From Deltaproteobacteria bacterium RIFCSPHIGHO2_02_FULL_40_28 (lineage in GTDB: Bacteria; UBA10199; 2-12-FULL-40-28): a stretch of 64,000 nt of DNA. Of this stretch, positions 1 through 64,000 are shown piece after piece. Each line of letters starts with the position of its first letter. Position 1 is the first letter of the stretch. The position numbers were made by a program, and so were the translations under genes. The notes beneath the pieces are model-generated. The model had not been told where the DNA came from and ran no database searches. It was given only the letters and a program-made list of their open reading frames with translations. Location of the stretch: the NCBI GenBank assembly GCA_001798135.1, contig MGRJ01000015.1, forward strand, positions 124,001-188,000, read 5' to 3'.

Positions 1-6
1 TAAACT

Positions 7-549
7 ATGGAACAGAAAGTTCGATCAACAACCATTTTAGCAGTTAAAAAAGAAAATGAAGTAGCCCTGGGCGGCGATGGACAAGTTTCTTTTAACAATA
101 CCGTTTTGAAATCAAAGGCTCTCAAAATCAGAACCTTATTAAATGGCAAGGTTGTGGCCGGATTTGCTGGATCTACAGCCGATGCCCTTACCTTGTTTAA
201 TAAATTTGAAACTAAATTACAGGAATCTTCAGGAAATTTGGTACGAGCCGCTGTAGAGCTGGCTAAAGATTGGAGAAGTGATCGTGTTTTGAGACGGCTT
301 GAGGCCATGATGATTATAGCCGATCGGGATCATATCTTTACACTCTCAGGCAATGGAGATGTGATTGAACCTGATGATGGAATTGCTTCTATTGGATCAG
401 GAGGAGCCTATGCCCTGGCTTCTGCTAGAGCCTTACTGCTTAATACAAAATTATCTGCAAAAGAAATTGTGGAAAAATCGATGAACATTGCTGCCACTAT
501 TTGTGTGTTTACCAATCATCATATCACGGTTGAGGTTATCCCATCATGA
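7..549 (+). CDS. hslV: ATP-dependent protease subunit HslV
   Basis: Peptidase half of the HslUV (ClpQY) protease: it forms the proteolytic chamber that degrades unfolded proteins fed in by the HslU ATPase in the cytoplasm. The 180-residue length is normal. The N-terminal threonine nucleophile lies in the STTILAV segment (Thr8 or Thr9), so a leader of seven or eight residues must be removed. The GDGQV segment and the [14 protein letters not shown] helix are family hallmarks. The gene overlaps hslU by 4 bp (ATGA), which implies coupled translation. The window starts six bases upstream, so its promoter and any earlier operon genes are not visible. Confidence 0.97.
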
Positions 550-1913
550 CATCCACCATTAAAAACTTTACACCCAGAGAAATTGTCTCTGAGTTAGATC
601 GCTACATCATTGGCCAAAATGAGGCTAAAAAGGCCGTTGCTATTGCAATGAGAAACCGTTGGCGAAGACAGCAAGTAACGGGTGATTTAAAAGACGAAAT
701 CACACCTAAAAATATCATCATGATTGGACCAACAGGTGTAGGTAAAACTGAAATCGCCAGAAGACTGGCCAAACTTGCAAATGCGCCCTTTATTAAAGTT
801 GAAGCCTCTAAGTTTACTGAAGTGGGGTACGTAGGAAAAGATGTAGAATCCATGATTCGTGAGCTTACTGATATTGCTGTAAACATTGTGCGTACTGAAG
901 AAGCAGAAAGAGTTAAGGTGAAGGCAGAAGAATTAGCTGAAGAAAAAATACTTGATCTTTTGATCCCTCCACGAAAAAAAGAAAACTCTTCTGAAGAAGG
1001 TGCAGAAATAACCGAAGATCAATCCCGAGAAAAAATGAGGCAAATGTTAAGATCTGGCAAGCTTAATGAACGATCCATCGAGCTTGCCCCAAATCATGGC
1101 AAACCAACTCATTTTCCTGCTATCGAAGTAGTAACCTCTGGAGCCAATCTAGAAGATTTAAATAAAAATTTACGGGACATGTTTTCTCAGATGTTTCCCA
1201 AACAACACAGACGAAAAAAAGTAAAAGTCTCTGAGGCCTTAGAGCTTCTTAAGATTGAGGAAGCCCAAAAATTGATTGAAATGGAAGATGTAATTAAAAA
1301 AGCCATTGAAAGAGTAGAAAACACTGGAATTGTTTTTATCGATGAAATTGATAAAATTGCTTCTTCCGATAAACAAAACGCACACGGACCTGATATCTCC
1401 AGAGAAGGGGTGCAAAGAGATATTCTTCCCATTGTAGAAGGATCTTCGGTTTCAACCAAGTATGGCATGGTACAAACTGAACACATTCTTTTTATTGCTG
1501 CAGGAGCTTTTCATGTTTCTAAACCATCGGATCTCATTCCAGAACTTCAAGGGCGTTTTCCTATTCGAGTAGAACTTAATTCACTCACAGAAGAAGATTT
1601 TTTAAGAATTCTTACAGAACCAGCCAATGCTTTGATTAGACAATACGTTGCCCTCATTCAAACTGAGAAGGTAAATTTAAATTTTACAGAAGATTCTTTA
1701 AAAGAAATTGCTCGTTTTGCAGCTCTTGTTAACCTAGAAATGGAAAATATTGGTGCCAGGCGGCTTCATACTATTTTAGAGAGAGTTTTAGATGAGATTT
1801 CTTTTACGGCATCAGAAAAAACAGGAGAAAAATTCAACATCGATGCTACTTATGTAAAAAAACAACTTGAAAATATCGTCAAAGACCAGGATTTAAGTCG
1901 TTATATTTTGTGA
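546..1913 (+). CDS. hslU: ATP-dependent protease ATPase subunit HslU
   Basis: AAA+ unfoldase that binds HslV and threads substrates into it. Visible features are Walker A GPTGVGKT at residues 61-68, the GYVG pore loop at 94-97, a charged intermediate (I) domain at about 110-240, Walker B IVFIDEID at 262-269, the GRFPIRVEL sensor region, and a C-terminal tail ending in LSRYIL, the type of tail that docks into HslV and activates it. The length of 455 is typical. It overlaps hslV by 4 bp and is followed after 7 bp by argB, so stress-protease and arginine genes probably share a transcript. Confidence 0.98.
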
Positions 1914-1920
1914 GGAAACT

Positions 1921-2802
1921 ATGGAAAATCTAATTAACAAAGCCAAAGTTTTAATGGAAGCCCTTCCTTACCTGCAAAAGTTTAAGGGAAAACGCTTTAT
2001 TTTCAAATATGGCGGGCATGCCATGGAAGATGAGGAATTAAAAAAAGGGTTTTGCTTAGACATCATTCTTTTAAAACTTATTGGAATCCATCCCATTATT
2101 GTTCATGGAGGCGGCCCACAAATCGAAAAAGTTTTATCTCAAATGGGAATAGAAGCCAAATTTCACAATGGCCTTCGAATCACTGATTCTAACACCATGG
2201 ATGTGGTGGAAATGGTTTTAGTTGGAAAAGTAAATAAAGAAATCGTTGGATCAATCAACCATTTTGGTGGCAGAGCCATTGGACTTTCAGGAAAAGATGG
2301 AAACTTAATCCTAGCAAATAAAATGGATCCTCAGCAGGTAAAAAAGACCAAACGCACTTCAGAAATTATTGATTTAGGTTTAGTAGGAGATGTTGCCAAA
2401 ATTAATCCCCAAATACTCACCATTCTAGAAGATAGTTGGTTTATCCCTGTTATTGCACCTGTGGGTGTATCAGATGCCGGCATTTCATTAAATATCAATG
2501 CTGATAATGTAGCAGCAGCTGTAGCAGTTGCTCTTAACGCCGAAAAGCTTTTACTCATGACAGATGTGGATGGAGTAAAAAATCAAAAAGAAAATCTAAT
2601 TCCTAAACTCAACATAAAAGAAACCAAGGATCTTATTACCAAGGGCATAGCAACGGGTGGCATGATTCCCAAATTAAACTGTGCTCTTGATGCCTTAAGT
2701 CAAGGAGTGAAAACAGTTCATATTTTTAATGGAACAATGCAACACGCCATTCTTTTAGAAATTTTTACAGATCAAGGTGTAGGAACCTTAATTGAACCCT
2801 GA
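1921..2802 (+). CDS. argB: Acetylglutamate kinase ArgB
   Basis: Phosphorylates N-acetylglutamate, the second step of arginine synthesis. The 293-residue protein has the amino-acid-kinase fold: FKYGGHAM near the N terminus (phosphate binding), VHGGGPQI (substrate binding), NINADNVAAAVA and the C-terminal KLLLMTDVDGV. The N-terminal helix of about 20 residues before the first strand resembles that of arginine-inhibited hexameric enzymes, but feedback inhibition is an inference. The ribosome site GAGGAA overlaps the hslU stop. The stop overlaps the argD start by one base (TGATG). Confidence 0.97.
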   Translation: MENLINKAKVLMEALPYLQKFKGKRFIFKYGGHAMEDEELKKGFCLDIILLKLIGIHPIIVHGGGPQIEKVLSQMGIEAKFHNGLRITDSNTMDVVEMVLVGKVNKEIVGSINHFGGRAIGLSGKDGNLILANKMDPQQVKKTKRTSEIIDLGLVGDVAKINPQILTILEDSWFIPVIAPVGVSDAGISLNINADNVAAAVAVALNAEKLLLMTDVDGVKNQKENLIPKLNIKETKDLITKGIATGGMIPKLNCALDALSQGVKTVHIFNGTMQHAILLEIFTDQGVGTLIEP

Positions 2803-3998
2803 TGAATACAAAAGAAATTATTCAAAAAACTGATGAGTGTGTTCTTGGTACCTATACCAGGCTTCCCTTAGCTATTAAGAAGGGAGAGGGAGTTTTTGTT
2901 TATTCTCCAGAAGGTAAAAAATATTTGGATTTTTTTGCAGGCCTAGCTGTTGATAATCTTGGACATGGGCACTCCCGTATTTTAAAGGCCTTAAATGAGC
3001 AAGCTCAAAAACTAATCCATGTTTCTAACTTGATGTACACTGAAGAACAGGCAAACCTGGCTGAAAAATTGGTTTCTCTGTCTGGACTTTCCAAAGTTTT
3101 TCTTTGTAATTCAGGTACTGAAAGCCTTGAAGCTGCTCTTAAATTAGCACGATATTCTTCTATCAAAGCAAAAGGATCAAATGCTTATGAAATTATTGCC
3201 TGTGAAGATTCTTTTCATGGAAGAAGTTTAGGCGCACTTTCTGCAACGATGCAGGAAAAATATCAAACCGGGTTTGGTCCCTTGGTTCCAGGTTTTGTCA
3301 AAGCACCCTATAATGATTGTCCAGCCCTGGAAACATTGGTTACAAAAAATACAGCAGCCATTCTTTTAGAGCCCATCCAAGGAGAGGGCGGGGTGCGTAT
3401 TCCTCATCCAGATTATTTAACACAAGTGAGAAAGCTTTGTGACGATAAAAAAATCTATTTCATTTTAGATGAAGTGCAAACAGGCATAGGAAGAACTGGT
3501 TCTCTTTTTGCTTATGAAAAAAACTATGAAAAAAACGCTATGAAGCCTGATATTCTTTGTTTGGCCAAAGGTCTGGGCTCTGGTTTTCCAATAGGTGCAA
3601 CCTTAGTTAATAAAAATATTGCTGACTCCATTACTCCAGGTACTCATGCTTCAACTTTTGGTGGAAATGCTTTGGCATCACGCATTGCTTTAGAAACCCT
3701 CAATATCATTTCTCAAAAAAGTTTTCTTTTAGATGTAGAAAAAAAAGGTCTCTATTTTTTAGAGGGGCTTAAAAAAATCCAAAAAAAGAAACCGCTTCTT
3801 AAAGAAATAAGGGGTATGGGCTTGATGGTAGCTATAGAGTTAAACGAAGCAAGAGGTAAAGAAATTGTACAAAAATGTTTAGAGAAAGGGCTTATTATCA
3901 ATACAATTCAAAATAAAATACTTCGTTTTGTTCCACCTCTGATTGTTGAAACTACTCATATAGATGAAGCGTTAGATATTTTAAACCAAGTTTTATAA
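2802..3998 (+). CDS. argD: Acetylornithine aminotransferase ArgD
   Basis: PLP-dependent class III transaminase that converts N-acetylglutamate semialdehyde to N-acetylornithine (fourth arginine step); it may also act as succinyldiaminopimelate aminotransferase. The 398 residues show the NSGTESLEAALKLAR phosphate-binding stretch, FHGRSLGALSAT, EPIQGEGGV, LDEVQTGIGRTG and the PLP lysine in CLAKGLGSGFPIGA. It is coupled to argB by a TGATG junction and followed 5 bp later by argF. It could be confused with ornithine or GABA aminotransferases, but the arg-operon context decides. Confidence 0.96.
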   Translation: MNTKEIIQKTDECVLGTYTRLPLAIKKGEGVFVYSPEGKKYLDFFAGLAVDNLGHGHSRILKALNEQAQKLIHVSNLMYTEEQANLAEKLVSLSGLSKVFLCNSGTESLEAALKLARYSSIKAKGSNAYEIIACEDSFHGRSLGALSATMQEKYQTGFGPLVPGFVKAPYNDCPALETLVTKNTAAILLEPIQGEGGVRIPHPDYLTQVRKLCDDKKIYFILDEVQTGIGRTGSLFAYEKNYEKNAMKPDILCLAKGLGSGFPIGATLVNKNIADSITPGTHASTFGGNALASRIALETLNIISQKSFLLDVEKKGLYFLEGLKKIQKKKPLLKEIRGMGLMVAIELNEARGKEIVQKCLEKGLIINTIQNKILRFVPPLIVETTHIDEALDILNQVL

Positions 3999-4003
3999 AT
4001 AAA

Positions 4004-4915
4004 ATGAAAAAAGATTTTCTACATATTAATAATTTTTCTGTTACCGAGCTTAAACTCCTTATTAAAAGGGCTTTAACTTTAAAAAAAACAAAAAAGCCAC
4101 CTGCGGTTTTAAAGGGAAAAGTATTGGGAATGATTTTTGCCAAAGAATCTACCCGAACCAGGATTTCTTTTGAAGTGGCCATGCTCAAATTAGGGGGACA
4201 CGCCATTTATTTGGGGCAACAATCAACTCAAATTTCACGTGGTGAAAGTTATGCAGATACAGGCAGGGTTTTATCGCGTTATTTAGATGCTTTAGTGGTA
4301 AGAACTTATGAGCAAAGAGACATCGAAGAATTAGCCAAATATTCTACAATTCCCATTATTAACGGGCTGACCGACCTCCACCATCCCTGTCAGGTTTTAA
4401 CTGATTTAGTGACCCTGGTAGAAGCTGATAAAAAACTTGAAAATACAAAAATTTGTTACATTGGAGATGGTAATAACATGACGAACTCATGGATAGAGGC
4501 TGCCTTAACCTTAGGATTAACACTTAACATTGCTTGTCCTAAGGGCTATGAACCTGATTCTTTATTATTAGAAAAAATAAAAAAGCATTCTCATATTTTA
4601 TTCACCCATGACCCAGAAGAAGCTATTAAGAACGCAGATGTGATTAACACAGATACATGGTTTTCAATGGGCCAAGAAATAAGTGAAACTAAAAAAGAAA
4701 GTTTTAAACCTTTTCAAATCAATACTTGTCTTTTAAAACAAGCTCATCCTCAGGCCATTGTTTTGCATTGTTTGCCTGCTCATCGAGGTGAGGAAATAAC
4801 AGATGAAGTCATCGATGGTCCTCAATCGATGGTATTTGAACAAGCAGCTAACCGCCTTTATACACAAATGGCTTTATTAGAATACTTAGTTGGGAAAAAA
4901 AGGAGAATGAAGTGA
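4004..4915 (+). CDS. argF: Ornithine carbamoyltransferase ArgF
   Basis: Joins carbamoyl phosphate to ornithine to give citrulline. The 303-residue protein has the carbamoyl-phosphate motif ESTRTR near residue 48, HPCQ in the domain junction, and the ornithine-side motif [11 protein letters not shown] with the catalytic cysteine. The start at ATG 4004 has only a weak ribosome site, so translation may depend on readthrough from argD 5 bp upstream. The last bases overlap the GTG start of argG (GTGA, 4 bp). Confidence 0.97.
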
Positions 4916-6111
4916 GAAAAAAAATTAAAAAGGTTGTTCTGGCTTATTCGGGAGGTTTGGATACTTCAGTTATTTTAAAATGGCTTATAAAAGAATATCA
5001 ATGCGAAGTTATTTGTTTTGCAGCCGATTTAGGTCAAGCCGAAGAATTAGATGGCTTGGAAGAAAAAGCCAAAAAAACCGGGGCTTCAAAAATTTATATT
5101 GATGATCTGCGTGAGGAGTTTGTTCGTGATTTTGTTTTTCCCATGCTTCGTGCCAATGCTGTTTATGAGGGGTCTTATCTTTTAGGTACCTCCATTGCCA
5201 GGCCACTCATTGCTAAAAGACAAATTGAAATTGCAAAACAAGAAGGGGCTGATGCTGTAGCCCATGGAGCCACAGGGAAGGGGAATGATCAGGTTCGTTT
5301 TGAATTAACTTACTACGCTCTTAATCCAAGTATTGAAGTGATTGCTCCTTGGAGAGAATGGACCCTTAATTCAAGAGAACATCTGATTCGTTATGCGGAA
5401 GAACATCATATTCCCATCACAGTTACAGCTCAAAAACCTTACAGTAGCGACCGCAATCTCTTGCACATGAGTCACGAGGGAGGAATTTTAGAAGATCCTT
5501 GGCTTCCACCACCCGAAGACATGTTTGTTCTAACGGTCTCACCTGAAAAGGCACCTGATAAACCTGAAATGATCGAAATTGAATATCAATCCGGAAATCC
5601 TGTAAAAATTGATGGTAAAAGCATGTCTCCCCATGCATTGTTGGATCATCTTAATCGCTTGGGAGGCAAGCATGGCATAGGCCGAGTTGATCTGGTTGAA
5701 AATCGTTTTGTAGGCATGAAATCCCGTGGTGTTTATGAAACGCCAGGTGGCACTATTCTCCATGTTGCGCACAGAGTCATCGAATCCTTAACCCTTGATC
5801 GAGAAGTACTTCACTTAAGAGATCAATTAATCCCTCAATATGCTGAATTAGTTTACTATGGCTTTTGGTATGCCCCTGAAAGAGAACTTCTGCAAAATTT
5901 TATGGATGAAGCCCAAAAAAATGTTTCTGGCATTGTACGTCTTAAACTTTTTAAGGGAAATGTAGTCGTACTTGGAAGAAAATCAGAGCACAGTCTTTTT
6001 AATAAAGACTTGGCAACTTTTGAAAAAGACTCAGTTTATAATCAGGCAGATGCCGGGGGATTTATTAAACTTAATGCTTTAAGACTAAGAATTAAAAACC
6101 TCAAACCATAG
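4912..6111 (+). CDS. argG: Argininosuccinate synthase ArgG
   Basis: ATP-dependent condensation of citrulline with aspartate. The 399 residues begin with the N-type ATP pyrophosphatase loop [10 protein letters not shown] and include [13 protein letters not shown]. The GTG start at 4912 is supported by AGGAGA at 4901-4906, six bases upstream, and by the 4-bp overlap with argF. argH, which often follows in related operons, is absent from the window; a TolC-like gene starts two bases after the stop instead. Confidence 0.97.
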
Positions 6112-6113
6112 CA

Positions 6114-7451
6114 ATGAATTTAAATTTTCTTTTATTTTTATTTTTTTTTCTTTTGTGGATTCCTGCCTCATTTGGAGAAAACCAAGCCCTCAGATTTAAT
6201 TTTTCTGAATGTGCCAACTACGCCTTAAAAAACAATGCACAAATTCATGCATCTAGCTATGATATCAATCTTGCTAAGGGGAAATATCAAGAAGCCAATC
6301 CAAAAGGGATTCCTGTTATTAAATATGAACACAAAATTGCTCCTGTGCCTCAAGATGTGGATAATGCGGCAGGCAGCTTTTTTGATGGTGATATGAGTGT
6401 TTTTAACAGTTTTAAAATAGAGCTTGGTGCCCCCATTTATACTTTTGGAAAATTGGCAACAGCCAAAGACTTAGCTCAATTAGGCATTGATGCTAGTTGG
6501 TTTACTCTCCAAAAAACAAAGGATGACATCGTCTTGAAAATTTATCAGATTTATCAAGGCATCCTGTTAGCAGGGGAATTAAAGGGCCTTGCTCAGCAAG
6601 CCGAGGATAGCATTCAAAAAAAACTCGAACAGATTCAGCAATCTAAGGTTGTGGATCAACTGGAACTCTTAAAGTTAAAAGTAGCCCAATATGAGGTACA
6701 AAGAAAAGTAGAAGAAACCAATAAAAAGGAAAGCCTGGCCTGGGCTGCTTTAAGGGTTCAGCTTGGTTTAGAAGATGATCAAAAACTAAGTTTAAAAGAT
6801 AGCTCTTTAATTCCTGTTAATTTTAAACTGGAGCCTTTAGAAATCTATCTCGCTAAATCAAGAGATTATCTGCCCCAATACAAACTTTTAGAAGCAGGAG
6901 TAAGAGCCAAAAGTAAAAAATTAACATTGGATAAAAAAGAATATCTACCTAATTTAGGTTATGGCGGTTTTTTTGATATTGGCCGGGCCCCAAATATCAC
7001 GGGAGATGAAGATGATTCTTCTTTTACAAATCCTTTTAATTATACAAAAGCAGGTGGAGGGTTTCAATTAAAAGGAGAGCTTGATTTTAATAAAACTAGT
7101 GCCAAAGTAAAACAATCACAGGCTGATTTTTTAAAAACTTCGTATCAAAAATCAGCAGCCATAAGAGGGCTTGAACTCGATATTAAAAAATCTTATCTAG
7201 AGGTTATTGAGGCAAAAAATTTATCGGATCGTGCCAGGGATGAAAAAAAGGCAGCCAGACAAATGGTTTTTCTAACTAAAAGTAATTTAGATATTGGATT
7301 AGGTGAAAAAAAGGATTATCTTGATGCTCTTCAATCCTATCTTGTGTTTCAGGGCAGGGAATTTGAGTCTATTTATAATTACAATATAGCGGTCAGTGAA
7401 TTAAAAACTCGCATTGGAGAATTTCATAATCCAGATGAAGAAAGGTATTGA
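6114..7451 (+). CDS. TolC-family outer-membrane efflux protein
   Basis: The 445-residue protein starts with a signal peptide (hydrophobic residues 4-19, likely cleavage after ASFG). Two similar halves follow, rich in long amphipathic helices, as expected of the TolC/OEP trimeric outer-membrane channel. The C-terminal half has the helical EVIEAKNLSDRARDEKKAARQMVFL stretch (shown in parts: EVIEAKNLSD and KKAARQMVFL) followed by a conserved-looking LGEKKDYLDALQSYL. It lies two bases after argG and is followed by an MlaC-like lipoprotein. No inner-membrane pump or adaptor gene is adjacent, so the transported substrate is unknown. Family assignment is secure; function is inference. Confidence 0.85.
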   Translation: MNLNFLLFLFFFLLWIPASFGENQALRFNFSECANYALKNNAQIHASSYDINLAKGKYQEANPKGIPVIKYEHKIAPVPQDVDNAAGSFFDGDMSVFNSFKIELGAPIYTFGKLATAKDLAQLGIDASWFTLQKTKDDIVLKIYQIYQGILLAGELKGLAQQAEDSIQKKLEQIQQSKVVDQLELLKLKVAQYEVQRKVEETNKKESLAWAALRVQLGLEDDQKLSLKDSSLIPVNFKLEPLEIYLAKSRDYLPQYKLLEAGVRAKSKKLTLDKKEYLPNLGYGGFFDIGRAPNITGDEDDSSFTNPFNYTKAGGGFQLKGELDFNKTSAKVKQSQADFLKTSYQKSAAIRGLELDIKKSYLEVIEAKNLSDRARDEKKAARQMVFLTKSNLDIGLGEKKDYLDALQSYLVFQGREFESIYNYNIAVSELKTRIGEFHNPDEERY

Positions 7452-7453
7452 AG

Positions 7454-8167
7454 ATGAGTTTAAAAAAATTACAATTTTTACTTTTTATTTTTATTGTTTT
7501 TCAAACTACAAATGCTTGCACTAAAAAAGACACCTCTCTTGCGCAAATCCAGATTCCTAGTGAACAAATAAGTGAAGAAGACATCCAACTTCCTTTTGAT
7601 GAGAAAAGAGCCAAATTTACACCGATGGAAGCGATTAAAGATTTGGATCAAAAACTCGAATCTTATCAAACCAGATCCACTTTAACTGCAGAAGAAACAG
7701 AACAAAATAAAAGACTTAAAAAAGAAATCATCCAGGGAACTTTTGATATCAAGGAACTATCCAGGTTAGCACTTGATACCCATTGGGATACTCTTCCAGA
7801 TAAAGAAAGAAGGGAATTTACCCATCTCATGACAAGCCTTTTGGAAAGAAAAGCCATTTTTTCAAAAGAACAAGTAAAGGGAAATGACAAGCCCTATAAA
7901 ATTGTTTACAAGGGTGAAAAATACCTTGATGCAGCCAAACAAAAGGCTCTTGTTTTTAATACAATTTTTGTACCCTCTGAAAAAATTGATTTGGATATCA
8001 AGTATGAGCTTATTTATACCCCAACAGGCTGGAAAATTTATGATGTGATTGTGGATGAAGCCAGCCTGGTTGAAAATTATAAATTCCAGTTTGATACCAT
8101 TATCCGAAAAAATGGTTATTCTAATTTGAAAGAAAGAATGCAAAAAAAGTTAAAGGAGATGGATTGA
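7454..8167 (+). CDS. MlaC/Ttg2D-like phospholipid-binding lipoprotein
   Basis: Resembles the toluene-tolerance Ttg2/MlaC family, soluble carriers that move phospholipids between inner and outer membranes. After a hydrophobic leader comes a plausible lipobox (TTNAC), then an acidic linker, then the MlaC core: FDIKELSRLALDTHW, a helix ending in SLLERK, a central KIVYKGEKYLDAAKQKALV sheet and YELIYTPTGWKIYDVIVDEASLVENY near the C terminus. I take ATG 7454, eight bases after AAAGG (7441-7445), over the TTG at 7448. No MlaD/E/F genes are present nearby. It overlaps the next gene by 4 bp. Confidence 0.78.
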   Translation: MSLKKLQFLLFIFIVFQTTNACTKKDTSLAQIQIPSEQISEEDIQLPFDEKRAKFTPMEAIKDLDQKLESYQTRSTLTAEETEQNKRLKKEIIQGTFDIKELSRLALDTHWDTLPDKERREFTHLMTSLLERKAIFSKEQVKGNDKPYKIVYKGEKYLDAAKQKALVFNTIFVPSEKIDLDIKYELIYTPTGWKIYDVIVDEASLVENYKFQFDTIIRKNGYSNLKERMQKKLKEMD

Positions 8168-9603
8168 GTGTTTTAAAAAAACGGGTTGTTTTCTTTCTGC
8201 TTGATGGAGCCAGACCAGATATTCTCAATCAAGAACTTGCACTGGGAAATCTTCCTAACATAGCACGCCACATTGTAGAACCAGGCAGTAATCAAAGCAT
8301 GGTTACTGTTTTTCCTTCTACAACCGGACCAGCTTATCTCCCTTTCATTACAGGCATGCATCCAGGAACATGCAATATTCCTGGTATTCGCTGGTTTGAC
8401 AAAACAAGTTATGCTCAAAGAGGCTGGTCATTTAAAAGTTTCCGAAGTTATGTTGGTCTTGAAACCTACCTCATGAATCATGACTTAAACCCCACTATTA
8501 AAACTGCTTATGATCTTTTTAATGAACCCTACAGTGTGATGAATATGATTAATAGGGGGGTTAGGAAAAAAAATAATACAACTCGTTTTTCAAGAATTTG
8601 GTACTACTATTATGCTCATTTAACAGATCATTGGTCTTTCATTGATAAGGTCACCACTCACAGTATTATTTCAATCATCAATAATAAACCAAACTTTGAT
8701 TATATCTTTGCCGTGTATCCTTCGGTTGATGAATATTCTCACATTGGTAGTCCTTTTCATGCGCGTACCAGGGAAGCTTATAGAGATTTTGATAGTCAAG
8801 TGGGTGCAATTGTAAAATCCTTAAAAGATAAAGGTGTTCTTGAAGAGACTCTTTTTGTTTTAACTTCAGATCATGGACTATCAGAAACTAAAACACATTT
8901 TGATATTGGGCCTTATTTAGAGAGCAAAGGAATACGCACTTTTTTTTATACTCAAATTTTTAAAATGCGCTTTGAAGCAGCTTCGATGGTGTCGGGTAAT
9001 GGCATGGCTCATCTTTATTTTAAAAATGATAAAAAATGGGAATCGGGCCGAACATCCATAGAAGATCTTTTGCAAAAAGGACTTCTTTTAGACGAATTAA
9101 GACATCGAAGGGAAATTGAATTTATTACTGGCGTGAGTCAAAATGGAAGCATTCATATCCTTAATGATAAAGGGCATGCTGCTTTCTCTATTCAAAATGA
9201 CCAAGTCCATTATGAATGGCAACATCAAGATCCCTTAAGTTTAAAAATTCCTGGCAACACTCAAAGAAAGGCTCATTTTTCTCTAGATGAAAGTTATGCT
9301 CTTACCTGGGATTCACACACTCCAGATTTATTTTATCAACTCTCAAAAATTTTTGAGTCTCCCAGAAGTGGAGATTTGATTGTTTCAGCAAGATCAGGGT
9401 TTGATTTGAGAGATCGTTTTGAGCATCCTGAACACAAGTCAAGTCATGGGGCCTTATGTAGTGAACACATGAAAATCCCGTTGATCACCAACATAAAAAT
9501 TACAAGAGGAACAACTTTGCGCTCTATGGATGTTTTTCCAACTCTTTTAAAAGCTGTTGGGAAACCAATCCCAGATGGTCTTGATGGAAAATCGCTGATT
9601 TAG
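8164..9603 (+). CDS. Alkaline-phosphatase-superfamily phosphodiesterase
   Basis: 479-residue member of the type I phosphodiesterase/nucleotide pyrophosphatase family. Metal-site signatures are FFLLDGARPD at the N terminus, the nucleophile region FPSTTGPAYLPFITG, YPSVDEYSHIG, TSDHGLSETKTH, and SSHGALCSEHMKIPL near the C terminus. The substrate is unknown. There is no signal peptide, so it would act in the cytoplasm unless exported by another route. The start is TTG at 8164, preceded by AAAGGAG (8152-8158) and overlapping the previous stop (TTGA). It ends one base before the convergent dnaK stop, leaving no room for a separate terminator. Confidence 0.85.
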   Translation: MSVLKKRVVFFLLDGARPDILNQELALGNLPNIARHIVEPGSNQSMVTVFPSTTGPAYLPFITGMHPGTCNIPGIRWFDKTSYAQRGWSFKSFRSYVGLETYLMNHDLNPTIKTAYDLFNEPYSVMNMINRGVRKKNNTTRFSRIWYYYYAHLTDHWSFIDKVTTHSIISIINNKPNFDYIFAVYPSVDEYSHIGSPFHARTREAYRDFDSQVGAIVKSLKDKGVLEETLFVLTSDHGLSETKTHFDIGPYLESKGIRTFFYTQIFKMRFEAASMVSGNGMAHLYFKNDKKWESGRTSIEDLLQKGLLLDELRHRREIEFITGVSQNGSIHILNDKGHAAFSIQNDQVHYEWQHQDPLSLKIPGNTQRKAHFSLDESYALTWDSHTPDLFYQLSKIFESPRSGDLIVSARSGFDLRDRFEHPEHKSSHGALCSEHMKIPLITNIKITRGTTLRSMDVFPTLLKAVGKPIPDGLDGKSLI

Positions 9604-11508
9604 TTACTTCGTTTCTTCAAACTCTACATCCACAACATTTTCATCTTTTTTCTTTCCTTGTTCTTCAGAAGCAGGAGGGGGTTCACCTTGTGCTGCAGAA
9701 GCATTTTTATACATGATTTCACCTATCTTAAAAGAAGCCTGTTGCAGCAGTTCAAGATTTCCTTTAATTTCATCTAAATTATCTTTTTCGATACTCTTTT
9801 TAAGAGCAGCAATGGCTTCTTCAATCTTTGTAACATCGTCGGCAGGTAGTTTTTCGCGATGTTCTTTTAAATTTTTTTCTATCTCAAAAATGCTAGTATC
9901 AGCTCTGTTTTTAGTTTCAATAATCTCTCTTTTCTTTTTATCTTCAGATTCATGCTCTTTGGCATCTTTCACCATCTTTTCAATTTCATCTTTATTGAGA
10001 CCCGAGGAAGAAGTAATGGTGATTTTTTGTTCTTTATTGGTTGCTAAATCCTTGGCTTGTACATGGACAATACCATTAGCATCAATATCAAAACCAACCT
10101 CTACCTGAGGAATGCCACGGGGTGCAGGAGGGATGCCATCCAGATGAAAACGTCCTAGAGTTCGATTATCTCTAGCCATCTCGCGCTCACCTTGCAGCAC
10201 ATGCACTTCTACAGAAGTTTGATTATCTGCTGCCGTAGAAAAAATTTGAGATTTTTTGGTGGGAATTGTTGTATTTCGTTCAATAAGCCGTGTCATCACA
10301 CCACCTAAAGTTTCAATGCCAAGGGAGAGAGGGGTTACATCCAACAAAAGCATGTCTTTTACTTCTCCAGTTAAAACTCCTCCTTGAACAGCGGCACCAG
10401 CTGCCACAACTTCATCAGGGTTAACCCCCATATGAGCTTCTTTACCAAAGAACTTTTTTACTTCTTCTCGAATACGTGGCATACGGGTTTGTCCACCCAC
10501 TAAAACCACTTCAGCAATGTCACTGGCTTTTTTGCCAGCATCGGCAAGACATTTTTTAACGGGTTCAAATGATCTCAAAAGAAGATCTTCACAAAGTGAC
10601 TCTAATTTGGCCCTTGTTAGTTTCATGTTTAAATGCTTAGGACCGCTAGCATCAGCAGTTAAGAAAGGCAGATTAATTTCAGTTTCCAAGGCTGAAGAAA
10701 GCTCTATTTTGGCCTTCTCAGCACCTTCTTTTAAGCGTTGAAGAACCATTTTATCTTTAGAAACATCAATTCCCTGATCTTTCTTAAATTCGTCGATTAA
10801 ATATTGGATTAATCTTTGGTCGATATTATCACCACCTAAATGAGTATCTCCATTGGTAGCAATAACCTCCACTACGTTCTCACCAACCTCCAGAACAGAA
10901 ATATCAAAGGTTCCTCCACCAAAGTCATAAACAGCAATGATTTCGTCTTTCTTTTTATCGAGACCATAAGCAAGAGCTGCTGCTGTTGGTTCATTCACAA
11001 TACGAAACACATTAAGTCCTGCAATGGCCCCTGCATCCTTGGTTGCTTGTCTTTGAGCATCATTAAAATAAGCAGGTACTGTAATGACAGCATCAGTAAC
11101 AGTTTCACCTAAATATTCTTCAGCTGCTTTTTTTAATTTCATGAGGACTTTTGCAGAAATCTCGGGCGGGGTATATTCCTTGCCAATAATATTAACACAA
11201 GCATCCCCATTAGAGCGTTTGATCACTTGATAAGGAACAATTTTAATTTCTTGATCAATTTCATCAAATTTGCGGCCCATGAACCGTTTAATCGAATAAA
11301 TGGTATTTTCTGGATTGGTAATAGCCTGTCTTTTAGCAGCTTGTCCTACCAATACATCTGCATCTTTAGTATAAGCAACAACTGAGGGAGTTGTTCTGGC
11401 ACCTTCTTGGTTAGTAATAATTTTAGGCTCGTGACCCTCCATAACAGCCACCACAGAATTAGTTGTGCCTAAGTCAATTCCAATTACTTTTGATTTCTTT
11501 GCTGACAT
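9604..11508 (-). CDS. dnaK: Chaperone protein DnaK (Hsp70)
   Basis: Hsp70 chaperone that binds exposed hydrophobic peptides in an ATP-controlled cycle with DnaJ and GrpE. The 634-residue protein has the phosphate-1 motif GIDLGTTNS near residue 10, [30 protein letters not shown], the interdomain linker around [20 protein letters not shown], and an acidic C-terminal tail ending in DVEFEETK (DnaK proteins usually end in an EEVD-like or similar acidic tail). The start is preceded by AAGGAG. It is transcribed alone, divergent from dnaJ; grpE and hrcA are not in the window. Confidence 0.99.
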
Positions 11509-11545
11509 AAAACTCCTTTTTATGATAATCGTTCTCGCTTATTTA

Positions 11546-11574
11546 AGAATAAGAATCAAAGGCGCCCCTGTCAA
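11546..11574 (-). promoter_or_regulatory. Candidate sigma70-type promoter of dnaK
   Basis: On the minus strand TTGACA (11574-11569) is separated by exactly 17 bases from TATTCT (11551-11546), upstream of dnaK. The spacing is ideal and the -35 is a perfect consensus. I see no CIRCE inverted repeat and no clear heat-shock sigma32 pair (CTTGAA plus CCCCAT). The 113-bp region must also serve divergent dnaJ, whose best -10 candidate is the TATAAT about 20 bases before its start. Confidence 0.5.
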
Positions 11575-11621
11575 GTCAAGGGCTGTTTTTTATTTTAATA
11601 TAATAATTTCATATAGATAAA

Positions 11622-12728
11622 ATGAAAAAAGATTATTACGAAATTTTAGGAATAGGAAAAACTGCCAATAATACTGACATTAAAAAGGCTTATCGCCAAT
11701 TGGCCATTCAATATCATCCTGATAAAAACCATGGGAATAAAGAAAGTGAAGAAAAATTTAAAGAAGCTTCAGAAGCCTATGAGATTTTATCAAATCCTGA
11801 AAAACGAGCTCTGTATGATCAATTTGGGCATGCAGGGATTCAAGGTGCTGGTTTTAGTGGTTTCCAAAATGTAGAGGATGTTTTTTCAAGTTTTGGAGAC
11901 TTGTTTGAAGATTTTTTTGGATTTTCCTCTTCAAAAAATAGGCGTCAAAGAGGAAGTGATTTAGAACAAGAAACTACCATTGATTTTATTGAAGCTTGTT
12001 TTGGAGTGGAAAAAAACATTTCCGTGCAAAAAAATGTCCCCTGCGAAATTTGTGAGAGAAGAGGTTATCCCAAAGATCATCCTCCTAAAACTTGTTCTTA
12101 TTGCCATGGGGCTGGGCAAGTAAGACATGCCCAAGGGTTTTTTACTATCGCTACAACTTGTCCAGAATGCAACGGACATGGAAAGATATTTACCAAAACC
12201 TGCGAAGAATGCAGGGGAAGGGGCATGGTTAAAAAAGAAAAAAAACTTTCAATCAAAATTCCTGCGGGAGTTGATGATGGATTAAGACTGGTACTGCATC
12301 ATGAAGGGAATGTAGGCGAAAGGGGAGGACAAGCTGGAGATCTCTACCTTTTAATCCATGTTAAACAGCATGAAACTTTTGTACGTGATCACCATCATAT
12401 TTTAAGCGAGCTGCCCATCACTGTTTTTCAAGCTATCCTAGGCACAACTTTTACTGTAGCTACCATTCATGGAGAAGAAAAAATTCACATTGCTCCTGGC
12501 ACCCAATCAATGGAAACTATAATCCTTAAAGGGAAGGGAGTTATGGATATTAGAACCCATAAAACAGGAAATCATATCTTGACGATTAAAGTTTTAATAC
12601 CCAAGCATCTTACTGAAAAACAAAAAGAGCTGCTTTTAGAAATCTCTAAGAGTATGGATATAGAAAACCAAACTTCATCCGAAAACGTTATAAAGAAAAA
12701 ATCTAAAAAAAGGCTTTTTGGCCTTTAA
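11622..12728 (+). CDS. dnaJ: Chaperone protein DnaJ
   Basis: Hsp40 co-chaperone that stimulates DnaK ATPase. In order: J domain (residues 1-70, HPD at 32-34), a Gly/Phe region (about 70-105) and a zinc domain at 141-201 with four motifs CEICERRG, CSYCHGAG, CPECNGHG and CEECRGRG. The first is off-consensus after the two cysteines, but all eight Cys are present. Two beta domains follow, and the end is a Lys-rich tail. No clear ribosome site precedes ATG 11622. The gene runs into moxR with an 11-bp gap, so it probably leads the bat operon transcript. It diverges from dnaK rather than following it. Confidence 0.96.
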   Translation: MKKDYYEILGIGKTANNTDIKKAYRQLAIQYHPDKNHGNKESEEKFKEASEAYEILSNPEKRALYDQFGHAGIQGAGFSGFQNVEDVFSSFGDLFEDFFGFSSSKNRRQRGSDLEQETTIDFIEACFGVEKNISVQKNVPCEICERRGYPKDHPPKTCSYCHGAGQVRHAQGFFTIATTCPECNGHGKIFTKTCEECRGRGMVKKEKKLSIKIPAGVDDGLRLVLHHEGNVGERGGQAGDLYLLIHVKQHETFVRDHHHILSELPITVFQAILGTTFTVATIHGEEKIHIAPGTQSMETIILKGKGVMDIRTHKTGNHILTIKVLIPKHLTEKQKELLLEISKSMDIENQTSSENVIKKKSKKRLFGL

Positions 12729-12739
12729 GGGGGAAAAGC

Positions 12740-13723
12740 ATGAAAGATAACTCGATACCCACAGATAGTCACCCATGGGTTCAAGGCAAAATTCAAGAAA
12801 TCTTCCAAGAAGTATCCAAGGTGATTGTTGGGCAACAATACCTGGTAGAACGCCTCTTGATGGGCCTTTTAGCTGATGGGCATATTTTAATTGAGGGAGT
12901 GCCTGGTTTAGCTAAAACAACCTCCGTAAAAACCTTGGCTGAAATTATTGATGCTTCCTTTCAGAGAATTCAATTCACCCCCGATCTTTTACCCGCGGAT
13001 ATTTTAGGAACACAAATTTACAATCCTAAGACTCAGGATTTTTTTGTAAAAAAGGGGCCTCTTTTTCACCAAATTATTTTAGCTGACGAAATCAATCGGG
13101 CACCCGCGAAGGTGCAAAGTGCCCTTTTGGAAGCCATGCAGGAAAAACAAATTACTATTGGAGACACAACTTATCCGCTTCCAGAACCTTTTATTGTTTT
13201 GGCTACCCAAAATCCAATTGAACAAGAAGGAACCTATCCGCTTCCAGAAGCACAAGTGGATCGATTTATGTTAAAATTAAAAATTGGTTACCCTACTAAA
13301 AGTGAAGAACTGATGATTATGGAGCGTGTAACCAAAGGGATAACCGATTCAATGAAAAAAATCCTAGATCCAGAAACCATTCTTAAGATGAGAAAAATTA
13401 TCAGGCAAACTTATCTCGATCCCAAAATTAATGAATACATTATTCGCATTGTTTTTGCGACACGCGAGCCCAAAGATCTTCGTCTCGATTTAGAACGTTA
13501 TCTTCGTTATGGAGCTTCTCCCAGAGCTTCTATTTCACTTAATATGGTTTGCAAGGCCTATGCCTTTATTCAAGGAAGAGATTATGTAGTTCCACAAGAT
13601 GTAAAAATAATGGCACTGGATGTTTTGCGACATCGCATCATTTTAACTTTTGAAGCGGAGGCTGAAGGTTTGAGTACAGATGATATTTTGAAAAAAATTC
13701 TAGATCACATTGAGGTTCCTTAA
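12740..13723 (+). CDS. MoxR-family AAA ATPase
   Basis: Chaperone-like AAA+ ATPase of the MoxR family, which works with von Willebrand factor A (VWA) proteins. The 327 residues show Walker A GVPGLAKT (53-60), Walker B ILADEINRAP (113-122), and the family signature VLATQNPIEQEGTYPLPEAQVDRF (shown in parts: ATQNPIEQEGTYPLPEAQ). The ribosome site is a GGGGG run just before ATG 12740. It is the first gene of a complete Bat-type operon and is followed without a gap by the DUF58 gene, its usual partner. Confidence 0.94.
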   Translation: MKDNSIPTDSHPWVQGKIQEIFQEVSKVIVGQQYLVERLLMGLLADGHILIEGVPGLAKTTSVKTLAEIIDASFQRIQFTPDLLPADILGTQIYNPKTQDFFVKKGPLFHQIILADEINRAPAKVQSALLEAMQEKQITIGDTTYPLPEPFIVLATQNPIEQEGTYPLPEAQVDRFMLKLKIGYPTKSEELMIMERVTKGITDSMKKILDPETILKMRKIIRQTYLDPKINEYIIRIVFATREPKDLRLDLERYLRYGASPRASISLNMVCKAYAFIQGRDYVVPQDVKIMALDVLRHRIILTFEAEAEGLSTDDILKKILDHIEVP

Positions 13724-14611
13724 TTGATACCCTTAGAACTACTTAAAAAAGTGCAAGGTTTTTATATTAAGGGGCGTTTTTTGGCCAATGACATTTTTTC
13801 CGGCCAATATGCCGCAGCTTTTAAGGGCTCTGGTATGACCTTTGAAGAATACAGGGAATACACTCCAGGAGATGAGATTCGTTTGATTGATTGGAATGTT
13901 TCAGCTCGAATGGATCGCCCTTTTGTAAAACTTTTTAGGGAAGAAAGGGAACAAACTCTGGTTTTCCTTTTAGATGTATCTAAAAGTTTTCTTTTTGGAA
14001 CCCTGGCAAAATCTAAAAAAGATTTGGCCACTGAAATTGCAGCACTTTTGGCTTTTACAGCCATTAAATCAAGTGACAAAGTAGGGCTTGTTCTTTTTTC
14101 AGATCGTATTGAACGGTTTATTCCACCCAAAAAAGGGACAGCCCATGTTTGGAAGGTGATTTCCGAAATTTCAAAACATTGTCCCATTTCAGACAAAACA
14201 AATATTCAGGTAGCCTTAAAATTTTTAGGCCAGGTTATCCATAAAAGGTGTATTGCTTTTTTAATTTCTGATTTTTTAGATGAAGGCTACGAAACTGAAT
14301 TAAAAATGGCTTCTTTAAGACACGAGCTCATTCCTATTGTTCTTTATGACCAAGGTGAAAGAAAACCACCCGCCAAGGTTATGATTAGGTTCCACGATCT
14401 TGAATCAAGGCAAATCCAAATGATTGATTTTAGCCATGAAGAAACTCAAAAAAAACTGACCCAGATTTTTCAAAAAAGAATGCAATCGCTTAGCGCCTGG
14501 TTTACCAGGTATGGCCTTGATTCTCTTTTTGTAGAAACCAGGCAAGACTATTTCAAGGCCTTGCTTAAGTTTTTTAAGAAAAGGGAAAAGGCAGTAAGCT
14601 ATGCCAGATGA
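13724..14611 (+). CDS. DUF58 domain protein of the Bat operon
   Basis: 295-residue protein with the DUF58 core: FEEYREYTPGDEIRLIDWNV (about residues 43-62) and MDRPFVKLFREERE just after, then a VWA-like half with LLDVSKSFLFG and FLISDFLDEGYE. DUF58 proteins are regularly encoded between MoxR and VWA proteins; their biochemical role is not settled. The TTG start at 13724 directly follows the moxR stop and has GAGG eight bases upstream (13712-13715). It overlaps the next gene by 11 bp. Confidence 0.9.
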   Translation: MIPLELLKKVQGFYIKGRFLANDIFSGQYAAAFKGSGMTFEEYREYTPGDEIRLIDWNVSARMDRPFVKLFREEREQTLVFLLDVSKSFLFGTLAKSKKDLATEIAALLAFTAIKSSDKVGLVLFSDRIERFIPPKKGTAHVWKVISEISKHCPISDKTNIQVALKFLGQVIHKRCIAFLISDFLDEGYETELKMASLRHELIPIVLYDQGERKPPAKVMIRFHDLESRQIQMIDFSHEETQKKLTQIFQKRMQSLSAWFTRYGLDSLFVETRQDYFKALLKFFKKREKAVSYAR

Positions 14612-15131
14612 AACTACCACTCAATTAGGCATGGAAGATATCCACGATATTAGGGGGCCACTCATTCCCACTTCTCTTTTATGGTACATTTTTCCATTTT
14701 TAATTTTATTAATAATTTTAACTTCATTTTTTTTATTGCGTCGAAAGAAAAAATCTATTCTTAATTTTAAAGAAACTCTTTTAACTCCATCTGAACGTGC
14801 CTTTTTAGAACTAGAACGCCTTAAAAAACAAGAATTATTAACCAAGGGGGATCCTAAAAAATTTTATTCTTTTCTTACCGAGATTATCAAAATCTTTTTA
14901 ATGCAACATTTTCATTATAATGCACCAGAAAAAACAACGCCCGAAATAAGAAATGATTTAGCTCATCATAAACCCCTAACAAATTTTTATCAAAATCTTA
15001 TGAGTCTTCTAGAACGATCAGATTTAGCCAAATTTACATCTCAAATGACTGAGACTCCTCTGGCTAGAAAAGATATGGAATGGACTTATGAATTTATTAA
15101 AAACACGGGGATGGGAGAGCCTTCCCAATGA
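14601..15131 (+). CDS. DUF4381-like membrane protein of the Bat operon
   Basis: 176 residues with a conserved-looking opening (IHDIRGPL), one transmembrane segment at about 27-46 followed by basic RRKKK, then a cytoplasmic helical domain. The shape and position (between DUF58 and BatA) match the DUF4381 family. It overlaps DUF58 by 11 bp and batA by 4 bp. No catalytic motif is visible; it is likely a membrane component that works with the VWA proteins. Confidence 0.75.
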   Translation: MPDETTTQLGMEDIHDIRGPLIPTSLLWYIFPFLILLIILTSFFLLRRKKKSILNFKETLLTPSERAFLELERLKKQELLTKGDPKKFYSFLTEIIKIFLMQHFHYNAPEKTTPEIRNDLAHHKPLTNFYQNLMSLLERSDLAKFTSQMTETPLARKDMEWTYEFIKNTGMGEPSQ

Positions 15132-16129
15132 AACAAACATTTGTTTTTCAATCACCCTACTTTCTTTTTTTACTACTTTTGATTCCTCTTTTTATTTTTT
15201 GGCTTAAAAAAACCATTCCTCCTTCAATTGGTTTTTCTTCACTACAGGTTATGCCAAAAAAATCAAAAGGCTTTAAAGTTAAAATATTACCTCTTATTCC
15301 ATGGATAAGAATCCTGGCCTTTTTTTTTCTTATTTTAGCTCTCGCCAGGCCATCACTTAACAATAAAACAAATGAGATTATCAGTGAAGGTATTGACATG
15401 ATGATAGCCATTGATTCTTCAGGCAGTATGAAGGCCATTGATTTTAAATTAAATAATAGAGAAGTAAACCGATTAGAGGTTATCAAAGATGTGGTAAATG
15501 ATTTTTTAGATAAGAGAGATTCGGATCGCATTGGATTAGTTATTTTTGGAGACGAGGCCTATACACAGTGTCCTTTAACTACGGATAAAAATACCTTAAA
15601 ATCATTTTTAAGTTGGGTTCGTATTGGCATTGTGGGGGAGGGAACAGCCGTGGGTGATGCCATCGCTGTTAGTCTTAAAAGGCTTAAAGACCAAACAACA
15701 AAATCAAAAATTATTATCCTCTTAACTGATGGTAGAAGTAATGCCGGAAGCTTAAGCCCAGAATCTGCGACAGAATTGGCTGTGGGATTAGGCATTCGTA
15801 TTTATACTATTGGAGTGGGATCTAATGGCCCGGTTCCTTATATTGAACAAACACCCTTTGGTCCTAAAAGAATATTTGCCAAACTTGATCTGGATGAAGA
15901 TTTACTTAAATCAATCGCAGAAAAAACCGGGGGTCGTTATTTTAGAGCCAGTGACACTCATGAACTTAAAGAAGTTTATTCGGTTATTGATCAATTAGAA
16001 AAAACAGAAATTAAAACCAAAGAATATAATGATTACTTTGAACTTTATAGATGGTTTGTGATGTCTTCTATTTTATTTTTTATTGTTGAGATTATTTTAA
16101 CAAATTGGGTTTGTTTTAGCATTCCTTGA
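15128..16129 (+). CDS. batA: VWA-domain membrane protein BatA
   Basis: 333 residues: two N-terminal membrane helices (about 10-28 and 60-75), then a VWA domain with an intact metal-ion site DSSGS at 96-100 and ILLTDGRSNAGS, and a C-terminal membrane helix (about 310-330). VWA Bat proteins sit in the inner membrane with the metal site facing the periplasm and are implicated in aerotolerance or envelope stress; the mechanism is not established. The following batB gene is a related VWA protein. Confidence 0.9.
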   Translation: MKQTFVFQSPYFLFLLLLIPLFIFWLKKTIPPSIGFSSLQVMPKKSKGFKVKILPLIPWIRILAFFFLILALARPSLNNKTNEIISEGIDMMIAIDSSGSMKAIDFKLNNREVNRLEVIKDVVNDFLDKRDSDRIGLVIFGDEAYTQCPLTTDKNTLKSFLSWVRIGIVGEGTAVGDAIAVSLKRLKDQTTKSKIIILLTDGRSNAGSLSPESATELAVGLGIRIYTIGVGSNGPVPYIEQTPFGPKRIFAKLDLDEDLLKSIAEKTGGRYFRASDTHELKEVYSVIDQLEKTEIKTKEYNDYFELYRWFVMSSILFFIVEIILTNWVCFSIP

Positions 16130-16130
16130 T

Positions 16131-17102
16131 ATGAATTTTGAACACGCATCCAACCTGGGGCTTATTGCTTTTTTGCTTTTGCCAATAGCCTTGATTCTTT
16201 TTTCTGCTTCGAGAAAAAAAAATCATTTATTAAAAACCTGTTTTAATTTTAATAATGGCACTTCTCATTATCGCTCTGCTATGTATCAGTTAATGGGCCT
16301 TTTTTTTCTTATCCTGGCATTTTCTGGGCCCAGATGGGGTTACACAATAAGAGAGGTGAAACGTATTGGGAGTGATATTTTTATTCTTATTGACACTTCA
16401 GATTCCATGCAGGCCACCGATCAAAGCCCAAGCCGATTAGAACGTGCTAAAAGAGAAATTATTGATCTGACTCAAATGTTAAAAGGAGATCGTATTGGAC
16501 TTATTCCTTTTGCGGGGAAAAGTTATGTGGCCTGTCCCTTAACCTATGATTACAATGCTTTTCAAATTTTTTTAGACACCATTGATGTGAGTCTTATTCC
16601 AATCAAGGGCACCAATCATGAAGCTGCCATTAAACTAGCTCTATCTTCCTTCGACAAAAAAACCCAACGTTTAGGATCTATTATTCTCATCACCGATGGT
16701 GAATCAACTCTGGGTGATTTATCTCATGCGAGCATGGAAGCCAAAAAGAAGGGAATTAAAATTTATATTATTGGCACAGGAACAATGGCCGGTGCTCCCA
16801 TTCCCAACCCGGATGGTGGTGGTTTTAAAACAGACATGGAAGGTAATATTGTTATTTCAAAAATGAATGAAGCCGACTTGAAAAATATGGCCTTCGAGAC
16901 TGGCGGAATTTATGTACGTTCAGAAACAGGGGATATCGATTTAGAAAAAATATATTATGAGGGAATTCACCAGGAGAAAAAAGAAAGTACTCTTGCCCCA
17001 GAACAAAAAAAGATTCCCAGGGAACGCTTTCAAATTCCACTTCTTTTGGCCTTTTGTTTCTATCTCTTGGATTTAAAGATGAAAAATAGGGGAATAACAT
17101 GA
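16131..17102 (+). CDS. batB: VWA-domain membrane protein BatB
   Basis: 323 residues with the BatA architecture: two N-terminal helices (8-25, 51-67), a VWA domain with metal site DTSDS at 88-92, IILITDGESTLGD, and a C-terminal helix ending near residue 318. It starts one base after batA and overlaps batC by 4 bp. The side-by-side VWA pair is typical of Bat operons and suggests a heteromer, which is inference. Confidence 0.9.
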   Translation: MNFEHASNLGLIAFLLLPIALILFSASRKKNHLLKTCFNFNNGTSHYRSAMYQLMGLFFLILAFSGPRWGYTIREVKRIGSDIFILIDTSDSMQATDQSPSRLERAKREIIDLTQMLKGDRIGLIPFAGKSYVACPLTYDYNAFQIFLDTIDVSLIPIKGTNHEAAIKLALSSFDKKTQRLGSIILITDGESTLGDLSHASMEAKKKGIKIYIIGTGTMAGAPIPNPDGGGFKTDMEGNIVISKMNEADLKNMAFETGGIYVRSETGDIDLEKIYYEGIHQEKKESTLAPEQKKIPRERFQIPLLLAFCFYLLDLKMKNRGIT

Positions 17103-17797
17103 AAGGAATTCTTTTTTTTCTTTTTTTTATTTTTCCTCTTTCTAGCATGGCACAAGAAAGAAAAGCTTATACTGCCTATGAAGAAGAAAATTATTTTCAA
17201 GCCAGTGAATATTACAAGCTTAAAGTGAACAAAAAAAATTCTCCTGAAAATCACTATAATTTAGGAGTTTCTCTCTATCAAGAAGGTTTGTATACAGAAG
17301 CAAACGATCATTTTTTAGAAGCACTTAATTCAAGAAAAAAAGAAACAAGGCAACAAGCCCTTTATAACCTGGGAAATAGTGCCTATCGAAATAATCAACT
17401 TACCCAGGCTATTGATTATTATGAAAAAGCTTTGAGCCTTAATCCTTCTGATCAATGGGCCATCGATAATTTGGAATATGTAAAAAATAAACTACAAGAA
17501 AAGGAACAAGAAAAACCTAAAAATCAGCAAGAAAAAGATCAAGAAAAACAAAAAGAAGAAGAACAAAAAAATCAACAACAGCAGCAACAACAACAAGAAG
17601 AAAAAAATGGGGAAGAAAAGAAGCAAGAAAATGAAAATCAAAAAGAGCAAAATCCAGAAAAAAAACCAGAACCACAGAGTAGTAGTGAAGCTTTAAAAAC
17701 TTTTCAGAATTTAGATGATAATCCAAAAAAAGCTATACAAGATATGATTTTACGCGATAATCAAGGTTTGTCAGAAAGGATTGAAAAGGATTGGTAA
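17099..17797 (+). CDS. batC: TPR protein BatC with Gln/Lys/Glu-rich tail
   Basis: 232 residues: signal peptide (cleavage near SSMA), then tetratricopeptide repeats (about residues 20-125, including NHYNLGVSLYQEGLYTEAN and ALYNLGNSAYRNNQLTQAID), then a low-complexity tail of Gln, Lys and Glu with a run of about eight Gln at about 17574-17597. It is exported and probably scaffolds the other Bat proteins. The low-complexity tail is common in BatC proteins. It overlaps batB by 4 bp and batD by one base. Confidence 0.88.
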   Translation: MKGILFFLFFIFPLSSMAQERKAYTAYEEENYFQASEYYKLKVNKKNSPENHYNLGVSLYQEGLYTEANDHFLEALNSRKKETRQQALYNLGNSAYRNNQLTQAIDYYEKALSLNPSDQWAIDNLEYVKNKLQEKEQEKPKNQQEKDQEKQKEEEQKNQQQQQQQQEEKNGEEKKQENENQKEQNPEKKPEPQSSSEALKTFQNLDDNPKKAIQDMILRDNQGLSERIEKDW

Positions 17798-19608
17798 TGC
17801 GTAAATTATTTGGAATCACATTTCTTTTATCGTTCTTTTTAGCTCAATCTTCTTTTGCCAGTGTAGGTATACAGGCAAGTCTGGATAGAAACACGGGTAC
17901 ACTTGAAGATGAAATTGAGTTAACCATTACTATTTCAGGGGAACTATCAACAGCAGAACCAAACCTGCCTTCCATGCCTGCCTTTCATATTGTAGCTAGT
18001 GGATCTTCTTCTAATATTCAAATGATCAATGGCATTCTTTCAGTACAGAAAGAATATTCTTACCTTCTCATTCCTCAGGCAGAAGGGCAATTTACCATCG
18101 AACCCATTTCAATCACTATCAATGGCAAGGTTTATAAAAGTAACCCCCTCACAATTCAAATTGGACGTTCAGCTATGGTTCCACAACCAAGGGTTCCCCT
18201 TGATCCTGATCAGCAAAACCTAGGAGGAGGGAGCAATGTTAATCCTCCAACAAATCCTCCAACTTCTCCAAATCCTGACGAAACAAATGACAATAAACCC
18301 TACTGGATTGAAGTAGCCGTTAATAATCAAACCCCCTATAAAGGAGAACAAATTTTTTATACGTTTAAACTCTATACTAAAATTAATATTGAAACAGCCA
18401 CTCTTACTCTTCCTGCTTTTGATGGATTTACGATTGAAGAGATTGTTCCAGAAAAAAAATACTACCAAACTATTAATAATGAACGATATGTTATTTCAGA
18501 AAAAGTCATTGCCATTTTCCCTCTTAAAAAAGGACCTGTAGAGATTGAGCCAACTAATCTTAAAGTTGAAGTATATAATACCACTGCTATGCCACGTGGT
18601 TTTTTTCAAGATCCTTTCTTTGGATTTGGAAAAACAAAAGGACGCAGCTTTAATTTAATTTCTCCAAAAATAAACCTTGTCATAAAAGATTTACCAGAAC
18701 CCATCCCATCTCATTTTATAGGTTTTGTTGGTGAATTAAAATTAAAGTCACAATCCACACCATCAGAAATTGATTATGGAGATAGCGTTACTCAAACTCT
18801 AACCTTTGAAGGAATAGGAAATATCAAAGATATCATCCTCCCTAAAATAAGCCCTCCTTTAGGACTTAAAGTGTATGAAGATAAGCCCACTCAAAATATA
18901 GTAAAACTAGAATCAGGCATCAAAGGAGAAAAAATTTTTAAAAGGGCATTTGTACCAACTCAAGTGGGCAAATTTCAGATTCCTCCCTTATCTCTTAGCT
19001 ATTTTGATCCTACTGCAGAAGCCTATAAAAATTTGGATATTACAGAATTACTTATTTCAGTGAAAGAAACTGAAAATACAAGGCAAGTTGCCATCAATAA
19101 AAATACAGACCTAAAAGAAATAAAACAAAACCCCCTCTTATTACATCAGGTGGTTTTAAAATCCATCATGCCTCAATCTTTTTGGTTTATTCTCCTGTTA
19201 ATCTTTTTCATTCCATTACCTTTGCTTTATTTTTTTCTTAAAAAAATCAAGGAAGTTAAACCGCAAAGTTTAATTAAAAAAGAATATCGCAGAAGCTATT
19301 CTAAGCTTCTCTCTCAAATTAAAGTGGCAAAACGTATCAGTATAATGGAAAATCGTGTTGAAAAAATGATCATGGCTCTCAAAGATTTTATTGGTGCAAG
19401 AACAAAAACCCAGGCCAGATCTCTAACCCTGTCTGAGCTTATGTTCCTGTTAGAAAAAAGTGGGGCTCATAAAAAAGTTTTAAATGATTTTTCACACCTC
19501 TATATTCTTTTAGAAAAAACAAAATATAGTGGAAAATCTGGTCAAATTTCTGAAAATATAACCGACATGATCTCTAAAGTGGCAAAAGAGATTTTAAAAA
19601 TAACTTGA
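17797..19608 (+). CDS. batD: BatD oxygen-tolerance-family protein
   Basis: 603 residues: signal peptide (ending near SSFA), a large periplasmic region of Ig-like beta domains (about 20-440) interrupted by a Pro/Asn-rich linker around 140-165, one transmembrane helix (about 466-485), and a helical cytoplasmic tail. The order and size match BatD (PF13584-type). ATG 17797 is chosen because AAGGA (17786-17790) lies six bases upstream and the start overlaps the batC stop (TAATG); the TTG two codons earlier has no room for a ribosome site. Confidence 0.88.
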   Translation: MRKLFGITFLLSFFLAQSSFASVGIQASLDRNTGTLEDEIELTITISGELSTAEPNLPSMPAFHIVASGSSSNIQMINGILSVQKEYSYLLIPQAEGQFTIEPISITINGKVYKSNPLTIQIGRSAMVPQPRVPLDPDQQNLGGGSNVNPPTNPPTSPNPDETNDNKPYWIEVAVNNQTPYKGEQIFYTFKLYTKINIETATLTLPAFDGFTIEEIVPEKKYYQTINNERYVISEKVIAIFPLKKGPVEIEPTNLKVEVYNTTAMPRGFFQDPFFGFGKTKGRSFNLISPKINLVIKDLPEPIPSHFIGFVGELKLKSQSTPSEIDYGDSVTQTLTFEGIGNIKDIILPKISPPLGLKVYEDKPTQNIVKLESGIKGEKIFKRAFVPTQVGKFQIPPLSLSYFDPTAEAYKNLDITELLISVKETENTRQVAINKNTDLKEIKQNPLLLHQVVLKSIMPQSFWFILLLIFFIPLPLLYFFLKKIKEVKPQSLIKKEYRRSYSKLLSQIKVAKRISIMENRVEKMIMALKDFIGARTKTQARSLTLSELMFLLEKSGAHKKVLNDFSHLYILLEKTKYSGKSGQISENITDMISKVAKEILKIT

Positions 19609-20375
19609 TGAAAAAGATAATACTTCAATCTGGTTTTTATTTCCTGTTTGTTTTTATTCCATCTCTTGGCATTTCCTATGAAAAAACAAATCAAGATTGG
19701 TTAGAAAAAGGCTATCAGGATTTTAATGAAGGACACTATCAAGAAGCACTTGAATCTTTCTTGAAAATAGAAAACCATGAAAATAATGCGGATCTCGACT
19801 ATAACAAGGGCTTGATTTACCTTCAACTAGGAGACAGGGCTCACGCACTTTTCCACTATAAAAAAGCCTATAAGCAAAACCCCTGGAATAAGGATATCAA
19901 ACAGGGCCTTGCAACCATACTAGAAACTATCCCTAATCGAAATTTGGTGTCTGAACCTTTCTATCGAATTTTAACTAAGATTTTCTTTTGGAATCAATTT
20001 TTATCATTTAAATCAACAATGATAATTTGGATAAGCTTATGGAATATTCTTTGGTTAGTATTTCTACTCCAGTTATTTTTTAAAAAAGAGACAAGCTTTC
20101 TTCGGCTTATTTTTATACTTCTTTGTCTTCACACTATTCCCTTGGGAATGAACTTATGGAGATATTTACATCCACAAGCTATTGTCATAACAGAAAATGC
20201 TCCAGTGCATCCTAACTATCTACAGGAAAATCTAGTTCTCCAAAATCTTTCTTCTGGTTCCGAAGTAACTATTTTGAGTAAAGAAATTTTTTCTGATCAA
20301 CAAGTATGGTACCAGGTTTCTTTTGATAGAAATAAAAAAGGCTGGATATCGGATAATCATTTGGGGGTTTTATGA
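19608..20375 (+). CDS. batE: BatE-like TPR and SH3 membrane protein
   Basis: 255 residues: signal peptide, TPR units at about 25-105 (including ADLDYNKGLIYLQLGDRA), two central membrane helices (about 135-180), and a C-terminal SH3-like domain (about 193-255, ending in VSFDRNKKGWISDNHLGVL). The TPR-TM-SH3 layout at the end of a bat operon fits BatE. ATG 19608 overlaps the batD stop by one base (TGATG) and is preferred over the TTG at 19605. Confidence 0.8.
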   Translation: MKKIILQSGFYFLFVFIPSLGISYEKTNQDWLEKGYQDFNEGHYQEALESFLKIENHENNADLDYNKGLIYLQLGDRAHALFHYKKAYKQNPWNKDIKQGLATILETIPNRNLVSEPFYRILTKIFFWNQFLSFKSTMIIWISLWNILWLVFLLQLFFKKETSFLRLIFILLCLHTIPLGMNLWRYLHPQAIVITENAPVHPNYLQENLVLQNLSSGSEVTILSKEIFSDQQVWYQVSFDRNKKGWISDNHLGVL

Positions 20376-21202
20376 AAGGCCAAGAATCCTATTTTAGCAG
20401 TCAAAAAAAATATCGTCTCTATTATCAATATTGGGAAAAAACTAATCCTCAAGGCATTTTAGTTTTTGTTCATGGCCTCAATGAACATTCGGGACGATAT
20501 CAAAATCCAATCCATTATTTTGAAAAAAAACCATACTCCCTTTATCTCTTTGACTTAAGAGGGCATGGGCGCTCAGATGGTGTTAGAAGCCATGTAGAAA
20601 AGTTTGAAGACTATATTGAAGACCTCAAATCTTTTTTGATGCTCATTAATAAAAATGCAAAACACCAAAAAATTTTTCTTATCGGGCATAGCATGGGTGG
20701 ACAAATTGTTTTAGATTTTGTTAGCCAATATCCAAAAATGGTTAGTGGTTTTATTGCCTCATCTCCCAATATTCTTACTAAAGTTAAAATTAATTGGCTT
20801 AAAAAAAATCTAGGCATGTCTCTGGCTTATTTTCTTCCTAAATTAAGTCTAGGCAATGATATTAACGCTAAATGGATATCCAGAAATACAAAAGTAGTCG
20901 AAGACTACCAAAAAGATCCGATGACATCCCCAAAAATTACTTTAAAATTAGCTTCTGAAATTTTTAAGAACCAAGAAAAACTTTTAGAAAAAATTAAAGC
21001 AATAACTACTCCAGCTTTAATTCAACATGGGAGTGGTGATGAAATTTGTGATCATTTAGGAAGTGAATTGGTATTTAAAACAATTAAAAGTCCTGATAAA
21101 CATCTTCAAATTTATCCAGGCCATTATCATGAACTTTTTAACGATTTAGATTATCATCTTGTTTTAAGTAATATGGATGCTTGGATTAAAAAGAGGATTT
21201 AG
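20372..21202 (+). CDS. Alpha/beta hydrolase, monoacylglycerol-lipase-like
   Basis: 276 residues with the serine-hydrolase triad: nucleophile Ser107 in GHSMGGQ, Asp in HGSGDEICD (about 225) and His in GHYHELF (about 253). The oxyanion-hole motif is FVHGLNEHSGRY and FDLRGHGRSDG follows; both are typical of monoacylglycerol lipase/lysophospholipase (Hydrolase_4). No signal peptide is seen. The start overlaps batE by 4 bp, so it is probably co-transcribed. Its end overlaps the convergent gshA by 17 bp. Confidence 0.85.
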   Translation: MKGQESYFSSQKKYRLYYQYWEKTNPQGILVFVHGLNEHSGRYQNPIHYFEKKPYSLYLFDLRGHGRSDGVRSHVEKFEDYIEDLKSFLMLINKNAKHQKIFLIGHSMGGQIVLDFVSQYPKMVSGFIASSPNILTKVKINWLKKNLGMSLAYFLPKLSLGNDINAKWISRNTKVVEDYQKDPMTSPKITLKLASEIFKNQEKLLEKIKAITTPALIQHGSGDEICDHLGSELVFKTIKSPDKHLQIYPGHYHELFNDLDYHLVLSNMDAWIKKRI

Positions 21203-22421
21203 CCTCTTCGCTAACTGCTATCGATGCCAAACGACCCATCAAACGGCAAATTCTAACCAAACTTTCTTTTTGTTTACAATCCAAAAACAAGGTTTCATGG
21301 GGTTCATTTAATTGATGAAGGCATAAACAAGAAAAAGTCATGCCTGGTGCATTGAGGCTTTCCCATTCATTTTTTGACTCATGAATTCTAAAAAAACCAC
21401 CAACATCTTTTTTGCCAACACAGTAAATAACAGGCTCCAAAGGATAACCGCTATAAAAATCCGCTGTTGGAACAGCTTCTTGAACAAGATAACTGCTTAT
21501 TTCTCCAGATCTAGAAGCAAATAATTTATTTCTTTGTTTTCTATTTAATGATTTAACATCTTCGCTAGATGAAACCATAATAAGACCCATACCATAGGTT
21601 CCCGAATTACTTTTAATATAAGCACAAGGTTCTTGCTTAATTCCATAGTGCTCATATTTTTCCCTGGTTTTTAAAAGAACTTCTTCTGCAGCTTTTGCCA
21701 ACATATCAAAAGAATCTTTTTCGTCGGGTTTGATTCCATTTATTGAAAGCGTCATGGGTTTCAAAAACCAAGAGTCCATTTCAATCAAAGCAGAAAAATC
21801 ATCAATAAGGTGATCAAAATATGTAAAAAAATTACTTTTTTTCCGACGATGCCAACCCAAAAGCGGGCTTGGTATTATTTCTTGAGTTATGTCTTTAAAA
21901 ATTTCAGGAAGTCCAAAAGAAAAATCATTATTAGAAATAATCAAATCAGGAATAAACCCATTGGCGCTTATTTGATTTTGCTCCCTAGAAAGACGATCAA
22001 TCATAATTTGTTGATTTTCAACATTGGCAACAAGCTTTGAATTGGTCATAAACTGGCCCAGCATGCCAATTTGAACTTTTTTCCCGGTTTTTTCGATTAG
22101 ATTTTTAATATGGATCAAATTCTTAAAATAAAATTTATTGCGTGTATGCTCTTCGGCATAAATAAGAATATTTTTTGCCTGGGGATAATACTGTTCAAAG
22201 TAAGAATGGAAGGCACTGGCAGTTTCTTTTGAAAAATTAGAGCACAGATTGTTAAATCCAGCAGGAAAAACATTGGCATCAACAACACCTATTTTATAAC
22301 CCGCATGTCTGATGTCACAAGATAAATAAAAAACAGGCTTTAATCCTGCCCATTTTTGTTCAATCCAATCATTGATTGTTTTTTCTTTTTCCTTTAAAAT
22401 TTGGTCCAAGGGATCAAGCAT
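21186..22421 (-). CDS. gshA: Glutamate-cysteine ligase, Acidithiobacillus-type GshA
   Basis: 411-residue protein that I recognise as the GshA family first described in Acidithiobacillus ferrooxidans, distinct from the E. coli enzyme; it makes gamma-glutamylcysteine, the first glutathione step. Diagnostic stretches are FYLSCDIRHAGYKIGVVDAN, VFPAGFNNLCSNF, AYIKSNSGTYGMGLIMV (nucleotide-binding, ATP-grasp-like) and VQEAVPTADFYSG. Its start overlaps glnE by 8 bp, and its last 17 bases overlap the convergent hydrolase gene. No gshB is present in the window. Confidence 0.85.
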   Translation of the reverse strand: MLDPLDQILKEKEKTINDWIEQKWAGLKPVFYLSCDIRHAGYKIGVVDANVFPAGFNNLCSNFSKETASAFHSYFEQYYPQAKNILIYAEEHTRNKFYFKNLIHIKNLIEKTGKKVQIGMLGQFMTNSKLVANVENQQIMIDRLSREQNQISANGFIPDLIISNNDFSFGLPEIFKDITQEIIPSPLLGWHRRKKSNFFTYFDHLIDDFSALIEMDSWFLKPMTLSINGIKPDEKDSFDMLAKAAEEVLLKTREKYEHYGIKQEPCAYIKSNSGTYGMGLIMVSSSEDVKSLNRKQRNKLFASRSGEISSYLVQEAVPTADFYSGYPLEPVIYCVGKKDVGGFFRIHESKNEWESLNAPGMTFSCLCLHQLNEPHETLFLDCKQKESLVRICRLMGRLASIAVSEEAKSSF

Positions 22422-24912
22422 GTTTTTTTTCTTTAAAAATATTTTTATAAATGAGGGCTACCCCGGTTTTAAAACTTTGGATCTCCTCATATAAAGACTC
22501 CGGGTTTTTATATTCCATAAGAGCATAAACTTTTTGGAGAATATAACTATCTTTTCTTAATCGATGCACATGATATCCAAAAACAAGGGCAATTTTAGAT
22601 TCTAAAGTCCGGTAAAAAACATAGGCTTCTCTTAACAGCTCACAAGCTTCTGGGGCTAATAAATGGGTCCCCAAAAGGCCATCTAAACCTTCAAAAGTAT
22701 TTTTTACTCGTAAACGAGGCACTGTTCCAGCATGGATAAGTTGAAAATACTGCAGAATATACTCAATATCCATCAAGCCACCCCGCCCTAATTTAAAATC
22801 AAGCACATCTTTTGCTTCCTTTGCTTTTTCCTTTAAGACACGTTCTCTTAAACGATCCATCTCATAACCAATAGTTGGATCCATGCCTTGAGAGTAGATC
22901 AAGGCTTCAATATGCCCATTCATGAGTCTGGATAAGTAAGAAGGGCCAGCTATGGGAGAAGCACGAAGAAGGGCTTGTTTTTCCCACACTTCATGACTGG
23001 CACTTTGATAATCCATAAAACTTTGAAATTTTGTCACTAAAGTGCCTTGATGCCCCGAGGGCCTTAATTCACAATCAATTTCATAACATCTGCCATGAAT
23101 AGTTTGCATCGAAAGAAGACTAATAAACTTTTGAGTTAATTTGGCAAAATATTCTGTATTACTAATTTGATGGCTTCCGTTTGTTTTTCCAGATTCAGAA
23201 AAGATAAAAATTAAATCCAAGTCTGATCCATAGTTGATTTCATAAGCTCCCAATTTTCCCATGCCTAAAAGGATCAAACTCGAAAGATCACTGCTTTTAT
23301 CTGATTTAAAATAGAGTGGATCACCATAGATTGGCCTTAATGCATCAATGGCAACTTGGAGAGCCTCACCACAAAGCGTAATGGCTAATTTGGAAAGTTT
23401 TCTTAAAATTTCACGTCTTCTGGCTAATTTGTTTTCTTCAAGTTTCTTGATATCTTTGAGTTTGTCTTTTTGAAAGATACGCAACACTTCTATTTTGTCT
23501 TCATAATGATTTGCAGAAGAGAGAATTGTTTTAAGTTCTCGATTCCAATCTTCTTCAGATGCATCAGTAGAAGTTTTGAGTGAGGATGTATTTTCTACAA
23601 GGAGGTTACAAAAGAGGGAATGGGTGGCTTCGGTATGACGGTTAAGATCTCCCTGAAACCTTGCATAAGCCTCGTTTGGTTCTTCTGTATAACCGAGCAA
23701 TCTAGCCATTTGAATACGTTGATTTTCATCATAAGATAAAAAATGGGTTTGCTGTTCATCAACCATTTGAAGAGCATGCTCCAGGCGTCTTAAAAAACAA
23801 TAAGCCTCATCCAGGGTATTAAAATTTGGTTTTGAAATGAGATGATATTTAAAAAGAAGACGCAAACCTTCTCTTGTATTTGCAGTTCTTAATTCCGGTT
23901 TTCGGCCGCCAAAAACAAGAAGGAGAGATTGAACAAAAAATTCGATTTCACGAATACCTCCATATCCTAGTTTGACATGAAAACCTTGCTCATTTTTTCT
24001 CTCTAAAGTTGTTTCAATTTTTATTTTCATTTCTTCAATAGCCTTAAAATAACTGACATCTAAATATTTTCGATAAATGAAAGGCCGAATCCAATCAATA
24101 ATTCCTATTCCCAATTCAGTGGAGCCAAGAAGAGGTGCGGCTTTAATCAGGGCTTGCTTCTCCCAAAGAGCAGAATGAGCTTCATGATAGTCTTCAAAAG
24201 TTTGAAAAGTACAAATAAGATTTCCTTGCCTCCCCATGGGACGCAAATCCCAATCAAGGCGGTAAAGAAAGCCATCGGGACTCACCTCATTAGAAATACG
24301 ATTTAAAGTCTGAAGATGACGAATAAAAAATTCGGATAAAGTAATGTTACCTATTGATCCATCCAAATTTTTGGCAATACAAATAAGATCAACATCCGAA
24401 CTATAATTAATTTCATTCCCGCCTAATTTACCCAAGGCCAAAGCAGAGTAGGGAGGTATTTTCTTTTGATCTTCCTTCAATAAAATTTGATCCAAAGTGA
24501 AAAGAATGGTTTTGGCCAGAAAAGAAAGCTCTTCTAAAATTTCATCAAAGCTTCCCAGTGAATTTAAATCACGAAGGGTAATAAGGCAGAGTTCACGATA
24601 TTTGTAGAGGCGAAGAGCTTTGATATCTTCATCTATTTTTCCTTTGACCAGTTTTTTAATTTCTAATGAATAATTTTTTAATTTTTTAGGCCTTAAAAAA
24701 AAGGGTGAATCAAGAATCTCTTTTACTTCTTGGGGATGCCCACACAACCATCGTGTTAAAAAACGACTGTTCCCAAACAGTTTATAAAAATAAGGAAAAT
24801 GGGGATGGGAAGAATAAGAAGAAAAACTGTGACAGGCTTTCTCAAACTGATCCCATTCTATGCGGGCTTCAAGAGGTCTGGCACTCTTTTCAAATACAGA
24901 TTCCCTTTGCAT
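22414..24912 (-). CDS. glnE: Bifunctional glutamine-synthetase adenylyltransferase/deadenylylase GlnE
   Basis: Adds or removes AMP on glutamine synthetase under control of PII. Two nucleotidyltransferase modules are visible: the N-terminal removase centre GKLGGNEINYSSDVDLI (about 160-180) and the C-terminal transferase centre GMGKLGAYEINYGSDLDLIF (about 545-565), each with its G-E-SDxDL signature. Each is followed by the family segments DLRPMGRQGNL/ELRPSGHQGTL. At 832 residues it is about 100 shorter than the E. coli protein, but both active sites are complete. It is co-directional with gshA. Confidence 0.94.
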   Translation of the reverse strand: MQRESVFEKSARPLEARIEWDQFEKACHSFSSYSSHPHFPYFYKLFGNSRFLTRWLCGHPQEVKEILDSPFFLRPKKLKNYSLEIKKLVKGKIDEDIKALRLYKYRELCLITLRDLNSLGSFDEILEELSFLAKTILFTLDQILLKEDQKKIPPYSALALGKLGGNEINYSSDVDLICIAKNLDGSIGNITLSEFFIRHLQTLNRISNEVSPDGFLYRLDWDLRPMGRQGNLICTFQTFEDYHEAHSALWEKQALIKAAPLLGSTELGIGIIDWIRPFIYRKYLDVSYFKAIEEMKIKIETTLERKNEQGFHVKLGYGGIREIEFFVQSLLLVFGGRKPELRTANTREGLRLLFKYHLISKPNFNTLDEAYCFLRRLEHALQMVDEQQTHFLSYDENQRIQMARLLGYTEEPNEAYARFQGDLNRHTEATHSLFCNLLVENTSSLKTSTDASEEDWNRELKTILSSANHYEDKIEVLRIFQKDKLKDIKKLEENKLARRREILRKLSKLAITLCGEALQVAIDALRPIYGDPLYFKSDKSSDLSSLILLGMGKLGAYEINYGSDLDLIFIFSESGKTNGSHQISNTEYFAKLTQKFISLLSMQTIHGRCYEIDCELRPSGHQGTLVTKFQSFMDYQSASHEVWEKQALLRASPIAGPSYLSRLMNGHIEALIYSQGMDPTIGYEMDRLRERVLKEKAKEAKDVLDFKLGRGGLMDIEYILQYFQLIHAGTVPRLRVKNTFEGLDGLLGTHLLAPEACELLREAYVFYRTLESKIALVFGYHVHRLRKDSYILQKVYALMEYKNPESLYEEIQSFKTGVALIYKNIFKEKKHA

Positions 24913-24960
24913 TCTTACAGAGTAATTCTTTTTGAGATAATTGTAAATTCTTAGCGCTTT

Positions 24961-25401
24961 TTACTTGAGAGCATACCGTTTGGGAAGTCCCTGTGAGATC
25001 ATTTCAATTTTTACAGATGAAACCCCTGTTTTAATCATATCGATTTGTTTTGCGGCTTGGAAGGAGAGATCAAGTACACGTTGGCCAACATAGGGCCCAC
25101 GGTCATTAATACGAACAAGAACTTGTTTTTTATTTTTTTGGTTAGTCACTAGAAGCAGGGTTCCAAAAGGAAGGGTTTTATGAGCAGCGGTTAACTCGTA
25201 CATATTGTAGGTTTCGCCATTGGCGGTTCTACGTCCATGGAAGGGAATCCCATACCAGGAAGCTATTGCATAAGTGGTGGGATAATTTTTATGATCTTTT
25301 TTATAGAGAACGGCATTTTTTTGAACAGAGGCACAGGAAAGTTGAGCAAGCATGATCAAAAGAGCAGCATAGAAAGCTATTTTGGGGGCGTGAATTTTCA
25401 T
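24961..25401 (-). CDS. rlpA: RlpA-like septal lytic transglycosylase
   Basis: Double-psi beta-barrel protein of the RlpA family, which cuts peptidoglycan glycan strands lacking stem peptides. Core motifs are [29 protein letters not shown] and [17 protein letters not shown]. The leader [20 protein letters not shown] is followed by LSCAS; a lipoprotein site at that Cys is plausible but the -3 residue is unusual. ATG 25401 is chosen because GGAAAGG lies six bases upstream; ATGs at 25407, 25416 and 25419 lie within or before that site. The C-terminal SPOR domain of E. coli RlpA is absent. Confidence 0.88.
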
Positions 25402-25694
25402 TCTCATCCTTTCCATCATTGTCCATCATTAACCCCCTCAAAACTAACGCATTGCGTTATTCTCTAGACAAAAGCACATAGCTTGTCTAGAGATAAGTTG
25501 TTATCGGGGTTCACCAAGAAAAGGTTGTCAAAATAGTTATATTAATAATTAAGGTGACAAAACTCTCAATATACATCCCTTAATTATTTATAAGTATTTG
25601 TTATTATTGTGTTTATTAATTAAAAGAAAACGCAACCTTTTTTAAAAAAGGGCGATAAGAAAGCACTTTTTTAGGAATATAAAGTGAGGTTATT
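25402..25694. other. 293-bp divergent intergenic region with two palindromes
   Basis: Lies between rlpA (-) and the large unknown gene (+). It holds a perfect 11-bp inverted repeat, TCTCTAGACAA at 25461-25471 and TTGTCTAGAGA at 25483-25493 with an 11-base loop, and a perfect 16-bp palindrome CCTTTTTTAAAAAAGG at 25636-25651, about 45 bases before the downstream start. The rest is strongly A+T rich. I cannot assign a promoter with confidence. The first repeat has the size of a dimeric-regulator site or of a hairpin without a U tract. Confidence 0.6.
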
Positions 25695-28600
25695 TTGGCT
25701 AATGCATTAGAACCAACAGCATTATTTCGAACAGTCATGGATCGTTATCGGCAATTAATAATAGGCCCCTTGCCAAGAGATACAGAACTAACAGCAGAAC
25801 CTCAAACCATAGAAAATTGGGAGAAACTACGAACAGCCTTCTATGCTCTTGCTCACGATCCCTCTTCTAATACCAGACCTCACTTCATGGAGTTTTCACG
25901 CTGGTTTGGCACAGCAGAACATTACGAGGGAATTAAACCAGTCCAAGATCGTGGCATTCGAATTGTTACCCCCATGGAATTTCCAATCATGGTTCCTGAA
26001 GGCATTGATCCCTTGCGCTTTGGTGCTCTTTACTTGGCCTATGCCATGGTCGATGAGCCTCCTCCCATTGAAGTGGGTCTGGCCAAGTATTTTGCTGTTG
26101 ATCCAGAACTACGAACCCATCAAACAGATACAATGTTGGTTGTTGAACAAGTTTTGGGAGCTATTTTAGCCTTAGATCCAGACAAAAACTACCTTGCTCT
26201 TTTTCCACTCTTGAATAATCCCATTTTAATGGAATTTTTAGAAACAGCCTTTCTGGATCTCAATGATCTGATGGTAGAACACGATTCACTTCCTAGCATT
26301 CAATACAATACAATCATTAATCGTCTCTGGCATGGACATGATAGTGAGGTAAGGGTGTATCGCGTTCATATTAACATGACTTCTTTAAACGAACTTGATC
26401 CCACCAATACTCAAGGTTCACTTTACTTAGCTGCTGTTAAAAAATGGCTCCAAATCAAGTTTGGAGAAAGTAATATCGTGCAAAACCCAGAACGAACAAG
26501 TTTTCAATTTATTGGAGTCGATCCCATACAAGTAAAAACAGCCGTTGCCAATTTTGAACTAGAAATAAAAGCCATGATGCGAAAAATGCCTGGTGCCAAG
26601 CGTGATTTAATTGCTGGATTTAAACCTCAAATTTGGGTTGCTGAGAGGTCTATCACAAAAGATAGCATTCTTTACTATGGCATAGCAACACCCGATGATC
26701 TGGAGTTATTTAGATCGATTCTTGAAAATAGTCAGCAAGACTTATTAGCACTCTATGATGCAGATACAATCACTTTTGAAACATTTCGCGTCAGATTGAG
26801 GGATGCCCCATTTTCTTTCCAAGCATTGATGATGATAGGGGAGGATGACACTCACCCTTCCCGTCTTTCTCTTTTAGAAGGTTTAATAACCAATGCTCTG
26901 GTTAATTTCAATGTAGAGCTTGCTTCTGAAACTACTTTTTTTGAGAAAAATTATCCTGGTCAAGAAAACCTGTATACCAAAAAAATGTTAGATCAACACC
27001 TTGCATCAAATCCGGATCAAGTAAGGGTATGGGAGAGTTATGTTCGAAGCCGGAGAGGCTATGTGGGTGTAGGACAGTACAATCCCGTTTTAGAAAATCC
27101 AGGATTACAAAATTCTGCTTTATTTCCTAACGCCTTTCATCATTACTTGGAACAATATGGTTTAGCACACCCAACAGAAACAGATAATCCTCAGTTAAAT
27201 CGCCTCCTGAATATGCTCCCCAGGTTAAAACATGTTGCCGGGCTTGTTTCTCACACAAGACCAGGCAGCCGTGGAGCCCTCCAAAGAATGGGCGAAGCAC
27301 TACACACCTTTACCTCAAGTGTAACTGACGAGAACATCCGCAGGAATTTAACTGCTCTCCAAACTGTAACAAGGGAATTAAGAGATGCCTTTAGAACTGT
27401 ATATGGGCATGCTGTTACAAGCCCTCGTTATACTTGGAATATGAAACACTATAAAACTGCATCCATCAGAAGAGGAGATCAAGAATACCACGTTAATGCC
27501 AATTTATTTGTACAAGAAGTAGCTGCTGATAGGCATAGAACCCTGGCAGTGGTTGAGCTTGATTCTTTTAAGGCTTATAATGCAACACATTTAAGTAATA
27601 GCCCTGTTGATCCAGACATTAATGGCATTCAAGATAAAATTTATGAAACAGCTGCAACTCACAATCTTCCCCATCCCCAAGTTGATCCTACAGCAGGAGA
27701 TCATTTTAGTTTTGCCTTTACAACGGATGCTTATGTAACTTCTCCTCAATTTGCTCAGCAAGTTCAAGAAGAAGTAAAAACTCATTTTGCTGATAAACCC
27801 TTTCAGGATTATCACAAGGTAACCATGCAACTTCATACCTTTGATATTCCTGATGCAACGCAGAGAAACTGGCTTCAAAATGAAAACAATTTGGAACACT
27901 TAAGAACAACCCTCAATCTTTCTGCACGTCCTGTTTTTGTCAATACTCACGCAAATGAAGTTGTTTTGGCATTTCCTCAAGAGCACATGGATGGCACAAG
28001 CCTTTCACAAGAACAGGTTGGAGAAGCCCTGATATCAGCAGACATCACATTAATGAGTACTCAGCTTAAAACAGAAATTCAAATTTTACGCCTGCCTATT
28101 TGGCGTCCCAGCACCACTACAGATACCGATGTAGATCCAAACGATCTTGTTTTTTCAAATACAGCTCCGGCAAGTTTTGAACCCTTTCAAAGAACTTTAA
28201 CTGTAAGCATGGTGGTAGATAGCATTCGCCCACGTGCAGAATTTCGTACCGCCGGAGAATGGAGAAACCATGTTGAGGAAGTACAGCACCAACTTGACCA
28301 CAGATTAGCGGGACTTAAACAAGAATCATGGCCCTTTAAAGGAGGTTTAGAGATAGCTTATAGACATGGTTTAACTGGCAGCACCAGGAGGTGTGTATTT
28401 TATGGACCAGTGCCAATACCAAGTACCAGTCCACATGTTTCTCGTCCTGTTTCTCACACAACAGACGCAAGTACAATATACACAGGTGAACAGCCACTCG
28501 ATGACATACCAAAAGACATGTTGGATACCCCATGGATTGGAGAAGTAAGCGCCAATGATTTAATCACTCCATCAAGTCAGTATGAGTTTGTAAACGATCG

Positions 28601-29138
28601 TGATGGAACAGTACGAGCGGTAGTACCAGAAAACAATACTTTGCATTTTGGTGCCACCCTTGACCTTCTAGCAGGTGGAAGGGCCACCACAGCAGATCAA
28701 GCCCAGATTGCTGCTTTTAATAGAAATCAATGGGAATTTTACTTGGGAGCCATGAAAACATGGCGGGCCGAACTTGCACTCACACCAGACACAGAAAAAA
28801 TCTTGGATCAGTTAGCCACAGGAGAAAGAACTCCCGATGAAATTTTAGATATGGATAATCCAGAAGAGGATTTTTTAGAACATGTAGCTGATAATGAACG
28901 TGATGTGATGGCGTCCCAACTGCAAGAAATTCATGACACGATGAATGATCTTGATTATCAAGCCTTGCTTGTCATTGCTAGAATTGAAATGGCACAACCT
29001 GAAGGGTTCAATCTTATCGACCTATATGAAAGGCAATACCAACCTGCTAATAATGCAGATATTCTTCCTTATAGACCCAGATTGCCTGCAAACACAGCTC
29101 AACGTACTTTAACCGTTGAAACTCTTGTTAAAGCCTAA
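25695..29138 (+). CDS. Large protein of unknown function with two degenerate GGDEF-like segments
   Basis: 1147 residues, no signal peptide and no membrane segment, so probably cytoplasmic. I recognise no family for the whole. Residues about 600-800 look like a degenerate GGDEF (nucleotidyl-cyclase-fold) domain: RTLAVVELDSFKAYNATH (615-632) resembles the first strand and DxDxFKxxND helix, TAGDHFSFAF (666-675) sits where GGDEF is expected, and GEALISADITLMSTQLKTE (776-794) resembles the closing helix. Residues about 203-275 (YNTIINR, VYRVHINMTSLNELD, ERTSFQF) look like a second copy that has lost its catalytic residues. QRTLTV occurs at 832-837 and again at 1136-1141. The TTG start has GAGG five bases upstream (25686-25689). 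Domain calls are inference from pattern, without a profile search. Confidence 0.85.
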   Translation: MANALEPTALFRTVMDRYRQLIIGPLPRDTELTAEPQTIENWEKLRTAFYALAHDPSSNTRPHFMEFSRWFGTAEHYEGIKPVQDRGIRIVTPMEFPIMVPEGIDPLRFGALYLAYAMVDEPPPIEVGLAKYFAVDPELRTHQTDTMLVVEQVLGAILALDPDKNYLALFPLLNNPILMEFLETAFLDLNDLMVEHDSLPSIQYNTIINRLWHGHDSEVRVYRVHINMTSLNELDPTNTQGSLYLAAVKKWLQIKFGESNIVQNPERTSFQFIGVDPIQVKTAVANFELEIKAMMRKMPGAKRDLIAGFKPQIWVAERSITKDSILYYGIATPDDLELFRSILENSQQDLLALYDADTITFETFRVRLRDAPFSFQALMMIGEDDTHPSRLSLLEGLITNALVNFNVELASETTFFEKNYPGQENLYTKKMLDQHLASNPDQVRVWESYVRSRRGYVGVGQYNPVLENPGLQNSALFPNAFHHYLEQYGLAHPTETDNPQLNRLLNMLPRLKHVAGLVSHTRPGSRGALQRMGEALHTFTSSVTDENIRRNLTALQTVTRELRDAFRTVYGHAVTSPRYTWNMKHYKTASIRRGDQEYHVNANLFVQEVAADRHRTLAVVELDSFKAYNATHLSNSPVDPDINGIQDKIYETAATHNLPHPQVDPTAGDHFSFAFTTDAYVTSPQFAQQVQEEVKTHFADKPFQDYHKVTMQLHTFDIPDATQRNWLQNENNLEHLRTTLNLSARPVFVNTHANEVVLAFPQEHMDGTSLSQEQVGEALISADITLMSTQLKTEIQILRLPIWRPSTTTDTDVDPNDLVFSNTAPASFEPFQRTLTVSMVVDSIRPRAEFRTAGEWRNHVEEVQHQLDHRLAGLKQESWPFKGGLEIAYRHGLTGSTRRCVFYGPVPIPSTSPHVSRPVSHTTDASTIYTGEQPLDDIPKDMLDTPWIGEVSANDLITPSSQYEFVNDRDGTVRAVVPENNTLHFGATLDLLAGGRATTADQAQIAAFNRNQWEFYLGAMKTWRAELALTPDTEKILDQLATGERTPDEILDMDNPEEDFLEHVADNERDVMASQLQEIHDTMNDLDYQALLVIARIEMAQPEGFNLIDLYERQYQPANNADILPYRPRLPANTAQRTLTVETLVKA

Positions 29139-29185
29139 CTTGACAGCTTCCCTTCTACGAATTAAGCCTTAGGGCAGCAGGTTTC

Positions 29186-29252
29186 GTCATCCCTGCGAAG
29201 GCAGGGATCCATCTTTAAGATTAAGATGGATTCCCGCTTTCGCGGGAATGAC
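29186..29252. repeat. Imperfect palindromic repeat of the CATCCCTGCGAA/TTCCCGC type
   Basis: Two 30-base arms (29186-29215 and 29223-29252) around a 7-base loop; 25 of 30 positions match when one arm is reverse-complemented. The arms begin with GTCATCCCTGCGAAGGCAGG and end with ATCCATCTT. A related single arm lies at 59217-59246 (26 of 30 identical to the left arm). Repeats of this consensus (GTCATTCCCGCGAAAGCGGG) are scattered in many proteobacterial genomes. Here it separates the large unknown gene from the Lon-domain gene and could form a strong mRNA hairpin. Confidence 0.9.
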
Positions 29253-29260
29253 AGAGGAGT

Positions 29261-29959
29261 ATGATTGATAAATTTCTCAAAAAATTAGGAAAAAAACCAG
29301 AAACCCCTTTGGAAGAAGTTTGTGTTTTTCCTCTTCCCAACACAGTTCTTTTTCCAGGAACAGTACTTCCCCTGCACATTTTTGAAGATCGTTACAAACT
29401 GATGACCGAAGACTTAATTAATTCTAAAATTAATCTCGCCATGAGCTTTGCAACCAAGTCAAACCAGGAGGGGAATTTTAAGCCCAGTCTTATTTGTGGG
29501 GCAGGAAGCGTGGGTTTGCTTCAAGATTTTCCAGATGGAAGAAAAGACATTATTGTTCAGGGACAAAAACGACTTAAAATTGTAAAATACATTCAAACCG
29601 AACCCTACTTAAAAGCATTAGCCCAAGCCATTCCAGATGAACCTTTTAGCTCACCAAATGAAGAAAAAGCATATCATCAAAAAATTTCCAACCTGGCTAG
29701 ACGTTGGGTTTTTTTAAATCCTGAATTTAATGATGAATACATTCGCTATATTGATCTTTTTTTAACTCCCCATTCCTTGGCTGACTTTATTGGTTTTTAT
29801 TTTTTACCCACCACGATAGAAAAACAAAAACTTTTAGAAACCATCTCTAGAAAAGACAGAGTAAACCATGTGATGAATTTTCTTTATGAAAAAATTGCTC
29901 AACTAGAAATTGCTCATCAGAGACACTCCGTTGATTTTAAGCCCAAAATTCTTCATTAG
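29261..29959 (+). CDS. Lon N-terminal (LON substrate-binding) domain protein
   Basis: 232 residues with a stand-alone LON substrate-binding domain: VFPLPNTVLFPGTVLPLHIFEDRY, shown here in parts as VFPLPNTVLFPG and LPLHIFEDRY, then GAGSVGLLQDFPDGRKDIIVQG and a helical second half. It has no ATPase or protease domain. Such proteins are widespread but of uncertain function. The ATG at 29261 follows GAGGAG very closely (effective spacing short), directly after the palindromic repeat. mqnE begins two bases after its stop, so the two are likely co-transcribed. Confidence 0.88.
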   Translation: MIDKFLKKLGKKPETPLEEVCVFPLPNTVLFPGTVLPLHIFEDRYKLMTEDLINSKINLAMSFATKSNQEGNFKPSLICGAGSVGLLQDFPDGRKDIIVQGQKRLKIVKYIQTEPYLKALAQAIPDEPFSSPNEEKAYHQKISNLARRWVFLNPEFNDEYIRYIDLFLTPHSLADFIGFYFLPTTIEKQKLLETISRKDRVNHVMNFLYEKIAQLEIAHQRHSVDFKPKILH

Positions 29960-29961
29960 TC

Positions 29962-31053
29962 ATGCAAACAAGTCGGCAAATTTTTGAGAATGTACAAAAA
30001 AAAATATCTCAAAAGGAACGCATTACTTCGGACGAAGCCCTGGCCCTTTTTGATTTTAACGATCTCATCTCTCTCGGAAAATTGGCAAATCAGGTGCGAG
30101 AAACACTGCATAGCAACAAAACCTACTACATTGTTAATCGCCATATCGATTATTCCAATATCTGCGCCATCAAATGTAAATTTTGTGCCTTCGCCAGAAA
30201 AAAAGGGGAAGAAGGAAGTTTTGAATTTACCATTGATGATATTGTGAGCAGGGTTTTGCAAGGGCTTAAGGTAGGCATCACCGAAATTCACATGGTAGGA
30301 GGGTTTCATCCCACTCATTCTTTTGATTTTTATCTGGAAACTTTAAGAGCTGTAAAAAAAGTAGCTCCCAAGCTTCATATTAAGGCTTTTACAGCAGCAG
30401 AGATTCGTTATTTTTCAAAAAAATTTAGAAAAACTGAAGAAAAAGTTTTAGAGGAATTAAAAAACGCAGGACTCGATTCTCTTCCTGGAGGAGGAGCTGA
30501 AATTTTTGACCCCGAAATTAGAAAAAAAATTTGCGGCCCCAAGGGGCCGGCCCACTATTGGCTAGATACTCATAAAAGAGCCCATGCCTTGGGCTTTAAA
30601 AGCACAGCCACTATGCTTTATGGCCATATTGAAACAGCTCAAAATCGAGTCAATCACATGGAAGCAATTCGAAACCTGCAAGATGAATCAGGTGGTTTTA
30701 TGTGTTTTATTCCCTTGGCCTTCAATCCCAAGGGCACTGAATTTGAAAGCAAGGGATATACTTCGGGCATTGATGATCTTAAAACCCTGGCCATTGCCCG
30801 CATTTTTTTCGATAACATCAAACACATTAAAGCTTATTGGATTATGTCGGGTGTAGAAATGGCTCAATTAGCCCAGCATTTTGGAGCCGACGATTTGCAT
30901 GGAACGGTGATGGAAGAAAATATTACGCATATGGCAGGGGGTAGGGCACCAGTTATGCTTCTTGAGGCTAACCTACATCGCTTAATCCGTGAAGCCGGGC
31001 GTATTCCAATTCAACGTGATTCACTTTATAACACTGTTCGAAGTTTTAATTAA
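29962..31053 (+). CDS. mqnE: Aminofutalosine synthase MqnE
   Basis: Radical SAM enzyme of the futalosine route to menaquinone; it joins the MqnA product to SAM-derived adenosyl to give aminofutalosine. The 363-residue protein has the cluster motif CAIKCKFC (Cys68, 72, 75), YYIVNRHIDYSNIC before it, EIHMVGGFHPTHSFDFY and LPGGGAEIFDPEIRKKICG. The paralogue MqnC is the main alternative; the GGFHP motif and N terminus favour MqnE. Other mqn genes are not in the window. Confidence 0.9.
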   Translation: MQTSRQIFENVQKKISQKERITSDEALALFDFNDLISLGKLANQVRETLHSNKTYYIVNRHIDYSNICAIKCKFCAFARKKGEEGSFEFTIDDIVSRVLQGLKVGITEIHMVGGFHPTHSFDFYLETLRAVKKVAPKLHIKAFTAAEIRYFSKKFRKTEEKVLEELKNAGLDSLPGGGAEIFDPEIRKKICGPKGPAHYWLDTHKRAHALGFKSTATMLYGHIETAQNRVNHMEAIRNLQDESGGFMCFIPLAFNPKGTEFESKGYTSGIDDLKTLAIARIFFDNIKHIKAYWIMSGVEMAQLAQHFGADDLHGTVMEENITHMAGGRAPVMLLEANLHRLIREAGRIPIQRDSLYNTVRSFN

Positions 31054-31057
31054 AGTT

Positions 31058-31141
31058 GCGGGTGACACTGGGGGGGTGTTTTAAGCGCGCAGCGATAACG
31101 GGAGCGAGCACTTAAAATACCCCCCCAGTGGCAGGACCCGC
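31058..31141. repeat. Long hairpin element between convergent genes (element A)
   Basis: Arms at 31066-31085 (CACTGGGGGGG then TGTTTTAAG) and 31111-31130 pair over 20 positions with one G-T wobble. The short outer pair GCGGGT/ACCCGC (31058-31063, 31136-31141) continues the stem. The 25-base GC-rich loop contains GCAGCGA and GGAGCGAGC. It lies between the mqnE stop and the convergent unknown gene. There is no U tract, so it is not a standard intrinsic terminator. Confidence 0.85.
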
Positions 31142-31142
31142 T

Positions 31143-31877
31143 CTATTTAATGGAAATTTCCGCCATTCCTAAAATAGCGTGACATTTTGAATGGGTTGTG
31201 AGCGTCAAGGTGAGTGACTTTTGCCTTTCTAATTCCTTTTTAAATAAATTCCAGGCATTGAAAAGTTTTTGCAAAGGAAGATAGGCAATACCATCCACAA
31301 GTTGCTCACAAGAAAAAGCTACAGAATAAACAGGAAAAGAAGCTTGGGCAGGTTTAAGATCCAAAATCATACGAGAAAAATTCCAAGTACGTTCACCTTC
31401 AATTGCAGGGCACACCTCTGGCTCATCACATTCTGGGGGACAAATCCAGGTTGCATAACTTAACGCATATACTCCTTCATGAACTTTTTTTTGAAAAGGA
31501 AAAACAATATCCTTCGAAAAGTCCAATAAAGTAGCCTTCCATAATTTTTTTTTAATTAAATTTAAAAAAAGTTGAAAAAAAACATGGGGAGCTGTGTGAT
31601 CAGGAATCAAATAACTTTCTTCCCAATTTTGAGAATCAAAAAAAGAATCGGTTAAAAAATCAACATAGCTTGAATGAATAAATGCTACATCAGGTAGGGG
31701 CACAGCGCGCTGTGCCCCTCCAGTTTTCACCACGCAATGCTCATCAGAATCTACACAAAAAAACTTCGGAACAAAGGGAAAACGGCCTTCAAAAGTAGCT
31801 TTTTGCATTCTTTCTAGGTAGTTCACGGCCAATTTATGCCCCCCCAGCACAAGAATTTTTCGAGAAAGTTTTGCCAT
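31143..31877 (-). CDS. Unknown 244-residue protein with a Cys cluster
   Basis: I do not recognise the family. The N terminus (RKILVLGGHKLAVNYLERM) looks like the start of a nucleotide-binding alpha/beta fold. DHTAPHV (93-99) has two His, and WICPPECDEPEVCPAIEGER contains Cys146, Cys150 and Cys156, a possible metal site; further Cys occur at 41, 48, 190 and 232. A perfect 24-bp palindrome (31696-31719) lies inside the frame and encodes residues around GGAQRAVPL (53-61). The gene stands alone, convergent with mqnE. Confidence 0.75.
   Translation of the reverse strand: MAKLSRKILVLGGHKLAVNYLERMQKATFEGRFPFVPKFFCVDSDEHCVVKTGGAQRAVPLPDVAFIHSSYVDFLTDSFFDSQNWEESYLIPDHTAPHVFFQLFLNLIKKKLWKATLLDFSKDIVFPFQKKVHEGVYALSYATWICPPECDEPEVCPAIEGERTWNFSRMILDLKPAQASFPVYSVAFSCEQLVDGIAYLPLQKLFNAWNLFKKELERQKSLTLTLTTHSKCHAILGMAEISIK
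31696..31719. repeat. Perfect 24-bp palindrome inside a reading frame
   Basis: AGGGGCACAGCG followed by its exact reverse complement. It is preceded by GT, giving the GTAGGGGC start seen in a second, less regular palindromic sequence at 51388-51410 between shc and the SDR gene. It keeps the surrounding 244-residue frame open. Its GC content is far above that of the flanking gene. Confidence 0.85.
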
Positions 31878-32017
31878 TATTTAAAATAAATATATAAAAA
31901 AATTTTATAAATCAATAGTTTAAAGTAATAAATCTTATATTCTACTTTACTATCACTTTTTTAGGGACAAATGGGGTACTTTTTGTTAAACTAACTTATT
32001 TCTTGGGGGAGGACAAT

Positions 32018-32404
32018 CTGACTTATTCACTTTTAATGATTGAGGATCGTCTTAGTGAGTGTACTTTATTAAGCACAGCCTTGCGTAAAAATTTAAAAGA
32101 ACCACTTGAAATCCTCTGGTGTCGCTCTTACGAAGAAGCCTTTGGGCCTTTATTTTCAAAAAAATGGGACCTGGTTTTGATTAACGCCCATTTAAACGGA
32201 GATGAAGGACTCCCCACCCTCAAAAAAGTAAAAAACATCACCGAAGAAAAAAATACTCCCACTGTTATGTACTACTCCGAAAAAAGTGATAGTTGGATTC
32301 TTGAAAAGGCCATCAAAGCAGGAGCCTCAGCTGTTTTAACTACTCAAGATATCATCTTGCCCGAAGGATCAGGGCTTCTTCTTTCTACCATGACAGAAAA
32401 TTAA
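32018..32404 (+). CDS. Degenerate receiver-domain protein
   Basis: A single response-regulator-like domain of about 129 residues. It has the acidic pair in LLMIEDRLSE, but the phospho-acceptor Asp is Asn (LVLINAHLNG, Asn56) and the conserved Lys after GASAVLTT is Thr, so it is probably not phosphorylated. There is no output domain. The start is a likely CTG at 32018: GGGGGAGG (32005-32012) lies five bases upstream, the domain begins there, and the in-frame TTG at 32003 overlaps that ribosome site and has none of its own. It overlaps the convergent gltD by 4 bp. Confidence 0.75.
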   Translation: MTYSLLMIEDRLSECTLLSTALRKNLKEPLEILWCRSYEEAFGPLFSKKWDLVLINAHLNGDEGLPTLKKVKNITEEKNTPTVMYYSEKSDSWILEKAIKAGASAVLTTQDIILPEGSGLLLSTMTEN

Positions 32405-33816
32405 TCTGGAAGCGGGCTAGCACCCATTAAATATTCATCGATACTTTTGGCACATTGACGTCCTTCTGCAATGGCCCAAACAACAAGGGAAGCACCGCGT
32501 CTTACATCCCCTGCAGCAAAAATTTGAGGGATGTTTGTTTGTTTTTTGGCATTAGTGGCCACATTTCCACGCGCATCCAGGGTAAGACCCAAATCAGTTA
32601 AAAGACCTTTCTTGTCTGGTCCCACAAAACCAAGAGCTAAAAGAACTAAATCTGCATCTAGCGTTTCTTCGCTTCCAGGAATTTCTACAAAAGAAGGACC
32701 AAGATGAACAAGATGTAATTTCTTAACCTGACCATTTTCACCACTAAATTTTTTGGTCATAATGGAATATAATCTATCTCCACCTTCATGATGGGCAGGG
32801 CTTACCCGATAAACCATGGGCCACTGCGGCCAGGGATTAGAGGACGCTCTTTCATCAGGAGGCTTGGGTAAAAGTTCAATTTGCACAACTGATTTTTCAC
32901 CTTGTCTATGAACAGTGCCTAAACAATCAGCACCAGTATCTCCACCACCTAAAATAATCACATTTTTCCCCTTGGCATCAATTGGAAAACCCAAATCTTT
33001 ATCCCCGGCATTTTTTTTGTTTTGCTGGGTTAAATAATCCATGGCTAAATGAATCCCATTTAATTCTCTTCCAGGAATGGCTAACTCCCTGGCATTTGTT
33101 GCTCCCATACAAAGAGCAATGGCATCAAACTCATTTGTTAATTTTTGAACAGGATAATTTGGCCCGCCAATATGAACGCTAGTTTTAAAAATAACTCCTT
33201 CTTTACTCATTTGTTTTACACGCAAATCAATGCGATATTTTTCCATCTTAAAATCAGGAATTCCATAACGCAGTAAACCTCCAATACGATCGGCCCGTTC
33301 AAAAACTGTTACATCATGGCCAACTTTTCGAAGCTGCCAGGCACAAGCCATCCCTGCAGGCCCAGATCCAACCACAGCTACTTTTTTACCTGTTAATTTT
33401 TTGGGAGGTTCGGGCTTTATCCAACCCTCTTCGAAGGCTTTTTTAATGATGTTAAATTCGATATACTTGATGCTTACTGGTTTTTCATTAATGCCTAAAA
33501 CACAAGCTCCTTCACAAGGAGCGGGACAAAGAAGACCCGTAAATTCCGGAAAATTATTGGTTGCATGAAGACGAACAATGGCATCCTTCCAGCGATTTTT
33601 ATAGATAAGATCATTCCATTCGGGGATAAGATTTCCTAAAGGACAGCCCTGATGGCAAAAAGGCACTCCGCAATCCATGCACCTGGCTCCTTGTTTTTGA
33701 AGAGCTTCGTTTGGAAAATCCAGATAGATTTCCTTGTAATCATGAAGGCGTTTAGGAATGTCGCGTTCGGGATAAGACTCCCGTGCATATTCCATGAAGC
33801 CCGTGGCCTTACCCAT
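32401..33816 (-). CDS. gltD: Glutamate synthase small subunit GltD
   Basis: NADPH-oxidising flavin subunit that passes electrons to GltB. The 471 residues begin [13 protein letters not shown], the usual GltD opening, with Cys motifs [17 protein letters not shown] and [12 protein letters not shown] for iron-sulfur clusters. Two nucleotide sites follow: [21 protein letters not shown] and [18 protein letters not shown]. The end has [20 protein letters not shown] 33816 is chosen because GAGAGG lies six bases upstream; the upstream nine codons are the end of gltB read in another frame. It overlaps gltB by 8 bp. Confidence 0.96.
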
Positions 33817-36800
33817 ACATGGCCTCTCTTTCAGAAATTCCAAGCCTTTTCATTTTTTCATGAATGGCCACTAAAGATTTTTTATAATCAATGGGAAATA
33901 CTTTTATAAAATAAGCTTTCTGAGTTTCAAAAGATTGAAGAATAGAAGCTGCGAGTTCACTTTGGGTATAATGTTTATGTAATTCAATCATGTTTTTCAA
34001 ATAAATATAATCTTCATTTTCTAATTTTTCCAGGGCAACCATTTCTTGATTACAATGAATGACAAAATTTTGTTTTGGATCAAAAACATAAGCTAATCCG
34101 CCACTCATGCCCGCTGCAAAATTTCGTCCTGTTTTTCCGAGTACAATAACCCGTCCTCCCGTCATGTATTCACATCCATGATCGCCAACTCCTTCAACCA
34201 CGGCACGAGCCCCACTATTACGAACACAAAAACGTTCTCCAGCAATTCCTCTAAAAAAGGCTTGGCCAGAGGTAGCGCCATAGAGGACTACATTTCCAAC
34301 AAGAATATTTTCTTCGGGTTTAAAAGAAGATTTTGGAGATGGAGCCACAATCAGTTTGCCGCCAGATAAACCCTTGCCCACATAGTCGTTAGCATCCCCC
34401 TCTAGGTTTAGAGTAATGCCTTTGGGAAGAAAAGCTCCAAAACTTTGTCCTGCAGATCCATGAAAGTCGATCCACAGGGTATCATCTGGCAAGCCTTTCT
34501 CACCATAAAGACGCGTTAATTCAGATCCCAACAAAGTGCCTGTGGTGCGATTACGGTTACAAATGGCAGAAGAAAAACGAACTGGTTTTTTATTTTTAAG
34601 AGCTTCACCCGATTTTTCAATCAAGTTGTAATCGAGCACTCCTTCCAAACCATGATCTTGGGTTGTTGTGCAAAAAAGAGCATGGGGTACTTGTGGACGA
34701 TAAAACATGGGAGAAAAATCGAGTCCCTTGGATTTCCAATGCGCAATCATTTCATTGAAATCAAGAAGGTCAGAACGGCCAATCATTTCATTCATAGTTC
34801 TAAAACCAAGCTCGGCCATAATATTTCTTAATTCTTCAGCTAAAAACATAAAAAAACGAATAACGTATTCGGGTTGACCAGAAAATTTTTTACGTAATTG
34901 AGGATTTTGAGTAGCCACTCCTACAGGGCAGGTATCTAAATGACAAACCCGCATCATAATGCACCCCAAGGTAACAAGCGGTGCTGTAGCAAATCCAAAC
35001 TCTTCACCTCCCAAAAGAGCTGCAATGGCCACATCACGTCCTGTTTTTAATTGCCCATCCACTTCAACCACAATACGATCGCGCAAATTATTAAGCACTA
35101 AAGTTTGTTGGGTTTCAGCCAAACCTAACTCCCAAGGCACTCCTGCATGTTTAATACTGGTAAGAGGGGAAGCGCCCGTTCCTCCATCATGCCCTGCAAT
35201 CACCACAACATCCGAATGGGCTTTTGAAACGCCAGCTGCAACTGTTCCTACACCCACTTCACTTACCAACTTCACACTAATTTTAGCTCTTGGATTAGAA
35301 TTTTTCAGATCAAAAATAAGTTGGGCCAAGTCTTCAATAGAATAAATATCATGATGCGGGGGAGGGGAAATAAGCCCCACACCGGGTGTTGAGTAACGTA
35401 CTTTGGCAATCCATGGGTAAACTTTTTTGCCTGGAAGCTGCCCGCCTTCACCAGGTTTTGCCCCTTGGGCAATTTTAATTTGAAGTTCTTTTGCTTGAAC
35501 CAGGTATTCACTGGTTACTCCAAATCGGCCCGAAGCTACTTGTTTAATAGCACTATTTTTACTATCCCCATTAGGCAGTGATAAATAACGCTCTGCATCC
35601 TCTCCACCTTCACCTGTGTTAGACTTGCCTCCCATGCGATTCATGGCAATAGCCAAAGTTTCATGAGCTTCCTTACTAATGGAGCCATAAGACATAGCCC
35701 CTGTTTTAAATCGATGAACAATATCTACGGCAGGCTCTACTTCAGATAAGGAAATAGGATTTGCTTTTTTAAATTTCATGAGACCCCGAAGGGTACATAA
35801 ATTCTTACTTTGATCGTTTACCAAACGGGCATATTCTGTGTAGATGGAATAATCATTGAGTTTGGTTGCATGTTGCAGCTTGGCAATGGTGTCGGGATTA
35901 AAAAGATGAAAAGCCCCATTGCGTCTCCATTGATAATTTCCACCCTCTTCTAACAAGGGAGTGCCAGCAAGTCTTTGAGGATAGGCCAAGGCAAGCCTTT
36001 TAATGGTTTCTTGAAAAACTTCTTCCAAACCAATTCCTTCAATACGACTAGCCGTATGAGTAAAATAACGATCCACTAAACTCCGATTAAGGCCGATAGC
36101 TTCAAAAATTTGCGCGCCACGATAACTCTGAATGGTAGAGATGCCCATTTTAGACATCACTTTCACCACTCCTTTTTTAACTGCCTTAATGTAATTTTCG
36201 AGAACTTCTTGATGAGTGAGCTTTAAAACTTGATCTGCAATGAGATGATCCAAAGATTCAAAAGCGAGGTAGGGATTAATGGCTCCAGCACCAAAACCAA
36301 TCAGAAGACAAAAATGATGCACTTCGCGCGGTTCACCTGATTCGATCACCAAACCTACTTTGGCGCGTGTGCCATTTCGCACCAAATGATTATGGAGCCC
36401 CGCTGTTACTAGCAAACAGGGGAGCGGCGCCATGCTTTCATTGGCACCACGATCTGATAAAATTAAAATATTACAACCAGCAGCAATGGCTTGATCGGCC
36501 TTTGAAAACACTTCATCAAGAGCTTTTTGAAAACCCCTAAAACCTTTGTTTGCCTCAAAAAGCATGGCAATAGTTTGAGAACGAAAACCACAATAGGGTT
36601 TATTTTCTAGATTTTTAAGTTTAGCCAAATCGTGATTATCAATAATGGGATTATGAAGTGCAATTTGATGACAACTGTTTGGTTCTGGTAAAAATAAATT
36701 TCCCTCTGAACCAATGGTTGTTTCTACACTGGTTACCAGCTCTTCACGAAGGGCATCCAAGGGAGGATTAGTGACCTGGGCAAAAAGCTGTTTAAAATAA

Positions 36801-38362
36801 GCATAAAGAAGTTGCGGACGCTCTGTTAAAACAGCTAAGGGCGCATCATTTCCCATAGAACCTAAAGCTTCCCCTCCATCAGTTGCCATGGGAGTCATGA
36901 GAATGCTTAAATCTTCTTGGGTATAACCAAACAAAATTTGTCGATGCTGTAAGCTTTCTGGATCTGGTTGACCCACAGGAGCACTAGGAAGAATATCTTC
37001 TAGTTTAACTAAGTACTTGGAAAGCCAATCCCCATAAGGATGAGCCGTTGCTAATTGATGCTTAATTTCAGCATCCTCAACAATACGACCTTTTTTCAGA
37101 TCAATTAAAAACATCTTTCCAGGCTCTAATCGTCCCTTGATGAGAACATCTTCGGGCTTGATATCCAAAACTCCAACTTCTGAAGCCATTATAACCCAAT
37201 CATTACGTGTTACATAGTAACGGGCAGGACGAAGACCATTACGATCAAGTACAGCGCCAATGGTTTCACCATCACTAAAAGCAATAAGAGCGGGGCCATC
37301 CCAAGGTTCCATCAAACAAGAATGATAACGATAAAAATCCTTTTTTTCCGGGCTCATGGTTTGATGACCACTCCAGGCTTCTGGAATCATCATCATCACA
37401 GCATGAGGCAGGCTATAACCACCCATCACCAGCATTTCCAAAACGTTATCAAACATAGCTGAATCGGAACCCCCTTCACGAATCACAGGGAGAACTTTTT
37501 TAAGCTCATCTCCTAAAAGAGGAGAAGAAAGCATAGACTCTCTAGCCCGCATCCAGTTGATGTTTCCACGCAAGGTATTAATTTCTCCGTTATGACAAAT
37601 ATAGCGAAAGGGATGAGCTAATTCCCAATTGGGAAAAGTATTCGTACTAAAACGCGAATGAACTAAAGCTAAAGCCGAAACCACTTTTTTATTTTGCAAA
37701 TCAAGAAAATATTGTCTCACCTGATATGAAATAAACATTCCCTTGTAGATAAAAGTTTTGGAAGAAAGAGAAGGAATATACACCAGCTTGTGGGAAGTAA
37801 TCTTAAGTTTGTTAATTTCATTTTCGAAAGTTTTTCGAATAATAAAAAGTCTGCGCTCAAAAGCCCAATCTTTGGGCCCAGAAAGATTTGCACCCTTGGC
37901 ACCTAACCCAATAAAAATTTGTTCGATATGGGGCATGGCGTCAATAGCCGTTTTGCCCAGCATGCCATCATGAGTTGGAACAATGCGCCAACCCAGGCAG
38001 GTTTGATTTTGATCCTTGATGATTTTTTCAAAAAGAGCTTTGACTTGTTTTCTATCTTCTGCATTTTGAGGAAGAAAAACCAATCCCGTGCCATACTCGC
38101 CTGGAGAAGGCAGCTTAAAGTTTAATTTTTGAGCCTCTTCAAAGAAAAAATCATGGGGAATCTGGATTAAAATTCCAGCTCCATCTCCTGTATTTTTTTC
38201 ACATCCACAAGCACCACGGTGTTCAAGATTTTCTAAAGCCTGAAGGGACTGGGAAACAATTTCATGTGATTTTAAACCTTTGAGGTGCACAATCATCCCC
38301 ACACCACAGCTATCATGCTCGTGGACTGATGAATAAAGGCCTTGTTGGTTTCGTTTTTCCAT
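33809..38362 (-). CDS. gltB: Glutamate synthase large subunit GltB
   Basis: 1517 residues; with GltD it makes two glutamates from glutamine and 2-oxoglutarate. The N-terminal amidotransferase begins after an 18-residue propeptide at Cys19 ([10 protein letters not shown]). The FMN/synthase domain carries [13 protein letters not shown] and [18 protein letters not shown], the 3Fe-4S cluster is at [15 protein letters not shown], and a GXGXG beta-helix domain closes the protein. The start has AGGGG nine bases upstream. It follows the carotenoid-type gene by 34 bases on the same strand. Confidence 0.97.
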
Positions 38363-38396
38363 AAAAGCAAACCCCTAGAGGTAAGCCCTCCTTTAT

Positions 38397-39128
38397 CTAT
38401 AAAATCATGGATGATTTCAAGCGCTTTTTGTTGTTTCGAGAAAGGAGGACAAGAAAAAAAATGAGAAGCCCAATCCAGAATAAATCGGCTAAAACCAGGG
38501 CCCATTGTTTTAGAAAAAGGGCAATAGACGTGTTAAAAACAAGGATGGCAAAATAGAGCAATACTCCCCCTAGGGAAGGAGGGTTTTGAGAACCCCTGTC
38601 CCAAAATAAACAAATACCATTAATCAAAAAGGCTACCAAAAACCAGCCTGCAAAATTGGAAAAGGGGACATCAAAGTAAATTCCGGGATGAGGATAAAAA
38701 TAAATCTCACCTAAAAACCAATAACGTCCAAGATGAGCAATGGGATCAATCACAACATCAAGAAGGGTTACAAAAAGAGCGGAAAGAAGTGTGTTCTGTA
38801 AAATAGATCCTACATTTCTTCCTGTGGGTCCACGCACAAATTCAACCAACTCAAGTCCTGCAAAACAAAGAAAAACATAAGAAAGCGAATCCCAAACAGG
38901 CACCCCATGATTTAAAAGCTCGCCTTGTAAATTCTCATACACATAGTGATATGTGCCATAGGGAAAACCATAATTAATGGAACACCATTCAGAAATCCAA
39001 GCAATCAAGTATCCTGTGATTAAAAAAATGAGGGTTTTAAGAGTGCCTCGTCGTCGAATAGATAAAAAAAGAAAAACCAGCAAAAAACAAAAAACATAAG
39101 GACGTTTGACCAATGTATAAAGAAGCAT
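38397..39128 (-). CDS. Carotenoid biosynthesis (CruF/DUF422-family) membrane protein
   Basis: 243 residues with about seven membrane helices. Family signatures are ISEWCSINYGFPYGTYHY, VPVWDSLSYVFL, DVVIDPIAHLGRYWF and YFDVPFSNFAGWFLVAF. Members hydrate the psi ends of acyclic carotenoids (CruF and archaeal relatives), but many homologues are uncharacterised. No phytoene synthase or desaturase is in the window, so the product is unknown. It starts two bases after the HD-GYP gene's stop. Confidence 0.8.
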   Translation of the reverse strand: MLLYTLVKRPYVFCFLLVFLFLSIRRRGTLKTLIFLITGYLIAWISEWCSINYGFPYGTYHYVYENLQGELLNHGVPVWDSLSYVFLCFAGLELVEFVRGPTGRNVGSILQNTLLSALFVTLLDVVIDPIAHLGRYWFLGEIYFYPHPGIYFDVPFSNFAGWFLVAFLINGICLFWDRGSQNPPSLGGVLLYFAILVFNTSIALFLKQWALVLADLFWIGLLIFFLVLLSRNNKKRLKSSMIL

Positions 39129-39130
39129 GG

Positions 39131-40135
39131 CTAAGAACGTTTAGAAGCTTCGCGAATCATTTGAATGAAAACACGCGAAATATCGGGATCCCATTGCCCC
39201 GAGTTTATTTCCCGTTCGAAAATATCGGCGGCCTGAATAGGCAGAATGCCTTTTCGATAAGGGCGGTTAGAAGTCATGGCATCAAAAGCATCGGTAATGG
39301 AACAAATTTTAGCTCCCAAGGCAATCTGATCGCAACTCAAGCCATCTGGATGTCCGCGCCCATCCATGCGTTCGTGATGATGACGAATAATGGGTAAAAG
39401 ATTTTTAAAAGATTTTAATTTTTTGCAAATTTCAAAACCACGCTCAGGATGAGTACGAATATGGGCTAATTCTTCCTGGGTAAGTTTTGTTTCTTTATTG
39501 AGCACACTATCTTTTACTCCTACCTTGCCAATATCATGCAAAAGCGAACCTCGACGAATTTCGTCTACTTCTTCTGCAGTTAATTTAAGTTGTTTGGCAA
39601 GCATAACAGAATACTTGGATACTCGGTCGGAATGACCGCGGGTATAAACATCTTTGGCCTCTAAAGTTTCTGCCAGGGTAAAAACAATATTTTCACAAGA
39701 TTCTAGGGCATCATAAAGAGATTTAACACGTAAAAGTGAACGAACACGAGTTACTAATTCCAATTTATTATAGGGTTTCATTAAGAAATCATCGGCTCCT
39801 AATTCGAGAGCCTTAATTTTATCATCCAATTCACGAAGTGCAGTAACAATGATGGTTGGAATTAAACGAGTAGCGGGATCACTTTTTAAAATTTTACAGA
39901 CTTCATACCCACTCATACGAGGCATCATCAAATCGAGGAGAATAAGATCAGGTGGAAAACTACGGATTATCTCTAGAGCTTGCTCACCATCATAGGCTTT
40001 CATCACCTCGTAATGATAGGGTTTGAGCTGAACAGAGATTAATTCCACATTCGTTGGGTTATCATCCACAATAAGAATCCGGGGACGGGACAGTCCTGAA
40101 AGCTTTGGAACCTGTATTGTTTGAGAAATTTCCAT
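39131..40135 (-). CDS. Response regulator with HD-GYP phosphodiesterase domain
   Basis: 334 residues: a receiver domain (about 18-135) with phospho-acceptor Asp68 (DLILLDLMMPRMSG) and Lys120, then an HD-GYP domain with the HD pair at 200-201 (LLHDIGKVG), HPERG, HHERMDGRGHPDG and DAFDAMTSNRPYRK. The signature tripeptide is GHP rather than GYP (262-263), a variant seen in other members. The predicted role is phosphorylation-controlled hydrolysis of cyclic-di-GMP. No histidine kinase is adjacent. It is the first gene of a strand-coherent run with the carotenoid-type gene and gltBD. Confidence 0.92.
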   Translation of the reverse strand: MEISQTIQVPKLSGLSRPRILIVDDNPTNVELISVQLKPYHYEVMKAYDGEQALEIIRSFPPDLILLDLMMPRMSGYEVCKILKSDPATRLIPTIIVTALRELDDKIKALELGADDFLMKPYNKLELVTRVRSLLRVKSLYDALESCENIVFTLAETLEAKDVYTRGHSDRVSKYSVMLAKQLKLTAEEVDEIRRGSLLHDIGKVGVKDSVLNKETKLTQEELAHIRTHPERGFEICKKLKSFKNLLPIIRHHHERMDGRGHPDGLSCDQIALGAKICSITDAFDAMTSNRPYRKGILPIQAADIFEREINSGQWDPDISRVFIQMIREASKRS

Positions 40136-40239
40136 TGGGTTTTAAGTATCTTATTTTATCACAAAATTTGCACTTGCAAACAAGAAAAACAAAAGTTTGG
40201 CGCTTGTACTTGGCGACATTTTAAGTTATATAAAGAGGC

Positions 40240-40560
40240 ATGTTTCGTCTTATTAAACTTATTTTTTGGGTCTTTACAATCATCATTTTAGCTTATTTTG
40301 TTGCTGATTTAAAAATTGCAGGAAAAAATATCAAACAAAGGGTGGATGAATTTTTAGCCAGCCCTACCCACCAGAAACAAATCAAGCAGGGCATAGGAAA
40401 CCTAATCCAAAAAGTAGATGGATTGCTGGAATCCAAAATAGAAAATAAAATCAAGACAACCAAACAAGAAAATACATCAATCCAGCCTTCTCCAACAGAA
40501 AATCATTTGGAACAAGACAGTACCCAAGCTCTTGAAAACATCATTAAAAAAAACCAGTAG
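40240..40560 (+). CDS. Small single-pass membrane protein, unknown
   Basis: 106 residues with one N-terminal membrane helix (about 4-24) followed by a charged helical, coiled-coil-like region (AGKNIKQRVDEFLAS to about 75) and a polar tail. No family is recognised. Its last 29 bases overlap the next gene's proposed start in another frame. Confidence rests on the clean architecture and the ATG at a sensible position after a divergent intergenic region. Confidence 0.6.
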   Translation: MFRLIKLIFWVFTIIILAYFVADLKIAGKNIKQRVDEFLASPTHQKQIKQGIGNLIQKVDGLLESKIENKIKTTKQENTSIQPSPTENHLEQDSTQALENIIKKNQ

Positions 40561-40882
40561 GGGCTGGGTTTCCCGGCCTTCTAAAAAATTTTTAATCCTT
40601 TGTTTTCTTTTTTTTATTCCTCATCTCACAAGGGCAGAAAATCGTCCTTCTCTTAAAAAATTAACCCAGTTTTTTGATTTAGATAAAAATGGAGTTTTAA
40701 ATACCTATGAAAATTCTCTTATAAGGACCCAGCTTCATTTTAACTGGCCTCTCGCTAATACAAAAACAAAAAAGAAGTTTGATTACAACAAAGATTATAT
40801 GTTGGAACCCTATGAAGAAGCACAATATGAAAAAGAAATTTCTAAACACAAAATTCAATTTAGGGGAATTAACAAAAGATAA
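40532..40882 (+). CDS. Small exported EF-hand protein
   Basis: 116 residues: a basic N terminus, hydrophobic core KFLILCFLFFIPHL and likely cleavage after TRA, then two EF-hand loops, DLDKNGVLNTYE and DYNKDYMLEPYE, which would bind calcium in the periplasm. The start is uncertain: TTG 40532 is the only practical initiation codon, lies inside the upstream gene and has no clear ribosome site, so translation may be coupled. The real product may be defined from the signal peptide onward. Confidence 0.6.
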   Translation: MKTSLKKTSRGWVSRPSKKFLILCFLFFIPHLTRAENRPSLKKLTQFFDLDKNGVLNTYENSLIRTQLHFNWPLANTKTKKKFDYNKDYMLEPYEEAQYEKEISKHKIQFRGINKR

Positions 40883-40886
40883 GAGG

Positions 40887-40908
40887 GAGGGGCCCCTCAT
40901 GGGCCCCT
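40887..40908. terminator. GC-rich hairpin between EF-hand gene and tRNA-Pro
   Basis: AGGGGCCC (40888-40895), a five-base loop and GGGCCCCT (40901-40908) form an eight-pair perfect stem between the convergent EF-hand gene and the tRNA. An overlapping 12-bp palindrome GAGGGGCCCCTC starts at 40887. No T tract follows on either strand, so an intrinsic-terminator role is only possible, not shown. Confidence 0.4.
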
Positions 40909-40919
40909 AAAAACCTATG

Positions 40920-40993
40920 TCGGGGCGACAGGATTTGAACCTGCGACCACTCCCACCCCAAGGGAGTGCGCTACCGGGCTGCGCTACGCCCCG
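40920..40993 (-). tRNA. tRNA-Pro (anticodon GGG)
   Basis: A complete cloverleaf on the minus strand: acceptor CGGGGCG/CGCCCCG, D-arm GCGC/GCGC with GG in its loop, anticodon arm CTCCC-TTGGGGT-GGGAG giving anticodon GGG, and T-arm GCAGG-TTCAAAT-CCTGT. The discriminator is A (complement of 40920) and CCA is not encoded. It reads proline codons CCC and CCU. Confidence 0.95.
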
Positions 40994-41026
40994 TATAAAA
41001 AAGAAAGGCAAAGTCTTAGCGTTTTC

Positions 41027-43123
41027 ATGATTCAAAGGCAAGAAAACTTAAAAACACCAGTGCAATATCTCAAAGGCGTGGGACCAACCCTTTCTCTTCG
41101 TCTTGATAAAATGCAAATTAAAACAGTGGCTGATCTTCTTTGGCATATTCCTCATCGCTATACCGATCGAAGAAACATTCAACCCATCCAAAAAATTATC
41201 CCTGGAGTTTTTCAAACCATTATTGGTTCTGTTGTTGGCGGCGCTCCAAAAAGATTAGGAGCACGAAAAAAAATTTACGAAATTTTAATTAAAGATGAAA
41301 CAGGTCTTGCACTTTTGATATTCTTTCACTTCAAAGAAGATTATCTTCAAAAGAAGTATCCAGTAGGAAAAAAACTACTGGTTCATGGCCTTTGTCAAAC
41401 TTTTCGTTCCCAGTTTCAATTTGTTCATCCTGATATTGAAGAACTAGATGAAGAAGGGAAACATCTCTCTCATCCCATCTTGCCTGTTTATCCCTTAACT
41501 GAAGGTCTTCATCAAAAAACCATGCGTAAAATTATTGGAAATGCACTAGAAAAATTTTTACCCTTTCTTGAAGAAACTCCTCTGGCTGTTCATAAAACCA
41601 TGCAGGTTAAACTTTCATTAAAAGAAGCCTTGTATGCTCTTCACCATCCTCCTGAAAATGCTTCTATAGAAGAACTAAATGAACACGAAACCATCTGGCA
41701 TCAAAGGATGGCTTATGACGAACTTTTTTATCTTCAACTGGGCTTGCAAATGCGGAAGAGTATCCTGAAAGAAAACGCCAATCCCCTGATGCAATCTTCC
41801 CCAATTTATGAAAAAGCCCTGCACCTCCTTCCTTTTAAACTCACACGCTCCCAAGAAGTGGCCCTTGGTGAAATTATCCAGGACCTTCAAAAAAATATCC
41901 CCATGAATCGTCTGTTAGAAGGAGATGTGGGAAGTGGAAAAACAATTGTTTCTTTTTTAGCTAGCTTCTGGGCTATGGGAAACGGGGTTCAGGTAGCACT
42001 CATGGCTCCAACTGAAATTTTAGCAGCTCAACATTTGAGTAATTTTCAAAAATATTTTGGGGATAAAATCTGTGTTTCCTTTTTAAGTTCTGGCACTTCT
42101 AAAAAAGAAAGAGAGATTCTTCTCTCTGAACTTAAAACTGGAAAAATTCAATTATTGATTGGTACCCATGCCTTAATCCAAGAGGGTGTTGATTTTCAAA
42201 ATTTAGGGCTCATCATCATCGATGAACAACATCGCTTTGGTGTTCGCGCCCGGGGGGAATTAAAAAACAAGGGTCCTTCTCCCCATGTTCTGGTTATGTC
42301 TGCCACCCCCATTCCCAGAACTTTAGCCATGAGTATTTATGCTGATTTAAACCTTTCCATTTTGGACGAAAAACCTCCCGGCAGACAACCCATTCATACA
42401 CAAATTATCTCACCCAAAGATAAAAAATCCATCCTTCCCCTTATTCAAAAAGAATTAGCCCAAGGCAGACAAATGTATGTGGTGTGCCCCTTAATAGAAG
42501 AAAGCGAAAAAATAGATTTAAAAGACGCAACAAAAACAGCAGAAAAATTAACACGCTTTTTTTCTCATTACATCGTTGGACTCATGCATGGACGATTGGA
42601 TGCTGCCCAAAAAGAAATTATCATGAATCAATTTAAAAAAAATGAGATTCAAATTCTGGTTTCCACTACCGTTATTGAAGTGGGGGTAGATGTTCCCAAC
42701 GTAAGTCTGATGATTATTGAGCATGCCGAACGTTTTGGGCTTTCCCAATTGCACCAATTACGGGGACGTATTGGACGAGGCCGCTTTGCTTCTTATTGTT
42801 TTTTAATGCGCGATCATAGAGGATTAGAAACAACAGAAAGAAGATTAAAAATCATGGAGCAAACAGAAAATGGATTTAAAATAGCCGAAGAAGATCTTTT
42901 ACTTCGTGGGCCTGGTGATTTTTTAGGCACAAGGCAATCGGGTCTTCCAGTATTTAAAATTGCAAATCTTTTGAGGCATCAAAACTTAATTACATTAGCT
43001 CAAAAAAGAGTTGCTGAAATTGTTACAGAAGATAACGAACTTAAAAAGATAGAACATCAAATTTTAAAAAATATCCTCTGGGAACGCTGGAAAGAAAAAC
43101 TAGATTTGGGACAAATTTCATAA
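41027..43123 (+). CDS. recG: ATP-dependent DNA helicase RecG
   Basis: Branch-migrating helicase for stalled forks and Holliday junctions. The 698 residues contain the N-terminal wedge/OB domain (about 1-180, with [13 protein letters not shown]), Walker [12 protein letters not shown] (about 299-309), [12 protein letters not shown], Walker [27 protein letters not shown], and the C-terminal motif VI region [10 protein letters not shown]. The ribosome site is weak. It heads a run of eight same-strand genes. Confidence 0.97.
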
Positions 43124-43135
43124 TCAAATAAAAAA

Positions 43136-44035
43136 ATGATTCGCAAACCCTCCTGGATCAAAAAATCAATTCCCCTTTCAGGCATTGCATCTATGCAAAA
43201 CAAGCTTAAGGAGGACCAGCTTCATTCTGTTTGTGAAGAGGCCAAATGCCCTAATCTGCCCGAATGTTTTTCTAAGGGGATTGCTACAGTAATGATTATG
43301 GGTGATATCTGTACCCGTTCTTGTAAATTTTGTTCCGTAAAAACAGGCAAGCCTTTTGCCTTAGACCCCCACGAACCAGAGCACGTGGCTAACTGGGCAA
43401 AAAATTTAAAACTAAAACATTTAGTTATTACCTCGGTAGATCGGGATGATTTAGCTGATCTTGGGGCTACTCATTTTGCATCAACTATCAACTATGTTAA
43501 AAAAGCTTGCCCCCAAACTATCATTGAAGTTTTAACTCCGGATTTTCAGGGACGCGAACTGCTCATTAATCAAATCTGCAAAGCAAATCCAATTATTTTC
43601 AATCATAATTTGGAAACAGTAAAAAGATTAACGCCTCATGTTCGATCGGCTGCCAAGTACGATCAATCTTTAAAAGTAATTCGTCACGTTAAAAAAAATT
43701 ATCCTTCCATCATTACTAAATCGGGGCTTATGTTGGGCCTTGGCGAAACAGAATCCGAAATTTTAGAAGCCATGTACGATTTAAAATTACAAGGCTGTGA
43801 TCTTTTAACTTTAGGGCAATACCTTCAGCCTACTGCAAATCATTTTCCTGTTATGAGTTACGTGCATCCCCATAAGTTTGAAGAATATAAATTAAAGGGA
43901 ATACAAATGGGGTTTCAATCTGTTTTTTCTGGTCCTTTTGTTAGATCTTCTTACCTAGCTGAGGAGCTCTATCAAAAAATTCAACCCACCCTACAAGCCT
44001 CGGTATTCTTTGACAAAATATCCCATCCCAGTTAA
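43136..44035 (+). CDS. lipA: Lipoyl synthase LipA
   Basis: Radical SAM enzyme that inserts two sulfurs into octanoyl groups on lipoyl domains. The auxiliary cluster motif [12 protein letters not shown] has Cys33, 38 and 44, the SAM cluster CTRSCKFC has Cys59, 63 and 66, and the C-terminal RSSYLAEE contains the conserved Arg-Ser-Ser. At 299 residues it is of normal length. Its partner lipB is 10 kb away on the other strand. It starts 12 bases after recG. Confidence 0.97.
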
Positions 44036-44049
44036 ACTTTATTATTCTT

Positions 44050-45237
44050 ATGACTCAAAATTCCTCTCAAATTACTTTTCCACGCATGAGCCGACTTCCA
44101 CCCTATATTTTGGGGCAGGTAACAGGGCAAATGACTAATCAAAGAAAAAAGGGAGAAGATATAATTAACTTAGGCATGGGGAATCCCGATCTTCCAACTC
44201 CACCTCATATTGTAAACAAATTAATTGAAGCGGCACAAAAACCAAAAAATCATCGTTATTCGGTATCTCGTGGTATTCCCAAACTGCGTCAGGCCATTAC
44301 TGCCTGGTACAAAAAAAACTATAATGTAGAGCTAGACTGGGATTATGAAGCCATTGCTACCATGGGGGCCAAAGAAGGTTTTTCCCATCTTATTTTAGCA
44401 ATGACTGAGCCAGGAGATATTGTCTTAGTTCCCAATCCTAGTTATCCCATTCATATTTATGCTGCAGTTTTAGCAGGAGCCGACATCAGGGGAATTCGCA
44501 TGGATTGTTTCGAAGATTTTTTTAAAAATCTGGAAAACTCCGTTAAAACAGTGTTACCAAAACCAAAATTTCTTGTTCTTTCATTTCCTTCTAATCCCAC
44601 CACTCATGTTGTGAATTTAAGTTTTTTTGAAAAAGTAGTGGCCTTTGCCAAAGAAAATAATTTGATGATTATCCACGATTTAGCTTATGCTGATTTAGTT
44701 TTTGATGGATATAAGGCGCCCAGTATTTTGCAGGTAAAAGGAGCCACCGATGTAGCGGTTGAAGTTTATTCACTTTCTAAAGGGTATTCCATGCCAGGTT
44801 GGCGTGTGGCATTTGTGTGTGGAAATCGCAACATGATTGCTGCGCTCACTCGAATTAAAAGTTATTTGGACTATGGCATGTTTCAGCCCATTCAAATTGC
44901 AGCTACTGTGGCTTTAAACGGTCCACAAGAATGTATAAAAGAAATTTGTGAAACTTATCGTAAACGTCGAAACACCTTATGTGATGGTTTAACTAAAGTA
45001 GGGTGGGCTATAGAAAAACCTAAGGCCACCATGTTTGTTTGGGCTAAAATCCCTGATAAATATGCCTCGCTTGGATCATTAGAATTTAGCAAACTTCTTT
45101 TAGCCAAAGCTAAAGTATGTGTTTCGCCTGGTATTGGTTTTGGAGAATACGGTGAAGGTTTTGTTCGTTTTGCCTTGGTAGAAAATGAAAAAAGAATTAA
45201 ACAAGCCATCAGAGGCATTAAGGAGTTGCTTGCTTAA
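44050..45237 (+). CDS. alaC: Alanine-type class I aminotransferase AlaC
   Basis: PLP aminotransferase that best fits AlaC (glutamate-pyruvate transaminase), a relative of LL-diaminopimelate aminotransferase. The 395 residues show [42 protein letters not shown] and the PLP lysine in [16 protein letters not shown]. It lies immediately before hom, a pairing often seen in proteobacteria. Annotation as diaminopimelate aminotransferase is possible but less likely. Confidence 0.88.
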
Positions 45238-46548
45238 ATGACACGCATACCAAAAATTAATGTGGGGTTATTTGGTTTAGGAACAGTGGGGGGAAGTGTA
45301 TTTCAAATCCTTAAAGATCACGAACATTTTATTGCAGAAAAAATTGGCTATCCCATTCAAATTACCAAAATTTGTGAACTTGATCCCAAAAAAAAACAAC
45401 AATACGAATTGGCGTCCAGTATTCTTACCAATAAAATCAGTGATATTTTAGACGACCCTGAAATTTCAATTGTTGTAGAACTCATTGGAGATAAACCCAT
45501 TGCTAAAGAAATTATGCTCAAAGCTCTTTCATTAGGGAAACATGTGGTTACAGCTAATAAAGCAATTTTAGCTCATCATGGTTTAGAGCTTTATTCTGAA
45601 GCTTTTAAACATGAAGTTGATATTTATTTTGAAGCGGCAGTGGCTGGTTCTATTCCCATTTTACGAACTTTAAGAGAGGGTTTTGTATCAGATAAAATTA
45701 TTTCAGTTCAGGGAATCATCAATGGAACTTCCAATTACATTCTAACCAAGATGGCAAAAGAAAAAGCCGATTTTAAAGTTGCCTTGGCCGATGCACAAAA
45801 AAATGGTTATGCCGAAGCCGATCCCACCTCTGATATTGAGGGAATTGATGCCGCCTGTAAGCTTTCTATCCTGGCTACCATGGCCTATGGAGTTTTTATT
45901 CCTTACGATAAAATTTATCGCCAGGGCATTTCTGAAATCACCCCCTTTGATATCGAAATGGCTCAAAAATTTGGATTTTCTTTAAAACTTTTGGCTATCT
46001 CACGAAAAACAAATCAAGAAATTGATGTGAGAGTTCATCCTACAATGATTCCTGCCACTCATCTTCTAGCTCATGTTTATGGAGTGTTAAATGCTGTGAT
46101 GATAGAAGGAGAGTACATGGGCCCATCAGTGATGATGGGAAAAGGAGCAGGAGGAAAGCCAACAGCAACAGCGGTGGCATCTGATATCATCGAAATTGCT
46201 CGTAATATTTCAAGACAAGTTAGAGGTATTCCTCCTTTAGGTTTTAAAGCTGAAAATATACAGAAAGCTAAAATTAAACCCATAGAAGAAATAGAAAGCG
46301 AATATTACCTTCGCTTTACTGCAGTTGATAAACCAGGTGTATTTGCTAAAATTGCTCATGTATTGGGGCACCATGAAATTAGTATTGCTTCGGTTCATCA
46401 AGAAGGAAGAGAAGAAGGCCACGAAGTGCCTATTATGGTTTTAACTCATAGAGCTAAAGAAAAAAATGTGATTTGTGCTCTCAAAGAAATCGACAAACTC
46501 CCCACGGTAGCGCAGAAAACCCTGCTTATCCGAATTGAACGGTCATGA
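45238..46548 (+). CDS. hom: Homoserine dehydrogenase Hom
   Basis: Reduces aspartate semialdehyde to homoserine. The 436-residue protein has the NAD(P) motif GLFGLGTVGGSVF, VTANKAILAHHG, the catalytic block GIINGTSNYILTKMA with EADPTSDIEGIDAACKL, and a C-terminal ACT domain (about 352-430, YLRFTAVDKPGVFAKIAHVL) typical of threonine feedback control. It begins directly after the alaC stop and overlaps thrC by 4 bp (ATGA). Confidence 0.97.
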   Translation: MTRIPKINVGLFGLGTVGGSVFQILKDHEHFIAEKIGYPIQITKICELDPKKKQQYELASSILTNKISDILDDPEISIVVELIGDKPIAKEIMLKALSLGKHVVTANKAILAHHGLELYSEAFKHEVDIYFEAAVAGSIPILRTLREGFVSDKIISVQGIINGTSNYILTKMAKEKADFKVALADAQKNGYAEADPTSDIEGIDAACKLSILATMAYGVFIPYDKIYRQGISEITPFDIEMAQKFGFSLKLLAISRKTNQEIDVRVHPTMIPATHLLAHVYGVLNAVMIEGEYMGPSVMMGKGAGGKPTATAVASDIIEIARNISRQVRGIPPLGFKAENIQKAKIKPIEEIESEYYLRFTAVDKPGVFAKIAHVLGHHEISIASVHQEGREEGHEVPIMVLTHRAKEKNVICALKEIDKLPTVAQKTLLIRIERS

Positions 46549-47597
46549 ATTATAGAGGCGTTATCCATCGCTATCACAAATATCTGCCTGTTAAAACAGA
46601 GAGTATCATCACGCTGCATGAAGGCAATACTCCTCTCATTTCCGCAGAACGGCTTCGCAAGGCTATTGGACTCACAGCTCGTCTTTATTTAAAATTTGAG
46701 GGAATGAATCCAACAGGTTCGTTTAAAGATCGAGGCATGACCTATGCCGTTTCTAAGGCTCATGAAGATTCTGCCAAGGCCATTATTTGTGCTTCCACAG
46801 GTAATACTTCAGCTTCGGCTTCAGCTTATTCAGCCAAAGCCAATATTCGATGTGTGGTTTTAATCCCAGAGGGGAAAATTGCTTATGGCAAGTTGTCCCA
46901 AGCTATGGTGCATGGTTCTACTGTTATCCAAATAAAGGGTAATTTTGACGAAGCTCTTAAAATGGTGATTCAACTGGGGCAACATTTTCCCATTCATATT
47001 GTTAATTCTGTTAATCCCTATCGTCTTCATGGACAAAAAACAGCGGCTTTTGAAATTTGTGAAACCCTGGGTGATGCTCCTGATTTTCATAGTCTCCCTG
47101 TAGGAAATGCGGGCAATATTTCAGCCTATTGGATGGGTTACAAGGAATGGAGGCAAGAGGGGCATACAAGCAAAACACCATGTATGTTAGGTTTTCAGGC
47201 AGCCAAAGCTGCTCCCTTGGTTTTAGGAAAGCCAATCAAATCCCCCGAAACTATTGCCAGTGCGATTCGTATTGGAAATCCAGCTTCGTGGACTTCTGCT
47301 ATTCGGGCCAAAGAAGAATCCAATGGGACAATTGACAAAATAACGGATGCCGAGATAGTAAAGGCTTATAAAATGGTAAGTACACTTGAGGGGATTTTTT
47401 GTGAGCCCGCATCAGCTATTTCGATTGCTGGTATCATTAAATTTAATAAAAAAAATCCATTCAAGAAAAACCAAATTCTAGTTTGCACTTTAACAGGTCA
47501 TGGTTTAAAGGATCCAGATGTGGCTATTAAAAATTCTCCAAAACCATTCACTTGTAAAAATAAATTGGACGATTTAGTAAAAATTTTAAAATTGTAA
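46545..47597 (+). CDS. thrC: Threonine synthase ThrC
   Basis: PLP enzyme that converts O-phosphohomoserine to threonine. The 350 residues show the short (class of about 350 residues) form: EGNTPLISAERLR, the PLP lysine in NPTGSFKDRGMTYAV, CASTGNTSASASAYSAKA, LPVGNAGNISAYW and VCTLTGHGLKDPD. It overlaps hom by 4 bp. The O-phosphohomoserine supply (homoserine kinase) is not in the window. Confidence 0.96.
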   Translation: MNYRGVIHRYHKYLPVKTESIITLHEGNTPLISAERLRKAIGLTARLYLKFEGMNPTGSFKDRGMTYAVSKAHEDSAKAIICASTGNTSASASAYSAKANIRCVVLIPEGKIAYGKLSQAMVHGSTVIQIKGNFDEALKMVIQLGQHFPIHIVNSVNPYRLHGQKTAAFEICETLGDAPDFHSLPVGNAGNISAYWMGYKEWRQEGHTSKTPCMLGFQAAKAAPLVLGKPIKSPETIASAIRIGNPASWTSAIRAKEESNGTIDKITDAEIVKAYKMVSTLEGIFCEPASAISIAGIIKFNKKNPFKKNQILVCTLTGHGLKDPDVAIKNSPKPFTCKNKLDDLVKILKL

Positions 47598-47602
47598 AAA
47601 AT

Positions 47603-48556
47603 ATGGATCGAAATTTGGCCTTAGAAACAGTGCGTGCAACAGAAGCAGCTGCTATTTCTTCTTCCCGTCTCATGGGCATGGGAGATAACAATGCGGCCGA
47701 TCAAGCAGCTGTAGATGCCATGAGAAAGGCTCTTAATTCCATTGCTATTGATGGAATTGTTGTGATTGGTGAAGGGGAAAGAGACGAAGCCCCCATGCTT
47801 TATATTGGCGAAAAGGTGGGAACAGGGAAGGGCCCCAAAATTGACATCGCCCTGGATCCTTTGGAAGGAACCAACCTGTGCGCCACAGGCGGACCAAATG
47901 CTCTTTCTGTTATTGCCATTGCAGAAGAAGGCCACTTTCTTCATGCACCAGACACCTACATGGAAAAAATTGCGGTTGGCCCTGAGGCAGTGGGAACTAT
48001 CGATCTTGAGTTAAGCCCTACTGAAAATCTAAAAAATATTGCTAAAAAGAAAGGTGGGACCATTCCAGATTTAACAGTGATTATTCTTGATCGCCCCAGA
48101 CATCAGGATTTGATTAAAGAAGTAAGAGCAACAGGAGCCAGAATCAAATTAATTGGAGATGGAGATGTATCTGCTGCCATTGCTACTTGTTTTTCTGGAA
48201 GTGGCATTGATGTTTTAATGGGCACAGGAGGAGCTCCTGAAGGAGTCATTGCAGCGGCTGCCCTGCGTTGTGTAGGTGGAGATATGCAAGGAAGGCTTAA
48301 GTTTAGAAATAATGAAGAACGTGAAAGAGCCCGCCGCATGGGAATTACCAATGAAAACAAAATTTATGGCATTGATGATCTGGCAAGTGGAGATGTTATG
48401 TTTGCAGCCACTGGAGTTACCAATGGAGATTTCTTACGGGGAGTAAACTTTAAGGGTGGTATTATTACTACTCATTCTGTGGTTATGAGATCCCGTTCGG
48501 GAACCATTCGATTTGTTAAATCCAGCCATCGCCCAGATAAAAAACCAATTTATTAA
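47603..48556 (+). CDS. glpX: Class II fructose-1,6-bisphosphatase GlpX
   Basis: Hydrolyses fructose-1,6-bisphosphate in gluconeogenesis. The 317 residues carry the metal motifs GEGERDEAPMLYIGEKVG and ALDPLEGTNLCATGGPNA, with GTGGAPEGVIAAAALRCVGG for substrate binding. A sedoheptulose-bisphosphatase activity is possible in this family. It follows thrC by five bases and precedes a START-like gene. Confidence 0.96.
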   Translation: MDRNLALETVRATEAAAISSSRLMGMGDNNAADQAAVDAMRKALNSIAIDGIVVIGEGERDEAPMLYIGEKVGTGKGPKIDIALDPLEGTNLCATGGPNALSVIAIAEEGHFLHAPDTYMEKIAVGPEAVGTIDLELSPTENLKNIAKKKGGTIPDLTVIILDRPRHQDLIKEVRATGARIKLIGDGDVSAAIATCFSGSGIDVLMGTGGAPEGVIAAAALRCVGGDMQGRLKFRNNEERERARRMGITNENKIYGIDDLASGDVMFAATGVTNGDFLRGVNFKGGIITTHSVVMRSRSGTIRFVKSSHRPDKKPIY

Positions 48557-48578
48557 TTACTTTTTAATTGAGGAACCC

Positions 48579-49016
48579 ATGGCAGAAGTAAGTCAGGTTA
48601 TTGAAATCAAGGCAACACCCGCAGAATGTTACGAGGTAATCACTGATTTTAAAAATTATCCTGAATTTTTAAAAGAATCCAAAGAAGCTGTTATCGAAAA
48701 AAAATCAGGAAATACTTGGATTGTTCGTTTTACTACCGAGGTGATTAAAAAATTTTCCTATACCCTTAAAATGACAGGAAAAGCTCCAAAAACTCTTGAT
48801 TGGGAACTAGTAAAAGGGGACATGATGAAATCAAATAATGGAAGCTGGACATTAGAAGCTTTGGATAAAAATTTAACAAAAGCTACTTACACCATTGATA
48901 TTAAACTTGGCCTTTTTGTTCCAGGGCCCATTTCAAAAATCATTGTTGGAAGTAATCTTCCAGCTATGATGTCAGCCTTTAAAAAAAGGATTGAGGGTAA
49001 AAAAGGGAAAAACTAG
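48579..49016 (+). CDS. SRPBCC (START-like) lipid/coenzyme-binding protein
   Basis: 145 residues with a helix-grip fold: EVSQVIEIKATPAECYEVITDFKNYPEFLK, shown as VIEIKATPAECYEVITDF, then alternating strands and a long C-terminal helix ending in basic KKGKN. It belongs to the polyketide-cyclase/Coq10-like group, which bind hydrophobic ligands such as quinones. ATG 48579 is preferred because GAGG (48570-48573) lies five bases upstream. Function in this organism is unknown. Confidence 0.8.
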   Translation: MAEVSQVIEIKATPAECYEVITDFKNYPEFLKESKEAVIEKKSGNTWIVRFTTEVIKKFSYTLKMTGKAPKTLDWELVKGDMMKSNNGSWTLEALDKNLTKATYTIDIKLGLFVPGPISKIIVGSNLPAMMSAFKKRIEGKKGKN

Positions 49017-49367
49017 ATGAGCAACCAAAATGAAACCAAAATTGAAGGCTTGGGAGATTTAGCTAAAAAAATTATTCTTACAAGTCTGGGAAGCGCATCA
49101 CTTGCCAAGGGTCTTATCAAAGAAACCTCTATACCTAAAGAGATACTTTCAAACTTATTAGGTAAAGCTGAGAAAACAAAGGATGATTTAGTTGAAATGT
49201 TAGCGAGGGAGGTTTCTAAATTTCTTGGGAAAGTCAATGTTTCTGAAGAAGTTATTAAAGCCTTAAAGGGTTTGGTGATTAATTTAAGTGCCAGTATCGA
49301 TTTTGATGAAAAAAAAGGTGGAAGGCCAAAAACCACCATTAAAAAAAGCCATGTATCTAAGAAATAG
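49017..49367 (+). CDS. Small unknown protein after the SRPBCC gene
   Basis: 116 residues. It starts right after the previous stop, so it is co-transcribed. The N-terminal half is amphipathic/hydrophobic helix (LAKKIILTSLGSASLAKGLI), the centre is a second helix (DDLVEMLAREVSKFLGKV), and the end is a basic tail (KKSHVSKK). No family is recognised; the shape resembles small phasin-like helical proteins but that is only an impression. Its last 11 bases overlap the convergent shc. Confidence 0.65.
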   Translation: MSNQNETKIEGLGDLAKKIILTSLGSASLAKGLIKETSIPKEILSNLLGKAEKTKDDLVEMLAREVSKFLGKVNVSEEVIKALKGLVINLSASIDFDEKKGGRPKTTIKKSHVSKK

Positions 49368-51309
49368 CTCTCCGATATTTTGCCAAGGCTAAAAGTGGAA
49401 AATAATGGCGATATCCATGATATCGAATGTAGAAGTGTCCTGGAAAACCCGTACCCGTATGATGATTTTCTTCCCAAGTGCCATCTGGTTTCTGAGTTTG
49501 CATTAAAAAATCAGCTGATCTTTTAGCTTCAATACTTTTTTCTAAACCCGCCCCAATTAAACCCATTAATCCCCACGCTGTTTGAGAAGGGATGGATTGA
49601 GGAAGAGATACAAATTTTTCTAGGTCATAGGATTGACAAGACTCTCCAAAACCCCCATCGGCTCTTTGAACAGAGCAAAACCAATTGGCTGCTTTTTTAA
49701 CAAGGGAAACGTCTTTTGGATAGTGGGCTCTCCTTAATCCTTGCAAAACACACCAGGTGCCATAGAGGTAATTAACTCCCCAACGACCTTCCCAGGCTCC
49801 ATCTTTTTCTTGTGTCTTTTCCAGGAAGCGAATGGCGCGGGCCAGGGGCTTAAAGTTTTTTTTGTAACCCAAAATAGAAAGCAACTCTACCATTCGACCT
49901 GTAATATCAGGAGTAGGGGGATCCAAGCAGGCTTTATGATCAGCAAAAGGAATGTGGTTTAATAACTCCCGATTATTATCAACATCAAAGGCAGCCCATC
50001 CTCCGTTAGAGCACTGCATGCCCAAAAGCCAATCAAGACCCAGGTTAATGGCTTCCTTGTATTTTTTATGATGAGGCTCCAAGTGATGAAGAAAGCAAAG
50101 CACCTGCAGGGTATCATCAATATCGGGAAAATATTCATTTTCAAATTCAAAGGACCAACCACCTGGTTTTGATTTTTTATTTTTAATCGACCAATCCCCA
50201 TAAGTTTTTGTAATTTGTTTTTTAACTAACCATTCGGCAGCCAGATGAAGTTTTGGATGAGAAATTTCAACCTCGGCCTCCAGAAGAGCGGCTCCAGCCC
50301 AAGGGGTATCCCATACAGGAGAAATACAACACTGTTGATAAAGGCTTTGATCCCCTTCTGATTTTTCTGGAAGGGGGGGGAGAGTTTTCTTGGCTACTAC
50401 CATTTGAAAACTTTGAAGGGCCACAAGGGCCTTTTGAATGATGCGATCAGAAAGAGGATAACCCAGGGCAGATAAAGCAAGAGCCCCATAGGCTAGAGCC
50501 GGATAGATATCCTCTGTTTTTTCGATATGTTCTCTAATCCAGTTTTCGGCTTTACTCATAGCCAACCCAGCCAAGTTTTCGGGTTGGTATTTTTCAACTT
50601 TTTTTAACAACCAATCACCCCAAATCATCCCATGTTCGTAAGAAAAAAATCCCCTCGAAGTTTTAAAAGACCAATCGATATCTTCCGATTTTTTTTCATA
50701 ATAAAGTTCATCCAGGTAATCTTGCGGGAGCGGACTTGTTTTTTTCTGATGTAAAATAACAATCAAAGGAACAATGCAACTTCTGGCCCAACTAGAAAAT
50801 TCGTAAATATTGATGGGAGATAAAGAAGGAAGAAAAAGAAGCCAGGGAGGAAGTGTGGGACAAGCCTTCCAAGGAATAAGTTCAAAAAGAGCTAAATGGA
50901 TGCGGGTAAAGGCACGGCACTGGGAAATGCCCCCATGGCTTAAAATAAACTCTCTGGCCTTTACCATGGGCAGATCATTCATGGATTGCCCCAACATTTT
51001 AAGGGCTAAATAACACTCGATAGTTGTGCTTAAATCCCCAGGGCCATCAAAATAAAGTGCCCAAGAACCATCTCGATGTTGCTCGGATAAAATGCGGTTT
51101 TTAACCAAGGGGTTTTGGATGAAGTGAAGTCCCAGGTAATGGCTTAAAAAAATCCATTCAGCAGAGATAGACTCGTTAGCTTCTAAGGTATACCACCAAT
51201 AGCCAGATTTCGATTGATGAGAGAAAAGACAATCGATACCCTTATCAATAACTTCTGTAAGATAGGAGCTTTCTTGTTCTAGTTTTTTAAGACTGAGTTT
51301 CGATTCCAT
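49357..51309 (-). CDS. shc: Squalene-hopene cyclase
   Basis: Class II triterpene cyclase that turns squalene into hopene, the base of bacterial hopanoids. The 650 residues have the catalytic DIDD at 396-399 (PDIDDTLQV), repeated QW-type motifs (DGSWALYFDGPGDLS, KDGAWEGRWGVNYLYGTW, ADGGFGESCQSY, PDGTWEENHHTGTGFPGHFY) and the C-terminal FPLLALAKYR. No other hopanoid genes (hpn) are adjacent, and it is alone on this strand. Confidence 0.94.
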   Translation of the reverse strand: MESKLSLKKLEQESSYLTEVIDKGIDCLFSHQSKSGYWWYTLEANESISAEWIFLSHYLGLHFIQNPLVKNRILSEQHRDGSWALYFDGPGDLSTTIECYLALKMLGQSMNDLPMVKAREFILSHGGISQCRAFTRIHLALFELIPWKACPTLPPWLLFLPSLSPINIYEFSSWARSCIVPLIVILHQKKTSPLPQDYLDELYYEKKSEDIDWSFKTSRGFFSYEHGMIWGDWLLKKVEKYQPENLAGLAMSKAENWIREHIEKTEDIYPALAYGALALSALGYPLSDRIIQKALVALQSFQMVVAKKTLPPLPEKSEGDQSLYQQCCISPVWDTPWAGAALLEAEVEISHPKLHLAAEWLVKKQITKTYGDWSIKNKKSKPGGWSFEFENEYFPDIDDTLQVLCFLHHLEPHHKKYKEAINLGLDWLLGMQCSNGGWAAFDVDNNRELLNHIPFADHKACLDPPTPDITGRMVELLSILGYKKNFKPLARAIRFLEKTQEKDGAWEGRWGVNYLYGTWCVLQGLRRAHYPKDVSLVKKAANWFCSVQRADGGFGESCQSYDLEKFVSLPQSIPSQTAWGLMGLIGAGLEKSIEAKRSADFLMQTQKPDGTWEENHHTGTGFPGHFYIRYHGYRHYFPLLALAKYRRAIS

Positions 51310-51489
51310 ATCTGATAAAAAAATAAATAATTGGGAAGGGAGGTTAGCTTATTAGAATAAAAATCGAAACCTCTTTTTACTCGAATCGTAGGGGCGCTGA
51401 GCCGCGCCTTCTTATAAAAGTTAACATAATATCCATTATACGACATAATAATTATTTGCTCCTCTGCTCGGAATGTTAGATACTCCATC
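51310..51489. other. 180-bp divergent intergenic region
   Basis: Separates shc (-) from the SDR gene (+) and must hold both promoters. It contains GTAGGGGCGC at 51388-51397 followed by TGAGCCGCGCCTT, an imperfect palindrome that begins like the 24-bp palindrome at 31696. An apparent minus-strand frame of 70 codons crosses it but looks like translated repeat. I cannot place promoters reliably. Confidence 0.5.
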
Positions 51490-52515
51490 ATGGCATCTAA
51501 AAAACCACTTCAAGATAACTCATCTACCTCACCGGGCACCGTGGTGATTACTGGCACCTCAAGTTTTAAAGGTTCACGCCTTTTGAGGGAACTAGAAAAT
51601 AACCCCCGTATTAAAAACCTTGTTGCCATTGATAAGCACAAACCTCAATTTTCCCTTAAGAAGGCTCGTTTTTATCGCTTGGATTTAACCGAAACTACAG
51701 CCGATGCCCAATTAACTGAAATTTTAAAAAAAGAAAAATGTTCTACCCTGGTTCATTGCGCCCTTCCCATTACACCCCCCAGAGATCAAGCTTATTCACA
51801 CGAACTCATCTCTGTTGGAACCATGTATGTTTTAACAGCTTGTGCGGCAGCTGATGTTAAAAAAATTATTTTGCCTACAACAACCGATGTTTATGGGGCT
51901 TTTCCAACCAATCCTAATTTTTTACAAGAAAATCTCCATAAACCCAAGGGTGATCTTTTAAGTAAATTTTTAGCTGATTGTATGGATGCCGAAAATCAAG
52001 CACTCTCTTTTTCTAAAAAATATCCCGACCGCATTGTTACAATTTTGAGACCCTGTACTATTTTAGGTCCGACAGTTCAAAGTTTTAAAACCCGTCTTTT
52101 AAGACGTTTTTTCTTTACCACCATGCTAGGTTTTGATCCTCTCATTCAATTTATTCATGAAGACGACATCATGGCTGCTTTTCATTTGGCTATTTTTAAA
52201 GATTGCCCAGGTATTTTTAATATTGTTGGTGATGGAGTACTGCCTCTTTCACGCGTGCTTGCTATTAGTGGCAAGTTTCACATCCCCCTTCCTCAAATTG
52301 GTTTTAAAACCTTAGTGCAACTGTTATGGTATTTAGATATTGCTCCAGCTCCTAGCTCCCATGTTAATTTTCTTCGCTACCTTTGTATTGCAGATGGAAG
52401 TAAGGCTAAAAAAGTTATGGGATTTACTCCCCGATTTTCAACAAAAGATGCCCTGTTGAGTTTTGTAGGCGCAGAACGACTTCGTGAAATTAATTTAATT
52501 GAACTTAACGCATGA
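51490..52515 (+). CDS. Atypical extended SDR (NAD-dependent epimerase-like)
   Basis: 341 residues with a Rossmann dinucleotide site (VVITGTSSFKGSRLL) and the epimerase-like blocks TTTDVYGAFPTNPNF, LRPCTILGPTV and QFIHEDDIMAAFHLA. The active-site YxxxK is not conserved: the Lys is in DLLSKFLAD but its Tyr position holds Asp, so classical oxidoreductase chemistry is unlikely. It overlaps the acyltransferase gene by 4 bp (ATGA), a pairing that suggests a joint role in lipid or envelope metabolism. Confidence 0.8.
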   Translation: MASKKPLQDNSSTSPGTVVITGTSSFKGSRLLRELENNPRIKNLVAIDKHKPQFSLKKARFYRLDLTETTADAQLTEILKKEKCSTLVHCALPITPPRDQAYSHELISVGTMYVLTACAAADVKKIILPTTTDVYGAFPTNPNFLQENLHKPKGDLLSKFLADCMDAENQALSFSKKYPDRIVTILRPCTILGPTVQSFKTRLLRRFFFTTMLGFDPLIQFIHEDDIMAAFHLAIFKDCPGIFNIVGDGVLPLSRVLAISGKFHIPLPQIGFKTLVQLLWYLDIAPAPSSHVNFLRYLCIADGSKAKKVMGFTPRFSTKDALLSFVGAERLREINLIELNA

Positions 52516-53714
52516 ACTCTAACAATCGCCCCAATGTAGTTCCCTTAAAATTCTCATTTGATGAAAAATCACATGCAGAAAATGATCGCCAATTGTTTAA
52601 AGATTTGGCTGGTCGAATTGAAATTAGGCTTGATAAATTAGAGCGCGAACTCATGGAATCTATCCAAATGTTGGAGTCCGATATTCAAAAGGCTGTTAAA
52701 TCTAAAAAACATGGTGATGAAACTTTGGTAAAGCAAGATCTGCATCAACTCAATCATATTCTAGAATCCAGGCTTCAAAAAACCTTGAAACTTTTAAGCC
52801 GTGAAGCCGCCTCTGGGAGTCGTGAACAATCCGAAACCATTGAGGGCATTCGCAAAGCCTCCTCCCATTTAATTAAACTTTTATCTTTTGATTTTTATAA
52901 AACCGTTCTTGATCGCCTGGGCAATGCCGAATACACCGAAGAAGTTGACCCTTTTGGAATGGATAAAAGGCTTCTTGAAAAAATTAAACCCATCCTTGAT
53001 TTTCTTTATTACAAGTATTGGCGTGTCACAACAACAGGCATTGAAAATATCCCGAATGAGGGCCGTGCCTTGATTGTAGCTAATCATTCGGGGACTGTAC
53101 CTTACGATGGAGCCATGATTAAGGCTGCCATTATGAATGAGCATCCAAAACGAAAAGATGCCCGATTTTTAGTAGAAAATTTTGTTTATCACATGCCTTT
53201 CATGGGAAATCTGATGTACCGAATTGGAGGGGTAAGAGCCTGCCCTGAAAATGCAGAACTTTTACTTAACTCAGAACATTTGGTTGTTGTTTTTCCCGAG
53301 GGAGTTAAAGGAATTGGTAAATTTTTTAATCAACGCTACAAACTTCAGCGCTTTGGGCGAGGTGGTTTTATCAAACTTTGTATGAAAACAAAAAGCCCGC
53401 TTATCCCTGTGGGAGTTACTGGAGCCGAAGAAATTCATCCCATTATTTTTAAATCTAATATTTTAGCTAAAACCATTGGCCTCCCCTACATTCCCATTAC
53501 TCCTACTTTTCCTTTCCTGGGCCTTTTGGGATGCATCCCCTTTCCTACCAAATGGGCTATGCACTTTGGCAAACCCATTTCTTTTGAACGTCATGGAATA
53601 AAAGCCATTGACGATGAACTCCTCATCCACAAACTTTCAGAACAGGTACGATCTGAAATTCAAAACATCATCATCGATCTTCTCAAAAAACGCCGCTCGG
53701 TGTTTATGGGATAA
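52512..53714 (+). CDS. Lysophospholipid acyltransferase family protein (PlsC-like)
   Basis: 400 residues: about 140 residues of charged helix, then the acyltransferase domain with VANHSGTVPYDGAMIK, FPEGVKGIGK and PLIPVGVTGAEEIHP. The motif I spacing (His-x6-Asp) is longer than the usual His-x4-Asp; I recall similar forms in myxobacterial and actinobacterial relatives, not checked. It probably acylates a lysophospholipid-type acceptor at the inner membrane. It is translationally coupled to the SDR gene. Confidence 0.85.
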   Translation: MNSNNRPNVVPLKFSFDEKSHAENDRQLFKDLAGRIEIRLDKLERELMESIQMLESDIQKAVKSKKHGDETLVKQDLHQLNHILESRLQKTLKLLSREAASGSREQSETIEGIRKASSHLIKLLSFDFYKTVLDRLGNAEYTEEVDPFGMDKRLLEKIKPILDFLYYKYWRVTTTGIENIPNEGRALIVANHSGTVPYDGAMIKAAIMNEHPKRKDARFLVENFVYHMPFMGNLMYRIGGVRACPENAELLLNSEHLVVVFPEGVKGIGKFFNQRYKLQRFGRGGFIKLCMKTKSPLIPVGVTGAEEIHPIIFKSNILAKTIGLPYIPITPTFPFLGLLGCIPFPTKWAMHFGKPISFERHGIKAIDDELLIHKLSEQVRSEIQNIIIDLLKKRRSVFMG

Positions 53715-53737
53715 TATTGTCATCACAGTTGTTTATT

Positions 53738-53774
53738 CAATTGTTTTGACAATTGTTAAAACTAATGTTATCCT
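53738..53774 (+). promoter_or_regulatory. Promoter and putative operator of the toxin-antitoxin pair
   Basis: TTGACA (53746-53751), a 17-base spacer and TATCCT (53769-53774) form a good sigma70 promoter nine bases before the antitoxin ATG. A perfect inverted repeat CAATTGT-TTTG-ACAATTG (53738-53755) overlaps the -35 box, a position suited to autorepression by the antitoxin or the toxin-antitoxin complex. The binding partner is inference. Confidence 0.6.
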
Positions 53775-53782
53775 AATGCTAC

Positions 53783-54034
53783 ATGAAAGCCTTAACCACC
53801 ATTCAAATTACAATTGATGAAGACATGGAAATTAGCCAGCTTAAAAGAGAATTAAAATTACCCTCTAAAAAAGCTGTTGTCATGGAAGGTGTTCGTACTT
53901 TAAGCCAGTTCCTCAAGGATAAAAAACGTCGCCTTCATATTCAAAATCTGTCTCTCAAAATTTCCAAGGAATCAGGGAAAATTAACAAAGAATGGGCTCC
54001 CCTTTCAACGAGTTTGAAACATGATGAAAATTAA
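53783..54034 (+). CDS. Antitoxin partner of the MazF/PemK-type toxin
   Basis: 83 residues. The N terminus TTIQITIDEDMEISQLKREL with KKAVVMEGVRTLSQFL resembles a ribbon-helix-helix DNA-binding domain, followed by a basic then polar C-terminal tail that would neutralise the toxin. No exact family is recognised. ATG 53783 lies nine bases after the -10 box, so the leader is very short. It overlaps the toxin gene by 14 bp. Confidence 0.75.
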   Translation: MKALTTIQITIDEDMEISQLKRELKLPSKKAVVMEGVRTLSQFLKDKKRRLHIQNLSLKISKESGKINKEWAPLSTSLKHDEN

Positions 54035-54374
54035 ACGTTGGGGTGTTTACCTTGTAAATTTAAACCCACGCATTGGTACCAAGCCAGGAAAATTACGCCC
54101 CTGTGTTGTTATTCAAGATGATGTGTTAAACGATGTTTTTCACCCTTCAACGGTGATCTTACCCATTACTTCAAAAAATGTAAGAAAAGATGCCTTTCCT
54201 CTTCGGGTTTACTTACCATCTGGTGAAGGAGGGCTTGAGACTGATTCGATGATTCTTGTCGATCAATTTCTTGCTTGGGATAATAACCGATTTCACGAAA
54301 AACTCGGAGACCTCTCTTCCGAAAAAAGCCATGAACTTGAAGCCGCCTGTAAGGAATTTTTTGGATGGGAATGA
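54021..54374 (+). CDS. MazF/PemK-family mRNA interferase toxin
   Basis: 117 residues with the PemK/MazF core: IKRWGVYLVNLNPRIGTKPGKLRPCVVIQDD (shown as GVYLVNLNPRIGTKPGKLRP), STVILPITSK, LETDSMILVDQ. The G-K/T-RPxVVxQ block and the later D-SMI(L)xDQ strand are the family signature of these sequence-specific endoribonucleases. Two ATGs (54021, 54024) are possible starts. It overlaps the antitoxin by 14 bp. Confidence 0.9.
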   Translation: MMKIKRWGVYLVNLNPRIGTKPGKLRPCVVIQDDVLNDVFHPSTVILPITSKNVRKDAFPLRVYLPSGEGGLETDSMILVDQFLAWDNNRFHEKLGDLSSEKSHELEAACKEFFGWE

Positions 54375-54380
54375 AAAAAA

Positions 54381-54411
54381 ACTCAAATTTTTTTATTTAA
54401 AAAATTTGAGT
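54381..54411. terminator. Bidirectional A/T-rich terminator hairpin
   Basis: A perfect 13-bp stem, ACTCAAATTTTTT (54381-54393) and AAAAAATTTGAGT (54399-54411) with a five-base loop, lies between the convergent toxin gene and lipB. The stem has U-rich sides on both strands. Its right arm covers the lipB stop codon and last codons (54397 onward), so it is shared by both transcripts. Confidence 0.65.
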
Positions 54412-55038
54412 GTAACAAGTTTGAAGAGTTTGACCAGCTTCCAAAGCAGAAATGCTTTTACCCACCTGCAACAAAACACTAGTAGGAACAGATGTAGGAA
54501 TACCACAGGGAATTAGATAAGAAAATGGAGTAAGATCGCAGGTAAGATTAAGCGCTACACCATGGGTTGTAATCCCCTTTTGAATATGAAAACCAACCGA
54601 GACAATTTTGTGGGATTTAATCCAAAGACCTGGATTTTTAGCATCACGTTCGGTGTGAATATTTAAAGTTTCAAGGTAAAGTTTTAGGCCCTCTTCGGCC
54701 TTCCATACAAAATCAGCAATGCTCAAGCCTCGCTGATTTAAATCAAAAATAAAATAAATGACCAACTGCCCTGGGCCATGGTAAGTAAGCTTACCGCCTC
54801 GGTCTGTTTCGATAAAGCCAATACCTTTTTGATGAAGTTCATCAAGTGTGAGTTTTAAGTCTTGGTGTGCGGGCCTGCGCCCCATGGTAATAACGGGTGG
54901 GTGTTCTAAAAAAAGAATTTGATCAGACACTTTTTCCTTTGTTCTTTGCAGACGTAATTTTTCCATAAGCTTCATGGCTTCCGCATAAGGAGTTTGCCCA
55001 GAAAAAAAACGAGTTTGGATGGGAAAATTTGATTTCAT
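54397..55038 (-). CDS. lipB: Octanoyltransferase LipB
   Basis: Transfers octanoyl from acyl carrier protein to lipoyl domains, supplying substrate for LipA. The 213 residues show GRRPAHQDL, ETDRGGKLTYHGPGQLVIYF, GVALNLTCDL and the catalytic Cys in IPCGIPTSV. The C-terminal codons lie in the terminator hairpin. It is a single gene here, unlike the common lipB-lipA pair. Confidence 0.95.
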   Translation of the reverse strand: MKSNFPIQTRFFSGQTPYAEAMKLMEKLRLQRTKEKVSDQILFLEHPPVITMGRRPAHQDLKLTLDELHQKGIGFIETDRGGKLTYHGPGQLVIYFIFDLNQRGLSIADFVWKAEEGLKLYLETLNIHTERDAKNPGLWIKSHKIVSVGFHIQKGITTHGVALNLTCDLTPFSYLIPCGIPTSVPTSVLLQVGKSISALEAGQTLQTCYTQIF

Positions 55039-55079
55039 TTATCTTTAAATTTTTGTAATTCAATTAAAGGAGAAATTTT

Positions 55080-55862
55080 ATGTCTACCTCTGTTCAATAC
55101 GAAACCCAGGATGGCATTGCAACCATCACTTTCAATAAACCAGAATCTCTCAATGCCTTGGATGAAGAAATAGGGCTTAATTTTAAGAAAAAAATTGAAG
55201 AAATCAAAAAAGATTTTTCCATCCGTGTTTTAATTATTACTGGAGCAGGTCGTGCTTTTTCAAGTGGTGGCAATCTCGATATGTTGGAATTAAGAACACA
55301 AAAAAGTGTTGCCGAAAATAAAAAAGAACTCAAAAAATTCTATCAATTTTTTCTATCCATTAAAACCCTCTCCATTCCTGTGATTGCAGCCATTAACGGA
55401 GCAGCCGTAGGCGCTGGGTTTTGTTTAGCATTAGCTTGCGATCTGCGTTACGCAATAGCCACAGCTCCCATGGGAGCAAATTTTTCAAAGTTAGGGCTTG
55501 CTCCTGGCATGGGGGGCACCTATCTCATTACAAAGCTAGCAGGGCCTGTGAGAGCGGCTGAAATTCTTTATTTTGGAGAACTCTTTACAGCACAACAGGC
55601 CCTGGATTGGGGTTTAATCAATGAGGTGGTGGAAGAAAATCTACTCGAACACGTTCAAAAAATTGCAAAAAAAATAGCCTCTAATGGTCCTATTTCCATT
55701 TCTAAAATTAAAAAAGGCATTCAAATGGCCGAAACCCAAAGCTTAGAAACCTTGTTTGATTATGATTCCCAATCCCAAGCCCAGTGCTTTACAACCCAGG
55801 ATATTAAAGAAGGAATTGCCGCCGTTCGCGAAAAAAGACCCCCACATTTTAAGGGAAAATAG
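55080..55862 (+). CDS. Enoyl-CoA hydratase/isomerase family protein
   Basis: Crotonase-fold protein of 260 residues: GRAFSSGGNLDMLEL (first oxyanion region), AINGAAVGAGFCLALACDLRYA, LAPGMGGTYLITKLAG. At the position where hydratases have the first catalytic Glu there is F/C (GAGFCLA), so it may lack classical hydratase activity. It is divergent from lipB and convergent with the acyl-CoA operon, ending two bases before it. Confidence 0.85.
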   Translation: MSTSVQYETQDGIATITFNKPESLNALDEEIGLNFKKKIEEIKKDFSIRVLIITGAGRAFSSGGNLDMLELRTQKSVAENKKELKKFYQFFLSIKTLSIPVIAAINGAAVGAGFCLALACDLRYAIATAPMGANFSKLGLAPGMGGTYLITKLAGPVRAAEILYFGELFTAQQALDWGLINEVVEENLLEHVQKIAKKIASNGPISISKIKKGIQMAETQSLETLFDYDSQSQAQCFTTQDIKEGIAAVREKRPPHFKGK

Positions 55863-55864
55863 AA

Positions 55865-56266
55865 CTACATTCTTGGTGCAACATTTTTCGCAATCCAGGA
55901 AACAATTTCCCGTGTATCGGCGCCTGGAGTAAAAACTTCGGCGACACCATTCTTTTTAAGATCACGGATTTCATCATCGGGAATAATACCCCCGCCAAAA
56001 ACAACAATATCCCCTACCCCTTTTTCTTTCAAAAGACGGATGACCTCAGGAAAAAGATAATTGTGTGCCCCCGATAAAATAGAAAGCCCAATGGCATCCA
56101 CGTCTTCTTGAATGGCCATGTTGACAATCATTTCTGGGGTTTGATGCAAGCCTGAATAAATAACCTCGTATCCCGCATCACGCAGAGCTCTTGCTACAAT
56201 TTTAGCTCCACGATCGTGGCCATCTAGCCCTGGTTTTCCAACTAAAATACGTAACTTCTTTTTCAT
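55865..56266 (-). CDS. B12-binding small subunit of acyl-CoA mutase (IcmB/MutB-like)
   Basis: 133 residues with the cobalamin-binding motif DGHDRG (the DxHxxG His ligand) in LVGKPGLDGHDRG, SGLHQTPEMIV, LSILSGAHNYLFPEV and FGGGIIPDDEI. It is a stand-alone subunit that pairs with the large subunit encoded upstream on the same strand. It is separated from it by the palindromic element at 56278-56407. Strongly similar in sequence to isobutyryl-CoA mutase small subunits as I remember them. Confidence 0.92.
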   Translation of the reverse strand: MKKKLRILVGKPGLDGHDRGAKIVARALRDAGYEVIYSGLHQTPEMIVNMAIQEDVDAIGLSILSGAHNYLFPEVIRLLKEKGVGDIVVFGGGIIPDDEIRDLKKNGVAEVFTPGADTREIVSWIAKNVAPRM

Positions 56267-56277
56267 AACACACCTAT

Positions 56278-56407
56278 AAAAGCTTTCAAAAAAGCTCCAG
56301 CTACAAGGCGCCCACGAGGGCCCGACTGAGACGTACTTATGATGGTACGTCGCAAGGAGTGGCCCGAAATGAGCAACGCAGTAGATGGACTTTTTTTGAA
56401 AGCTTTT
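56278..56407. repeat. Long palindromic element between mutase subunit genes (element B)
   Basis: The outer arms, AGCTTTCAAAAAA at 56281-56293 (with GCTCCA following) and TTTTTTTGAAAGCT at 56391-56404, pair over about 19 bases with a single-base slip. An inner stem ACGTAC/GTACGT (56331-56336, 56345-56350) forms the apex. The middle is GC-rich. On the minus strand the T-rich arm follows the mutase large-subunit stop (56407-56409), so the hairpin would lie in the transcript between the two subunits. Confidence 0.85.
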
Positions 56408-58065
56408 TAAAATATCCCCGGGTCATGATATTCCCCATACACCGACCTTAAAACCTGTGCAATCTCTCCCACTGTTGCATAGACCCTGGCACAATCAAGC
56501 AGTTCGGGCATAATGTTTTGATCATTTTGTGCTACTTTTTTTAAATTGATCAAAGATTTTTCAACCCTTTTTTGATCTCTTTCTATTCTCACCTGATTTA
56601 AAAGTTCAATTTGTCTTTTTTCTACCGTAGGATCTATTTTTAAAGTTTCAACAGGAGGCTCATCAGCTAACACAAACTCATTTACTCCAACAACAATTTT
56701 TTGTTTATTCTCAACCTCTCTTTGATAGCGATGCGAAGCATTTGCAATTTCCATTTGAGGATATCCGGTTCTAACCGCTGCCACCATGCCGCCCATACGA
56801 TCAATCTTGTTAATATAATCCATGGCCTTTTTTTCCATCTCTGTCGTTAGTGTTTCAACAAAGTAAGAACCACCCAGAGGATCAATGGTATTAGCGACGA
56901 AACTTTCAAAAGCTAAAATTTGCTGGGTTCTTAAAGCAATACGCACGGCTTTTTCTGTAGGAAGAGCCAAAGTTTCATCCATGGAATTGGTATGCAAAGA
57001 CTGACATCCCCCCATCACGGCTGCCAGAGCTTGAATGGTGGTGCGCACAATATTATTTTCAGGTTGTTGAGCCGTCAGTGAACATCCTGCTGTTTGTACA
57101 TGAAAACGGCACTTCATGGATTCTGCTTTTTTGGCCTTAAACCGTTTTTTCATAACGGTAGCCCAAATACGCCTAGCGGCTCTAAATTTGGCTACTTCTT
57201 CAAATAAATCGCTATGAGAATTAAAAAAGAAAGAAAGTCTTGGAGCAAAATCATCAATAGCAAGGCCTCTTTTAATACAGGCATCCACATAGGCAATGCC
57301 GTCAGCTAGTGTGAAAGCTAATTCTTGTACAGCCGTAGAACCTGCTTCACGAATATGATAGCCCGAAATTGAAATAGTGTTCCATCTGGGCACATGCTTG
57401 GTGCAAAATTCAATCATATCCACCACAATTTTCATGGCTGGTTCTGGAGGAATGAGGTAAGAATTTTGTGCAATGTATTCTTTTAAAACATCGTTTTGAA
57501 TGGTTCCTCCCACCTTTGCCCAATCAATACCCTGTTTTTCTGCTGCAGCTAAAAAGAAAGCCAGCAAAATAGCAGCGGGACCATTGATCGTCATGGAAAC
57601 CGTCACGCAGTCCAAAGGAATTCCATCAAATAAAATTTCCATATCTTTTAAACTATCGATAGCCACTCCACACACACCAACTTCCCCTCTAGCCCTTGGA
57701 GAATCAGAGTCATAGCCCATCAAGGTTGGAAAATGAAAAGCCGTGGAAAGACCCGTTTGCCCGTTTTTTAAAAGATATTTAAAGCGTGTATTGGTATCCC
57801 TGGCTGTTCCAAAACCTGCAAATTGGCGCATGGTCCACAAACGCCCTCGATGCATGGTAGGATACACTCCACGTGTAAAAGGATATTCACCAGGAAATCC
57901 AAGTTCAGTTTTTGTTTTTTGAACATGTTCTTCAGTATAAAGACGCTCGATGGGTTCTGAAGAAAGAGTGGTAAATTCAGGTTTCCATTCAGCTTGTTTT
58001 TTTAAAACAGGCTTTAAAACTGTTTTTTCCCATTTTTTAAAATTGGATACTTTTCTTTTTGGCAT
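56407..58065 (-). CDS. B12-dependent acyl-CoA mutase large subunit, isobutyryl-CoA mutase-like
   Basis: 552-residue member of the methylmalonyl-CoA mutase family, catalytic TIM-barrel subunit only. CoA-binding and active-site blocks are [37 protein letters not shown] and [17 protein letters not shown] (His237). In methylmalonyl-CoA mutase the two carboxylate-binding residues are Tyr89 and Arg207 (P. shermanii numbering); here the aligned residues are Phe82 and Gln200, as in isobutyryl-CoA mutase. I therefore favour isobutyryl/butyryl-CoA isomerisation, or pivalyl-CoA-type, over methylmalonyl-CoA. ATG 58065 lies two bases after the dehydrogenase stop; the upstream TTG is rejected. Confidence 0.85.
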
Positions 58066-58067
58066 GA

Positions 58068-59210
58068 TCAATCTTTTAAAGAATGACGTGCTATCACTAA
58101 ACGCTGAATTTCGGAAGTGCCTTCATAAATTTCGGTAATGCGCGCATCACGAAGATAACGCTCTACGGGATATTCTCTACAGTAACCATATCCCCCATGA
58201 ATTTGAACAGCCTTATTGGTTACAAAATTAGAGGTTTCTGATGCAAAAAGTTTAGCCATAGAAGCTTCTTTAGATGCTGGAAGATTTTTATCTTTTAAAA
58301 AAGCAGCTTTATAAATCAAAAGTCTGGAAGCTTCAATGCGAGTTGCCATGTCGGCTATCATCCATTGAATGGCTTGAAAGTTCGAAATACTTTGTCCAAA
58401 GGCTTCGCGTTCTTTGGCGTACTTAACAGAAGCTTCAAAGGCAGCACGAGAAATGCCCAAAGCCTGGGTAGCAATACCAATACGGCCATAATCCAAGGTA
58501 TTCATGGCAATGCTAAAACCCTCTCCTTCTTTTCCTAAAATATTTTCTTTGGGGACTTCGCAGTTATCTAAAATAATGCTGGAAGTGGATGAAGCTCTAA
58601 TTCCTAATTTTTTTTCAATCTTCCCAACCGAAAAACCCTTGGATCCTTTTTCTACAATAAAGGCTGAAATGCCCCTATGTTTTTTGGCTTTGTCTGTCAT
58701 GGCAAACACAACCATGGCATCGGCATGGGGACCACTGGTGATAAAATTTTTAGTGCCATTAAGCACATAATGGCTTCCATTAAATTTAGCTGTGGTGGAT
58801 TGATTAGCAGCGTCCGATCCTGTTCCTGGTTCAGATAAACAATAAGCTCCTAGTTTTTCACCTGAGGCAAAGGGGATGAGGTGTTTTTTCTTTTGCCCCT
58901 CATTTCCAAAACGAGAAATAGGCCCACAATAAAGTGAATTATTAACCGACATGGTAACGCCAGTTGAAGCGCAAGCTGCTGAGATTTCTTCTAAGGCTAA
59001 AACATAAGAAATCATATCCAGGCCAGAGCCTCCCCATTGGGTAGGAATCATCATACCCATAAAACCAAGCTCGGCCATTTTCTTTAAATGCCTGGAAGGA
59101 AATTCACTTTTCTCATCCAACTCCATAGAAAAAGGCGCCACTTCTTTTTGGGCAAAATCTCGCGCCATTTTTTGAATCATGAGGTGTTCTTCTGTTAATA
59201 AAAAGTCCAT
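58068..59210 (-). CDS. Short-chain acyl-CoA dehydrogenase
   Basis: FAD flavoprotein of 380 residues that oxidises acyl-CoA to enoyl-CoA. Family stretches are [49 protein letters not shown]-type (here [20 protein letters not shown]), and the C-terminal [30 protein letters not shown] region, here cited as [20 protein letters not shown], which contains the catalytic Glu in the TEIYEG motif. The start is ATG 59210; the 11 codons before it come from the palindromic repeat. Confidence 0.93.
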
Positions 59211-59216
59211 AATCTT

Positions 59217-59246
59217 GTCATCCTCGCGAAAGCGGGGATCCATCTT
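59217..59246. repeat. Half copy of the GTCATCC...GGATCC repeat
   Basis: GTCATCCTCGCGAAAGCGGG (first 20 of 30 bases) matches the left arm of the palindrome at 29186-29252 at 26 of 30 positions. It lies just upstream of the acyl-CoA dehydrogenase start, so its transcript includes the arm. Translated, it gives the MDPRFREDD sequence often seen as a false N terminus. Confidence 0.85.
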
Positions 59247-59250
59247 TTTA

Positions 59251-60033
59251 TTATCTTCCTATAAACTTAGCTTCTCTTTTCTCAAGGAAAGCTTTAACTC
59301 CTTCTTTTTTATCTTCCGTCGAGAAGATTACAGGGAAGGTAAGAGCTTCTAAAGATAGGCCAGAGGTTAAATCTAAATCGGTCCCATCATTGATCACTCG
59401 TTTAACCAGAGAGATGGCAACAGGCCCTTTTTTCAAAATGGTATCAATGGTTTTTTTAACAGCTCCTAAAAGATCTGCGGGTTCATAAACGCTATTAACG
59501 ATTCCCCATCCCAAGGCTTCATCGGCGTTCAGTATTTTAGCTGTATAAATTAATTCTTTGGCCTTATTTTTTCCAATGAGACGAGACAATCTTTGGGTTC
59601 CACCAAAGCCTGGAAAAATTCCAAGATTTACTTCTGGAAGTCCAAGTTTGGCATTTTTAGAGGCATAGATAAAATCACAGGCTAGGGCTAATTCTAATCC
59701 CCCTCCAAGAGCAAAACCATTTACAGCGGCAATCACAGGAAAAAATGCTGTTTCAATGGCATGCATGCATTTATGGCCAAGATCGACAAAGGCTTTTGCT
59801 TCAAGTGGAGTCATCTCTTGCATCACAGCAATATCGGCTCCGGCTACAAAAGATTTGTCTCCAGAACCTGTAATGATGGCAGCACGAAGGCTAGCTTCTT
59901 TTTTTAAATCACGAAAAGCTTTCGTTAATTCGGTTAAAACAGTTTCGTTCAAGGCGTTTAAAACCTTGGGACGATTAATGGTAATGGTTGCAACACCCGC
60001 TTCAATACCAACTGTAATGGTTTCGTAAGACAT
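59251..60033 (-). CDS. Enoyl-CoA hydratase (crotonase-type)
   Basis: 260-residue crotonase that hydrates 2-enoyl-CoA in beta-oxidation. Both catalytic Glu are present: GGGLELALACDF and GLPEVNLGIFPGFGGTQRL; GADIAVMQEM is the first oxyanion loop. ATG 60033 is chosen because AAGGAG lies six bases upstream; the earlier 34 codons lie in palindromic element C. It lies between the dehydrogenase and the thiolase, completing a short-chain oxidation set (a 3-hydroxyacyl-CoA dehydrogenase is not seen here). Confidence 0.95.
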   Translation of the reverse strand: MSYETITVGIEAGVATITINRPKVLNALNETVLTELTKAFRDLKKEASLRAAIITGSGDKSFVAGADIAVMQEMTPLEAKAFVDLGHKCMHAIETAFFPVIAAVNGFALGGGLELALACDFIYASKNAKLGLPEVNLGIFPGFGGTQRLSRLIGKNKAKELIYTAKILNADEALGWGIVNSVYEPADLLGAVKKTIDTILKKGPVAISLVKRVINDGTDLDLTSGLSLEALTFPVIFSTEDKKEGVKAFLEKREAKFIGR

Positions 60034-60059
60034 ATTAACTCCTTGTAAATTATTCAGAG

Positions 60060-60154
60060 GAGCCAGAGGGAGTATTTCTTTCGTCGCTGCGGAACTCCTC
60101 GCCCGAAGGCTCGTCAGACAGTCCTCGCTCCTCAAAAAACACTCCCTCTGGCTC
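60060..60154. repeat. Long palindromic element between hydratase and thiolase genes (element C)
   Basis: Perfect 14-base arms GAGCCAGAGGGAGT (60060-60073) and ACTCCCTCTGGCTC (60141-60154) enclose a GC-rich centre (67 bases) that on the minus strand contains GGAGCGAGG and CGCAGCGAC. Those short motifs also occur in the loop of element A. The element lies in the gap between thiolase and hydratase genes of one operon, and accounts for the false 34-codon extension of the hydratase. Confidence 0.85.
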
Positions 60155-60177
60155 TCACACCATTTTTATCATTAACT

Positions 60178-61356
60178 CTACAATGCTTCTACTATCAAAG
60201 CCACACCCTCTCCTCCACCGATGCAAAGAGAGGCTAAGCCTTTTTTCTTACCCGTTTGTTTTAAGGCATACAAAAGGGTTACCAAGATTCTAGCACCTGA
60301 AGCTCCAATGGGATGTCCAATGGCCACAGCTCCTCCACGAATATTTACACGATCTGCTGGAATTCCCAGTTTGTTATTATTAGCAATGGCTACAACAGAA
60401 AAGGCTTCGTTTACTTCAAAAAGATCAATGTCATTCACCAACAACTTGGCCTTTTTTAAGGCTTTATCCATGGCATCAGCTGGAGCCATGGTAAACCACT
60501 CGGGTTCGCGGCTTGCCTGTGCTTGAGAAAGAATACGAGCCAGTGGTTTTAATCCAAGGGCTTTGGCTCTATCGGCAGACATCACCACAAGGGCTGCAGC
60601 ACCATCGTTAATGCTGGAAGCATTGCCGGCAGTAACTGTTCCTTCTTTTTCAAAGGCAGCACGCAATGAGGGTAGTTTTTCAATCTTACCTTTGCCTGGT
60701 TCTTCATCTATTGCCACCATCAAGGATTCTCCTCCTTTTTGAGGAATGGGAACGGGCACAATTTCTTCTTTAAAAATTCCTTCCTTCACTGACTTTTGAG
60801 CCCGGCGATAACTCTCCGCTGCAAAGTCATCCTGCATTTGACGAGTTACCTTGTATTCCTTGGCACACATTTCAGCACAATTACCCATGTGCTTATTGTT
60901 ATAGGGATCCCACAAACCATCTTGAATCATGGTATCTAAAAGCTGGCCATGTCCCATGCGCAAACCTTCTCTTACCTTTGAGAGAGCATAGGGAGAATTG
61001 GACATTGATTCCATTCCACCAGCAATCATAATTTCTCTATCTCCAGACCGAATCATTTGATCTGCCAACATCACACTTTTAAGACCCGACCCGCACACTT
61101 TACCAATGGTTAAAGCCCCTACTTCTTTGGGGAGGCCGGCACCTAAAAGGGCTTGCCTTGCTGGGGATTGGCCGAGGGCTGCTGTTAAAACACATCCCAT
61201 AATTACTTCTTCAACATCACTGCCTTTAATAGTGGCTCTTTTTACAGCTTCTTTAATGGCAATGGCTCCCAGTTGAGGGGCAGAGACAGGAGCTAAGCTC
61301 CCCAAAAAACTTCCCACAGGTGTTCGGGCTGCTGAAACAATAACGGTTTCTTTCAT
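60178..61356 (-). CDS. Acetyl-CoA acetyltransferase (thiolase)
   Basis: 392-residue thiolase with the three expected catalytic regions: nucleophile Cys in [38 protein letters not shown] with the base His, and CIGGGEGVA with the second Cys. Degradative or biosynthetic direction cannot be told from sequence, but the neighbours point to beta-oxidation or butyrate-type acyl-CoA metabolism. GGAGGATCT ribosome site precedes ATG 61356. First gene of the minus-strand operon. Confidence 0.95.
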
Positions 61357-61421
61357 AGATCCTCCAAATTAATTAGGAAGAGGTGATGTAACAAATGGAT
61401 AGTGCACTGTCAATCAACGCG

Positions 61422-61460
61422 TGCATGAAATGCTTGCATGAAATGCTTGCACGAAGTACT
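61422..61460. repeat. Three 13-bp tandem repeats
   Basis: Two identical units TGCATGAAATGCT (61422-61434, 61435-61447) and a third degenerate unit TGCACGAAGTACT (61448-61460). They lie upstream of the pilin-like gene, in the gap behind the divergent thiolase gene. GCATGAAATGC is nearly palindromic, so tandem regulator binding is possible. Confidence 0.8.
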
Positions 61461-61503
61461 TGCTTCTGACCTTCAAAGTTTTTACAATGGGCTTGCCGTG
61501 AAA

Positions 61504-61935
61504 ATGAAAACAAATTCTGGCATGACAATTAAAGAACTGATTGTGGTAATTTTTTTAATGGCCACTATCACGGTAGGTTCTATTCCCCTTTTTTATTGGC
61601 TTAAAACTCAATCACGAGAAAGAGAGTTACATGAGTTTGTCGAAGTTTTAAAATCAGGCATTGCAGCTTGGCATTACAAATCGGTTGTCACTCAAAATAC
61701 CGATGTTTATCCTGCTTTTTTAGATATTAATCCCGTTGAGCAAAAATGCGAAAATTGTTTTCAATTTATTCTCCCACGAGAGCTTTCTGATCACCTGTGG
61801 TACAAAAAGGGCCCAACCGAATATCTTTACTCCACCAATGGAAATTATAAAAATATAACTGATTTTAGTGAAGCAGGTGATTTTCAAATAACCTATACCC
61901 CCCTCCTTGGCCAAGTTTCTATTAAAAAACTTTAA
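61504..61935 (+). CDS. Type IV pilin-like (pseudopilin) protein
   Basis: 144 residues with a prepilin-peptidase site: a short leader MKTNSG followed by MTIKELIVVIFLMATI, with Glu at position +5 and a hydrophobic helix. Then comes a globular domain with a Cys pair in KCENCFQF. The processed residue is Met rather than the usual Phe. ATG 61504 gives the normal six-residue leader; the longer frame runs back into the tandem repeat. No pilus assembly gene lies nearby, so partner machinery must be elsewhere. Confidence 0.75.
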   Translation: MKTNSGMTIKELIVVIFLMATITVGSIPLFYWLKTQSRERELHEFVEVLKSGIAAWHYKSVVTQNTDVYPAFLDINPVEQKCENCFQFILPRELSDHLWYKKGPTEYLYSTNGNYKNITDFSEAGDFQITYTPLLGQVSIKKL

Positions 61936-62036
61936 GTATATATAAATAAGTTATTGATTTATAATAATTTTTTATATAGGTCAGGGGGCAACTTTTTGAA
62001 CTTCTAACCGATAACTAAGGGTAGTAAGGAGTACTT

Positions 62037-62927
62037 ATGACAATTCAATTTCGTTCTTTTGGTGATTTTTTAAACAAAGTTGGTTTTACGGCTACTGATT
62101 ACCAAGATGGTGTAAGTTGGGCAGAGGCTAAAGCAAAGAATTCGGCTCTTTCTGAACGAGACCACGATTCTTTTATTCGTTTAGCCAACATTGCTGGAGA
62201 TTCCAGTGAAGTTGATGAAGCCGATCAAAAACTTCTTTATTCAAATCCCTTGGTAGTAGCCAATCTCGTATCTGATGAATACATCACCACAGCTTTTGAA
62301 AATTCTCGCTCTCTCGATATCCATTATGGTGGCCAGGAAATGAGACAAGGCCCTTACAATGAACATGTTCCACCCACTGAACACAAACGTTATATCACCT
62401 ATGTCCAATTTCTTTTAGGCCATATGATGCCCGATCAGATAGTGAATCCTGATGGAGGCTATGGAAGACAAATGAGTGATTTGGTACAATGGTTTGAATC
62501 TGTTCTTCCAGGTTTATCCAAACGGGATGTTGATGGAGATACCTTAAATCGTTACACCCTGCAGTCACTTGTGTTTTATGGCAACCATGCCCAAAATAAG
62601 TTGGTAGAACTTGATACTCTGATTGCTCGTTTAGAAAAGAAAAGAGATTATCTTAAAGCTAATGGTAGCTTTGAATATTTTGATGAATCTTCAGAGGAAT
62701 CCATTAAAGCTGAAATGGATGGGGATTCAGCCCTAGCCTATGCCCTGCAATACTTGGGGCACTTAGATGGCATGGCTTCTATTAGTTCCTATGAGAATTC
62801 CTTCTTAGAACAAGGAGTGGGGGATATTATTAAAGCTAACTTTGGTGGCACAGGTGCAACCTACAATGCCGACATTTTAACCAAAGTCATTGATGAATTA
62901 AAAGAGCTTCGTGAATCCCTTGCCTAA
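62037..62927 (+). CDS. Unknown 296-residue protein
   Basis: No family is recognised. It has no signal peptide or membrane segment, is acidic, and has helical stretches (VELDTLIARLEKKRDYLK). Motif-like segments are GQEMRQGPYNEHVPPTEHKRYITYVQFLLGHM, quoted here as GPYNEHVPPTEHKRY, and DGGYGRQMSDLVQWF. AAGGAG lies eight bases before ATG 62037, so translation is well supported. It stands alone between the pilin-like gene and the convergent TRAP gene. Confidence 0.7.
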   Translation: MTIQFRSFGDFLNKVGFTATDYQDGVSWAEAKAKNSALSERDHDSFIRLANIAGDSSEVDEADQKLLYSNPLVVANLVSDEYITTAFENSRSLDIHYGGQEMRQGPYNEHVPPTEHKRYITYVQFLLGHMMPDQIVNPDGGYGRQMSDLVQWFESVLPGLSKRDVDGDTLNRYTLQSLVFYGNHAQNKLVELDTLIARLEKKRDYLKANGSFEYFDESSEESIKAEMDGDSALAYALQYLGHLDGMASISSYENSFLEQGVGDIIKANFGGTGATYNADILTKVIDELKELRESLA

Positions 62928-62938
62928 TTATCTAGACT

Positions 62939-63940
62939 TTATCTTGGTCCAGCAAGAGCCAAGGTTTTATCTAAAATAGGTTGAGGATACAGCTTTCCTA
63001 CCAACTTTGTAGCCACTTCTTTACTAATGGATTCTAATTCCGTTTGCGCCTCAGGAGTTAAAGTTACGATTTGAAGCCCCATGCTTTGCAAAGCTGTCAT
63101 GGATTGTTGATTATCGGTGCGCGATTGAGCCACCATACCCTTGGCCTCTTCACTAATTACAGCCTTCACAATGGTTTGTTCTGCTGGAGCCAAGGTTTGC
63201 CAAACAGAATTAGCTAAAATAAGGGCTCCAGTTCCCATCACTAAATCAACCTTGGTTACAAATTTGGTTTTGGTTGGCCATTGAAAAGCAATAGCACCCA
63301 ATGGAGGAGCATAGCAGCCATCAATTAAACCTGTTTGAAGGGAGGTTAAAACATCAGTTACAGCCAAAGGAACTGGGACTACCTTGAGGGATTCGTACAT
63401 GGCTTGGGCTAGGGCATCCCCTTCCCACATCCACATTTTCATCCCAGAAAGATCCGCCCTCGATTTGATAGGCTTGTTAGAAAAAATTTGCACAAAACCA
63501 ACTTCAGCCCATCCTAAAAGTTGAAAACCTTTTTCATTCAATTTTTGCTCAAAATAAGGTTTTAATTGCCCATAAGTAGAATCTACCTTGGCGTAGTCTT
63601 TAAAAAGAAAGGGAAGTTCTAACACTCTAATTTCGGGTTCAATTTGTCCCAAACCAACACCTGTTAAAGCAGCTCCGTGTAATTGACCAATGCGCATTTT
63701 ACGTACAACATCTTTTTCATCCCCGGCAGATCCGCCTCCATACAATTGCACATCCACACAACCCTGCGTTTGAGCCTTAATTTTGGTTTGTACAGCCACC
63801 AAGCCCTTGTACATGCCCGTTCCCTCGGGAGCCAAGGTTGCCAATTTCAAGGTTTTGGCAGGAGTAGCACAAGGAGCAGCTGCAACCGTTTGTGAAACAA
63901 AACTAAAAACCACTAATAAAATAAATATAAAAGATTTCAT
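62939..63940 (-). CDS. TRAP transporter substrate-binding protein DctP-like
   Basis: 333 residues: signal peptide (cleavage after VAA), then the DctP fold with TLKLATLAPEGTG, GEDKDVVRKMR-like GDEKDVVRKMRIGQLHG, ELPFLF, GFQLLGWAEVGF and LSGMKMWMW. It would bind an organic-acid-type ligand in the periplasm and deliver it to TRAP membrane subunits, which are not in the window. The SD AAGGAGGA precedes ATG 63940. Ligand unknown. Confidence 0.92.
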   Translation of the reverse strand: MKSFIFILLVVFSFVSQTVAAAPCATPAKTLKLATLAPEGTGMYKGLVAVQTKIKAQTQGCVDVQLYGGGSAGDEKDVVRKMRIGQLHGAALTGVGLGQIEPEIRVLELPFLFKDYAKVDSTYGQLKPYFEQKLNEKGFQLLGWAEVGFVQIFSNKPIKSRADLSGMKMWMWEGDALAQAMYESLKVVPVPLAVTDVLTSLQTGLIDGCYAPPLGAIAFQWPTKTKFVTKVDLVMGTGALILANSVWQTLAPAEQTIVKAVISEEAKGMVAQSRTDNQQSMTALQSMGLQIVTLTPEAQTELESISKEVATKLVGKLYPQPILDKTLALAGPR

Positions 63941-63961
63941 TCTTCCTCCTTAAATTCGTCG

Positions 63962-63985
63962 TAACCCCTCCAACCGGGGGAGTTA
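63962..63985. promoter_or_regulatory. Leader hairpin upstream of the TRAP binding protein gene
   Basis: TAACCCCTCC (63962-63971), loop AACC and GGGGGAGTTA (63976-63985) form a 10-pair stem with one mismatch and one wobble, ending about 20 bases before the start codon on the minus strand. It is too far from the ribosome site to block it directly. Function unknown; it may be a regulatory or mRNA-stability element. Confidence 0.35.
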
Positions 63986-64000
63986 TGACATTATTATTAT

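Follow-up and report, generated by a model that had tools for sequence, protein, structure and literature searches.

In the stretch of DNA analysed here (the window, 64,000 nucleotides), the open reading frame at 25695-29138 on the plus strand is a real gene that encodes a 1147-residue protein, starts at TTG and is single-copy in its 2.16-Mb genome. A probable ribosome-binding site, GTGAGG (25684..25689), suggested by its spacing, ends 5 nt upstream of the TTG. The protein lacks membrane domains. All of its features lie on the same strand: a degenerate GGDEF-type palm, domain 1 (residues ~200-345, 26292..26729); a second GGDEF-type palm, domain 2 (residues ~615-879, 27537..28331; hhalign P 1e-5 to 2e-7); and a C-terminal tail (residues 901-1147, 28395..29135) that has no counterpart in the closest relatives by alignment. 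Between this gene and the next lies a strong inverted repeat (29180-29262, RNA fold -46.9 kcal/mol, z -7.5), whose arm occurs as one copy in the window and which could represent either a dispersed repeat or a terminator. The surrounding genes in the window are housekeeping genes, with no cas genes among them.

Relatives of the protein occur in 16 of the 46 genomes of its phylum and are 17-36% identical to it where aligned. This count was reached stepwise: a single-sequence search yielded nine genomes, including its own, a nine-row model yielded 11, and G041 and G035 (loci L148 and L146) and then G004, G013 and G015 (L159, L158 and L157) were added later. Alignment models found no relative in ~340 genomes of other phyla, and a genome-contig scan returned three relatives, two in records titled Deltaproteobacteria and one in a record titled Nitrospira, each of which had already been found within the phylum. 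A mobile or viral origin of the gene was rejected on zero matches in the viral contigs, plasmids and phages searched, and one further match (G016:C2, E 0.05) does not look like a relative on inspection. The earlier note had recognised no family for this protein, and we agree: searches of the single protein against Pfam, NCBIfam, PHROG, PADLOC and PDB sequences, and of an HMM of nine relatives against the PDB, gave only noise. The family is undescribed and so far seen only within one uncultured bacterial phylum.

Members differ in size and in their motifs. Compact relatives (L020, L021) have 775-783 residues, and a sister subfamily (L157-L159) carries an intact GGDE (GGDEI/GGDEV). Two tandem copies of the latter subfamily are found in G013 (L158:3-3002 and L158:3668-7501), with long hydrophobic Gly-rich C-terminal parts; by look, similar stretches are present in L014 (N-terminus) and L042 (C-terminus). 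In G014, the family gene is split across two overlapping frames (L018:7307-7876 and L018:4428-7430) and is open in G039; the split is a frameshift or an assembly error. The genome of the window also encodes a 1543-residue protein (L149:4468-9096, G000:C20) that weakly matches both class III cyclases and AAA and contains TPR-like repeats; long proteins resembling it, also matching class III, are present in G002:C99 and G007:C135.

Across the loci, only near relatives have a neighbouring gene in common, so that no operon argument can be made and, since no neighbour is conserved, none points to a pathway. The common neighbours are nuo genes at L015 and L017, and the mraW/ftsI region with a CAAX-protease-like gene at L018 and L019. 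In these last two related genomes, the Rce1-like CAAX protease gene adjoins the family gene (L018:8006-8809, L019:7266-8102). In G042, the family gene has as its back-to-back neighbour a GGDEF/HD-GYP gene (L021:3695-5611, minus strand), whose own GGDEF motif is degenerate (FGDNAF).

Is the protein related to nucleotidyl cyclases? The motif strings on which the earlier note had built this proposal lie where it placed them (L617-H632, T666-F675 and E266-F272) and are conserved beyond chance: 8 of the 24 columns conserved at ≥90% fall within its segments (p = 0.02), an excess that is modest by itself, the case being carried by the profile match. When ten rows covering residues 590-850, cut by the coordinates of that note, were compared by hhalign with a profile of 31 GGDEF domains, the match had P 7e-5 and a score of 36.8, against 13.2 ± 2.2 for column-shuffled alignments, none of 150 scoring as high. 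Removing an insertion that is absent in short relatives gave P 1.1e-5 (probability 82), and 14 rows gave P 1.9e-7 (probability 94), the score being 46 where shuffled alignments averaged 12 and reached at most 17; the motifs guided where the segments of these 14 rows were cut, a choice that the shuffling does not cover. The match of the 14 rows to the Cas10 palm2 profile was weaker (P 2e-4), and the class III cyclase profile gave no match with either domain (P 0.09 for domain 2 and 0.33 for domain 1). None of the three profiles gave a signal with the N-terminal part of the protein or with its middle. Thus, the cyclase-type match stands well above shuffled noise and domain 2 is related to GGDEF. 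Identity as a Cas10 or as a class III cyclase was rejected by these profiles in favour of GGDEF; Pfam shows no Cas10 palm2 (PF22335) match in the protein's own genome and no class III cyclase (PF00211) match in the protein.

The alignment places several residues of domain 2 on the active-site positions of GGDEF: (i) E621 and D623 (E621-L-D623, 27555..27563) fall on the first and second Asp of D-x-D; (ii) D639 (27609..27611) falls on the nucleobase Asp; and (iii) AGDHF (A667-F671, 27693..27707) falls on GGEEF, with D669 aligned to the acid that binds the metal. In 14/14 members, E621, D639, G668 and D669 are unchanged. The 10 members of the close subfamily also have D623; L146 and the sister subfamily, for which the first-strand register is less certain, have Arg or Lys instead. 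The position following GD is variable (H, F, L, Q or A, and E in the sister subfamily), L146 reads RGDEY at this position, and the Asn of FKxxN shows no conservation among relatives. In an 11-row alignment, E621, D623, D639, G668 and D669 show little or no variation, and neither do N232, D235, G241 and T268 of domain 1. The two motifs lie 45-50 residues apart in domain 2, mostly 40-45 apart in domain 1 and 43 apart in PleD. In the Hypr enzyme GacA, the Asp of GGDEF holds Mg2+ and residue 348, equivalent to PleD D344 and to D639 here, reads the base (PMC6456294). Read from the alignments, domain 2 thus keeps what would be both metal-holding carboxylates of GGDEF enzymes (E621 and D669) and the nucleobase-facing D639.

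Structure models, computed with AF2 from alignments of four rows, agree with the sequence result; we regard this evidence as moderate and as no proof alone. A 920-residue model was poor (pLDDT 54, pTM 0.37), and because of this we infer the packing of the two domains, which is not modelled reliably. Among its top 50 Foldseek matches were adenylyl cyclases 8 and 9, soluble guanylate cyclase, GTP cyclohydrolase III, a Cas10 complex, ImcA and Thg1, interspersed with transporters of the AcrB type, the porter domains of which share the ferredoxin-like pattern. The model of domain 2 (578-895) was fair (pLDDT 74, pTM 0.62) and had GTP cyclohydrolase III as its first match (E 5e-3); it aligned with the GGDEF domain of WspR over 95 columns (probability 0.99, rmsd 4.6 Å) and with a phage GGDEF over 94 columns (3.6 Å, probability 0.87). 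No match of this model was below E 1e-3, TM-scores were low and unrelated ferredoxin-like proteins were mixed in. Both domains were modelled with a common strand-helix-helix-strand-strand-helix-strand order, and fair confidence was reached for the domain-2 model only (domain 1 pLDDT mostly 57-82).

One detail proposed earlier for domain 2, its end, is wrong by the models. The helix at 776-794 (with SAD), which had been taken to close the fold, sits in an inserted subdomain (residues ~718-805, 27846..28109) that is missing from the 775- and 783-residue relatives; the cyclase fold ends instead with a strand, TLTVSMV, near 833-843 and a helix at 853-878. By eye, this strand seems to resemble the VTVSIGV strand of GGDEF. 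The helix and strand order of the inserted subdomain is itself that of a ferredoxin-like fold, and it may be a third, nested palm-like unit.

Could domain 2 be a ferredoxin-like fold unrelated to GGDEF, with motifs similar by chance? Such convergence would fit the Foldseek lists, in which cyclases are mixed with other ferredoxin-like folds, and the Pfam scans, which gave no match above noise in 17 members and no PF00990 match at E ≤ 10 for the window protein, nor any for its relatives. Against it stand the distance of the profile score from its shuffled controls, the silence of the other parts of the protein and the existence of relatives with GGDE, and we consider convergence very improbable.

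Domain 1 departs from GGDEF in a fixed way. Its modelled elements are a strand (219-227), helices (229-234 and 239-256), a hairpin (261-263/269-273), helices (277-297) and a strand (312-320). Thr stands in for the GGDEF catalytic acid in 16/16 members (T268, 26496..26498); N232 (26388..26390) is likewise invariant (16/16), and almost every member has Asn or Asp at the counterpart of the first Asp. Where GGDEF proteins read YGGDEF, L146 reads YGNTKM, and the window protein has ERTSF. The claim that no acidic residue is left in this segment holds for the catalytic positions and fails for the segment as a whole, in which D235 and E266 are conserved. Against the GGDEF profile, 11 rows gave P 0.04, with 2/150 shuffles as good, and 16 rows gave P 9e-4, with 0/60 as good, in an alignment that sets the hairpin out of register. 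The kinship of domain 1, weak by profile, is better supported by its motifs tabulated across the members. Compared directly, the two domains gave P 0.17 and later 0.03, which is not convincing; an internal duplication is plausible. The tandem of GGDEF-type domains proposed from the first reading is supported, the profile match of domain 1 being weak on its own, and so is the proposed kinship with the palm fold of cyclases and Cas10. Because the degeneracy is fixed, with Thr at the acid position in every member, it suggests that domain 1 has a retained function and is not in decay.

Domain order is constant in every member with both domains, and the gap between them is 321-345 residues in eight members and 395-429 in six. 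Conserved residues in this linker (L409, E417, V457, R510 and G516) indicate that the unit amounts to more than a pair of palms strung together.

This conservation bears on what the domains do. The earlier note had read them as two inactive domains or one weakly active domain, and the window protein does lack an intact GGDEF, as expected if both were dead scaffolds with residues conserved for folding only. However, the kept residues are a ligand-binding set and not core positions alone, and the close subfamily retains E, D, D and GD though identity drops to 17-36%. With E621, D639 and D669 unchanged in all members, intact GGDE in some relatives and a fixed Thr in domain 1, the claim of two inactive domains is not upheld and the scaffold reading is unlikely.

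At the other extreme, the two domains could pair as an ordinary diguanylate cyclase, as the GGDEF kinship and the back-to-back GGDEF/HD-GYP neighbour at L021 might suggest. The GG[DE]EF signature is found in neither domain of the window protein, AGDHF and ERTSF taking its place, and GGDE occurs only in the sister subfamily; carboxylates at the metal-binding D-x-D and GGD positions are present in domain 2 only, domain 1 lacking both. The I-site for c-di-GMP, RxxD, lies five residues before GGDEF and is common, not obligatory; it is absent from 14/14 and 16/16 members and present in 31/31 control GGDEFs. Since neither the fourth GGDEF residue nor the Asn of FKxxN is conserved, ordinary diguanylate cyclase chemistry is unlikely as well. 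On the missing signature and the I-site, absent in all members, we rejected this identity, which we find barely credible.

What, then, does the protein do? GGDEF enzymes function as pairs of identical domains. We favour, with middling confidence, a large soluble protein in which two GGDEF-type palms are fused as an internal pseudo-dimer, one of them binding metal and nucleotide and the other acting as a non-metal partner. In domain 2, E621, D669 and D639 would bind a divalent metal together with a purine nucleotide that is probably a triphosphate. Domain 1, its acid replaced by an invariant Thr, would have given up metal binding and would provide the second half of the site, like the non-metal half in mammalian adenylyl cyclases or Cas10. 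The likeliest output would be a product of nucleotidyl transfer that is not c-di-GMP, and switching under nucleotide control is a close alternative. The analysis establishes the family, its tandem order, the GGDEF kinship of domain 2, the conserved residues and the lack of an I-site; nucleotide and metal binding, the packing of the domains and catalysis are what we infer. Most likely, the protein works like a paired-palm enzyme or sensor.

Alternatively, the protein could be a nucleotide sensor without catalysis, in which GTP or some other nucleotide, bound with metal by domain 2, would trigger a signal to the helical linker and to the N- and C-terminal parts, domain 1 being structural. The fourth GGDEF residue drifts freely while the binding residues stay, as a sensor would allow, and there is a precedent in FimX, whose degenerate GGDEF (GDSIF) senses GTP (PMC8846402). 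Yet GGDE is kept in the sister subfamily, both metal carboxylates are present in all members, which is more than a pure ligand site needs, and the fixed Thr/Asn pattern of domain 1 is left unexplained. We hold the sensor to be a possibility worth taking seriously, short of our preferred reading of a pseudo-dimer.

That pseudo-dimer could be carried further, to a new type of second-messenger or nucleotidyl-transfer enzyme: a metal-site GGDEF palm and a Thr-marked pseudo-palm joined as a permanent heterodimer in one chain, arisen from GGDEF stock independently of Cas10 and of mammalian adenylyl cyclases, and limited to a single uncultured phylum. We offer this as a speculative and rather doubtful extension. 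If true, the family could make or sense a novel nucleotide signal; at present its genes are left hypothetical, because none of the profile libraries searched (Pfam, NCBIfam, PHROGs, PADLOC) covers them.

How does the protein compare with known systems? Domain 2 has the fold order of GGDEF (PF00990; PleD, WspR, GacA), with the same register of D-x-D, nucleobase Asp and GGD, and matches its profile, but the window protein has His as the fourth acid, no I-site, a ~90-residue insertion and a constant degenerate partner domain. FimX-type domains share a degenerate motif that could bind nucleotide; unlike FimX, the window family has two palms, another motif and no EAL domain. GTP cyclohydrolase III (MJ0145), the best Foldseek match of the domain-2 model, differs in its low TM-score and in having no sequence match to the nine-relative HMM. 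Cas10 of type III CRISPR likewise has two palms (Palm1/Palm2) in one chain and its GGD-type motif only in the second (PMC7854544); in contrast, neither an HD domain nor surrounding cas genes were found for the window protein. Mammalian membrane adenylyl cyclases, the top Foldseek matches of the whole model, also have two cyclase-type domains per chain (C1/C2), between which the catalytic residues are divided (PMC9552081), whereas the window protein has no class III sequence signal and no membrane domains. A fused GGDEF pair in which one metal site was lost in a fixed way would, if our reading is true, be the GGDEF counterpart of adenylyl cyclase C1/C2 and of the Cas10 palms.

Follow-up and report, generated by a model that had tools for sequence, protein, structure and literature searches.

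A GTAG palindrome lying in frame within ordinary bacterial genes is most likely a double-foot REP moved by RAYT transposases

A gene of 244 codons in the 64,000-bp stretch of DNA analysed here (the window) contains a perfect, GC-rich palindrome, and the locus raises the question of how such a sequence came to lie in a reading frame that it does not interrupt. According to the original prediction, a mobile palindromic element had entered the gene in frame. The palindrome is, in our assessment with a probability of about three in four, a non-autonomous mobile element, namely a double-foot GTAG REP that was most likely moved by a RAYT transposase.

The palindrome AGGGGCACAGCGCGCTGTGCCCCT was confirmed as 24 bp of perfect symmetry within the 244-residue frame, encoding GGAQRAVPL (Table 1). 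Because the GTAG and CTCC at its two ends are the two "feet", the natural unit is 28 bp rather than the 24 bp given before. The second foot reads CTCC in the window copy and CTAC in other copies. This was the only loop-free palindrome with arms of at least 9 in the window; its arm of 12 compared with a longest arm of 10 in 50 mononucleotide shuffles, and the pattern had no match in 100 dinucleotide shuffles. A chance palindrome was rejected on these values and on the 13 copies in the genome. The GC content was 75%, while the ORF has 37% and the window 38%, so that the predicted contrast with the surroundings also held. As single-stranded DNA, the 28-mer formed a 10-bp stem with a 4-nt loop (z = -4.7), and none of 200 shuffles was as good. 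A known RNA family was rejected, as the sole Rfam gathering match in the window was a tRNA.

Table 1. Position of the element, its parts, its host gene and two candidate relatives in the window.
Feature	Position	Strand	Basis or remark
28-bp double-foot REP GTAGGGGCACAGCGCGCTGTGCCCCTcC	31694-31721	.	13 genome copies; DNA hairpin
Foot GTAG	31694-31697		
Palindromic stem	31696-31719		
Decayed second foot CTCC	31718-31721		
244-aa host gene, no Pfam or NCBIfam match	31143-31877	minus	ORF; orthologues
Possible decayed single GTAG REP GTAGGGGCGCTGAGCCGCGCC	51388-51410	+	outside ORF tiles; weak
Possible decayed single GTAG REP GTAGGGGCTGGGTTTCCCGGCCTTCT	40557-40582	+	GTAGGGGC then imperfect inverted repeat; weak

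The host protein had no match in Pfam or NCBIfam, and Foldseek of its AF2 model returned nothing at E ≤ 0.001. In this model (six sequences, mean pLDDT 78.5), the element-encoded residues 53-61 fall in a predicted loop, with residues 53-63 as coil between a helix and a strand; the pLDDT of the block 51-60 was 60. Six orthologues were found among seven other genomes of the order, and the element residues were missing from all six, unrelated residues occupying the position. From the invariant A27 to I67 there are 40 residues here and 33, 31, 38, 30, and 33 in five homologues, which are distant (only 31-38% identical); the loop of the window protein is thus 2-10 residues longer. The sixth orthologue (L063) lacks most of the region in the alignment and was left out of the length comparison. 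The aligned homologues have invariant Cys and His residues in common. The 244-aa gene adjoins a radical SAM gene whose C-terminal region is of CofH/MqnC type by Pfam (window 29962-31877), and by eye a similar neighbour stands beside the orthologue in L061 and L066.

The genome (2.16 Mb, 31 contigs) was searched for the core GGGGCACRGCGCGCYGTGCCC at up to two mismatches, with the reversed sequence as control. The search gave 13 copies and the control none, so the palindrome is not unique. These copies and the absence of the residues from the orthologues support the predicted entry of a mobile palindrome into the gene in frame. Perfect GTAG...CTAC ends were present in nine copies. Twelve of the 13 lie wholly within frames of at least 244 codons, ten frames in all since one giant frame holds three, and the thirteenth (C23) lies partly across the edge of an ORF tile of 157 codons; the same 21-28 bp therefore recur in ten frames, and an eleventh has them at its edge. 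Four of the ten frames were named by Pfam: NadC, Mfd, TatD, and XerD. Two codon phases of the 28-mer have no stop and are identical on both strands, while the third contains a TAG stop. The GTA.GGG.GCR phase was used by 11 of the 12 intragenic copies (one-sided binomial p 0.003; 8 to 1 when the three copies in the giant frame are set aside). It reads GTA GGG GCR CRG CGC GCY GTG CCC CTA, that is VGA[RQ]RAVPL, with small changes; the remaining copy uses the RGTARRAPT phase. We rejected the idea that genes themselves are targeted. At 88% ORF-tile cover, the 12/13 copies in ORFs are not in excess of random placement (p = 1.0), and our claim is therefore limited to a lack of purging and a frame bias. 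Among seven relatives from the order, five had no site at up to two mismatches, one had three and one had one, all at two mismatches.

The sequence GTAGGGGC occurred 205 times in the genome and its reversed control 81 times, and a good part of these sites must therefore be chance. The window held 4 such sites against 0.68 expected, and 1 of 100 shuffles had as many. A sample of 23 stretches (154,932 bases) around the first 100 places listed provided 104 sites, 60 within ORF tiles, 8 partial, and 36 outside. The GTA phase was found for 30/32 sense sites inside tiles, with 15 of these 30 in one giant frame and palindromes counted on both strands. A stretch of contig C4 of this genome (L249, about 3.3-20 kb) holds a single open frame spanning 5,574 codons or more, cut off where the stretch ends; it has 24 GTAGGGGC sites (two palindromes counted on both strands), and all 15 sense sites share the VGA phase. 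A piece of this frame (L053) gave a HopA1-family match over the Pfam cut-off and HEAT stretches below it. The related palindrome predicted at 51388-51410 does lie outside the ORF tiles, but it shares only GTAGGGGC with the element and its imperfect stem was not clearly above chance (z -1.4, 23 of 200 shuffles as good); it is at best a decayed relative. The other candidate sits at the junction of the ORF tiles 40240-40557 and 40532-40879.

Three Y1_Tnp genes were found in the genome, two on contig C5 and one on C17. Both C5 RAYTs carry a 59-bp REPIN, GTAGGGGC...GCCCCTAC, in frame directly after MPNHIH. It resembles the 28-mer in the foot and stem base only, and its halves are dispersed in the fetched stretches of the genome. 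The C17 gene is of another type (SNHCH) without such a repeat, and the 28-bp core was in none of the assembled RAYTs of this genome. The C5 RAYTs read WQRNYYEHIIR, by eye with the spacing of W94, Q95, E100, H101, and R104 of E. coli TnpA-REP, the residues named for GTAG recognition in excerpts of PMC6006769; moreover, an Asn follows four residues after a Tyr (YINDN), as the same excerpts describe for TnpA-REP. Given their odd N-terminus, the two C5 RAYTs may be dead. L032 and L033, two entries for the genome's own RAYTs, have SPSPNPLPSREGG or a similar string in their N-terminal part; this is apparently another repeat family, at the place expected for the domain's first strand. Pieces of RAYT genes also occur at two contig ends, one on C5 and one on C29, with the middle missing. 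Beside the fragment at the contig end (L308, C5:1-420) are repeats of the GTCATCCCGGC...GCCGGGATCC type, possibly a third palindromic family.

The exact 28-mer was present in at least 116 stretches of GTDB genomes, 80 of them among the matches listed. By record title, these listed matches include Poribacteria, Planctomycetota, Nitrospirae, Acidobacteria, Chloroflexi, Desulfuromonas, Betaproteobacteria, Omnitrophica, Latescibacterota, Uhrbacteria, Peribacteria, and Spirochaetaceae. The 80 loci listed contain 82 palindromes, 31 wholly inside ORF tiles, 17 partially, and 34 outside. Since only 31/82 are wholly inside at 90% tile cover, the 28-mer elsewhere acts more like an extragenic REP. The contrast with 12/13 here was significant for the loci listed (Fisher p 0.0004) and weaker when partial overlaps were taken as inside (48/82, p 0.027). 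Of the 31 inside palindromes of these loci, the GTA phase accounted for 22, the other open phase for 9 and the stop phase for none. We also searched 47 genomes, 46 of them picked for having the 28-mer, and found 1-61 copies each at up to two mismatches and none of the control. The RAYT of genome G042 has a different core, which was present in 34 copies in G042, 10 each in two genomes, 2 and 1 in two others and none in the remaining 42; the make-up of cores therefore differs between genomes.

A Y1_Tnp match at E ≤ 0.001 was obtained in 42/46 genomes chosen for the 28-mer, compared with 5/14 control genomes, and was not found in 4 of the 46. Parsing gave 22 RAYT ORFs of one clade, one from this genome; 20 of them have GTAGGGGC in the post-HUH loop, and the exact 28-mer is in frame in four and a near-exact one in four. 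The four parsed Y1_Tnp ORFs outside the clade had no REP in that loop. Uncounted in this parsing were 37/63 loci without a new HUH..FK frame by motif, including L033 and L226, which repeat genes of this genome. In a RAYT tree made without the loop, the cores clustered weakly (4 changes compared with 7.2 on average after shuffling; as few in 6 of 500 shuffles); this tree has one starred branch only, and its label 'A' includes L224, whose core differs from the 28-mer.

Movement by a RAYT builds on the repeat family with its GTAG feet and hairpin, on its in-frame placement in ten frames, on the in-frame REPIN in this genome's own RAYTs and on RAYTs elsewhere that contain this very 28-mer. Most likely, a RAYT, a Y1/HUH tyrosine transposase, would recognise the GTAG foot and the hairpin on single-stranded DNA, cut the hairpin and rejoin it elsewhere. 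The window copy would thereby have landed in the 244-aa gene in a phase that keeps the frame open, and the protein would tolerate it because its nine residues sit in a surface loop. Several observations count against this explanation. The assembled RAYTs of the genome lack the 28-bp core, the C17 gene being of another type, and the C5 RAYTs are possibly dead; 4/46 genomes have no Y1_Tnp match; the four parsed ORFs outside the clade have no REP at that place; and compared with five relatives each, TatD has no net insertion and XerD only +1 to +7.

Without a RAYT, the hairpin could be copied by template switching, single-strand annealing or gene conversion at replication forks, which goes over existing sequence and would often replace DNA instead of adding it. 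We regard this kind of spread as unlikely. TatD suits it: 61 residues here, 61 in five relatives, and 60 in one, a length change of 0-1 with residues replaced compared with six of seven relatives, the seventh (L282) having its own insert and being misaligned at the element. Against three solved homologues TatD is also gap-free there. The element thus overwrote sequence in TatD, or a compensating loss happened; TatD is not explained by plain insertion, so copies are not pure insertions in every case. The change in XerD is partial, with 61 residues here and 54-60 in the five closest orthologues. Two further orthologues have long own inserts (74 and 93 residues) and eight XerC-like paralogues, one belonging to this genome, have 64-65, so that ten XerC/D-type proteins are longer in the alignment and this XerD is not clearly longer than its wider family. 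The genomes without a Y1_Tnp match and the lack of this core in the genome's own assembled RAYTs would also suit copying at forks, but NadC speaks against it with a clean addition: a 10-residue gap lies opposite the element in PDB 3l0g and 3gnn, and the same gap total, spread over pieces, in 1x1o. NadC has 61 residues here and 51-59 in six relatives from the order (+2-10). The same holds for the GTAG foot, a RAYT mark in excerpts of PMC6006769 and PMC8266576, which stands at both ends in 9/13 copies, and for the RAYT genes elsewhere with the same 28-mer. The Mfd copy lies within a stretch unaligned to E. coli Mfd.

The NadC gene (L038, about 1310-1355) has a second, unrelated in-frame palindromic insert, CCCTCTCCCC...CCTCAAGGGGGAGGGG, which sits at a gap compared with the PDB homologues. 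In addition, TatD and XerD orthologues of the relatives G005 and G004 (L282, L285, L288) have long own inserts at or beside the REP place, as if the TatD and XerD loops were repeat-tolerant across the whole group.

A site selected for protein binding or DNA uptake, immobile and falling in genes by chance, is a far less probable reading of the palindrome. Perfect symmetry, an exact sequence in many phyla and tolerance in genes would be expected of such a site, but not a copy number from 1 to 61 over 47 genomes, its absence at up to two mismatches from 5/7 relatives of the order, or an in-frame position within transposase genes. It is hardly credible that the protein has had these residues of old and that the palindrome arose as an accident of coding. 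Variability of the region and the near-equal length of one homologue (G002, L064; 38 vs 40 residues) would fit, but the recurrence of the 21-28 bp in ten frames, with an eleventh touched at its edge, already contradicts it, and the residues of the orthologues are unrelated.

Returning to movement by a RAYT, we suggest, as a doubtful extension, that in this lineage the REP may now be gene-dwelling. It would keep to one preferred phase, sometimes overwrite, give its nonapeptide to unrelated proteins and cross phyla because it travels inside the coding sequence of the transposase itself. With unusual clarity, the element shows selfish DNA that has become protein sequence outside Rickettsia. It further points to an uncomplicated way for REPs to pass between phyla, the transfer of one small gene that holds its own seed copy.

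In excerpts of PMC6006769 and PMC8266576, GTAG is the recognition mark of RAYTs, and those of the latter describe its role in cutting. Double-foot REPs and in-frame REPs within RAYT genes were described in excerpts of Quentin et al. (2018, PMC6006769). REPs wholly inside ORFs and translated, often in DNA repair, recombination or replication genes, appear in excerpts of Di Nocera et al. (2013, PMC3733652), where most REPs are intergenic. Since both in-frame REPs in ordinary genes and double-foot REPs in RAYTs are already published, the palindrome clearly adds a further example to a phenomenon that is known though little studied. What may be new is its strong bias to a single frame within genes, together with its exact sharing across phyla. 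In the open literature without supplements, the 28-mer was not found: two strings from its start, its 24-base inner string and one REPIN string were unmatched, and a fifth string returned three unrelated papers only. No report of the 28-mer being shared across phyla was found in literature listings outside subscription papers and supplements. Excerpts of PMC12306157 contained nothing on intragenic copies, and a term search in PMC2817692 gave no match.

With 28 bp (in a range of 20-40 bp), a GTAG foot, a hairpin, and repetition in the genome, the element agrees with GTAG REPs, but these are mainly extragenic and 12/13 copies here are wholly in ORF tiles. Extragenic placement is a tendency and not a bar, as intragenic REPs are described in the family (PMC3733652, in excerpt). 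As in those, the copies are translated within ORFs, here of Mfd, XerD, and TatD (Pfam names); unlike them, 12/13 are in frames and 11 in one phase. The likeness to TnpA-REP subclass 2.4, as excerpts of PMC6006769 present it, is one of features only: a GTAG foot with its reverse complement at the other end (GT[AG]G / C[TC]AC, perfect in 9/13 copies and decayed at the second foot of the window copy), and such RAYT genes in palindrome-bearing genomes. The subclass would also have a REP in frame between HUH and Tyr of its cognate RAYT; at that place, other genomes have this core (4 exact, 4 near-exact) and the genome's own RAYTs a different REPIN. The element differs from that subclass in lying mostly in ordinary host genes and in the exact sharing of the 28-mer across many phyla. 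The predicted comparison with Rickettsia holds for palindromic repeats in frame within unrelated genes, ten frames here. However, Rickettsia RPEs are reported to be CGTC-tagged, and CGTC REPs apparently have no dedicated transposase (excerpts of PMC3733652), whereas the GTAG tag and the RAYT marks make the REP/RAYT system the better place for this element.
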